A stretch of DNA of 38,360 nt from Candidatus Levyibacteriota bacterium (GTDB lineage: Bacteria > Patescibacteriota > Microgenomatia > Levybacterales > UBA12049), in contig DAIDHK010000011.1 of assembly GCA_027459725.1 (NCBI GenBank), forward strand, positions 1 to 38,360. Direction: 5' to 3'. This document shows positions 1 through 38,360 of this stretch, one piece after another. Numbering within the stretch: position 1 is the first letter of the stretch; each line of letters begins with the position of its first letter. The position numbers and the translations under genes are program-made. The notes beneath the pieces were generated by a model. The model saw nothing but the letters and a program-made list of their open reading frames with translations, had not been told where the DNA came from and made no database searches.

Positions 1-163
1 ACGTTTTTTTATTAACTTCAGTGAAAATTTTTAGTACGTTATAATCAAATTTTATATTATTATAGTGGTAGTAATGGGATCAAACTATAGAAGCAAAAAT
101 ATATACCTTTTATACTAAATAAAATTATGGATCAAACAAGTTAAAAAAACAAGCTTTTTTAAT
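1..163. other. Intergenic, no gene seen
   Basis: No convincing reading frame. A short direct repeat (ATGGGATCAAAC at 73-84, ATGGATCAAAC at 127-137) and AT-rich filler are all that stand out. rpoB, which follows rplL in many bacteria, is not here. Confidence 0.5.
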
Positions 164-218
164 CCACAAAAAAACCTCGCTACAAAGGAGAGATTCTCAA
201 ACTATGTTACGAGGTTTT
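164..218 (-). terminator. Intrinsic terminator after rplL
   Basis: Arms AAAACCTCG (171-179) and CGAGGTTTT (210-218) form a hairpin four bases past the rplL stop. Read on the minus strand the stem runs into a U-rich tract (A-run at 168-174 on the plus strand). It closes the ribosomal operon before any rpoB gene. Confidence 0.85.
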
Positions 219-221
219 CTG

Positions 222-614
222 TTATTTTAATTCAACGGTTGCTCCCGCTGCGGTTAATTTTTCTTTCGCTTCATCAGCGGTTTTCTTATTAACCTGAGTC
301 ATAACCTCTTTTGGAGCTGTATCAGCTAAGTCTTTAGCTTCTTTCAGACCCAAGGTTGGGACTAATTCGCGGATAGCTTTAATAACAGCAATCTTGTTAG
401 CTCCTGCACTTGCGAGAACTACATTAAAGACTGTTTGTTCTTCGGCTGGAGCACCTGCTGCTGGAGCGGCACCTGCTGCTGGAGCGGCTGCGACTGCCAT
501 AGCTGCGGCTGATACGCCAAACTTTTCTTCCAAGGCCTTGACCAAGTCAGAAAGTTCTAAAACAGACATTTCTTCAATTGCTGACATTAATTCTTCTTTA
601 GTTAATTTTGCCAT
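222..614 (-). CDS. rplL: 50S ribosomal protein L7/L12
   Basis: This is the acidic stalk protein that recruits translation factors to the 50S subunit, as dimers on L10. The 130 residues follow the family order: an N-terminal dimerisation helix (about 1-35), an Ala/Pro/Gly-rich hinge (about 38-58) and the conserved C-terminal domain with the [10 protein letters not shown] segment near residue 89. The start is fixed by a strong Shine-Dalgarno GGAGGTGA (624-631 on the plus strand) 9 nt upstream. It follows rplJ by 30 nt in one transcript and ends at a terminator. Stalk genes are usually made in excess over L10, which fits this unusually strong ribosome site in a window where most genes lack one. 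Confidence 0.97.
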
Positions 615-644
615 TTTTAATTCTCACCTCCTTCAGATATTAAA

Positions 645-1169
645 TTATTGTTTTTTCTGTGCAATAGCGTTCAAGGTCATAACTAAACTCTGCATATTCC
701 AGGTTAAAGCACGATGTAAGCCCTGGATAGGTTGTTTCATCATGCCCAATAATTGAGCCTGTAGAACTGGTTTGGAAGGAAGTTTAGACAGTTTGTCTAC
801 ATCACTGGCTGATAGCCACTGATTTTCTAAAAATCCTGCCTTGATAACAGGCAAATTGATTTCTTTGATTGATTTAGCGATGATCTTAAGAGGTTCTACT
901 ATATCAGCATAGGTGAATAAAGCGGCCGTGGGCTGATTGAAAACTTCTTCATTGGTAGCTTTATCACCTAAAGCGCGTTTTAGGAGTGTATTTTTGGTTA
1001 TAACAAATTCTCCATCAAGTTTTTTTACTGCTTTTTTCAAACCTTCTAATTGTTGATGGGTAAGACCTGTGTAATTAGTCAGCACAATACCTTTAGATTT
1101 GGCCACTTTGGCACTCAATTCATCGGTTATTACTATTTTCTTCTGTTTATTTGCGCTTATTTTAGCCAT
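645..1169 (-). CDS. rplJ: 50S ribosomal protein L10
   Basis: L10 anchors L7/L12 dimers to 23S rRNA. The 174 residues show the family pattern: a basic N-terminus, the VLTNYTGLTHQQLEGLKK segment (about residues 30-47), the NTLLKRAL rRNA-binding stretch near residue 60 and an amphipathic C-terminal helix that would bind L7/L12. A GGAG ribosome site (plus strand 1177-1180) lies 7 nt before the ATG and is itself the 3' arm of a hairpin. The gene has its own promoter and an L10-type leader upstream, separating it from rplA. L10 with bound L7/L12 is expected to repress its own operon through that leader. Confidence 0.96.
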   Translation of the reverse strand: MAKISANKQKKIVITDELSAKVAKSKGIVLTNYTGLTHQQLEGLKKAVKKLDGEFVITKNTLLKRALGDKATNEEVFNQPTAALFTYADIVEPLKIIAKSIKEINLPVIKAGFLENQWLSASDVDKLSKLPSKPVLQAQLLGMMKQPIQGLHRALTWNMQSLVMTLNAIAQKKQ

Positions 1170-1170
1170 A

Positions 1171-1270
1171 AAAAAACTCCTGTGAGGAGTGTGATAAGAA
1201 TTAAGTCTATATAAATTCTTGATTCTCCTCGGTTGGTCTTGTTTTTTGCCAACTGTCTTTGGATCTTTAA
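1171..1270 (-). promoter_or_regulatory. L10 leader (autoregulatory attenuator)
   Basis: Minus-strand reading gives the L10-leader signature CCAAAGACAGTTGG (plus 1249-1262), a loop, then CCAACCGAGG (plus 1227-1236), the known binding site of the L10-L7/L12 complex. Downstream is ACTCCT-CAC-AGGAGT (1176-1190) followed by six Us, a compact intrinsic terminator just before rplJ. The GAGGAG of the binding site (1225-1230) can instead pair with CTCCTC (1184-1189), around an inner AAGAATT/AATTCTT stem (1196-1202 with 1214-1220), and would break the terminator. Protein binding should free the terminator. The signature is seen; the switching is inferred from the Bacillus model. Confidence 0.85.
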
Positions 1271-1278
1271 TTAATAAT

Positions 1279-1307
1279 AGTATAACAAATTTCAGTTACG
1301 TTCGCAA
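1279..1307 (-). promoter_or_regulatory. rplJL promoter
   Basis: Minus strand TTGCGA, 17 nt, TATACT. It lies between rplA and the L10 leader, so rplJL can be transcribed apart from secE-nusG-rplKA. Confidence 0.8.
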
Positions 1308-1311
1308 CCGA

Positions 1312-2118
1312 TTAAACTTGAATACTAGAATAATCTACTTTAATTGCCGGTGACATGGTCAGTTTAAGAGTTGCATCTTTGACTTGGGTAGCTGGTAGTG
1401 CTGCTGCTATAGCTTTAGCATTGTCAACTAGTTTATCCTCACCAAAAGAAATTTTACCCAAAGTCATATGTAAAATAGGAAATTTGGCTTCAGTTTTGAA
1501 TTGTACCTGACCATTTTCAAACTTTTTGGCTACTTCTTCAGGATTAGGAGTAACAGTGCCGTTTTTAGGATTTGGCATTAAGCCTTTAGGGCCTAAGATA
1601 CGGGCAACTTTAGCTAATTTTGGCATCATTTGTGGTTGAGCTACTAAAACGTCAAAATCTATTTGACCTTTTTCGATTTTAGCTATGATTGCTTCGTCAG
1701 CGATTGCTACTCTTATTTTTTTACCAGTTCCATGAGGTAATACAGTGTTAACAGTTACACCTTGAGATTGTGTATTAACATGCAATTCCACTGATTCATC
1801 AAATTTTGCTCTTTGCAATTGTTTTAAAAGTGTCAGAGCTTCATCAAAGGTATATACCTTTTTCTTGTCTACCAATTCCGCAGTTTTTTGATAACCGGAT
1901 GAGTGAATTTTTGTATGAGCTTTCTTAACTGATTTTTTTGCAGCTTTAACAGGTTGTTCCTCCTGCTTAATAGTTTTCACTTCCTCAACTACAGAGGTGT
2001 CCTCAGTTTTTTCGGCTTTTTTCTCTGCACGTTTGGCTTCTGCTCTTTGCCTTGCTTCTAATTGTTGTTTTTTCTCGGCCTTTTCATCTCCTAGAGCTTT
2101 TATTCTAATTTTTCCCAT
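1312..2118 (-). CDS. rplA: 50S ribosomal protein L1 with N-terminal extension
   Basis: L1 forms the mobile stalk that helps deacylated tRNA leave the ribosome. The conserved core begins near residue 72 (SGYQKTAELVDKKKVYTFDEA) and includes GPKGLMPNPKNGTVTPN near residue 180, the family hallmark. At 268 residues it is about 35-40 longer than a usual bacterial L1, because of a charged Lys/Glu/Ala-rich extension at residues 1-70 that looks disordered. Four bases separate it from rplK, so the two are probably translationally coupled. L1 has been lost from some Parcubacteria, so its presence fits a Microgenomates-like lineage. Confidence 0.95.
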   Translation of the reverse strand: MGKIRIKALGDEKAEKKQQLEARQRAEAKRAEKKAEKTEDTSVVEEVKTIKQEEQPVKAAKKSVKKAHTKIHSSGYQKTAELVDKKKVYTFDEALTLLKQLQRAKFDESVELHVNTQSQGVTVNTVLPHGTGKKIRVAIADEAIIAKIEKGQIDFDVLVAQPQMMPKLAKVARILGPKGLMPNPKNGTVTPNPEEVAKKFENGQVQFKTEAKFPILHMTLGKISFGEDKLVDNAKAIAAALPATQVKDATLKLTMSPAIKVDYSSIQV

Positions 2119-2122
2119 AAGT

Positions 2123-2545
2123 TTATCCTACCTTTACACCCATTGAGCGGGCTGTTCCAGCTACAATTTTCGCACCTTGTTCTATATCATCGGTATTTAA
2201 GTCTTCCAGTTTATCACCTGCAATTTTTTTTGCTTGATCCCAAGTCAATGTACCAGCCTGGTCTTTATTAGGGCGTCCGGATCCTTTTTCTTTACCAATA
2301 GCTTTTTTTATCATTTCAGCCACTGGTGGTTTTTTAGTAATGAAAGTAAATGTACGATCCTCATAAACAGTAATGACTACAGGCAAAATATTGCCTTTCT
2401 GATCAGCAGTTTTATCGTTAAACGCTTTAACAAATTCCATGATTGGTAGTCCTTGTTGACCCAGAGCAGGCCCAACAGGTGGCGCAGGAGTAGCAGAACC
2501 AGCTGGTATATTAAGTTTTATTAGTGTTTTAATTTTCTTAGCCAT
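2123..2545 (-). CDS. rplK: 50S ribosomal protein L11
   Basis: L11 binds the GTPase-associated region of 23S rRNA at the stalk base. The 140 residues match the family length. The N-terminal domain carries [20 protein letters not shown] (about 10-29) with its proline-rich signature, and the C-terminal RNA-binding domain has [10 protein letters not shown] at the very end. It sits 14 nt after nusG and 4 nt before rplA in the leftward operon. There is no clear Shine-Dalgarno before its ATG. Confidence 0.97.
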
Positions 2546-2559
2546 ATAGTTTAAATCAG

Positions 2560-3138
2560 TTAAATCTTTTTAACTTGCAGGAAATCTAACTCTACCGGAG
2601 TTTCACGGCCAAAAATACTTACAAGTACGCGGATTTTACCACGTGCGTCATCTATATTGTCAACTGTGCCCAAGAAATCGGTGAAAGGACCGTCGGTAAT
2701 CTTGACCGCCTCGCCAACCGAGAAACTGGCTTGATACGTTGGTTGCTCCATTTTGATAAACTTCTGGATAGCTTCGACTTCCTGTTCAGAAATTGGTGTT
2801 GGTTTGTTACCGGAGCCTATAAAAGCTGTTACTCCCTGAGTACTGCGTACCAGAACCCAACTTTCATCATCAAGAATCATGCGAATTAGTACATAACCAG
2901 GAAAGATTTTTTCTTTAACGGTTTCTTTCTTACCTTGACTGACTTTAATAGTATCTCTTGTTGGAACAATCACTTCAAAGATGCGATTTTCAAAACCCAT
3001 TGTCTCGACTCTTTGCATCAATTGAGTAGCAACTTTATTTTCATGTCCGGCATAGGTATGCACGATATACCACTTACCTTGTTTGGAGGTGTCTATTTTT
3101 GTGTCCTTAATTGTACTTTGTGTTTTTGTCTCGTCCAT
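2560..3138 (-). CDS. nusG: Transcription elongation/termination factor NusG
   Basis: NusG binds RNA polymerase, aids processivity and links it to ribosomes or Rho. After a polar leader of about 20 residues, the NGN domain starts at [19 protein letters not shown] (about 22-40) and includes FPGYVLIRM. The C-terminal KOW domain holds [15 protein letters not shown] (about 146-160). The length, 192, is normal. The secE-nusG-rplK-rplA order is the classic bacterial arrangement, and nusG begins 2 nt after the secE stop. Confidence 0.97.
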
Positions 3139-3140
3139 AT

Positions 3141-3323
3141 TTATTTAATTAACAGTTGCATTGCCTGGGTAAGAATATAATCTAAGCCGCCGACATAGAG
3201 GCCAACTACTAGACTAATTATCAAAACTACCAGTGTCAAACGTATTATTTGAGCCTGTGTCGGCCAAGTAACTTTCATTACTTCGTCGCGAGTTTGCAAT
3301 AAATACCTTACTGCCGAATTCAT
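3141..3323 (-). CDS. secE: Preprotein translocase subunit SecE
   Basis: Small essential partner of SecY in the Sec channel. The 60 residues have the single-helix form: an amphipathic stretch with DEVMKVTWPTQAQ (about 13-25), the conserved WP of the family, then one membrane span (about 28-50). It is the first gene of the leftward secE-nusG-rplK-rplA operon. Its ATG lies 12 nt from a good -10 box, so the 5' leader should be only a few bases. Confidence 0.93.
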   Translation of the reverse strand: MNSAVRYLLQTRDEVMKVTWPTQAQIIRLTLVVLIISLVVGLYVGGLDYILTQAMQLLIK

Positions 3324-3335
3324 ACAGGTCAGATA

Positions 3336-3364
3336 ATTTTATCAGATTGGCCACGGTTATTCAA
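3336..3364 (-). promoter_or_regulatory. secE operon promoter
   Basis: Minus strand TTGAAT, 17 nt, TAAAAT, then 12 nt to the secE ATG. It implies a leader of about 6 nt and no room for a Shine-Dalgarno site. Confidence 0.7.
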
Positions 3365-3511
3365 TAGGCCATGGTAGAGTGGTGTGCAAAACTCGTAAAG
3401 GATTGATTTGACAATAAAAAGTAATTGACACCATTGGAACATTTATAAATATTTTATGAACTCTACTAAAATAATCACATACATCCTATAGCATAATTGG
3501 GTATATTTTGC

Positions 3512-3517
3512 TATACT
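3512..3517 (+). promoter_or_regulatory. -10 box of the 3530 gene
   Basis: TATACT, 12 nt before the ATG. No convincing -35 at 17 nt; a TTGACA at 3425-3430 is too far away to pair with it. Confidence 0.45.
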
Positions 3518-3529
3518 TTCACTTTCCTT

Positions 3530-5683
3530 ATGAAAGTAGAAGCTGCACGAACCTATTTTAAAGACGTTGGGAAAAGCCTTAAGTCATTCTCAGAGCCCAA
3601 TAGTAGAAGTACAACAGTTGTAGAACGAAGAGAAGTAATGGAAAATTTTCGTAGAACCCCTGAGTATCAAGATGCTTTTATAACACTACGGACAGATTCT
3701 CATATAAGAAGAATGTTAGGTAAAGAATTACCTGAGCGTTCACATGCAACCTATAGATTACTATCTGATACGCTAGAACCTGTGGTTGTATTTGGAGATG
3801 CAGCTACATTAGATGAAGGGAAGAATTTGACTATGTGTGGTACGCGCATGGTTAACAAATACATAGAACCATTGTCACTTAGATTATCTAACGGACAGAA
3901 TAAAAAAGTGGTACGGCTGATAGAGAAGACAAATGCTGGAATAGACATATTAAACGCATTGGATACTTTAGCTAGAACTAAAGAAGGAAATAAAAAAGAT
4001 TTTACCACAGCAACTGGTATGGCTTTTGATTATTTTAAAATTGCAGTGAAGCTTATGACACATGGAGTATATGCTAAATTACAAGAGATATTTGAGACAG
4101 TAGATAAAAGTGAAAATGTTGGATTAGCAATACAGACTAAAGAGCATTCAACTACAGATTTAGTAAATATGCATGTTCAGGGTATGACATTAGGTAAATT
4201 ATTTACTATGGATTTTACATCTGACAATTTAGTAAAAGCATATTCTTTCTTAACAAGTACCAGTGTAAATGGATTTAATCTGGGAGAAGAGCAGAATCCC
4301 TTACCCGTGGATCCCGTCACTCCTGTAGATCAAGAATATCCTCTATTTTATCAATCAACGTTACGTCTCTTGCCACAGTATGTTGCGAGTTTGTTACAAA
4401 TGCGACAAAGTGATATTAAGACTCAAGCAAAGTTGTTAAATATACCAGATGATGTTACTAACTATGCCGAGGAGATGTATACTCATCTTTTTAAACTTCG
4501 TTCAAAGATAGTAGATCTCATTTTTGATCCTAGATCTACGTCATTTCCTGCTTTAAGAGATATACTTATGCAAAATTTACAAAAGAATAGCGAATTCAGA
4601 GACGCATCTTTGATTGTGTTAAATCCTGGCTTTAAATATGTATTCTCATTTTTAAGGCAGGCAAAAACGTTAGCTCAAAAAGATACTAGTGGGAACGAGG
4701 CATTTTATCAGTTCTTAGTGGACTCTACATATAGATATATTGAAGGAATGCCTGATGATATCTTATTAACTCGAGAGGATAGTTTTAGTTTCTTTGAAAA
4801 TTTAAGCAAGGAAAAAGCACTATGTGGAGAGGCGCAAAGTCTGGATGTTGGACAATTCACAAAGTTATACCATGCAATTAGAGGTAAAGAATCAAGAGAG
4901 ATATATATTATTGGAAGTCAATTATTAGGCAATATCGATTTAAACGGCTTGTTAAAACCTTCGAGAATTATGGTTAGATTTCCTCAAGATAAAGTAAAAA
5001 TTATTGGCGTTGATTTTGTCTATATTAACGAAGAAGGAGAACATCAAGAGATTAGCGTTGAAGTAGATTTAAAGAAATCAAAAATTGATTGGAATTTTGT
5101 AGAGGATTTTAATGATCCGGATATGAGTGCACTCTCAACATCTATTTATTCGGCGATATTATCCTCGCTATCGTTTATAGATGTAGTGACAACTGAGGGA
5201 TATTCTAAAAAAATTGAAGATGCTAAGCAAAGGAATAGGACGGTAAGGCCATCAAATACATCATCAAAAGTCGAATCTATCATTATTAACGGACTTCCTG
5301 AAGAAACTCATACTGAAAAGGTGAAAACCAGACCCTCTATTTCTAGTCCACGAGAAGTTCAAGCGATTAATATCCTGTTAGAAGAAACACAGAGAAGTAA
5401 TGGTACTATTATTCTAGAGGGTAACCCAATAATACAACAGGGACTTGATACGTTATCAAGTGTAGATGCTCGAAGTATACAAGCATCTCTAAAATCGTAT
5501 AATGAACAAGGGAAAGGAAGTATTAAGCGACTCCACTTTCCAGCCCCTGATGGAACCATATTATATTCTAGAAGAGTTGGACATAATCGCGTGCTTTTAA
5601 GAAAAAATAATGCCGGAGATTTTGAAGTATTAGCCATTGGGAGACGAGCTGACATTTATCGAAAATACAGAATAGAGACATAA
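3530..5683 (+). CDS. Unknown large protein with RelE-like C-terminus
   Basis: I do not recognise this 717-residue protein as a whole. It has no signal peptide or membrane span and is mixed helical and charged through about residue 600, with a low-complexity Ser/Thr/Lys linker near 570-620. The last 65 residues (IKRLHFPAPDGTILYSRRVG, then VLLRKN and VLAIGRRADIYRKY) follow the RelE/ParE toxin pattern of a basic beta sheet ending in iG.R.diY. That resemblance is by eye. The ATG at 3530 is chosen over an upstream TTG because TATACT (3512-3517) would place the transcript start near 3524. No antitoxin-like partner is adjacent. It stands alone between divergent secE and galU and may be an accessory gene. 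Confidence 0.75.
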   Translation: MKVEAARTYFKDVGKSLKSFSEPNSRSTTVVERREVMENFRRTPEYQDAFITLRTDSHIRRMLGKELPERSHATYRLLSDTLEPVVVFGDAATLDEGKNLTMCGTRMVNKYIEPLSLRLSNGQNKKVVRLIEKTNAGIDILNALDTLARTKEGNKKDFTTATGMAFDYFKIAVKLMTHGVYAKLQEIFETVDKSENVGLAIQTKEHSTTDLVNMHVQGMTLGKLFTMDFTSDNLVKAYSFLTSTSVNGFNLGEEQNPLPVDPVTPVDQEYPLFYQSTLRLLPQYVASLLQMRQSDIKTQAKLLNIPDDVTNYAEEMYTHLFKLRSKIVDLIFDPRSTSFPALRDILMQNLQKNSEFRDASLIVLNPGFKYVFSFLRQAKTLAQKDTSGNEAFYQFLVDSTYRYIEGMPDDILLTREDSFSFFENLSKEKALCGEAQSLDVGQFTKLYHAIRGKESREIYIIGSQLLGNIDLNGLLKPSRIMVRFPQDKVKIIGVDFVYINEEGEHQEISVEVDLKKSKIDWNFVEDFNDPDMSALSTSIYSAILSSLSFIDVVTTEGYSKKIEDAKQRNRTVRPSNTSSKVESIIINGLPEETHTEKVKTRPSISSPREVQAINILLEETQRSNGTIILEGNPIIQQGLDTLSSVDARSIQASLKSYNEQGKGSIKRLHFPAPDGTILYSRRVGHNRVLLRKNNAGDFEVLAIGRRADIYRKYRIET

Positions 5684-5882
5684 CTATTGTTATAGTGATA
5701 TTTATGTATTCTATCAAAGCAGTTCTCAAAAAAATTAATCCACAACCGGATAACTATATCTCCGGGAAGTTTCAAGTATTTTACTTAAGCTTGGTGAAGA
5801 TTATAAATATATTTAAAATTTTTCTTACAGAACTTAGGGTTTGTTACTCTTACAAAACTTTTACTCTACCATTGTAACGATG

Positions 5883-5891
5883 TGTTATAAT
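5883..5891 (+). promoter_or_regulatory. Extended -10 promoter of galU
   Basis: TGT followed by TATAAT (5886-5891), an extended -10 element that can work with a poor -35. The ATG lies 19 nt downstream. The rest of 5684-5910 holds no gene I can support. Confidence 0.6.
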
Positions 5892-5910
5892 CCTCATATA
5901 TTTAAAGAAT

Positions 5911-6804
5911 ATGCAGAAAGTTCGTAAAGCAGTCATTCCGGCAGCAGGATTTGGGACACGTTTACTCCCGCAGACTAAGGCTATGCCTAAGGAAATGCTG
6001 CCGGTAGTTGATAAGCCAATTATTCAATATGTAGTGGAAGAATTGGTTGAGGCAGGGATTCAGGATATTATCATTGTTACTGGTTACCACAAGCGTACTA
6101 TTGAAGATCACTTCGATCGTCCTTCTACGGAATTGATAGATAATTTGAAGATGGGTGGAGCAAAAAAGTTACCTCTTCTTCAGAGTGTGGAAAAGATTTC
6201 TGACATGGCTAATTTCATTTATGTTAGACAGAAAGGTCCTTATGGCAATGGTACACCCTTATTAAATGTTCGTCATCTGATAGGTGATGAACCATTTATT
6301 TACACTTGGAGTGATGATTTCATCAAAGCTTCTCCCAAGTCTCGTTTTCAGCAGTTGCTGGAGATTTATGAGGAATTTGGATGGCCGGTACTGGCAAGTT
6401 TTCGAGCAAAGAAAGCCGAAGACTATGATAGATATGGATTTGCTGGGGGTAAGATTTTACGGGATGGTTTGATAGACGTGGAAACTATCATTGAAAAGCC
6501 TGGCAAGAACAAAGCACCTTCTGATTTGGCTAATGTGAGTGGTTTTATCTTTAATCCTGATATTTTTGATTATTTAGATCACGCATATAAGAATCTTAAA
6601 GAGGGGGAGGAGTTATATTATAATGATGCTTTGAAGTTAATGTTGCATGATAAAAAACATGTTTTGGCTGCTGAGATCAAAGATGGTAAGTACTATGATA
6701 CAGGTAATAAGCTTGAGTATCTAAAGACAGTAGTCGAGTTTGCGTTGGCCAATCCTGATGTCAAAGAGCCTTTTGCTAAATTCCTCAAAGAGCTAAAATT
6801 TTAG
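5911..6804 (+). CDS. galU: UTP-glucose-1-phosphate uridylyltransferase
   Basis: Makes UDP-glucose from UTP and glucose-1-phosphate in the cytoplasm, for glycolipid, polysaccharide or wall-polymer synthesis. The nucleotide-binding signature AGFGTRLLPQTKAMPKEML (about residues 12-30) is clear, with DKPIIQYVVEE after it, GPYGNGTPLL near 110 and WSDD (about 133-136) as the likely metal/sugar site. The 297 residues match bacterial GalU. It is followed 64 nt later by a PAP2 phosphatase with its own promoter, so the two form a loose envelope pair rather than a tight operon. Confidence 0.93.
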   Translation: MQKVRKAVIPAAGFGTRLLPQTKAMPKEMLPVVDKPIIQYVVEELVEAGIQDIIIVTGYHKRTIEDHFDRPSTELIDNLKMGGAKKLPLLQSVEKISDMANFIYVRQKGPYGNGTPLLNVRHLIGDEPFIYTWSDDFIKASPKSRFQQLLEIYEEFGWPVLASFRAKKAEDYDRYGFAGGKILRDGLIDVETIIEKPGKNKAPSDLANVSGFIFNPDIFDYLDHAYKNLKEGEELYYNDALKLMLHDKKHVLAAEIKDGKYYDTGNKLEYLKTVVEFALANPDVKEPFAKFLKELKF

Positions 6805-6835
6805 ATTTTCAAAATACTTTTATCAGAGCCATTTT

Positions 6836-6865
6836 TTGTGTTAGTATATTTAAGCTGTTTATAAT
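6836..6865 (+). promoter_or_regulatory. Promoter of PAP2 gene, near-leaderless
   Basis: TTGTGT, 18 nt, TATAAT (6860-6865), only 3 nt before the ATG at 6869. Transcription would start at or just inside the start codon. Confidence 0.6.
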
Positions 6866-6868
6866 GTT

Positions 6869-7507
6869 ATGTGGAAGAAGAAGAACTTATTTTTAGCCGG
6901 TTCACTTTTATTTATTATTTTTGTTTTCTTCTCGTATTTAGTACACAAAAATCTATTTACCCAATTTGATTTTAACAGTACAGTTCACTTACAAGATGAT
7001 ATATCTAGACATTTTGATCTGCCTTTTTCTTGGTTGAGCATTATCGGTAACGTTGAGGTGATGAGCGTTGTGCTAGGCTTGATATTAATTATTTACTGGC
7101 TGTTTAATAAGAGAATAAAGGCCTTATTGATTTTTCTTTTTTTTGCCGGAATGCATTTACTGGAATTGTTCGGTAAGACTTTTGTACATCATCCACCACC
7201 ACCACATTTCATGTTACGCACACAATATCCCGTGAACTTTCCGCAGTTTTATGTCAGCACACAGAATTCTTATCCATCCGGTCATGCTGCCAGAGCCTTG
7301 TTTGTAACAGTAATTTTAGCCTTGATAGTAGGAAAAAATAAAAAGCTGAACAGACAGATGAAATGGCTAGCCTATGGGTGTTTGATGATTTATGATGGTT
7401 TTTTGCTGATAAGTCGAGTCTATCTAGGAGAACACTGGAGTTCAGACGTGATAGGAGGCTCGATGCTTGGAGCTAGCTTCGCACTTGTCTCTGCTATCTT
7501 ACTTTAG
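6869..7507 (+). CDS. PAP2-family membrane phosphatase
   Basis: A membrane acid phosphatase of the PAP2 superfamily, which dephosphorylates lipids such as undecaprenyl pyrophosphate or phosphatidylglycerophosphate. The 212 residues contain about five or six membrane spans. Motif 2 is YPSGHAARA (about 136-144) and motif 3 is SRVYLGEHWSSDVIGG (about 181-196), giving both catalytic histidines and the aspartate. Motif 1, normally K-x6-RP, reads KTFVHHPPPP (about 106-115), so the arginine is replaced by proline. The substrate cannot be told from sequence; undecaprenyl pyrophosphate recycling would suit the wall genes in this window. Confidence 0.85.
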   Translation: MWKKKNLFLAGSLLFIIFVFFSYLVHKNLFTQFDFNSTVHLQDDISRHFDLPFSWLSIIGNVEVMSVVLGLILIIYWLFNKRIKALLIFLFFAGMHLLELFGKTFVHHPPPPHFMLRTQYPVNFPQFYVSTQNSYPSGHAARALFVTVILALIVGKNKKLNRQMKWLAYGCLMIYDGFLLISRVYLGEHWSSDVIGGSMLGASFALVSAILL

Positions 7508-7528
7508 CCTCAATTAGGCCCATAATAC

Positions 7529-7557
7529 TTGACATGGTCAACCTGGTATGTTATAGT
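7529..7557 (+). promoter_or_regulatory. Strong promoter of candidate RNA
   Basis: TTGACA (7529-7534), 17 nt, TATAGT (7552-7557): the consensus -35 with optimal spacing. It points into a region without a supported gene and predicts a start near 7564. Confidence 0.8.
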
Positions 7558-7563
7558 AATTTT

Positions 7564-7791
7564 CTCTGTATGTGTTGTTCGTATCAGGTTGCTAAATGCC
7601 CCTGATACACAAGACGACCATACCGATATTTACTTATCGGGGAGGTGTGGCTTTGAAATAATAATATATTTCAATTTTTCTGCCTTCCCGTTAGTCTTTA
7701 TGAGACGAACTGAAGGTAGGAAGCTGTTTATGAGTACAAAGGAAGGGCAGGACTTTTGTACTAAAAACGTAAACAGCTTTCTGCCTTTTTT
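7564..7791 (+). ncRNA. Candidate structured small RNA, ~228 nt
   Basis: The interval between a consensus promoter and a terminator folds into successive hairpins: GTATCAGG/CCTGATAC (7581-7608); CCATACC/GGTGTGG enclosing CGATA/TATCG (7618-7650); GAAATA/TATTTC (7655-7672); CTGCCTTC/GAAGGTAG with inner GTCT/AGAC (7680-7719); and AAGCTGTTTA/TAAACAGCTT with inner GTACAAA/TTTGTAC (7721-7779). The last runs through CTGCC into six Ts (7786-7791). GGTAG (7715-7719) can pair either with CTGCC at 7680 or with CTGCC at 7781, so hairpins four and five compete. I see no tmRNA tag, T-arm, RNase P or SRP signature. The next plus-strand gene is over 1 kb away, so it is not a leader. Confidence 0.65.
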
Positions 7792-7801
7792 GGTTTATTT
7801 A

Positions 7802-8620
7802 TCATCTTTTCTTCTTTAAGTGATAATACTTAATCTTTACATATTCCAGGCCATATAAGAGGATAAGCGAGGAATAATAAATCCAGAGCAATAATGCAAT
7901 TAGCGAGGAAGTAGTACCATATTTACTGCTGGAAGCACTAAGTGCGATCATATACGACAGTATAATCTTGCCAAATGTAAAGAGAATTGAGCTGATAACA
8001 GCTCCCTGTAGCGCTAAATTATATGAAAGTTTTACGCGTGATAACAACATATACAAAAAAGGTAAAATCAAAGCAAAAATAATTAACGGGATAATAATAT
8101 CCAGACTGTACAGCAGTAGTGACATATTCTTAAAAACATATTGAGACATGTAGGAAATCACTGTGGAGAAGACTAATGAGACAAGTAAGGCTAAGGCGAT
8201 AATAAATAAAACAATAAAAGTCATAATTCGATTGATTAGCATAGATTTAATCCCGGAAGGTTGATCTTTTATATGCAAAATTACATTAAAAGCTTCCTCA
8301 AGTTGCGAAAAAATACTGCTCGCAGAGAATAGTAATAACACAATGCCGATTGTTAGAGATATTAAATTGCTGTCAGTACTATTTCCTTGCTGGATAAGAC
8401 TTTTAACCGTTTGTGCAACTGCCGGATTGGTAAAGTGACTGATTTGTAAAAGAATTTGTCTAGTGCTGGCTTGAGTGCCAAAGAAAAAACCTGCGACAGA
8501 TATCATGATTAATATCAGAGGACCTAATGAGAATAATGAGTAGTAAGAAATTGCTGCTGCATACAGGTTTACTTTATCTTTTTGCCAGTCTAAAAATGCG
8601 TTAATGATGTCTGTAAACAT
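7802..8620 (-). CDS. YihY/BrkB-family membrane protein
   Basis: A 272-residue protein with six predicted membrane helices of the YihY (UPF0761, once called ribonuclease BN) family. The signature is at the N-terminus, AAAISYYSLFSLGPLILIM (about 21-39), followed by the family polar turns and a late GKIILSYMIALSASSSKYGT segment ending in SLIALLLWIYYSS. The molecular role is not established; roles in envelope or transport have been suggested. It lies 35 nt after the small coiled-coil membrane gene at 8656-8904, probably one leftward transcript. It ends in TGA immediately followed by TAA. Confidence 0.85.
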   Translation of the reverse strand: MFTDIINAFLDWQKDKVNLYAAAISYYSLFSLGPLILIMISVAGFFFGTQASTRQILLQISHFTNPAVAQTVKSLIQQGNSTDSNLISLTIGIVLLLFSASSIFSQLEEAFNVILHIKDQPSGIKSMLINRIMTFIVLFIIALALLVSLVFSTVISYMSQYVFKNMSLLLYSLDIIIPLIIFALILPFLYMLLSRVKLSYNLALQGAVISSILFTFGKIILSYMIALSASSSKYGTTSSLIALLLWIYYSSLILLYGLEYVKIKYYHLKKKR

Positions 8621-8655
8621 ACTGACTTTTTTGGGATGGTTGTATTTTCTTCTAT

Positions 8656-8904
8656 TTAGCCGTCGGTGTGAGTGAAACGATTTAGTAAGGACTGAAAAAA
8701 AGAGCTACCCGCCTGTGCTGCTGTATCTACCGGATGAGAGAGTGCTTCTTGTACTTCTCCAAGCTGATGACTTATATGCTCGCTAATCTGGGATATTTTT
8801 TGATAAAGCATATATAAGATTACGGCAATACCTATCCAGAAAATAATCTGCAGTCCCATATAAATAATGGCTATCACATAAAATGTTTGTTGTAATTGCA
8901 CCAT
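8656..8904 (-). CDS. Small membrane protein with coiled tail
   Basis: An 82-residue protein: short polar start, one membrane span (about 8-40), then a heptad-like stretch QKISQISEHISHQLGEVQEA (about 44-63) and a polar C-terminus. It resembles the DUF948 style of small membrane-anchored coiled coils, but I cannot name it. A longer frame to 9000 exists; the ATG at 8904 is preferred because the longer form would overlap the start of the divergent glycosyltransferase gene at 8980. It precedes the YihY gene. Confidence 0.6.
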   Translation of the reverse strand: MVQLQQTFYVIAIIYMGLQIIFWIGIAVILYMLYQKISQISEHISHQLGEVQEALSHPVDTAAQAGSSFFQSLLNRFTHTDG

Positions 8905-8979
8905 AATTATTAGTTTAGAGGTAGAATATAAGATAGGATAGTTGAGTGAGTAAGAAAGAGGTGAGAGATTGGGCAAATT

Positions 8980-10503
8980 ATGAATGTTTTTAAACAACAC
9001 TTGCGCAAATTCCTTTTATGGTATTTGATAGTGGTATTTTTTTTGTTGAGGTTATGGAATTTAACGTTATTGCCTATTTTTAACGATGAAGCTATCTATA
9101 TTCATTGGGGAATTAAAGAACTGCAAAGTGGTAACTTATACTATTCACTTTATGATAGTAAGCAGCCACTATTGATGTGGTTTTTTGCCATTTTTAGTAC
9201 TGTTTCTAGAGATCCCTTGTGGGGGGCCAGATTGGTATCTGTTTTATTCGGATTAGTGGGGACGTTGGGCTTGTTTACCTTAGGAAAAAAGTTTTTTTCA
9301 CGAACTATCGGTTTGTGGGCGGTAGGATTATATATGGTTATACCTATCTTTTCTTTTTTTGATAGACAGGCTTTGATGGAAACAGCGGTTGGGGTTGTGG
9401 GGGTCTGGTTTGTGTATTTCTCACTGAGTTATTTACAAAAACCATCAACAAAGCACGCTGTAATGTTAGGAATATTGGGGGGACTGGGTGAGTTTATTAA
9501 AACAAGCAGTCTTTTGTTTGTGGTTGCTTTTATAATGGTACTGCTATGGAAAAGAAAAATCTGGAGAAATATAAGAGATATAAGTTATTTTGTTCTCAGT
9601 TTTGTTATAGTTGATAGTCTGCTTTTCATTAATCCCATGTTTTGGCAGACTTTATCTTCCAATAGTCGATATTCTTTAACTATAGATGAGATTATGCGTT
9701 TTCCAATTGCTGTCTGGTATAACAATATTGAAGCAAACGGCGAGATTATTTTGTTTTATCTGACACCCCTGGTAGTAGTAGGTATGTTTTGGGGAATGAG
9801 AAATATATGGTTAAGTAAAGCACAGATAAAAAAACTATTTTTATGGTTAGTTTTTCTCCCCATTATTCTGGAAACTTTCTTAAGCAAAAGCAGCACTCAG
9901 AGGTACCTGGTATCCTTTTTGCCCTTGCTGACTATTTGTACAGCTGTGGGTATAGATAATTTCTTGAATTTAGAGTGCGGTAGACTTAGTTGCTGGGGTA
10001 AAAAAGCGGTGGTGATTATGGGAATATCTTTGTCAACTGTGATAACCAGCTTACAGATAAGTAATCCCGTAAGCTATTTCCAGTTATATTCTCATCTTAC
10101 TAGAATGTCAGATATTGGAGGATATTTATCTACACAAAATAGTGGTGAAGGAATAGCCAGAGTTGTAAGTTTTTTGAAAAATAAAAGTTCTATGCAGCCG
10201 ATAATTGTGGCTACTACGGTTAATACCGGAAATCCGGAAGATGCACTCTATGTCTATTTATCAGGAGACAAGAATATTAATTTTATTTATTTGGATAATA
10301 GGTTTTTAGGTATCCAATTGGCCACTATTGACTGTCTGTCTTCATCTATACCATTATACTTTATTAGTCGGGATGAACAGCAGGGTGGTATGAATCAGTA
10401 TTTACAACAGATTGAGTCGATACATAATCCCTATGGGGAGAATAGAATTGGTATTTATACTTTAAAGCAAAAGTGTAGCGGAAAAACAATCAGGGTTGAT
10501 TAA
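8980..10503 (+). CDS. PMT/ArnT-type membrane glycosyltransferase
   Basis: A 507-residue integral membrane glycosyltransferase of the GT-C fold (PMT_2/GT83-like), which transfers sugars from a polyprenyl-phosphate carrier outside the membrane. The N-terminal span is followed by LPIFNDEAIYIHWG (about 31-44), holding the acidic DEA loop typical of the family; about ten hydrophobic segments follow, with a second loop near FFDRQALMETAV (about 126-137). The C-terminal 150 residues are soluble. Acceptor and sugar are unknown. It is divergent from the 8656-8904 gene and converges on the YggT gene. Confidence 0.8.
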   Translation: MNVFKQHLRKFLLWYLIVVFFLLRLWNLTLLPIFNDEAIYIHWGIKELQSGNLYYSLYDSKQPLLMWFFAIFSTVSRDPLWGARLVSVLFGLVGTLGLFTLGKKFFSRTIGLWAVGLYMVIPIFSFFDRQALMETAVGVVGVWFVYFSLSYLQKPSTKHAVMLGILGGLGEFIKTSSLLFVVAFIMVLLWKRKIWRNIRDISYFVLSFVIVDSLLFINPMFWQTLSSNSRYSLTIDEIMRFPIAVWYNNIEANGEIILFYLTPLVVVGMFWGMRNIWLSKAQIKKLFLWLVFLPIILETFLSKSSTQRYLVSFLPLLTICTAVGIDNFLNLECGRLSCWGKKAVVIMGISLSTVITSLQISNPVSYFQLYSHLTRMSDIGGYLSTQNSGEGIARVVSFLKNKSSMQPIIVATTVNTGNPEDALYVYLSGDKNINFIYLDNRFLGIQLATIDCLSSSIPLYFISRDEQQGGMNQYLQQIESIHNPYGENRIGIYTLKQKCSGKTIRVD

Positions 10504-10519
10504 AAATAGATATAAGATC

Positions 10520-10954
10520 TCAGGGGTTATCTACATTCTCAGCTACCTCAGAAGGGGAAGCAGGTTTGATCAGTTGAAGGAGATAAACCAATCCATAGGC
10601 AATTAATAGATAGACAATGGCTGCAATAATAGTCGACCACTCAAATACTGATTTACCTACCACAGTAATAGATAAAATACCTGAAAAAGGGAGTGCCAGA
10701 GGATTGGAAACACCGTAAACAAAGGATGTGAAGCCATTATATGGATTAGCTCCTAGAACTTTTAGCACGACCCGAAAAGCCAAAAGGACTTCTATTAATC
10801 CTAAAATATACCATATTACCTGATAGAAGCGGAAAATAGCTTTTTTCTTGCTATATACACGTTGAGCAGATTCTGTTCTGACTGCCGGCATGCTCTGAGA
10901 TGTCTTTACTACCTGTACTGGTTGTTCACTAACTGTAGATACTGTCTGTTCCAT
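10520..10954 (-). CDS. YggT-family membrane protein
   Basis: A 144-residue protein: a polar Ser/Gln/Val-rich head (about 1-45), then two or three membrane spans with the YggT-like core LLAFRVVLKVLGANPYNGF (about 60-78) and NPLALPF, the proline-rich turn of the family. Function is unclear; YggT proteins have been tied to osmotic tolerance and to division-site factors. An ATG 30 nt further up exists, but the -10 (TATACT, plus 10974-10979) sits 19 nt before the chosen ATG and would leave no room for it. It ends 17 nt from the converging glycosyltransferase gene. Confidence 0.8.
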   Translation of the reverse strand: MEQTVSTVSEQPVQVVKTSQSMPAVRTESAQRVYSKKKAIFRFYQVIWYILGLIEVLLAFRVVLKVLGANPYNGFTSFVYGVSNPLALPFSGILSITVVGKSVFEWSTIIAAIVYLLIAYGLVYLLQLIKPASPSEVAENVDNP

Positions 10955-11049
10955 AAGAATAATGTATGTACGTAGTATAAACAACGCTCACATATTTAAT
11001 GCTAAGAAAAAGTAAGAAAGCGGTAACAAAGATAGTTTAGATTGTTGAA

Positions 11050-12198
11050 CTATCTAAACATAAATCCCAGTAGGTCTGACATTTGTCTGAGAGTAGAACT
11101 ATGATGAGTCTGTTGCATGATCTCCAGTGCCTTAGGAGTATTCATATCATCCTCCAAGGCATGACTAAATTCCTTCATTTTCTGGTTAGTATCATTACTG
11201 GATTTCAGTTTTGTTGATAAAGTTCTATGTAATAACAAAACTTTTTCTTTTGCTTCTTCCAATTCGGATTCCATAAATTCCCAGGGAGTACGATAATGGT
11301 GAGAGAGTAGGACATATCGAATAGTATCTGCATCGTAAGTTTTTAATAAATCCGAGATTAGAATCAAGTTCCCTAATGACTTTGACATTTTTTCACCTTG
11401 GTACATAACCATGGCTGTATGCATCCAGAAATCGACAAATGGATCTTTGCCGGTATAGGCTTCTGATTGTGCACGTTCACTTTCGTGATGAGGGAAGATG
11501 AGATCTCGTCCGCCTCCATGAATAGTAATCTGAGCCCCTAAATATTGATTAATCATAGCAGAGCATTCTATATGCCAACCGGGTCGGCCCTTTATTTCCA
11601 TTGGTCCCTCCCATACGGGCTCGTCTGGTCTAGCTGCCTGCCAAAGAATAAAATCCAATGGATTTTTTTTGTTCTTATCATCAGGATCAGCGCCTCGTTC
11701 TCTGGAAAGCTGTATCATTTGTTTCTCTGAATAATGAGAGAGATCACCATAAGAGGAAAACTCACTCACATCAAAATAGATATTACTACCGGAAGAGTAG
11801 GCGTAACCCTCTTTTAATAATTTACTAACCATTTCTACGATTTTATCCATAGAATCAGTCGCTTTTACATACCAAGTTGGAGGAAGGACATTTAAATTTT
11901 TCATATCAGTGAGGTACTTTTTAGTCCAGGATTGTCCGAGAGATTTCCAGTCCGTATTTTGTTCTTTTGCCTTGCGTAAAATATCATCATCTATATCTGT
12001 CACATTTTGCAGATACTTAACGGTATGTTGCTTATAGCGTAAAAAGCGCACTAACACATCAAAGAAAACATAGGTAAAAGCATGGCCTAGGTGAGTTGTA
12101 TCATACGGAGTTATACCACAGACATAGATACTAATATCCTTAACCCCTACAGGTGTAAGTTCTTTTATCTTTTGAGATTTTGAATCGTAAAGAAGCAT
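11050..12198 (-). CDS. Cysteinyl-tRNA synthetase/MshC-like ligase
   Basis: A class I adenylating enzyme that activates cysteine. Catalytic features: HLGH (residues 36-39) and KMSKS (270-274). Zinc ligands are expected at C27, C212, H237 and E241, all present. At 382 residues it lacks most of the C-terminal anticodon region of normal CysRS (about 460). GITPYDTTHLGHA, RPGWHIECSA and DDMNTPKAL are closer to MshC, the cysteine:glucosaminyl-inositol ligase of mycothiol synthesis, and to short CysS-annotated proteins of Chloroflexi, than to E. coli CysS. It may be this lineage's tRNA synthetase or a paralog acting on a small molecule. A TTG nine bases upstream is a less likely start. Confidence 0.85.
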   Translation of the reverse strand: MLLYDSKSQKIKELTPVGVKDISIYVCGITPYDTTHLGHAFTYVFFDVLVRFLRYKQHTVKYLQNVTDIDDDILRKAKEQNTDWKSLGQSWTKKYLTDMKNLNVLPPTWYVKATDSMDKIVEMVSKLLKEGYAYSSGSNIYFDVSEFSSYGDLSHYSEKQMIQLSRERGADPDDKNKKNPLDFILWQAARPDEPVWEGPMEIKGRPGWHIECSAMINQYLGAQITIHGGGRDLIFPHHESERAQSEAYTGKDPFVDFWMHTAMVMYQGEKMSKSLGNLILISDLLKTYDADTIRYVLLSHHYRTPWEFMESELEEAKEKVLLLHRTLSTKLKSSNDTNQKMKEFSHALEDDMNTPKALEIMQQTHHSSTLRQMSDLLGFMFR

Positions 12199-12253
12199 AG
12201 CGTTCAACTATTTTAACTGAGTTTAAAGCAAAAGAAAAGTATGAAGAGTAGAT

Positions 12254-13162
12254 TTATACTATATGGAAATATGTCTTTAAGTTGGAAAAATCACTCTTAT
12301 CCCGAATAAAGTATGTATATTTTTTCCTATCCTGCAGTTTAAAAGTAATTTTTTGTTGCCATCCGGAAGCTGATACAGCAGTAACTGTGGTTAAAGAGAT
12401 AGAATAGTTAGCCGGGTTGGATTGAAGAATTTGCAACAGTGATTGGGAATTTAACATTTCTTGCAATTTGTTTTGTATATCCTTCCTGGCAAATATCAGA
12501 TTGGTCATATTGATATCAGTTTGATTAATAATTTGTCCAGCTCCTGCTAAAGGTACGACGATGGCGTGAATATGAGTTTGTGTTACAAGTAGAGCGTTTT
12601 CGGGATGGAAATCCTTACCTTTGCCTAAGAATGATACACCCTGTATGATTCCTTCACTGTGTTGTATTCCGGCAGCTGTAACTTGAACAGTTTCATTCTG
12701 GTCAACTGCTATGCCGATGTTGGATTTCACGCCTGTTTGGGCATAGAGGTTAATTGAGTTTACTCGTTTAACCAAGTCGACTCTAAGGAATGCTATTAAA
12801 ACCATAAAGCTGATAAATATAAGAGCAATCCACCACGGGAGACCTTTAGTAACGTAATATATGAGTACTGAGGTCACAATAATGATCAGTGGAATTAAAG
12901 TGAAGAGAGAAGAATATGAGTTTGTCTGACTGCTTTTTAAGACAATGTTACTGATTAAATCCGACCTGGTTGTACCCCGTGAATGAAGAGCATCAGGAAT
13001 CTCACTAAGGGGATTTGGGTTATTTGTTTGGAGGTGCAAAAAACTTTCATCAATGTCCTGTTGATCCCAATTATTTTGCAAAAGAGATTGTACTATAGCC
13101 TCTTTGGATTGTCCCTGCTGTAACTGATTTTGAATATAGGCCTCTAATTCCTGAGTTACCAT
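12254..13162 (-). CDS. Unknown membrane protein, helical N-domain
   Basis: A 302-residue protein I cannot name. Residues 1-45 have the pattern LEAYIQNQLQQGQSKEAIVQ then NNWDQQDI, a two-helix module seen at the front of many CPR membrane proteins. Two membrane spans follow (about 85-130), then a soluble domain of about 170 residues, beta-rich, with LLVTQTHIHAIVVPL near 192, reminiscent of PH-like membrane-associated domains. The ATG at 13162 lies exactly 6 nt from a -10 box, favouring it over a start 12 codons upstream. It is 55 nt from the CysRS-like gene in the same direction. Confidence 0.65.
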   Translation of the reverse strand: MVTQELEAYIQNQLQQGQSKEAIVQSLLQNNWDQQDIDESFLHLQTNNPNPLSEIPDALHSRGTTRSDLISNIVLKSSQTNSYSSLFTLIPLIIIVTSVLIYYVTKGLPWWIALIFISFMVLIAFLRVDLVKRVNSINLYAQTGVKSNIGIAVDQNETVQVTAAGIQHSEGIIQGVSFLGKGKDFHPENALLVTQTHIHAIVVPLAGAGQIINQTDINMTNLIFARKDIQNKLQEMLNSQSLLQILQSNPANYSISLTTVTAVSASGWQQKITFKLQDRKKYTYFIRDKSDFSNLKTYFHIV

Positions 13163-13168
13163 ATAGTT

Positions 13169-13198
13169 ATAATAAGTTAGAATATTTAGGGAATACAA
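13169..13198 (-). promoter_or_regulatory. Leaderless promoter of the 13162 gene
   Basis: Minus strand TTGTAT, 18 nt, TATTAT, then 6 nt to the ATG. The expected first transcribed base is the A of the start codon. Confidence 0.6.
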
Positions 13199-13431
13199 TA
13201 CCTATGCAGCAAAAGCCAGCGCAAGCATTCTGGTTTGTTCATAATTAATTATCCAGCCGTTATGTAACACACTTCTATATAGTATACTTTCGGATAGATT
13301 TCTAAATCTGGTACTTTACGGCGCAAGATTCCACTCTATGTGTTTTCAAAATCGATTCTACTTCAGATTCTTGACCGTGTACGACTTCTACTGCCACTAA
13401 TATCTAACCTTGTTCAATGCGTGATTTATAT

Positions 13432-13872
13432 TCATGGAGCACTATTATCAGGAATGTCTTTATCTACCAGCCAGCCTACAATAACTCCCGCTACGTCTCG
13501 AGTTGCAGTTGCTGCAACAATAGTTGCAATCAGACCAGCGACTAAACCAATACCGGGTATCGCTATAACTGAAAGACCTGCCAGTAATACGCCGCTGCCT
13601 ACAACGCCTTCTAAGTTCGTTTCTCATAAAGCGGGGAGAGAAGGGGTTATTTCTCCAGCTCTGTCTCCTCTCCAGTACAGTGGAAAGATCTTAGCAGAAG
13701 GGAAAGGTTGAGATAAGTCTGTTGCGGCTAACATGCGGGATTTGATCGCACCCGGATTATTTCTGACATCTTTATCGTTAAATGCGGTTGAGGAATAAGT
13801 TACTATATCTTTATTTCTGAACACTCTTTTTATGGCACTATCACTTAAAAACGATAATTGCATCCAATACAT
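13432..13872 (-). pseudogene. Broken glycine-rich membrane protein gene
   Basis: The minus-strand frame from the ATG at 13872 runs 82 codons to a TGA at 13624-13626, then continues open in the same frame for 63 codons to a TGA at 13432. The part after the first stop reads EGVVGSGVLLAGLSVIAIPG, then GLVAGLIATIVAA, and GVIVGWLVDKDIPD. This is the glycine-zipper and -GIPE-like ending of general-stress (YflT/DUF1269-type) membrane proteins. TGA is a normal stop elsewhere here, so a nonsense mutation is the simplest reading. The rest of the interval 13199-13964 shows no other supported gene. Confidence 0.55.
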
Positions 13873-13964
13873 GTCCTAATTTATATCCTCTGAAATTAGG
13901 GTTTTGGGAATATAAAGATTTTTCTGATAAGGGTATACACAGATAATTGCAAAATAGACATTGG

Positions 13965-15203
13965 TTAATGTATCGCAGTTTTTTGAGCGGCAATGTGTTG
14001 TACTAGAAATGTTCTTCTGTTTACAACATAAAGAATTGCTACGATAGAGAGAATAGCACAGGTAATATATGGTAAGTTTGGTGCAAAACTATAAAGATAT
14101 GCTGCGATTAGAGGACCAGTCATACGGGTGATAGATTGTAATGACTGATTTGCTCCTTGAACTCGGCCTTGCTGTTTGGGTCCGGCAGCCCGGGAGACTA
14201 GACCTCCAAGAGCTGGTTCTATTAACCCGCTGCCAAAAGCGAAAATGATTACTCCTATGAAGGCCATTATAGTGAGTGGATAGAAAACCAAGAAAGAATT
14301 CCATAAATAACCTATACCGGTTAATGTTAATCCGGCTAATACTAGTTTTAACTCACCGAATCGTGGAATTAGTTTGCCCGACAAAAAACCCTGAGTAAAG
14401 ATTTCTACTAGACCTATTACAAAAAAGAAAATTCCTATATTCTCCGGAGTCCAGTGCAAAACATCCTTGGAAAAAACACCACCAATTCCTTGTAACTGGG
14501 AGAAGGGGAGGAAATAGAAAAAGCCAATGAATAATAAGGTTCTAATCGTAACGTCAGATAGTACGGATGTCAGTTGAGTAAAAGGATTTAGATGGTGTAA
14601 TGAAAAATTACTAATCCGATGCTCAGGTGTTAGACTTTCTGGTAAGACAAAAAGGCCAAAAAGAGCGTTAATGAGGGTGAGTGCTGCGGCGAGGAAAAAT
14701 GGAGCGGTTAAATTGATGAGGGAGACAAAACCACCGATCGTAGGGCCAAGCATAAATCCTATACCAACTATGGCTCCAATGATGCCAAACATTTTGCCGC
14801 GATCCTCTGGCTTGGTCACGTCAGCTACATAAGAAAAAACAGCCCCGATATCCCCACCTGTTAAGCCGTCAATAATGCGTCCTATGTACAAAACCAGCAT
14901 TGAACCGCCGATACCAAACATGAGATAACCAAAAGCAGAACCTAGTAGACAAGTTAATAGAATGGGTCGACGCCCAAACTTATCACTCAGAGCACCTAAA
15001 CCTGGTGCAGCAAAAAATTGGCAAATAGAGTAGATAGAAGTTAGGAGTCCCACATGAAATGCAACATCTGTATTAGAAGCTCCCGGCATATATTTTTGTA
15101 CAATAAAAGGAATCTCAGGAATGATAATTCCAATACCCATGACAGATAAAAAAGCCGTGAACATAATAAAAAGGAAGCTTTTATTAGCGAGTAGTGATTT
15201 CAT
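13965..15203 (-). CDS. MFS exporter, TetA-like
   Basis: A 412-residue major facilitator with twelve predicted spans, close in pattern to drug:H+ antiporters such as TetA. Motif A between helices 2 and 3 reads GALSDKFGRRPILL (about 70-83). A second signature, GRIIDGLTGGDIGAVFSYVADV (about 108-129), is typical of TetA/Bcr exporters, and GIIGAIVGIGFMLGPTIGG (about 139-157) is the antiporter motif C. The substrate is not predictable. It is divergent from the tandem acetyltransferase at 15482, which also resembles resistance enzymes. Confidence 0.88.
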   Translation of the reverse strand: MKSLLANKSFLFIMFTAFLSVMGIGIIIPEIPFIVQKYMPGASNTDVAFHVGLLTSIYSICQFFAAPGLGALSDKFGRRPILLTCLLGSAFGYLMFGIGGSMLVLYIGRIIDGLTGGDIGAVFSYVADVTKPEDRGKMFGIIGAIVGIGFMLGPTIGGFVSLINLTAPFFLAAALTLINALFGLFVLPESLTPEHRISNFSLHHLNPFTQLTSVLSDVTIRTLLFIGFFYFLPFSQLQGIGGVFSKDVLHWTPENIGIFFFVIGLVEIFTQGFLSGKLIPRFGELKLVLAGLTLTGIGYLWNSFLVFYPLTIMAFIGVIIFAFGSGLIEPALGGLVSRAAGPKQQGRVQGANQSLQSITRMTGPLIAAYLYSFAPNLPYITCAILSIVAILYVVNRRTFLVQHIAAQKTAIH

Positions 15204-15217
15204 AAAAGAATCTATCC

Positions 15218-15246
15218 ATTGTAATTTAAATCACAAAAGTGTGCAA
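15218..15246 (-). promoter_or_regulatory. Promoter of MFS gene
   Basis: Minus strand TTGCAC, 17 nt, TACAAT, then 14 nt to the ATG. The leader should be about 8 nt. Confidence 0.65.
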
Positions 15247-15261
15247 ACAATCGAAAGATTT

Positions 15262-15481
15262 TAAACAGATAAGTTAAGAAGTATTAAATGGCTAATGTTA
15301 TCTGAGTTACCTAATAATTTTATTTTCCCTAATCAGTGGGAGGCGGTAATTGATGAATTTAAGTTACCATTGGAAAATGCGTATAAAGTATAGCTATCAA
15401 ACTTCGTACTTTACATTCAGAAATAGATTTAAGTCGATTACTTCAACTATTTTTTGATAAGCAATGTAATATAATTACAAT
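15262..15481 (+). other. Intergenic with possible gene remnant
   Basis: A coding-like run, SELPNNFIFPNQWEAVIDEF and onward, ends at TAG 15391-15393; another frame then gives KLRTLHSEIDLSRLLQLFF up to the next gene. Neither has a convincing start. They may be pieces of a decayed gene. The -10 TATAAT of the next gene is at 15470-15475. Confidence 0.25.
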
Positions 15482-16540
15482 ATGAATTTATCAAATATCA
15501 TTATTACTACAGAAAGATTGAAGTTGGTACCTGTATCTATAAGGTATGCAGAGATAATTTCAAAGGAGTTTACTCCTAAAGTAACTACATATATGTTTCC
15601 TAAACCTGCCGAAACGATTAACGATACTCTTGCATTTATTCACATGTCACAAGAACAATTAATAAAAGGAGAATCGTTAAATGTAAGTATTTTCGATTTA
15701 CAAACAAGAGAACTTTTAGGTGGAGGTAGCATAAATCATGCAAATACCAAAACACCAGTACTTGGTATCTGGATTAAAAAAGGAGTGCATGGTTATAAAT
15801 ACGGGAGAGAAGCAGTAAGAGGACTAAAAGAGTGGGCAGAAGAGCATTTACGGTATGAGTATCTTACTTACCCCGTTGATAAGAGGAACATTCCAAGTCG
15901 TAAAATTGCAGAATCGTTAGGTGGCATTGCTGGAAAGGAATATAAAAAGATAAACCAATCAGGCAACGAACTTGAAATCATTGAGTATTGGCTATATAAA
16001 AGTACCTTTGATGAGAAAAACATTTCTTTTAGAAAACTTACCATTGATGATTTACCTTTAATGCACAAATGGTTAAACGATCCTTACGTTCATGAGTGGT
16101 ATGACAAGGATAAAGAGAACACTCTGGAAGAAATTACACAACGCTATGCGCCCAAGGTACAAGGAGAAAAACCAACAGACTGTTATATTATATTGTTTGA
16201 AAATAAGCCAGTTGGATACATTCAAACCTACAAAGTAAATGACTGGCCAGAATTTGGTGATTATGTTGGATATGATGATCACACTGCAAGTGTGGATTTG
16301 TTTATTGGTGATAGCACAGTCAGGGGTAAAGGATTCGGGAGTATAATGCTCAAGAAATTTCTTAAGGAAATTATTTTTTCAAATGGAGATATTACAACTT
16401 GTATTATTGGACCAGAACCAAAAAACATAAGAGCTATTAAATCATACGAAAAAACAGGGTTTCATTATGTAAAGACAGTACAGGTTGGAAATGAACCTGA
16501 TCCGACATACATAATGGAAATACAGAAAAAAACTTATTGA
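15482..16540 (+). CDS. Tandem GNAT acetyltransferase (RimJ-like + AAC(6')-like)
   Basis: Two GNAT domains in one 352-residue chain. Residues 1-170 resemble RimJ/RimL N-acetyltransferases, with LGIWIKKGVHGYKYGREAV as the acetyl-CoA loop and NIPSRKIAESLGG after it. Residues 178-350 resemble the AAC(6')-Ib aminoglycoside acetyltransferases: DCYIILFENKPVGYIQTYKV, VDLFIGDSTVRGKGFGSIML and EPKNIRAIKSYEKTGFHYVK. Acetyl-CoA-binding R/Q-x-x-G-x-G/A is RGKGFG in the second domain. The ATG lies exactly 6 nt after TATAAT. It stops at TGA. Aminoglycoside modification is possible, but protein or metabolite acetylation is equally open. Confidence 0.85.
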   Translation: MNLSNIIITTERLKLVPVSIRYAEIISKEFTPKVTTYMFPKPAETINDTLAFIHMSQEQLIKGESLNVSIFDLQTRELLGGGSINHANTKTPVLGIWIKKGVHGYKYGREAVRGLKEWAEEHLRYEYLTYPVDKRNIPSRKIAESLGGIAGKEYKKINQSGNELEIIEYWLYKSTFDEKNISFRKLTIDDLPLMHKWLNDPYVHEWYDKDKENTLEEITQRYAPKVQGEKPTDCYIILFENKPVGYIQTYKVNDWPEFGDYVGYDDHTASVDLFIGDSTVRGKGFGSIMLKKFLKEIIFSNGDITTCIIGPEPKNIRAIKSYEKTGFHYVKTVQVGNEPDPTYIMEIQKKTY

Positions 16541-16580
16541 CTTAACTATATCAGACCCTTGCAGGTCATTGAGAACGATG

Positions 16581-17027
16581 TTAGGACTTTTTGGGTAAAT
16601 CAAACTGCGTAGTTTGATTCAAAATTATTATAGACAGATCTTTAAAAGACTTTAGTCTTTGGTCACTCGTAATAAAAAAATCTGACTTATGGAATAGAGC
16701 AGTAGCTAATTGCAGTGCATCAGGTGTTCTAATGCCATATAATCTTCTAATTCGGGCGGCATCTAAAGCGATTGTTTGATTGATTTCACTGATAATTAAA
16801 TTCGGTGTTTCTAAAAATCTAGCAGTCAATTCTTCTGTGACTTCTTCTGAGGTAGGGATGGAAAGAAGTTCTGTAAGAGTGATTATACTTGTGACCGCTC
16901 TTGTTTGCTTTTGTGCCATTAGCTCAAATAAAGATTTAGCAGCTACTCCAAACTGTTTATGCTGTTGAAAAAAGTAGACAAATATATTTGTATCGATACT
17001 TACCAGCTTATTACTAATTGTTACCAT
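16581..17027 (-). CDS. PIN-domain toxin (VapC-like)
   Basis: A 148-residue PIN ribonuclease, the toxin of a type II pair that cleaves RNA, often tRNA. The acidic site is visible: D in VSIDTNIFVYFF (about 12), E in ITLTELLS (about 51), D in TPDALQLATAL (about 99) and D in FITSDQRL (about 118). The ATG at 17027 overlaps the last codons of the antitoxin gene, the usual coupling of such pairs; a start 16 codons upstream would lie well inside it. Transcription is likely controlled by the inverted repeat upstream of the antitoxin. Confidence 0.88.
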   Translation of the reverse strand: MVTISNKLVSIDTNIFVYFFQQHKQFGVAAKSLFELMAQKQTRAVTSIITLTELLSIPTSEEVTEELTARFLETPNLIISEINQTIALDAARIRRLYGIRTPDALQLATALFHKSDFFITSDQRLKSFKDLSIIILNQTTQFDLPKKS

Positions 17028-17257
17028 TGATTTCTTGATTCTTCCAATGTATTTAAGGGATCTTCTTTGCTCCAAGCTCTTTTCATGCTGCCATAACTAC
17101 CTTCTAGCCAGCTTTGGGTATCTGCTTTAATGATTAAAGTATTATGATTAAGTGAATATATTTTTACTTTTCTGCCCGGTTTTAAGGCCTTAATTTTTTC
17201 TCTAACAGCTTTGGGAATTACTATTTGATTTTTAGAACCGATTGTCACCAGATCCAT
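17021..17257 (-). CDS. AbrB/MazE-fold antitoxin
   Basis: A 78-residue protein with a swapped-hairpin AbrB DNA-binding domain: MDLVTIGSKNQIVIPKAVRE (1-20), then a basic LKPGRKVKIYSL strand. The C-terminal part (about 50-78), with WLEGSYGSMKRAWS, should bind and block the PIN toxin. It is first in a two-gene operon, with the toxin start inside its 3' end. A large inverted repeat directly before its start codon covers the promoter, so it probably represses its own operon. Confidence 0.88.
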   Translation of the reverse strand: MDLVTIGSKNQIVIPKAVREKIKALKPGRKVKIYSLNHNTLIIKADTQSWLEGSYGSMKRAWSKEDPLNTLEESRNQW

Positions 17258-17294
17258 AGTATGTCAAATATAGCATATTTTGACATACTTGTAA
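17258..17294 (-). promoter_or_regulatory. Toxin-antitoxin promoter and operator
   Basis: AGTATGTCAAATA (17258-17270) and TATTTTGACATACT (17276-17289) form an inverted repeat with a single extra base. It spans the minus-strand -10 TATATT (plus 17267-17272), the 16-nt spacer and the edge of the -35 TTACAA (plus 17289-17294). It touches the ATG of the antitoxin gene, so occupancy would block transcription. Confidence 0.75.
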
Positions 17295-17412
17295 AGTAGC
17301 TCAATAGAGTTCCTACAACTTTCGTGGATCCGTGAACGGTTTGATTCCTTCCCCCGAAGTAGCTGGAGCTTGATATAGTTCGAATAGGAAATTGAGGCTA
17401 TAACCTGTTAGG

Positions 17413-17484
17413 CAGGGCTGCTCAGACTCGAACTGAGAAAAGCAATTTTGGAGATTGCTGTGATAGCCATTTCACTACAGCCCT
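17413..17484 (-). tRNA. tRNA-Trp (CCA)
   Basis: A 72-nt cloverleaf on the minus strand: acceptor AGGGCTG/CAGCCCT, D-stem GTGA/TCAC, anticodon stem GCAAT/ATTGC around loop CTCCAAA (anticodon CCA), T-stem CTCAG/CTGAG with loop TTCGAGT, discriminator G as expected for tRNA-Trp. The 3' CCA is not encoded. Its 5' end overlaps the end of an HNH pseudogene by two bases. It reads UGG only, consistent with TGA being a stop. Confidence 0.93.
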
Positions 17485-17901
17485 AATCTAATAATCCAGT
17501 TTCCTTAGTTATTATGCTTCTATGACAATTCGTACAATGAACGATACACTTATCAATTTCTTTTTTTACTGCTTCTATAGTGTGTCTATTCTTATACATT
17601 TAAGATATCCCTAGTCTTTTATTATTTAAATGATTAATTCTAAAACTAAAACATCTGTCTCATTGTAATCAATATATTTTGATTTTGATAAAACCTAAAA
17701 AATAAACACTGCCAAAATTTTGTCTTGTTTTTTGATCCACTTTCTTGCTTTTGACAAGTATTTTTCTTTATTTTCTAGATAATGTTGTTTTCTATAATTT
17801 GCATGGCAGTGTTTACAAATTTTTTGTCTTATTCCTTTTGACGCATTCTTAAAAGAAAATTGTACTAGATCCTTATTCTTTTTACACCTATGACGGACTA
17901 T
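17483..17901 (-). pseudogene. HNH endonuclease remnant
   Basis: Pieces of one HNH nuclease in successive frames. Segment one (17901 to TAG at 17695-17697) contains KICKHCHANYRKQHYLENKE and KYLSKARKWIKK, the zinc-ribbon and helical linker of phage- and intron-type HNH proteins. Segment two, two frames with a shift between them, gives DYNETDVLVLE then NHLNNKRLGIS and, after a stop, KNRHTIEAVKKEIDKCIVHC followed by TNCHRS. The NH and NCHR match the metal and catalytic signature. The N-terminus is missing. It ends exactly at the 5' end of tRNA-Trp. Orphan HNH genes are frequent in CPR genomes; this one is dead. Confidence 0.7.
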
Positions 17902-18105
17902 AGCTATAGAATATTCCAGCTGACTTCAAAAATCAAACATCTGGACTCCACAGTTTAGAATTAATTGATACCTCTACGTTAGCTAATATCTAGTAATCTG
18001 CGGCTATAGTTTAGCACAAAAAAAGTGTATAGAAAAGTTTTCCATATGCTGTTGGAGGTCAGATCTCACCTGGTCCTCTACTAAATAAGAGGGGATAATG
18101 GCGGA
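17902..18105. other. Intergenic after rpmG
   Basis: No gene seen. A hairpin CCTCT/AGAGG (18073-18091) lies just past the rpmG stop and could act as a weak terminator or RNA stabiliser; it lacks a U-tract. Confidence 0.3.
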
Positions 18106-18282
18106 CTATTTTAATTTTTCCGTTTCCTTGTGATCTGTAACTTTGCGGCAATGTTTGCAGAACTTTTTCAAGAGCAATTTTTCTGGAGTTTCCAGTTTAT
18201 TTTTGGTCGTGACATAATTGCGGTTTTTACAAACCTGGCAAACTAAGCCTAGTGTTATACGATGTTCTCCTTTTTTAGCCAT
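18106..18282 (-). CDS. rpmG: 50S ribosomal protein L33
   Basis: A 58-residue large-subunit protein near the E site. It is the zinc-ribbon form: CQVC (about 15-18) and CKHC (about 42-45) supply four cysteines, with RNYVTTKNK between, the family signature. A frame extends 34 codons upstream, but the ATG at 18282 starts the conserved MAKKGEHR and lies exactly 6 nt after TATAAT, so the extension cannot be transcribed from that promoter. Confidence 0.93.
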   Translation of the reverse strand: MAKKGEHRITLGLVCQVCKNRNYVTTKNKLETPEKLLLKKFCKHCRKVTDHKETEKLK

Positions 18283-18288
18283 GAAGAT

Positions 18289-18294
18289 ATTATA
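18289..18294 (-). promoter_or_regulatory. -10 box of rpmG, leaderless
   Basis: Minus strand TATAAT ending 6 nt before the ATG. The -35 is poor. The predicted first base is the A of ATG. Confidence 0.55.
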
Positions 18295-18512
18295 CACAAT
18301 TCGATGCGTAAAGGGAAGACGCGTATTGTGAGTGTGAATTGAGTTTGGTAAAATAGCCTTTGCCAGACGATATGAAATGTGCATAGTGCATGTACATATC
18401 CGAGAGAGGCACAGTCACTAGATCTCTAACTTGCACAGCAAAAGTTGACTTTGTAGTAAAATTATATTTTGTACTAAGGTAGAGAAAGGCAAGTAAAAAA
18501 TAAAAATCATAT

Positions 18513-18584
18513 GCCGACTTAGCTCAGTGGTAGAGCAGCTGTTTTGTAAACCGCAGGTCGTCGGTTCAAATCCGACAGTCGGCT
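18513..18584 (+). tRNA. tRNA-Thr (TGT)
   Basis: Acceptor GCCGACT/AGTCGGC, D-stem GCTC/GAGC, anticodon loop TTTGTAA (TGT), T-stem GTCGG/CCGAC with loop TTCAAAT, discriminator T. The anticodon stem GCTGT/ACCGC has a U-C mismatch at its middle pair (29-41). No encoded CCA. First of three clustered tRNAs. Confidence 0.93.
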
Positions 18585-18604
18585 CTAAGTGATATAATAA
18601 GACA

Positions 18605-18751
18605 ATGAAAACCTGCCTGTTTTGGGCAAATAGTAAAAGAAAATCGCATAAGTATAGTTCTGTTAAATATAAGGGGCATTTCGATACAAAAAATATATTA
18701 GAAAACGAAAAATCTTGTATCATAATGAAATATTTAAAAACAATGAGTTAG
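18605..18751 (+). CDS. Possible 48-residue small protein
   Basis: A 48-codon frame (MKTCLFWANSKRK at the start, basic throughout) between two tRNAs. TATAAT at 18593-18598 ends 6 nt before its ATG, the same spacing seen at real genes here. No family resemblance, and the frame could be chance. Confidence 0.2.
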   Translation: MKTCLFWANSKRKSHKYSSVKYKGHFDTKNILENEKSCIIMKYLKTMS

Positions 18752-18756
18752 AATTT

Positions 18757-18840
18757 GCTGGGTTCGCATAGCGGCAATTGCTTGTGGCTGTAGACCACAC
18801 GGTCGAAAGGCCTACGGGGGTTCGAGTCCCTCACCCAGCA
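18757..18840 (+). tRNA. tRNA-Tyr (GTA)
   Basis: An 84-nt class II tRNA: acceptor GCTGGGT/ACCCAGC, anticodon stem TGTGG/CCACA with loop CTGTAGA (GTA), a long variable arm with CGGTC and GGCC, and T-loop TTCGAGT, discriminator A. No encoded CCA. Confidence 0.94.
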
Positions 18841-18845
18841 CAAAC

Positions 18846-18916
18846 GCCGACATAGCTCAATGGCAGAGCACTTCATTGGTAATGAAGAGACATGAGTCCG
18901 ATTCTCATTGTCGGCT
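18846..18916 (+). tRNA. tRNA-Thr (GGT)
   Basis: Acceptor GCCGACA/TGTCGGC, D-stem GCTC/GAGC, anticodon stem CTTCA/TGAAG with loop TTGGTAA (GGT), T-stem ATGAG/CTCAT, discriminator T. The T-loop is TCCGATT, so position 55, almost always U (pseudouridine), is C. Six bases after tRNA-Tyr, surely one transcript. Confidence 0.92.
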
Positions 18917-19031
18917 CAAGTCTTCCTCTAAAACTTTCTGGGGTTATATTTTTTATTATTCTATCTCTCTTAATTATTCGAATCAGTTCAGTAGACATTA
19001 CGATCAACGATGAAAAGTAGTGTTCCTTTCA

Positions 19032-19201
19032 CAAAAAAACCATCCGGATTAATTGGATGGTTTAATTGAATTTCAATAATAACAATGCCCTTTGAGCCGA
19101 AATAGTTGTTTTTTTCTCTAAGATAGTAATTAGGAAAGGCTGTCTGATCAGCCGCAGCTTTTCAGAACTGACCTTGTCTTTTCTCGCTAAGCGAGAAAAT
19201 A
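19032..19201 (-). ncRNA. Candidate small RNA, ~170 nt
   Basis: Starts about 7 nt past a consensus minus-strand promoter and ends at a terminator. The 5' end forms TTTTCTCGC-TTA-GCGAGAAAA (plus 19179-19199), a 9-bp hairpin. A GGCTG/CAGCC hairpin follows (plus 19139-19154), then an A-rich single-stranded stretch, then the terminator. No start codon with a sensible frame, and the next minus-strand gene (rpmG) lies over 700 nt on, past the terminator and a tRNA cluster on the other strand. No 6S, SRP, tmRNA or RNase P hallmark recognised. Confidence 0.6.
19033..19062 (-). terminator. Terminator of candidate small RNA
   Basis: Minus strand AACCATCC (plus 19055-19062), a 9-nt loop, GGATGGTT (plus 19038-19045), then a run of Us from the A-run at 19033-19039. 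A classic intrinsic terminator. Confidence 0.85.
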
Positions 19202-19207
19202 CCTCAG

Positions 19208-19236
19208 AGTGTAGAAGTAGAGAAAAAATATGTCAA
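19208..19236 (-). promoter_or_regulatory. Promoter of candidate small RNA
   Basis: Minus strand TTGACA (plus 19231-19236), 17 nt, TACACT (plus 19208-19213). One of the best promoter matches in the window. The stretch 19237-19376 up to the M50 gene holds nothing else I can support. Confidence 0.8.
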
Positions 19237-19376
19237 CTATTTCCAGGTTTCAAAGAGCGAAATCAGTATATCGGGTAAATATATAAATTTCAAGGGTTAT
19301 AGTCACTGCATTTGAAGCAAAAAATCAGTAATTACACAAGTCTTACATAACAAGATATAAATAATGTAGGTAAGAA

Positions 19377-20033
19377 TTAGAGTCCGAAGAGTGAGTAGAG
19401 AAAATTAAAAATATTACCAATAATAGCTGGCAAGGAAAAACCGGGAAGAGGAAACATAAGAAGAAGAAATAAAATTAGCATTCCCATATTCCCCATACTC
19501 ATATAGGCATTAGCTTCACGTTCAGGAAGAAGGAGTGTAAAAACTTTAGAACCATCTAGAGGAGGAATTGGTATCAGATTGAATATGGCTAGTAGCAGGT
19601 TTACCTGCAAAATCATTGGGAGTAAACTGGGAGTTCGGCCGTCTAAGATTGCTAAGAAAAAAGGCTGATTAAAAAGGCTTGGTGTTAGAATTTTAAGTAA
19701 AATTCCTGCGATTATTGCCAACAGTAGATTAGTTAGTGGACCAGCCAGTGAAACCAGAGCCAAATCTTTTCTGCCGTCACGTAGATTAAAAGGGTCTACC
19801 GGTACTGGTTTGGCGCCACCTATAATTACTGGTGAACCAGCTAGAAACAGGATCAAAGGCAGTGCCAGAGTCATCATAGGATCGATATGAGGCTTAGGAT
19901 TAAGTGTTAGCCTGCCTAATAGTCGTGCGGTAGGATCACCTAATTTCTCTGCTACAAAACCATGTGCAATTTCATGCAAAATGGCAGAGAATACTAGTAT
20001 AATAAGATAAAGTATAAAAGAGACTATATCCAT
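19377..20033 (-). CDS. M50 site-2 protease family membrane protein
   Basis: A 218-residue zinc metalloprotease that cuts within membranes, of the short M50 type without a PDZ domain. HEIAH (residues 20-24) is the zinc motif in the first span, and NLIPIPPLDG (152-161) supplies the third ligand, D160. Four or five spans are predicted. GGAKPVPVDPFNLRD (about 72-86) is the conserved loop of the group. Substrate unknown; relatives cleave anti-sigma factors or clear signal peptides. Its stop is 140 nt before the candidate RNA's promoter on the same strand. It is divergent from rpmB. Confidence 0.9.
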   Translation of the reverse strand: MDIVSFILYLIILVFSAILHEIAHGFVAEKLGDPTARLLGRLTLNPKPHIDPMMTLALPLILFLAGSPVIIGGAKPVPVDPFNLRDGRKDLALVSLAGPLTNLLLAIIAGILLKILTPSLFNQPFFLAILDGRTPSLLPMILQVNLLLAIFNLIPIPPLDGSKVFTLLLPEREANAYMSMGNMGMLILFLLLMFPLPGFSLPAIIGNIFNFLYSLFGL

Positions 20034-20083
20034 ATATTTAAGTTACAAAAATAAGGTTTGGTAAAGGAATTACTGCCTGATAT

Positions 20084-20112
20084 TTGTAATTTCAATTGGT
20101 TTTTAGTATACT
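20084..20112 (+). promoter_or_regulatory. rpmB promoter
   Basis: TTGTAA, 17 nt, TATACT. The ATG is 20 nt on, with a GAGG 10 nt before it as a possible ribosome site. Confidence 0.7.
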
Positions 20113-20132
20113 AGCAAAGAGGAAAATTGTCT

Positions 20133-20369
20133 ATGGCTATGAAATGTCAAAATTGCGGTAAAGGTGTGATGTATGGACATAACGTTTCACACGCAAAAAA
20201 CCGTACCAACAGAAAGTTTAAACCAAATCTGCAATCTGCTAGGATTGTTATCGACGGCGTGGGACAAAAAATGAAATTATGTATCAAATGTCTGCGAATG
20301 TATAAACAAGCTGCAAAAGAAATGGAAAGACGTAAGAAAGAAGCTAACTCCATTGTGGCCGCTCGTTAA
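20133..20369 (+). CDS. rpmB: 50S ribosomal protein L28
   Basis: A 78-residue large-subunit protein. The N-terminus AMKCQNCGKG and the later LCIKCLRMYK carry two CxxC pairs, the zinc-binding form of L28. NVSHAKNRTNRKFKPNLQ (about 18-35) is the family signature. The ATG at 20133 is used; ATG 20139 two codons later is possible, and a TTG at 20127 is unlikely. Confidence 0.93.
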   Translation: MAMKCQNCGKGVMYGHNVSHAKNRTNRKFKPNLQSARIVIDGVGQKMKLCIKCLRMYKQAAKEMERRKKEANSIVAAR

Positions 20370-20461
20370 TTTATTTCTGCTAAATTCATTAATTTAACCT
20401 ATATTCAGGTGTTGGTGTCAGAACAGAGTAATTGTTGCATTGCATATGATCATGTGCTGTA

Positions 20462-21055
20462 TCAAACAGGTAAAAGGATGGATGCAATGGCTATAAATGT
20501 AATACCAGCCTGTTTTATTTTTGGTCTTTGGTAAAACCAATAACCGCTCATAAAAAAAGCCAAAGTTACTAGTGTCAATAACATTGCTTTGGTTATTCCT
20601 GCAATAGTTTCCCATTGAAATGCAACAAAAATGGCAGCTGAACTTATTATAAGAAATGCTCCAAGATATAAAAGCATATTGATTGAACTTAATGACTGCC
20701 AGTTAACACTCGCTGAAGTTACGTCCTGAGAAAGTAAAGCCACAGGATGAGGTTTGGTAAATATTGACTCATCTTTATTGATAATATTTGCATTAATGTT
20801 CTCATTTAGTCTGCCCTGTAGCTCATTTTGGTATTCCTGAATAAGAGGAAGTAGGACAGACTTATTATTTTCAGTTAGTTTATGCTTTAAATCAGATATT
20901 ATGATTTTTAGAGTTTGGGTTCGGTTATCTGTATGAGTATTTGCGGATTTCTGTTTATTACCTAATAAATAACGAATTAACGAAACAATACCGATAATAT
21001 ATAAAATAGGGAATGAGGCAATAATTACGATATATAACAACCAGAAGAGCAACAT
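20462..21055 (-). CDS. Truncated DUF2157-like membrane protein
   Basis: A 197-residue product with one N-terminal span, a charged helical stretch (about 35-90), then three spans with MLLYLGAFLIISSAAIFVAF (about 126-145), the opening of large multi-span DUF2157-type proteins. Those relatives usually run to many hundreds of residues, but here a TGA stops the frame just after AIASILLPV and nothing downstream resumes. It may be a truncated remnant or a genuine short form. It follows fmt by 35 nt in the leftward cluster. Confidence 0.6.
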   Translation of the reverse strand: MLLFWLLYIVIIASFPILYIIGIVSLIRYLLGNKQKSANTHTDNRTQTLKIIISDLKHKLTENNKSVLLPLIQEYQNELQGRLNENINANIINKDESIFTKPHPVALLSQDVTSASVNWQSLSSINMLLYLGAFLIISSAAIFVAFQWETIAGITKAMLLTLVTLAFFMSGYWFYQRPKIKQAGITFIAIASILLPV

Positions 21056-21090
21056 AACTCTACTTTAATGAATAGTAATAAGACTGTCAA

Positions 21091-21960
21091 TTAATCTATG
21101 AGTTCTCCTTTAGCGTAGAGATTTTTGATGGAGGCTCTTAATTGAGGATAACCTCGATAAAAAGTATTCAAATCTACTGGTTTTTTCCCTTCAATCTGAA
21201 TATGCTGTTTAGGTAGAAATTTAATTCTCGTTTCCTTCTGATTAATTACAAGTTTAGTCCAGACATTGGGCCAGGGGAAATATGCTCTTACCATGCGATC
21301 AAATTGTTCGGGTGAAGGAGGATTCTGTAGATTAACAAATCCATCCTGTTTGGAAATGTGAGGAGTAAATGATGATTGTCTCTCGTCTTGTGATATAGCT
21401 TTTATTTTATATGATTCAAAATCTTTAATAATCGGAATAAGTGCTTTTGCAGCTAGTTCATTTAAAGTTGTTAATAAAGAATCACTAGTTTCCTCATCAT
21501 TTAATATGTAGTCTTTTTGTGCGAGAATATTTCCTGCATCCAAGGTTTGTGCCATCTGCATAATGGTTACGCCCGATACTTTCTCTCCGGCCAGAATAAC
21601 TGCAGGAGCAGGAGAGGGACCTCTATATTTTGGTAGAAGAGAATGATGTACATTTAGTGCGGCATGAGTAGGGACTTCCAGAAGTTCTTTTGGTAAGAAT
21701 AAGCGGTAGTCATCGACTACTAAAAAATCAGGTTGTAACTCCTCTATTTTATTAATAGTCTGCTTGTCCAGCTTAAGTGTTTCAATCACTCTCAACTTAT
21801 GCTCATTCGCAAATGCCTTGGTAGGTGTAGGAGTCATAACTTTGTTTCTTCCTAGTGGTTGATCAGGAATGGTTACTATTGCTGATAAGCCAAAATTGGC
21901 GTAAAGACTTGCTTCGACTGTTGTTGAATATCTGGTATTGCCAAAAAAAATAATCTTCAT
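21091..21960 (-). CDS. fmt: Methionyl-tRNA formyltransferase
   Basis: Formylates initiator Met-tRNA using 10-formyl-tetrahydrofolate. The catalytic trio is present: N103 and H105 in LNVHHSLLPKYRG (102-114) and D141 in GVTIMQMAQTLDAGNIL (130-146). The C-terminal domain, about 85 residues, is the tRNA-binding part. At 289 residues it is slightly short for the family (about 310). It lies 46 nt after def, the peptide deformylase gene that removes the formyl group, the usual pairing. The presence of fmt matters here because many mRNAs look leaderless, and 70S initiation on those relies on formyl-Met-tRNA. Confidence 0.92.
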   Translation of the reverse strand: MKIIFFGNTRYSTTVEASLYANFGLSAIVTIPDQPLGRNKVMTPTPTKAFANEHKLRVIETLKLDKQTINKIEELQPDFLVVDDYRLFLPKELLEVPTHAALNVHHSLLPKYRGPSPAPAVILAGEKVSGVTIMQMAQTLDAGNILAQKDYILNDEETSDSLLTTLNELAAKALIPIIKDFESYKIKAISQDERQSSFTPHISKQDGFVNLQNPPSPEQFDRMVRAYFPWPNVWTKLVINQKETRIKFLPKQHIQIEGKKPVDLNTFYRGYPQLRASIKNLYAKGELID

Positions 21961-22006
21961 GGTTTAGGATTAAGGGCTATGTAGTCTGAATTATGAACAA
22001 TTATAG

Positions 22007-22558
22007 TTAGATGTGCAATTCTTCAAATACAGTTTCACCATTTTCATCTTTGACTGATTTATATAACTGATGACCCTGTTCTAAAACGTGTTTGGGAAAA
22101 AGAATGCCTTGCAAATGATCACATTCGTGTTGAACAATTGTAGCCATCATCCCATCAAATTTCTGATGATGGGGCTCACCATTTTCATCTAAATAGGATA
22201 GCTCAACTGAAGGATACCGGTCAACTACTCCCCATATATCTTTGAGTGATAAGCAGCCTTCTAGTTTTACACCGTCCTTATCTTTTTTCTTTTTTGTAGG
22301 TAATTTTTTATTTTTTATAGGCGTAAGTTTAGGATTTATAAAAGTCAAAATAGGCGATTTTTCAGTCATCTTGACAATGAAAATTTGTAGAGATTTGCCT
22401 ACCTGAGGAGCTGCGAGACCTACTCCTTCCGGATCTTTGGCATTAACTAATGCCTCTCTCATGTTTTTGAGAAGTTTGTTTAAATGGTCGTCAATTTTAT
22501 TTACTTGTTTAGCTTTTTGGGACAAAACCTCATTTGGTGCCTGTACAATCGGTAACAT
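22007..22558 (-). CDS. def: Peptide deformylase
   Basis: Removes the N-terminal formyl group from new proteins. All three motifs are seen: GVGLAAPQVG (45-54), EGCLSL (100-105) with the metal ligand C102, and QHECDHLQG (143-151) with H144, E145 and H148. The 183 residues include a Lys-rich insertion (about 82-96, KNKKLPTKKKKDKDG) between motifs 1 and 2, larger than usual. It is transcribed with fmt downstream. Confidence 0.94.
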   Translation of the reverse strand: MLPIVQAPNEVLSQKAKQVNKIDDHLNKLLKNMREALVNAKDPEGVGLAAPQVGKSLQIFIVKMTEKSPILTFINPKLTPIKNKKLPTKKKKDKDGVKLEGCLSLKDIWGVVDRYPSVELSYLDENGEPHHQKFDGMMATIVQHECDHLQGILFPKHVLEQGHQLYKSVKDENGETVFEELHI

Positions 22559-22630
22559 ATTACTTAAATTTAAGATATTAAAATAACTATTCTACTACAT
22601 CAAATTATATCAGAAAATAGAATTTATTGC

Positions 22631-24946
22631 TTAGTTACCTGTGTTCCAGCTGCTTAAGGTTTTTTGTACTTCTGTATCAGTTGGGGCCAAATTCTGTAGA
22701 ATAAATTGCATAGCATTAACTGCTTTTTGTTGTAAGGCTTGATTGATCACTTTTCCTGCAGAGTTTGTAGCCTCAGCATGATAAAAAAGTCCAAGTGCGT
22801 AGTATGCATCTGTATAATCTGCTTTATATTTTACTGTTTTCTCCAGGGTTTTAATAGCCATGTTAATATCACCGGTTTGTCCGTAAAGTACACCCAGATT
22901 ATAGAGAATTTTGGCATCAGTAGGTGCTAGCTGATTGGCTCTCTGAATCGCCTGCAGTGCGTAGGCCAGTATACGCGGATCACCCTGAGCCAGAAGATAG
23001 AAGATTCTTGCACGGCTTTTGAAAAATAACAGGTTATTAGGATATTCGGAAATAAGTTTATCGCTAATTGCCTTGGCTTCCGTTGCATAAGTTTGGGCTT
23101 GCGCAAGATCTTTATTTTGAAGATAAAACGAAGCCAGCGAAGCTTCGTTAATACTTAGTTCATCCTGAAATACCGGTTCTTCCGGCCGCATGGCTACGGC
23201 TTGGTTAAGATACGGATTAGCTGTTTGAAACTGATTTACACTATCATAATTATGTCCCAGGGCATAGGCCTTATCTGCAAACCAATCAGTAAAAAGTATT
23301 AACTCAAAGTAAGTTACAAACAGTACTACAACTACGATTCCTGTCCATTGAAATGCATTCATTGAAGTACCAGAAGTTTTTGCAGGTGAGTTATTCTCAG
23401 CTTCAATAATGAACTGATGACTTAGTTTGGGATTTTCTGCCCAGGTCAAAAATAAAGCAGGGAAAAGAAAAGTGAACAGATTTATGATCACTACCGAAAA
23501 TCCAAAGAAATCAGTGATCATGATGGTTAAATATGCCATCGCAAATGCTAATGTTAATATTACTTCTCTATTTTTATCCTTATTGAATCTGTCTTGCCAG
23601 ACGTATCTTCCACTGAGAACAAAGTATAAAATTACAAATGTTAAAAATGTCCCCAGTCCGAAAATACCAGTCGTTGCTAAATAGTTCAAAAATTCATTAT
23701 GAGCTTTATTATAAAGATAATCCCATTCACTGGTCATGTTGTGAGCAACCGGGCGATAAAGATAATAAGCAAAGGCAAAGGTTTCTACACCAGTACCAAA
23801 AAGCGGGTGAGCTTCCCAGGCTTTAATAGCACCTCTCCAAACGTAAAGCCGGATTTTTCCTGAATCAGTGATTCCTGTGGTAATTAGTTTTGGTTTTGCG
23901 ACTGCTGAAGCTGTGGCAGTTGAATTTGCACTTACAACTTTATTGTTAGACGCAGAAGAACTAGCGCTTGTACTGGTTATTGGGTTTACCCCACTGATAA
24001 TCGGATGTGATGCCGTTATTGCAGGAAGAGTAAATTTGTTTAACTCTTCAATCGGTGTGCCAGTAATAAATGTAACAATTCCAAAAAAAGCTAGATATAT
24101 CAAAGCAAACTTTACTATAAATTTTCGGTCTTTGAAAAAATCTATTGCTAGCAGAATAACAAAAAATAATATGAAAGCAATCCAGAAAGCTGCAAAACCT
24201 GCTCGGGTGTTAGTAAAGATTAAGTCAATATAAAACAATAGTGATGTTAAAAATAATATCAAAGGCAGCCACAATAGCTTGCCAGATAATACTTTAAGCT
24301 TATCAATTTGTACACTCATTAAGCGAAACATACTGCCTGCAATTGAAATCATTAGTAATACAGCAAGATAGGCAGCCATCCAATCAGGCTGACCAATTGT
24401 TGAAAAAATACGTATTTTAGGCTGAAAATCACTGGTCCAACAGGATACGTCAAAGGTACCTCTAAACAAATAACAGGTGGGATCGTAGCCAAAGTGTGAG
24501 GGTAAACCCCATAATGCCACCAGTACACCGCTAATTAAACTGATCCAAACAATACGAAAGATATCTTTTTTAGTTAAATTGCTGACAATAGCATAAAAGA
24601 GAGCTATATATGTGATAGTTGACAATAATCCGCCGTTGAAGCGTGAATAATAACCCCAGAAAGAAACATATGGATCAAGTGAGATAAAAGTGGAGATGAT
24701 TTGTGATATTAAAAATAATACAAGTGGGATATCAAAGATAGTGCGATGAAAATAAATTCTTTTTTGTATAACCATCTTACACATCCACGCACCTATGATC
24801 ACTAAAGTCAACCAAAAAGTGAGCCACATCTTGTTAAATTCAAATAGTTCTGAGGTGTCACCCTGAAAAAAAAGTGGTACTGAGAAGAAAAGTAGATATA
24901 GACCTCCTTTGATAAAAAAGTTACAAATTTTCTCTCCTAGTGACAT
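22631..24946 (-). CDS. O-antigen-ligase-like membrane protein with TPR tail
   Basis: A 771-residue protein with about twelve membrane spans and the Wzy/WaaL ligase loop: the long extracytoplasmic region ends in NKAHNEFLNYLATTGIFGLG (about 418-437), with the conserved histidine. Residues about 575-770 are TPR helices, including AKILYNLGVLYGQTGDINMA and TDAYYALGLFYHAEA. Such proteins join polysaccharide to lipid or protein outside the membrane; the TPRs may recruit a partner. A Ser/Ala/Thr-rich loop (about 325-350) is low complexity. The ATG at 24946 lies exactly 6 nt from the -10; a start 12 codons upstream would not be transcribed. Confidence 0.8.
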   Translation of the reverse strand: MSLGEKICNFFIKGGLYLLFFSVPLFFQGDTSELFEFNKMWLTFWLTLVIIGAWMCKMVIQKRIYFHRTIFDIPLVLFLISQIISTFISLDPYVSFWGYYSRFNGGLLSTITYIALFYAIVSNLTKKDIFRIVWISLISGVLVALWGLPSHFGYDPTCYLFRGTFDVSCWTSDFQPKIRIFSTIGQPDWMAAYLAVLLMISIAGSMFRLMSVQIDKLKVLSGKLLWLPLILFLTSLLFYIDLIFTNTRAGFAAFWIAFILFFVILLAIDFFKDRKFIVKFALIYLAFFGIVTFITGTPIEELNKFTLPAITASHPIISGVNPITSTSASSSASNNKVVSANSTATASAVAKPKLITTGITDSGKIRLYVWRGAIKAWEAHPLFGTGVETFAFAYYLYRPVAHNMTSEWDYLYNKAHNEFLNYLATTGIFGLGTFLTFVILYFVLSGRYVWQDRFNKDKNREVILTLAFAMAYLTIMITDFFGFSVVIINLFTFLFPALFLTWAENPKLSHQFIIEAENNSPAKTSGTSMNAFQWTGIVVVVLFVTYFELILFTDWFADKAYALGHNYDSVNQFQTANPYLNQAVAMRPEEPVFQDELSINEASLASFYLQNKDLAQAQTYATEAKAISDKLISEYPNNLLFFKSRARIFYLLAQGDPRILAYALQAIQRANQLAPTDAKILYNLGVLYGQTGDINMAIKTLEKTVKYKADYTDAYYALGLFYHAEATNSAGKVINQALQQKAVNAMQFILQNLAPTDTEVQKTLSSWNTGN

Positions 24947-24952
24947 GCGACT

Positions 24953-24982
24953 ATTGTATACCAGATAGCGAACAATATGCAA
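24953..24982 (-). promoter_or_regulatory. Leaderless promoter of the ligase-like gene
   Basis: Minus strand TTGCAT, 18 nt, TACAAT, then 6 nt to the ATG. Confidence 0.65.
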
Positions 24983-25085
24983 AAGTATATAATTGGCAAG
25001 CTAGCTTAATGATGCTAAAATGAGCGTACAAGAATATTCGTCTATAGATTAAATTTTTAGAATTCTTCTTCAAATTATTTTAAAT

Positions 25086-26243
25086 ATGTTTAATAAATTT
25101 TTTTCATTTTTTTCTCATGATATCGGTATCGATTTAGGTACATCAAATACTCTGGTTTTTGTCAAAGGCAAAGGGATTGTTATTCGTGAACCTTCAGTGA
25201 TCGCGAGACATAAAAAAACTAAAAAAGTAATTGCTATCGGGAGCGAGGCAAAAAAAATGATAGGTAAAACCCCGGCCAGTTTACAAACTATCCGTCCGTT
25301 AAAAAGCGGCGTGATCGCGGATTTTGACGCTACTGAAGCAATGATTGGTTACTATATCTCACAAGTACATGCGATGGGTAGTTTATTACCCAGCTTATTA
25401 GCCAGACCCAGAGTTGTTATAGGAATTCCTTCCAGTGTCACCGAAGTTGAAAGACGTGCAGTTTGGGAAGCTGCACTGACTGCGGGTGCACGGGAAGCAT
25501 TTTTGATTGAAGAGCCCATGGCTTCTGCTATTGGAGAAAATGTGTCAGTTTTTCAATCAACCGGTATTATGATCGTGGATATCGGAGGAGGTACAACAGA
25601 AATTGCCATCATTGCCTTAGGGGGTATTGTGGTCAGTCGTTCACTGAAATTAGCAGGAGATGATATGGATCAGGCAATTTTGCACTATATTCGTTTAAGA
25701 CACGGATTATTGTTGGGTGAGAGAACTGCGGAGGATATTAAAATAAAAATTGGTTCAGCATACGAAGAAAAAAATAGGGCAAAAGAAAAAAAAGTTAAAT
25801 CAGACGTGCCAGAATCGTCGGAATCACTGAATATTAAACATCTGGGAAAAAATGAGGAAACAAAAGTTATTGAAGAACATGGGCAAAAATTGAGTATTGT
25901 CAGAGGGCGAGATCTGGAAACCGGTTTACCAAGAAGCTTACGCATATCAGAGATTGAAATTCGTGAAGCCTTAGCGCCTATATTAAGCCAGATTGTGGAT
26001 GGGATTGCAGAAGTACTGGAGGAAACACCACCTGAGCTGATTGCCGATGTACTGGAAAGAGGAGTATTACTGACCGGCGGTGGTGCATTATTACCTGGTC
26101 TTGAACAATTGATTGTAGAGAGGACTCATATGCCTGTTATTATTGCAGAAGATCCCTTGACAAGTGTAGTTAGAGGAACAGGTAAAGTATTAAATGACGA
26201 TGCTTTATTAAATAGGGTTAAGGTAGTAGGCGGTTTGGGATAG
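25086..26243 (+). CDS. mreB: Rod-shape actin homolog MreB
   Basis: Bacterial actin that guides lateral wall synthesis. The ATP-binding signatures are present: DIGIDLGTSNTLVF (about 11-24), phosphate 2 near IMIVDIGGGTTEIAII (about 160-175) and GVLLTGGGALLPG (about 330-342). At 385 residues it exceeds the usual 340-350, mostly because of a charged insertion (about 225-270, rich in Lys, Glu and Ser) before GRDLETGLPRSL. It heads mreB-mreC-mreD-mrdA. No clear promoter or ribosome site was found. Confidence 0.95.
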   Translation: MFNKFFSFFSHDIGIDLGTSNTLVFVKGKGIVIREPSVIARHKKTKKVIAIGSEAKKMIGKTPASLQTIRPLKSGVIADFDATEAMIGYYISQVHAMGSLLPSLLARPRVVIGIPSSVTEVERRAVWEAALTAGAREAFLIEEPMASAIGENVSVFQSTGIMIVDIGGGTTEIAIIALGGIVVSRSLKLAGDDMDQAILHYIRLRHGLLLGERTAEDIKIKIGSAYEEKNRAKEKKVKSDVPESSESLNIKHLGKNEETKVIEEHGQKLSIVRGRDLETGLPRSLRISEIEIREALAPILSQIVDGIAEVLEETPPELIADVLERGVLLTGGGALLPGLEQLIVERTHMPVIIAEDPLTSVVRGTGKVLNDDALLNRVKVVGGLG

Positions 26244-26289
26244 CTGCCTTTTTATAGTTATAGTAGTCTTTTGTTTTTTGAACTCTCAT

Positions 26290-27066
26290 ATGCGAAAAAA
26301 TTCATCAACGACATTTGTATTTATTGTATTATTTTTATTTGCCGCTCTGATTTTTGTCTTTAGAATGCAACTAGTCGGTATAAGCGGAATGATTACGAAT
26401 TTCAGTCGACCTTTGCAAGCTGGCTTATTTAGTGTTTTTAATCATCCTTCCAATGAAACTAATAAAAAGTTCCAGCAGGTTGTTGATACACTTGTCAGTC
26501 AGGCACAAATGAATCAGCTAAAAAGTGATAATAATGCATTGCGTGATCAGTTTGCCACAGCAAACATAGAACCATCTCAATTGCTTCCATCCAGGATCAT
26601 TGGTTTGCCCCAGTTTTTACCGGGAATTTCCTTGCCGGAACAATTAATTCTGGATCAGGGAACTAATCAGGGAGTACAAAAAGGTATGCCTGTGATTATA
26701 AAAAATGTTCTGATAGGAGAAATTACAAAGGTAGAATCCGCAACATCCCTTGTCACTCTTATTAGTAGTCCTAATTTTCTTTTTACCGCACAAACACAAA
26801 ATACAAACACATTGGGAATTGTCAAAGGAGAAGGGGCAGATAAAGTAGTCCTGGTCAATGTTGAGCTGTCAGACACTCTAAAAATAGGAGATATTGTGGT
26901 GACTAAAGGAGATAAAAATTTAACAGGCAAGGGTTTGCCACCGGGGCTGGTAGTGGGTAAGATTAGTGCTATTAATAAATCTCCCAGTGCTTTATATCAG
27001 AGCGCTGCTATCCAAAATCCTATAGATATTACCAAGGTCTCAGAAGTTTTTATCATGCTTAAGTAA
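26290..27066 (+). CDS. mreC: Rod-shape protein MreC
   Basis: Scaffold of the elongasome that links MreB and MreD to PBP2. One N-terminal span (about 8-28), a short coiled coil (about 60-90, SQAMNQLKSDNNALRDQF-like) and the two beta domains with LILDQGTNQGVQKGMPVI (about 118-135) and GDIVVTKGDKNLTGKGLPPG near 205. The ATG at 26290 is taken over a TTG four codons upstream. 258 residues, normal. mreD starts 3 nt after the stop. Confidence 0.9.
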   Translation: MRKNSSTTFVFIVLFLFAALIFVFRMQLVGISGMITNFSRPLQAGLFSVFNHPSNETNKKFQQVVDTLVSQAQMNQLKSDNNALRDQFATANIEPSQLLPSRIIGLPQFLPGISLPEQLILDQGTNQGVQKGMPVIIKNVLIGEITKVESATSLVTLISSPNFLFTAQTQNTNTLGIVKGEGADKVVLVNVELSDTLKIGDIVVTKGDKNLTGKGLPPGLVVGKISAINKSPSALYQSAAIQNPIDITKVSEVFIMLK

Positions 27067-27069
27067 TTT

Positions 27070-27495
27070 ATGTTGAAGTATTTTATTCTTATTGTTAGCT
27101 GTTTATTATCAGTGATAGTAGAAGGTTCAATAACTACTTTCCCTTTATCGATATTGGTCATAATTTTGTCTTACATCATATTGCGCAGTAACCTCGTGTT
27201 TGTTCTGGCATTTTTAATGGGCTTGTTGCTGGATGTAATGACTTTTCGCAGGTTCGGGATTACAAGTATGATTTTTTTGGGGTTACTATTTCTAATTTTT
27301 TTGTATCAAAGGAAATTTGAGATAGCTTCGTTGCCGTTTGTATTTTTCTCATTGCTTATAGGCGGATATACATACGCGAAATTTGTTATTCCAGATAATC
27401 AATTTCTGCAGTCACTTCTTATTGCAATTCTAGGTAGTCTGATTTATCTTTGTCTAAGTGCGATTCATAAGAAAGAAAAAACTGTTGGTTTATGA
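27070..27495 (+). CDS. mreD: Rod-shape protein MreD
   Basis: A 141-residue membrane protein of four or five spans between mreC and mrdA, as expected of MreD. Sequence is poorly conserved in this family; position and LAFLMGLLLDVMTFRRFGIT (about 53-72), with the family-typical G-x-x-x-D, support it. Its TGA stop overlaps the ATG of mrdA (ATGA), so the two are translationally coupled and TGA must be a stop. Confidence 0.85.
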   Translation: MLKYFILIVSCLLSVIVEGSITTFPLSILVIILSYIILRSNLVFVLAFLMGLLLDVMTFRRFGITSMIFLGLLFLIFLYQRKFEIASLPFVFFSLLIGGYTYAKFVIPDNQFLQSLLIAILGSLIYLCLSAIHKKEKTVGL

Positions 27496-29315
27496 AGATG
27501 AAAATGAAGGTTACATCTATTTTTGCTGAGAATGTATATAGCATCAAGTCAAGCAGAAGTAGAAAATATAATGATATTGTAGAGAAAAAAGCTTGGAGAG
27601 AATACTTGTTTATTATCCTGATATTTTTTGCTTTAGGTCTACTTTTTGTCAAACTGTTATCCACACAGATTTTTCAAGGAAACTATTACAATAGTTTAGC
27701 AGATTCAAACCGTTTGAGAACCGAGATAATTCACGCACCAAGGGGAATAATTTTTGATCGTAATGGGAATCCATTGGTTTATAACACACCCGGATATCGG
27801 GAACTCGTCAATGGAAAAGTTGTTTTTCTCAACAAGGAGCAAGCTTTGCCATTACTGGCAGCCGGTGCTAAGAATATTGAGATTGACAGTCTGCGACACT
27901 ATCCCTTAGCAGATGCTGGCGCACATGTCTTGGGTTATACTGGACAAATAAGTGCTGACCAGCTGAGAGAACCTCAATTTAGCGGCTATCAGGCAGATGA
28001 TGTTGTAGGAGAGAGCGGAATAGAACAACAGTATGAAAGTGAACTGAAAGGTACGGATGGAAAAATATTGGTCGAAGTGGATGCTTTTGGTAAAGTGGTG
28101 AGAGAGTTAGGACAAACAGATCCCATTCCAGGGCAGAATATTACCCTCACTTTAGATAAAGGTTTGCAGGAGGCAGCATATAATGCCATACGTACGCAAA
28201 AGAAGGGAGCGATAATTGTCTCGACGCCGGATGGGCAAATTCTTGCGATGGTCTCTCAACCATCTTATGATCCTAATTTGTTTACTTTAGACAAAAGTTA
28301 TAAACCTTCTTCTACAAGTGCGTATAAGAATGTAACCTCAATTCTTCTAGATGGAACTAATCAACCTTTATTAAACCGTGTTATTACGGGTACTTACCCT
28401 CCAGGTTCGACTTTCAAAATTGTGACTGCTGCAGCAGGTTTACAGCAAAATATCATCAATGATTCATGGACTATTATCGATCCTGGTATCCTGCATGTAG
28501 GTGCTTTTTCTTTTGCCAACTGGTTGTATACAGATTATGGTAGGACTGAGCAAGGACCAGTAGACATAGTAAGGGCAATCGCACGTTCGAATGACATTTT
28601 CTTTTATGAGCTGGCTAATAAAATAGGTATTGATAAACTTTCAAAATACGCGGCACTGTTTGGTATCGGTCATCGTTTGGGTATTGATTTGCCAGGTGAA
28701 GCAGATGGAGTCTTACCTACCGTAGAATGGAAAGAAAAAAATGTTGGACAGCCTTGGTATACAGGTGACACTTACGAATATGGCATTGGACAGGGTTTTC
28801 TTCTGACGACCCCTTTACAGGTCAATAGCTGGACGGATGTTGTAGCTAATGGCGGAACATTATACAAACCTACTTTATTATTAAATCAAAAGCCGCAAAT
28901 TTTACATGCGAATCTTTTAAATACTACCAATCATAATCTTATTCAGAAAGGGATGGTGGAAGGTTGTAGTCCGGGTGGTGTAGCTTATCCTTTATACAAT
29001 TTCATAGTACAAAATAGCAAGTTGCCGATTGATGGGCTTGACGTAACAGCACCAACTGCATCAGAGGCAGCTAGAGCAGTTACTCCCTCTGATAGGGAAG
29101 TTGCTTTGGCATGTAAGACAGGTACTGCTCAGGTGGGTGGACCCACCACGCCACCTGACGCCTGGATTACGGTTATAGCACCTGCTTATCATCCTCAAAT
29201 AGTCGTTACAGTGTTGGTAGAAAACGGAGGTGAGGGATCAACAGTAGCAGCTCCTGTGGCAAAGCAGGTGCTAGATTATTGGTTTACTCATGAGGCAAGT
29301 GATATTAAAAAATAG
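27492..29315 (+). CDS. mrdA: Penicillin-binding protein 2
   Basis: Transpeptidase for peptidoglycan during elongation. One membrane anchor (about 34-56), the PBP dimerisation domain with APRGIIFDRNGNPL near 79, and the transpeptidase domain: active serine S306 in STFK, SND at 366-368 (PBP2 has SxD where other PBPs have SxN) and KTGTAQ at 542. 607 residues, normal. Starts inside the mreD stop. rodA, its usual partner, is not in the window. Two alternative ATGs lie within the first five codons (MKMKMK). Confidence 0.93.
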   Translation: MKMKMKVTSIFAENVYSIKSSRSRKYNDIVEKKAWREYLFIILIFFALGLLFVKLLSTQIFQGNYYNSLADSNRLRTEIIHAPRGIIFDRNGNPLVYNTPGYRELVNGKVVFLNKEQALPLLAAGAKNIEIDSLRHYPLADAGAHVLGYTGQISADQLREPQFSGYQADDVVGESGIEQQYESELKGTDGKILVEVDAFGKVVRELGQTDPIPGQNITLTLDKGLQEAAYNAIRTQKKGAIIVSTPDGQILAMVSQPSYDPNLFTLDKSYKPSSTSAYKNVTSILLDGTNQPLLNRVITGTYPPGSTFKIVTAAAGLQQNIINDSWTIIDPGILHVGAFSFANWLYTDYGRTEQGPVDIVRAIARSNDIFFYELANKIGIDKLSKYAALFGIGHRLGIDLPGEADGVLPTVEWKEKNVGQPWYTGDTYEYGIGQGFLLTTPLQVNSWTDVVANGGTLYKPTLLLNQKPQILHANLLNTTNHNLIQKGMVEGCSPGGVAYPLYNFIVQNSKLPIDGLDVTAPTASEAARAVTPSDREVALACKTGTAQVGGPTTPPDAWITVIAPAYHPQIVVTVLVENGGEGSTVAAPVAKQVLDYWFTHEASDIKK

Positions 29316-29317
29316 AC

Positions 29318-29461
29318 TTATTTATGTTGTGTTAGCAGAATTATGGTGAAAATTATTCCATAGATAGCAGCCGTGATTAGCAAGTAGATTCCAAACCACT
29401 TAAGAAAAGATAGGATAAAAGAAGGTTTTTTTTGATCTTGATTTATGTTTTTTTCAGGCAT
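29318..29461 (-). CDS. Small single-span membrane protein, 47 aa
   Basis: A short gene: a charged Gln/Lys-rich head (MPEKNINQDQKKPSF), then one or two hydrophobic stretches (about 16-43, GIYLLITAAIYGIIFTIILL) and a basic end. Its ATG begins one base after the stop of the acyltransferase gene at 29463, which argues for a translated, coupled gene. Function unknown. It ends 2 nt from mrdA, converging. Confidence 0.6.
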   Translation of the reverse strand: MPEKNINQDQKKPSFILSFLKWFGIYLLITAAIYGIIFTIILLTQHK

Positions 29462-29462
29462 A

Positions 29463-30641
29463 TTACCGATTTTTTTTATAAGGATATGTTATCTTAACAT
29501 CTGTATAAATTCCTCGTGCATAAGGTGGTACGTTTACTGCGATCTGACTCATTATAAAATGTGTGATGTCGGTGGCCTTCGGATAAGATTTTCCGGTTGA
29601 AAATTTTATCTGTTCCATCATATCTTCACCGAGTATGGGTAATCCTGCTATCATTCTAACGGGGTTGGGATCAAAGGGACTAAGGGCTTGTAAAATTCCT
29701 TCTTTGCGAAATCTTCTGGTGTCGGGATTATGCACTCTATATTCACCATGTGATCCAAACGGGAAAATAGCAATACCCTTCGGATTTGAGCGAAGTAAGG
29801 TTTTGACAATGATACCTAACGAATTATCTCCGTCTTCCAGATGTTGTATGCCTCTGATGTTATCAACTCTTAGTGGAGAATATTCTCCGGTCTTTTGTTT
29901 ACCACTTTTTGTTGTCCCTTCAGGAAAAACTGCAAACCCGAGTCTTAAGTTGTGCAATGCTTCAAGTAATTTAATAAATGAATCATTATTTTTAGCTAAT
30001 CCAAACTCTTGATAATCCTGATTACGCAGAACAGGAATAGGATAAATTTTGCTTCGAAGCAAATCAGGAAGCATTGTTTCGTATAAGCGCCAAAGCGAGA
30101 CACCCTGATGGCCAGTCGCGAGAGTCTTTGCTATTGGCATAATAAATCCTTTCAAAGATGCATCTGTATTATCTGCTTTGTTAAGATCATTTAATAAAGT
30201 CGTTAAAGAATGTGTAAGTGATCTTAAATGTGGGTAATTCGGGTCATAACAGCGTAATTCTGTTAGCATTCGAGTAATTGGCTCTAGATCTTGCTTTGTA
30301 GGAATGTTCGTATCTGGACAACGCACACCTGCAGCTACATCTAAAATATGTGAAGTTTCTTGTTTAAGTGCAACAACTGATCCGTGGTCTTCATGATTGC
30401 CTGCGGCAAACGGTGTTCTTTTTTCAGAAACTATTTTTGTAGTCATATCATCAAAACCCTGCGTAAACTGTGTATCTATAGCTAGGTTGGCGAGCAAATC
30501 TAATCCATGTAATTGACGAAATACACCTCGACCAATTACGACACTTGCTCTAAATTTAGGATTGCGATCTATCAGTGTTTTTAAATTATCTATATTTTCA
30601 TTACCGATAGTAGGAACACGTTCTGCCGCTTCAACACTCAT
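29463..30641 (-). CDS. PlsC-like acyltransferase (divergent)
   Basis: A 392-residue soluble protein with FAVFPEGTTKSGKQKTGE (about 237-254), which matches motif III (FPEGTRS) of glycerolphosphate acyltransferases. The catalytic HX4D is not standard: AAGNHEDHGS near residue 77-86 offers histidines in the right order, but the aspartate is two residues after the first histidine instead of five. The first 60 and last 100 residues are unfamiliar. Acyl transfer to a lipid precursor is a reasonable guess, not established. A -10 (TATAAT, plus 30649-30654) ends 7 nt before the ATG. Confidence 0.6.
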   Translation of the reverse strand: MSVEAAERVPTIGNENIDNLKTLIDRNPKFRASVVIGRGVFRQLHGLDLLANLAIDTQFTQGFDDMTTKIVSEKRTPFAAGNHEDHGSVVALKQETSHILDVAAGVRCPDTNIPTKQDLEPITRMLTELRCYDPNYPHLRSLTHSLTTLLNDLNKADNTDASLKGFIMPIAKTLATGHQGVSLWRLYETMLPDLLRSKIYPIPVLRNQDYQEFGLAKNNDSFIKLLEALHNLRLGFAVFPEGTTKSGKQKTGEYSPLRVDNIRGIQHLEDGDNSLGIIVKTLLRSNPKGIAIFPFGSHGEYRVHNPDTRRFRKEGILQALSPFDPNPVRMIAGLPILGEDMMEQIKFSTGKSYPKATDITHFIMSQIAVNVPPYARGIYTDVKITYPYKKNR

Positions 30642-30791
30642 AGCGAATATTATACATAATAGAATATGAACTTACATAATATCATCATTTATTTTTAATA
30701 TTTAGTATTTTATTGTATAAGTAGAGAACATAACATAATTAAAATATGAGAATAGAGGATAGATAGAAATTGTTCTGATTTAAACAGATAC

Positions 30792-30822
30792 TTGACACAT
30801 CCTGTATAATTTGGTCTACAAT
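30792..30822 (+). promoter_or_regulatory. topA promoter
   Basis: TTGACA (30792-30797) with TCTACA at 17 nt or TACAAT (30817-30822) at 19 nt. The ATG follows 13 nt after TACAAT. The rest of 30642-30835 holds no gene. Confidence 0.65.
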
Positions 30823-30835
30823 TTGTAAGTTGTCT

Positions 30836-33148
30836 ATGAAAAATTTAGTAATTGTTGAATCACCAGCTAAAGCCAAAACTATCGGCAGTTTTTTGGGTAA
30901 AGATTTTTTGGTTAAATCATGCTTTGGTCATATCCGGGATTTGGAAAAGGGAAGTGATGCTGTAGATATCACACATGATTTTGCACCGCATTATGAAATA
31001 CCGGATGATAAAAAGCATGTTGTAGCTGAATTGAAAAAAGATGTTAAAACAGCAGAAATGATATGGCTGGCTTCAGATGAGGATAGAGAGGGTGAGGCAA
31101 TCGCGTGGCATTTATCCGAAGTGTTAAACCTCAACAAAAAAGATAGTAGAAGAATTGTTTTTCATGAAATTACTAAAACTGCAATTACAGAAGCTGTAGC
31201 TAATCCACGCACAATTGATATCAATCTTGTCAATGCACAACAGGCTCGTCGCATTTTAGATCGTTTAGTAGGTTATGAATTATCTGCGACTTTATGGAAA
31301 AAAGTAAAACCTGCTTTATCGGCCGGAAGAGTACAATCGGTTGCGGTGCGTTTGATTGTCGAGCGTGAAAGGGAGATTAACGCTTTTAACACATCTTCAA
31401 CGTTTAAAGTTACAGCAAACTTACTAGCCGGTGATGAAAAAACCGTAATTGCAGAATTACCGCGGAAGTTTGCTACTCAATTCGAAGCTGAGGCATTCTT
31501 AAAAAACTGTATAGGAGCGATCTATACGGTTAAATCAATTATAAAATCTCCGGTAAAACGATATCCTGCACCGCCGTTTATTACCTCTACTTTACAACAA
31601 GAAGCGAGCCGTAAGTTAGGATACTCTGTTTCGCGTACTATGACATTGGCTCAACAATTATATGAATCAGGTCATATTACATATATGCGTACGGATTCAG
31701 TTAATTTATCAAACCTCGCATTAGCTTCGGCTAAAAAAGAAATTGAGGTCGCCTATGGAGAAAAATATGTACATACAAGACAATTTACTACTAAATCAAA
31801 ATCAGCACAGGAAGCACATGAAGCTATTCGTCCCACTCATTTTGAAAGGCATACAATTCATGGGGATTATGCCCAACAGCGATTATATGAACTGATCTGG
31901 AAGCGTTCTATTGCATCACAAATGAGTGAAGCAGAACTGGAAAAAACGGCTGTAAATATTACTATTTCAACGGTGAGTGATGAACTCGTAGCAACAGGAG
32001 AAGTGCTGCTATTCGATGGATTTCTAAAAGTTTATCTGGAAGGTAGAGATGATGATGCTGAAGAAGAAGCAGGAATTTTGCCACCTTTAAGAGAAGGTCA
32101 GATTTTGCAGTTGCAAAAAATGAATGCGACCCAGAAATTTAATCGTCCGCCTGCGCGATATACTGAAGCTAGTTTGGTGAAAAAACTGGAAGAAAACGGA
32201 ATTGGGCGACCCAGTACATATGCTCCAACCATTTCTACAATTATGAAACGCGGTTATGTAGTCAAAGAAGATCGTGAAGGAATGCAAAGAGAATTTAAAA
32301 TTATTACCTTACAAAATGACAAGATTAGCAGTGCAACTCAAACTGAAACTACTGGTGCAGAAAGAGGAAAGCTTTTCCCTAGCGATATAGGGATGGTGGT
32401 TACGGATTTTTTGAGTGAGCATTTTAAGGAAATTATGGATTATCAGTTTACTGCTACAGTCGAAGAAGAGTTTGATGAGATCGCAGATGGTGATTTAGCC
32501 TGGGTTAAAATGCTCAAGGAGTTTTATGGTCCTTTTCATAAGACAGTTGATAAAGCATTGGATAAAGCTGAACGTGCGAGTGGCGAAAGAGAATTGGGTA
32601 AAGATCCCAAGAGCGGCAAAACTGTGAAGGTACGAATTGGCCGTTATGGGCCGTTGGCACAAATCGGTGAAAATACAGAGGAGCAAAAAGCTCAAATGGC
32701 ACCACTTAGACGTGATCAGAGTCTGGAAACCATTACACTGGAAGAAGCCTTAGAACTATTTAAACTTCCCCGTATTGCAGGTGAATTTGAAGGCAAAGAG
32801 ATGAAAGTGGCTGTTGGTCGTTTTGGACCATATATTTTATTTGATAATAAATTTTATTCTATTCCAAAAGGGGACGATCCGCTCGATTTAGATGCAGAAC
32901 GAGCTATAGAAATAATCAAAGCCAAAAGAGAGGCAGAGGCAAATAGAATTATTAAAGTGTTTTCTGAAGATTTGCAGTTATTAAACGGCCGTTACGGTCC
33001 ATATATTAAGTATGGTAAGGAAAACTATAAAATTCCTAAAGATATTGATCCTAAAAGTTTGTCACTGGAGCAAACTGAAAAAATTGTGGCTGAGGCTAAA
33101 GCTAATCCTGCCCCCAAACGCTACATTCCAAAAAGAAAACGAAGTTAA
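30836..33148 (+). CDS. topA: DNA topoisomerase I
   Basis: Relaxes negative supercoils by cutting one strand. The TOPRIM domain opens with NLVIVESPAKAKTIGSFLG (about 3-21) and has the acidic SDEDREGEAIAWH (about 80-92). The active tyrosine is Y283 in ITYMRTDSVNLS. The C-terminus (about 575-770) has three topoisomerase repeats with GRYGPxI/GRFGPYI motifs (VRIGRYGPLAQIG, AVGRFGPYILFD, LNGRYGPYIKYG) in place of zinc fingers. 770 residues, normal. The first ATG is two codons after a TTG. Confidence 0.95.
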   Translation: MKNLVIVESPAKAKTIGSFLGKDFLVKSCFGHIRDLEKGSDAVDITHDFAPHYEIPDDKKHVVAELKKDVKTAEMIWLASDEDREGEAIAWHLSEVLNLNKKDSRRIVFHEITKTAITEAVANPRTIDINLVNAQQARRILDRLVGYELSATLWKKVKPALSAGRVQSVAVRLIVEREREINAFNTSSTFKVTANLLAGDEKTVIAELPRKFATQFEAEAFLKNCIGAIYTVKSIIKSPVKRYPAPPFITSTLQQEASRKLGYSVSRTMTLAQQLYESGHITYMRTDSVNLSNLALASAKKEIEVAYGEKYVHTRQFTTKSKSAQEAHEAIRPTHFERHTIHGDYAQQRLYELIWKRSIASQMSEAELEKTAVNITISTVSDELVATGEVLLFDGFLKVYLEGRDDDAEEEAGILPPLREGQILQLQKMNATQKFNRPPARYTEASLVKKLEENGIGRPSTYAPTISTIMKRGYVVKEDREGMQREFKIITLQNDKISSATQTETTGAERGKLFPSDIGMVVTDFLSEHFKEIMDYQFTATVEEEFDEIADGDLAWVKMLKEFYGPFHKTVDKALDKAERASGERELGKDPKSGKTVKVRIGRYGPLAQIGENTEEQKAQMAPLRRDQSLETITLEEALELFKLPRIAGEFEGKEMKVAVGRFGPYILFDNKFYSIPKGDDPLDLDAERAIEIIKAKREAEANRIIKVFSEDLQLLNGRYGPYIKYGKENYKIPKDIDPKSLSLEQTEKIVAEAKANPAPKRYIPKRKRS

Positions 33149-33184
33149 GTAAAGTTGCAAATATTTTTACTTTATACAGACACT

Positions 33185-33478
33185 CTATTTTGCAGGTGTT
33201 ACTTTCAGACAGGTCTGATCTATCTTCCATCCATCAGGCACTTCGCAAGGTGATCCAAATTGTGCACATTGTCCTGTTTTTATATTCCTGGCGTAAGTTA
33301 TGATCTGAGCGCATAAGACGCTTCCTTTTCCTTGATATTTCAGGATGGACTTGGATCTGGTGATGAGCAGATAGACGTTGCCTAAAATAAAAAGAAGGAA
33401 TAAGAAAAGGGCTAGTAAAAACCAGAAAGAGCGAACAGGAGTTTTGCTATTTTTTGTCGGCTGTTTATCTTTGGCCAT
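33185..33478 (-). CDS. Small anchored protein with Cys-rich tail
   Basis: A 97-residue protein: polar basic head (1-18), one span (about 20-40), then a 55-residue segment with four cysteines (VLCAQII, TGQCAQFG, SPCEVPDGW, QTCLKV) that could form two disulfides outside the cell. No family recognised. The ATG at 33478 lies 6 nt from a TATGAT box, so a TTG 16 codons upstream is rejected. Divergent from the methylase gene, promoters overlapping. Confidence 0.6.
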   Translation of the reverse strand: MAKDKQPTKNSKTPVRSFWFLLALFLFLLFILGNVYLLITRSKSILKYQGKGSVLCAQIITYARNIKTGQCAQFGSPCEVPDGWKIDQTCLKVTPAK

Positions 33479-33506
33479 AAAATTATCATAACACAGGCTG
33501 TAAAAT

Positions 33507-33535
33507 TTGTTTATTATGCCTGCCAATTGTATAAT
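33507..33535 (+). promoter_or_regulatory. Leaderless promoter of SpoU methylase
   Basis: TTGTTT, 17 nt, TATAAT, then 6 nt to the ATG at 33542. The clearest leaderless example. Confidence 0.75.
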
Positions 33536-33541
33536 TAGCCA

Positions 33542-34087
33542 ATGATAAAAATGAATTCAAAACAACTTAGAGTCTCTCTGGGAGATGAGGGGATAAAAAA
33601 ACAGCTAAAACACAATCCAATTTATATCATACTGGATAATGTACTGGACACATACAATATAGGGGCAATTTTTCGTTTAGCTGATGGAGTAGCAGCTCAG
33701 AAGGTTATTTTATGTGCCGGATCTGAAACTCCACCTAATTCACGTATTAAAAAAGCCTCTATTAATACCACAGAGTGGGTAGATTGGGAATATTATTCTA
33801 GAACTGTTGATGCGATTACTAAATTGAGAGAAGAAGTTCCGGCTATTCAGATTGTGGCAGTAGAGCAGGATAGTCGAAGCGTTCCATTCCAGCAGATGGA
33901 TTATGTATTCCCTTTAGCTCTGGTGGTGGGTCATGAAACGGATGGGGTGTCCAAAGAAGTTTTAGAAATGTGTGATAGCATAGTGGAATTGCCTATGTAT
34001 GGGGTGAATATAAGTCTTAATGTGATGGTAAGCCTGGGGATAGTCCTTTACAAAGTTCTTGAGAGTTTGGAAAAGGGAGGAGCATAG
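33542..34087 (+). CDS. SpoU/TrmH-family RNA 2'-O-methyltransferase
   Basis: SPOUT-fold methylase that methylates ribose 2'-OH in tRNA or rRNA with S-adenosylmethionine. Motif 1 is ILDNVLDTYNIGAIFRLAD (about 30-48) with the catalytic arginine, motif 2 is LVVGHETDGVS (about 127-137) and motif 3 is LPMYGVNISLNVMVSLGI (about 149-166), the trefoil knot. The 181 residues have no N-terminal RNA-binding extension, as in TrmL. The target cannot be told. Confidence 0.88.
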   Translation: MIKMNSKQLRVSLGDEGIKKQLKHNPIYIILDNVLDTYNIGAIFRLADGVAAQKVILCAGSETPPNSRIKKASINTTEWVDWEYYSRTVDAITKLREEVPAIQIVAVEQDSRSVPFQQMDYVFPLALVVGHETDGVSKEVLEMCDSIVELPMYGVNISLNVMVSLGIVLYKVLESLEKGGA

Positions 34088-34364
34088 TATATTTTCTGCT
34101 GATAATGAATATATTATATTTCGTAAACCTGTTTCTTGGAAACTGATGTTGTACAGAATTGGTATACGTCCTATTTTCCCACAGGATGTTTTTGATAGAC
34201 AGAGATTAAAGGAAATCCTAAATATTTATTCTGACTTTTAGGGTGATCATTATCGGTTTGAAACGACGAGGATGGGGATGAGCTGACTGGAGAAGAAATA
34301 GGGACTGGTATGAGACTTTAACTCGAGATCTGGCAAAATCGGGGGTTTATGTTCTGATCCTAGA
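34088..34364 (+). other. Intergenic with decayed coding traces
   Basis: Two traces: a frame ending at 34241 with IIFRKPVSWKLMLYRIGIRP and RLKEILNIYSDF, and another from 34222 with VIIIGLKRRGWG, an in-frame TGA, then RNRDWYETLTRDLAKSGVYV. The second resembles the start of RBBP9/YdeN-type hydrolases, loosely. Neither is an intact gene. Confidence 0.3.
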
Positions 34365-35300
34365 TTAGTAAGCATTATTCAATTTCAAAATATACTGTGG
34401 TATTTTTTTTAAATGCAATTTTTCTTTCCACCCATTGTCGCCCTGTCCTGTATCGTATTTATCGCAACCGTGATTAATCGCTCTTGGTAAAGTAGAGGTG
34501 ATTAAGAATTTTCCCAGTCCCGGTACAGAATAGTCATATCCCATGTTTAGCCCTGTAAAAACTTTATTGTGCACAATACCATAACCCACAGCTTTGGTGT
34601 GACCGTCAATAACTACCTTAAAAATGTCTACAGCAAATTTCTTTGTAAGATCTCTGTAGATTTGCCGGCGCTGAGGCATATTAAATGATGATTTTTCTCC
34701 AAAACGGGCAATACTGTAGGAGAATAAGAGTTCCAAATCAGCCAGATCTCCATCAACAACTTCGACTTTGTCTGCCTTAAGTCGATTTCTGAGCTCATGT
34801 TTTATGGTTCTTCTTGTTTTGCCAGAAAAGTTCTGGTCTATATAATCATCGAAATTATGAATATTTTGGAGAGCAAGCTCGTAACGGTCTAAGTAATATT
34901 CTGATTTCTGGTTTTGAAAAGAGTATTCTTCTTTAAGAGATGTAAGGACAGCTGGTAATTTAATCTGTGCCAGAAAATCATTTTTTAAATATTCGAATCC
35001 TGATTTAAAAAATATCCTGTTATCATCTGTATCTACCCCACCAAAGAATTCAAAGTAGGGTTGGGTTTGGTTAAGTAGTTTAGGGCTTAAACCCTTAAGG
35101 GTATTGTATTGTAGAGGCAGAAGACCAATAGGTTCTTCGTTAATGTGGCCAACTATAAAATGCAGAGGTAAGTCTAAATTATGAATAAAAGTATAACGAA
35201 AACTCCAATCGTCATCGATTGTCTGATTCGGAGAAAAGAGATCCCACATAGTTTTGGCTTCAGTCAGGTCAGAAATAATTCTGAATCTTAAATTATCCAT
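34365..35300 (-). CDS. FemAB/BioF2-like GNAT protein
   Basis: A 311-residue double-GNAT protein of the acetyltransferase_6 (CelD/BioF2, FemAB-like) type. Visible are the N-terminal lobe with HFIVGHINEEPIGLLPLQYN (about 46-65), KTRRTIKHELRNRL (about 162-175) as the usual basic helix, and the C-terminal lobe ending in YDTGQGDNGWKEKLHLKK. Relatives add amino acids to peptidoglycan bridges or acylate other substrates. It is divergent from an ATP-grasp-like and a racemase gene. The ATG at 35300 is 8 nt from the -10, so a start six codons earlier is unlikely. Confidence 0.75.
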   Translation of the reverse strand: MDNLRFRIISDLTEAKTMWDLFSPNQTIDDDWSFRYTFIHNLDLPLHFIVGHINEEPIGLLPLQYNTLKGLSPKLLNQTQPYFEFFGGVDTDDNRIFFKSGFEYLKNDFLAQIKLPAVLTSLKEEYSFQNQKSEYYLDRYELALQNIHNFDDYIDQNFSGKTRRTIKHELRNRLKADKVEVVDGDLADLELLFSYSIARFGEKSSFNMPQRRQIYRDLTKKFAVDIFKVVIDGHTKAVGYGIVHNKVFTGLNMGYDYSVPGLGKFLITSTLPRAINHGCDKYDTGQGDNGWKEKLHLKKIPQYILKLNNAY

Positions 35301-35308
35301 AAGCTTAT

Positions 35309-35336
35309 AGTGTAGCATAATTTTGTAAAATTACAA
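35309..35336 (-). promoter_or_regulatory. Promoter of FemAB-like gene
   Basis: Minus strand TTGTAA, 16 nt, TACACT, 8 nt to the ATG. Confidence 0.6.
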
Positions 35337-35364
35337 ACTAAGCAGTAATGATTTACAGAAGAGC

Positions 35365-35392
35365 TTGTATTTTTTCAAATAAAAGATATAAT
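35365..35392 (+). promoter_or_regulatory. Promoter of ATP-grasp/racemase operon
   Basis: TTGTAT, 16 nt, TATAAT (35387-35392). Predicted start near 35399, giving a leader of about 80 nt, unusually long for this window. Confidence 0.65.
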
Positions 35393-35411
35393 TCTACTTT
35401 TGAGCATTAAA

Positions 35412-35429
35412 TTGTGACAAGGATCACAA
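35412..35429 (+). promoter_or_regulatory. Perfect palindrome in operon leader
   Basis: TTGTGA-CAAGGA-TCACAA. It equals a CRP-type half-site pair (TGTGA-N6-TCACA) and would also fold as a hairpin. It lies about 13 nt inside the transcript, where a bound repressor would block elongation. Confidence 0.5.
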
Positions 35430-35479
35430 GCCTCAATAATTGACCTCAGGGGTTGTACGGGCCTCAAAATAATAATTTT

Positions 35480-36790
35480 ATGATACCACAATTACATATT
35501 AACGACAGGAAAATCGCTGCCGGGCAACTTGGTCTTTCAGTAGAACGTTTTGATTGGTTATTGAAGTCTGCTAATCATGCACATGAATTTATAATGGCCA
35601 TGGGACCTTTTTATGGGAAAGAAGAAATTAAAGAGCCTACTTTCAGGATTACGGCTGAACCTGTGCAGCTACCTGCTGGAGCAAAAGAACAATTGAGATC
35701 TTTAGGTAACGATCTTCTTTATCTTGGACGTGCTTTACCTAAGCTTCCAGCAGAAATTAAAGCAAAAATGGGTACAAATTTAGATTTTAGGGTTCCTTTA
35801 TCCTGGAGAGTAGATTGTATTATTAATGAAAAGAATGAAATTAAAATGAATGAAGTTGAAGGTAAGGATGGTGCAAGTGCATTAATGGTTATTGAGCAAT
35901 TGGCCTATAATCTGCAGTCAGCAAATCAAACAACAGCAGGAAGATTTATTGGTGCTTTGAATAAAATGTTTTCTGCTTCTGCTGAAAATCGACCGATTAA
36001 AATTGCTTTCCTCAGAACGGATATTAAGACAGACCATTATGCATTAAATACACGCCGATTTATCGAACTGGTACATGAGCTGTCTCAAAATGGTATACAG
36101 TGTGAGTTATTCGATTTAAATGAGGCGAAGTCATTTCCTGACTGGATGCAATTCCATGCAGTATTTAACGAATCATTACTTTCTCCGGCTGAGTTAAAAG
36201 CCTTAGATATTCCCACCCATAATCTTTTTGCAGCAGGTAATTATGACGCCTTAGCTACGAAGATCGTTTTTGCACTTATTCATGAACATGGGCTTACACA
36301 ATTCTGGAAAACGAATATTGGAGTAGAAAGATTACAAAGATTGAGAAAAATTATGATACCAACTCATTTTATAGGAACAGAAAAAGACATAGCAGCTGCG
36401 AGAGAAGAGGCTAAAGTAGTTAAAGTAGCCTGGGCTCATGATGATTTAATGTTAATTAATCGCTCTAATGGTGTTGCTGTTCCTGTAGAGGGGTTAAAGC
36501 AGGGTGATAACCAAAGGTGGGAAAATATTTATACGTGGTTTAAGAAAGGTTATACTCTTATTGCACAGGATTATGTTCAACCTATGAAAATTCCTGCATT
36601 TTTACGAAAAAAAGGTACAAATTTAGAAGCTGTTTCCTGGTATAACAGACTTTGTGTAAAGTATGTGGTTGATGGTGATGCAAATGGTGAATTTATCCCT
36701 CAGGTGTTTTTAACAGCTGCAGAAATTACTTTAGGGCCAAATGTTATCCCGGCCGGACGTGAATGTGCGTTTACAGCTGCTGCTTTCTAA
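35480..36790 (+). CDS. Probable ATP-grasp-like protein, unknown substrate
   Basis: 436 residues without signal or span. VPLSWRVDCIINEKNEIKMN followed by EVEGKDGASAL (about 111-141) resembles the R-x-D ... E-x-N/E metal-binding segment of glutathionylspermidine-synthase-type (permuted) ATP-grasp ligases; ATKIVFALIHEHGL (about 253-266) fits the next helix. This is recognition by eye, and the enzyme is otherwise unnamed. A racemase gene follows 12 nt later, so a ligase acting on a racemised amino acid is a fair hypothesis. The ATG at 35480 is preferred to a TTG nine codons upstream. Confidence 0.5.
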   Translation: MIPQLHINDRKIAAGQLGLSVERFDWLLKSANHAHEFIMAMGPFYGKEEIKEPTFRITAEPVQLPAGAKEQLRSLGNDLLYLGRALPKLPAEIKAKMGTNLDFRVPLSWRVDCIINEKNEIKMNEVEGKDGASALMVIEQLAYNLQSANQTTAGRFIGALNKMFSASAENRPIKIAFLRTDIKTDHYALNTRRFIELVHELSQNGIQCELFDLNEAKSFPDWMQFHAVFNESLLSPAELKALDIPTHNLFAAGNYDALATKIVFALIHEHGLTQFWKTNIGVERLQRLRKIMIPTHFIGTEKDIAAAREEAKVVKVAWAHDDLMLINRSNGVAVPVEGLKQGDNQRWENIYTWFKKGYTLIAQDYVQPMKIPAFLRKKGTNLEAVSWYNRLCVKYVVDGDANGEFIPQVFLTAAEITLGPNVIPAGRECAFTAAAF

Positions 36791-36802
36791 ACCTCATATA
36801 TT

Positions 36803-37723
36803 ATGAAATTGCAATCAGAATTAGTATATAAACCTAAGTTCGTATGGTCAGAATATGTAGCTCAAGCTAAGACATTACTGGAGGATAAGTATGCTGTCGG
36901 TATAATTGGCGGGATGGGACAGGCAGCAACCAGAGATTTGTTGTCTGAAGTTTTAATGGCAAATGAGGAAGTTTGTGATATTAAGCAGGATTCGGATTAT
37001 TTATCTGTACATATTAGCGGTATAACCCAAACTCCTGACAGAACAGGCTATATTATTAGCAGTCTGGATGATAGTTTAGGTAAAAACGAAGATCCTTTTC
37101 CATATCTGGTTCAGGCATATTTAAATTTAAAGAATATGCACCCCGTAATTAAATATGCTGGTATAGCTTGTAATACCGCTCATTTTTTTTTGCCGGCATT
37201 ACAGAAATTTATTAATGAAGATAAGGGAGATATACAAATTATCAACACGGTAGAGGAAAGCGCAAAAATGATCAGACAATCAGATCTTAAAAAAGTAGGA
37301 TTACTCGCTACTACGGGCACTTTGCAGACCCAACTTTATCATCAGGCATTGTCAAAGTATGGCGTTGAAGTTGTGGAATTGGATTATGTTTTACAGGAAT
37401 ATTTAGTAATGGATGCAATTTATGGTAAATATTCTGGCTTTGGTATTAAGATGGGCTATCTTAGCCAACCGAAAAAAAAGCTACAAAAGGCTGTGAGTCT
37501 GCTGGCGATTAAAGGTGCACAGGGAATTGTAGCAGGTTGTACAGAAATACCTTTAGCTTTTTCGCAGGCCGATATATCAATTCCATTTATTAATCCTACT
37601 CAAATTCTGGCACGGGTACTAGTTGATAAAACCTTAAACATTACAAACAAACGGAAAGATAAAATTGCTGATACCCTACATAGACAGAATTCTGCTGGAC
37701 AGATAAGTACTTTGAAATTCTAA
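36803..37723 (+). CDS. Asp/Glu/hydantoin racemase family protein
   Basis: PLP-independent amino-acid racemase of the aspartate/glutamate type, 306 residues. Both catalytic cysteines are present: C123 in GIACNTAHFF and C246 in GIVAGCTEIPL. VGIIGGMGQAATRDL (about 32-46) is the N-terminal substrate loop, as in aspartate racemases. An N-terminal extension of 30 residues and a basic tail flank the core. Aspartate racemase is likelier than MurI, because GGMG...T is an aspartate-racemase hallmark. Twelve bases after the ATP-grasp-like gene, clearly an operon. Confidence 0.85.
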   Translation: MKLQSELVYKPKFVWSEYVAQAKTLLEDKYAVGIIGGMGQAATRDLLSEVLMANEEVCDIKQDSDYLSVHISGITQTPDRTGYIISSLDDSLGKNEDPFPYLVQAYLNLKNMHPVIKYAGIACNTAHFFLPALQKFINEDKGDIQIINTVEESAKMIRQSDLKKVGLLATTGTLQTQLYHQALSKYGVEVVELDYVLQEYLVMDAIYGKYSGFGIKMGYLSQPKKKLQKAVSLLAIKGAQGIVAGCTEIPLAFSQADISIPFINPTQILARVLVDKTLNITNKRKDKIADTLHRQNSAGQISTLKF

Positions 37724-37747
37724 ATTAATCTTCATTTATTTTCGTGC

Positions 37748-37776
37748 TTGACCAAACTTGATTTAGAGTTTATAAT
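37748..37776 (+). promoter_or_regulatory. rRNA promoter
   Basis: TTGACC, 17 nt, TATAAT (37771-37776). Near-consensus, 24 nt after the racemase stop, predicted start about 37783. Confidence 0.85.
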
Positions 37777-37800
37777 TACCACACAGTTATGTAAAATCTT

Positions 37801-37850
37801 TCGCCAAAGGAAATTACGAGTTAAATCCTCGCCTCTGGCGAGGTTTTTGT
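37801..37850 (+). terminator. Terminator/attenuator in rRNA leader
   Basis: CCTCGCC-TCT-GGCGAGG (37827-37843) followed by TTTTTGTTTTT is a strong intrinsic terminator between the rRNA promoter and 16S. TCGCCA (37801-37806) can pair with TGGCGA (37836-37841) and would prevent it, so an attenuator is possible. Confidence 0.75.
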
Positions 37851-37956
37851 TTTTATATAGCTTGTCGCACATTGACAATCAGAAAGTGGTAGGAAATTTT
37901 TCGATTTGGAGTTTCCTGAATTGTTGTAAGGCAATTCTTTTTATCCAAATCCAATT

Positions 37957-38360
37957 CTTTTTGAGAATTTGATCCTGGTTCAGGATGAACGCTGGCGGCG
38001 TGCTTTATGCATGCAAGTCGAACGGTTAAGTCGCAAGACAAGACAGTGGCAGACGGGTGAGTAATATACAGGAATCTACCTCTAGGCGGAGCATAGCTCA
38101 TCGAAAGATGGGGTAATTCTCCATAATCTCGCAAGAGTAAAGTCGCAAGACACCAAGAGAGGAGCCTGTATCCTATCAGCTAGTTGGCGGGGTAAATGCC
38201 CACCAAGGCGATGACGGGTAGCTGGACTGAGAGGTCGATCAGCCACAACTGCACTGAGACACGGGCAGTACATCTACGGATGGCAGCAACAGGGAATATT
38301 GGACAATGGACGCAAGTCTGATCCAGCGACGGCCGCGTGTATCTCAAGCAGGAAGAAGAG
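37957..38360 (+). rRNA. 16S ribosomal RNA, 5' part
   Basis: Begins near 37957 by alignment to E. coli position 1 from AGAATTTGATCCTGGTTCAG (37964-37983), and runs off the window near E. coli position 430. GATGAACGCTGGCGGCG and GACGGGTGAGTAA follow in order. The 338-357 primer site is altered (38270-38289), and the stretch after CGCGTGTAT carries extra bases relative to E. coli. The 3' end, with the anti-Shine-Dalgarno, lies outside. Confidence 0.96.

Follow-up and report, generated by a model that had tools for sequence, protein, structure and literature searches.

The most structured 228 nt of the window (the whole 38,360-nt stretch of Candidatus Levyibacteriota DNA analyzed here) are delimited by a promoter and a terminator on the same strand, and what these enclose is probably a stand-alone, single-copy, intrinsically terminated sRNA gene, recently made in or acquired by this lineage and acting in trans. 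The element is real as a sequence feature and sits between two convergent genes, PAP2 on the plus strand and brkB on the minus strand, the locus being organized as follows:

6869-7507, plus strand: upstream gene, PAP2 phosphatase, present in 76 of 100 relatives
7529-7557, plus strand: sigma-70-type promoter TTGACA-17-TATAGT, its -10 preceded by TG, consensus match 11/12
7529-7819, plus strand: 96-codon open frame, judged not to be a gene
7564-7791, plus strand: predicted structured RNA of about 228 nt, its start placed by promoter spacing
7568-7623, plus strand: hairpin H1, two stacked stems (z -5.2, P 0.002)
7624-7639, plus strand: hairpin H2 (z -4.1, for 7623-7640)
7640-7689, plus strand: hairpin H3 (z -3.2), whose 3' arm CTGCCTTCCC can alternatively pair with the 5' arm of the terminator
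7677-7723, plus strand: alternative antiterminator-like hairpin around H4, exclusive with H3 and the terminator (z -4.6)
7690-7710, plus strand: small hairpin H4 (z -1.7, P 0.08, not significant alone)
7712-7791, plus strand: intrinsic terminator with a very long imperfect stem (7712-7788) and T6 at 7786-7791 (z -8.1)
7802-8620, minus strand: convergent gene brkB, encoding a BrkB/YihY family membrane protein that few relatives have

The Locus and Its Signals

The intergenic region between PAP2 and brkB measures 294 nt at 37.8% GC, most other intergenic regions having 17-37%, which is as expected for a structured RNA gene in an AT-rich genome, where structured RNAs tend toward longer and GC-richer intergenic regions (PMC8632094). 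The highest GC content of the intergenic regions listed, 39.7%, belongs to another stretch, 13199-13964, 766 nt without a clear gene. The gene order 3' of PAP2 varies among the relatives examined, which makes this a variable site, and brkB itself was found in 2 of 100 relatives and in 13 of 380 genomes of the phylum.

The promoter, with its -35 TTGACA at 7529-7534, a spacer of 17 nt and its -10 TATAGT at 7552-7557, ranks at the top of the 39 promoter-like sites within 3400-13400, so the consensus promoter proposed in the first-pass annotation holds as the best match in its 10 kb. Over both strands of the whole window, three sites reach 11/12, while shuffles yield 1-2 (per 77 kb); another of the three is TTGACC-17-TATAAT at 37748, in front of the 16S rRNA gene. 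The promoter of the candidate RNA therefore matches the consensus as well as that of the window's 16S rRNA does, and the presence of an equally good site before the latter suggests that this promoter type is plausibly in use in the host. By consensus match only, then, the element has a promoter of its own on the right strand.

At its 3' end, the element carries an intrinsic terminator, the long stem followed by six Ts having been correctly recognized in the earlier annotation: the stem at 7713-7730/7770-7787 is the only inverted repeat of at least 18 nt (within 120 nt) in the window, and the hairpin is the window's longest. Read on the minus strand, this hairpin lacks a T run and so does not resemble a terminator that could serve brkB. 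The same annotation had seen no downstream gene on the strand of the RNA, and indeed brkB runs opposite, the first plus-strand gene 3' of the candidate RNA beginning at 8980.

Folding and Coding Capacity

Positions 7564-7791 have a folding energy of -89.6 kcal/mol, whereas dinucleotide shuffles average -50.6 +/- 4.4 (z -8.8, 0/200 as good), and after GC correction no other 228-nt stretch on either strand of the 38 kb ranks as high, in keeping with the structured RNA gene, equipped with its own promoter and intrinsic terminator, that had been proposed. Folding remains at z -5.6 when the terminator part is removed (7564-7705). The minus strand of the same stretch folds more weakly (-64.7), and this gap of about 25 kcal/mol is large, yet several other windows equal it. 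The five hairpins that had been counted before the terminator have to be reduced to four, as the minimum-energy fold consists of H1-H4 plus the terminator, with H4 at P 0.08.

The absence of a supported gene could be upheld, as the 96-codon frame has a codon score of -0.14, which is under the 1st percentile (-0.09) of same-length windows in the window's genes and falls in the range of wrong frames, and it has neither a Pfam family nor, at the sensitivity of the scan, a relative in GTDB species genomes. A protein gene at 7529-7819 is thus rejected, and the element is non-coding by these measures. A second, much shorter frame of 12 codons including the stop (M C C S Y Q V A K C P stop; 7570-7605, plus strand), with three Cys codons, starts with an ATG at 7570, about 7 nt past the predicted RNA start, and has no clear ribosome-binding site.

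Search for Relatives

The Rfam search of the element gave no family above the gathering cut-off, only spurious sub-threshold matches, in agreement with the earlier remark that no known RNA class was recognizable; the best of these matches, let-7 (30.2 bits vs. a cut-off of 53.5), is a long-hairpin artefact. Elsewhere in the window, a ribosomal protein L10 leader (RF00557) is found at 1162-1280 on the minus strand, its 47.7 bits being just over the cut-off of 44.

Both blastn against 100 relatives and a single-sequence covariance model run against those and 73 family genomes, the congener G001 included, returned this copy only. Being built from a single sequence, the covariance model has little power and may overlook a strongly diverged copy; blastn of the same kind with the window's other RNA (see below), however, does detect the copy in the congener, at 78%, so the absence of the element is informative and not just a matter of insensitivity. 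Phage and plasmid records gave chance matches only, and no hit came from scanning GTDB and IMG/VR with exact patterns. As no homologue with compensatory changes was found in relatives, the family, phages or plasmids, no stem has support from covariation, the role of the RNA is one that we infer, and its function is not readable from conservation. Within its own genome, the element is single-copy (a second model match is the same hairpin read backwards), and the several copies that would mark a MITE- or REP-type repeat were not found.

Several more specific kinships were considered and rejected. A conserved 3' neighbor of PAP2 is contradicted by the downstream regions of the relatives' PAP2 loci, which upon reading proved unrelated to the element and gave no significant match to the single-sequence model, and an element travelling with brkB by its absence from 12 brkB loci of other genomes. 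A divergent 6S or SRP RNA, or any housekeeping RNA, is unlikely given the absence from the congener, and a relation to the conserved RNA at 19033-19258 comes to a model score of 13.6 bits, on the terminator hairpin only.

A Second Unannotated RNA Gene

19258-19033, minus strand: unannotated RNA gene of about 226 nt with promoter and terminator, beside tRNA-Thr/Tyr/Thr
L051:1503-1724, L052:1501-1733 and L054-L082: its homologues

The window's other RNA is, in our view, the more interesting of the two. Preceded by the promoter TTGAAA-17-TATACT at 19293, it is shaped as a long closing rod, a junction and two apical hairpins, and it is present in the congener (78%) and in a further relative (G013); a model built from these three sequences recovers it from 51 of 155 relatives, as a single copy in nearly all of them and often adjoining tRNA genes. 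In an alignment of 30 sequences, 91% of the cells pair and 58 of 67 pairs have changed on both sides, with a covariation score of 0.58 vs. 0.23 for shuffles and at most 0.12 for slid controls. Fitting the alignment to the model favors structure; even so, the covariation is convincing in view of the slid controls and of how large the effect is.

No Rfam family matches this RNA either, and neither 6S (RF00013) nor the small bacterial SRP RNA (RF00169) was detected by Rfam in 21 genomes (G000, to which the window belongs, and 20 relatives, the congener included), tmRNA reaching the cut-off in 16 of those same genomes; the RNA at 19258-19033 may be the group's missing 6S-type or other housekeeping RNA. 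A second, deeply conserved unannotated RNA in the same window implies that Rfam-negative RNA genes are probably common in this group. In several relatives, the tRNA-linked RNA lies on the PAP2 contig, sometimes directly downstream (PAP2 loci, e.g., G036:C4:58306-59192 and G003:C18:3796-5087), whereas about 11.5 kb separate the two in this window, so the region between them has probably been rearranged.

Interpretation and Alternatives

The transcription of the element, the ends of its RNA and its function are inferred as follows. RNA polymerase would start near 7564 from the near-consensus promoter and stop at the T6 past the long hairpin near 7791, leaving a stable non-coding RNA of about 228 nt. 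Since its strand carries nothing downstream, this RNA would most likely work in trans, through base-pairing or by binding a protein, and not in cis. While still nascent, the RNA may pass through a predicted second fold at 7677-7723, delaying formation of the terminator, and the same terminator hairpin probably also serves the PAP2 operon, no terminator of its own having been seen further upstream. Bacterial sRNAs are hard to trace across species, and some of them evolve fast (PMC8557413), with which an RNA of one lineage fits. As an sRNA candidate, the locus is clean and open to testing, and since the congener lacks it, it exemplifies how fast sRNAs turn over; no paper on the regulatory RNAs of these ultrasmall bacteria was found in the narrow range of open-access literature searched.

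A strong hairpin between convergent genes could, on the other hand, be a terminator only, and the most serious competitor of the sRNA gene, although we consider it unlikely, is that the element forms the structured 3' UTR of the PAP2 operon together with its terminator, and might then yield a 3'UTR-derived RNA, with the promoter match being due to chance. The element does begin 22 nt past the PAP2 stop codon, the scan shows no terminator from that stop codon to 7712, and a strong terminator is to be expected between convergent genes. Shuffled sequence, however, contains just 1-2 promoter matches of this quality per 77 kb, which puts the chance of one in the right place and on the right strand at about 0.001; H1-H3 remain significant when the terminator is left out, and the PAP2 loci read in relatives do not have such a 3' end.

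We regard as rather improbable a leader of the attenuator or riboswitch type, whether still intact or surviving as a remnant, in which H1/H3 and the antiterminator at 7677-7723 would compete in setting read-through, today yielding antisense RNA to brkB. The pairing that such a leader would employ is available, as CTGCCTTC in 7677-7690 (the 3' arm of H3) can pair with GAAGGTAG in 7712-7723, enclosing H4 and using the 5' arm of the terminator, so that GAAGGTAGGAA (7712-7722) has two possible partners, the terminator's 3' arm or CTGCCTTC in the 3' arm of H3. As the folded prefix grows, the structure changes to the alternative and then returns: prefixes up to 7713 give H1-H2-H3, those ending at about 7720-7773 have the antiterminator-like hairpin as minimum-energy structure, and H1-H2-H3-H4 plus the terminator form once the 3' arm of the latter is present. 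There is, moreover, a 10-nt exact repeat, TTTCTGCCTT, at 7677 and 7778 (rarer than chance when compared with shuffles, P 0.002), the upstream instance being a copy of the terminator's 3' arm, and the 12-codon frame with its three Cys codons is placed at the extreme 5' end. Against these points, with the terminator fixed and the upstream sequence shuffled, 42% of the shuffles pair at least as many arm bases upstream and in 68% the energy gain is no smaller, the purine-rich arm readily finding partners. The strand also has no gene before 8980, Rfam yields neither a leader nor a riboswitch match, and the short frame has no clear ribosome-binding site.

The mutually exclusive, switch-like design suggested by the first-pass annotation consequently survives in part: the alternative pairing is possible and locally significant (z -4.6), while its use as a switch is no more than possible, one control speaking for design (repeat P 0.002) and another, in which the shuffled upstream sequences compete equally well, not doing so, and, there being no gene downstream, a switch here could act only on antisense RNA to brkB. 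That this is a new RNA specific to the lineage, with a co-transcriptional antiterminator gating the terminator so that one promoter would give either the 228-nt sRNA or a long antisense transcript over brkB, depending on a signal sensed at H1-H3, is a very doubtful proposition. Equally hard to credit is a non-functional or mobile-type palindromic element (MITE-/REP-like), or a junction remaining from a rearrangement that introduced brkB, which would suit the rarity of brkB and the differing gene order 3' of PAP2 in the relatives examined but not the one copy in the genome, the promoter and terminator in register or the lack of visible terminal direct repeats.

Comparison with Known Systems

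The sRNA gene that we favor shares its length range and strong promoter with 6S RNA, SRP RNA and tmRNA (the tmRNA of this genome being located elsewhere, at G000:C1:275238), from which it differs by the lack of an Rfam match, by being a chain of hairpins and not one rod, and by its absence even from the congener. With attenuators and riboswitch leaders, it has in common the alternative hairpin taking the terminator's 5' arm, the long terminator and the T6, whereas it has no downstream gene on its strand and no known aptamer, and in one of two controls its competing fold does no better than shuffled sequence. Among lineage-specific trans-acting sRNAs, its stems would be unusually long, and no homologues of it were found, but it resembles them in its size, its stand-alone position between two genes, its several hairpins and its Rho-independent terminator.
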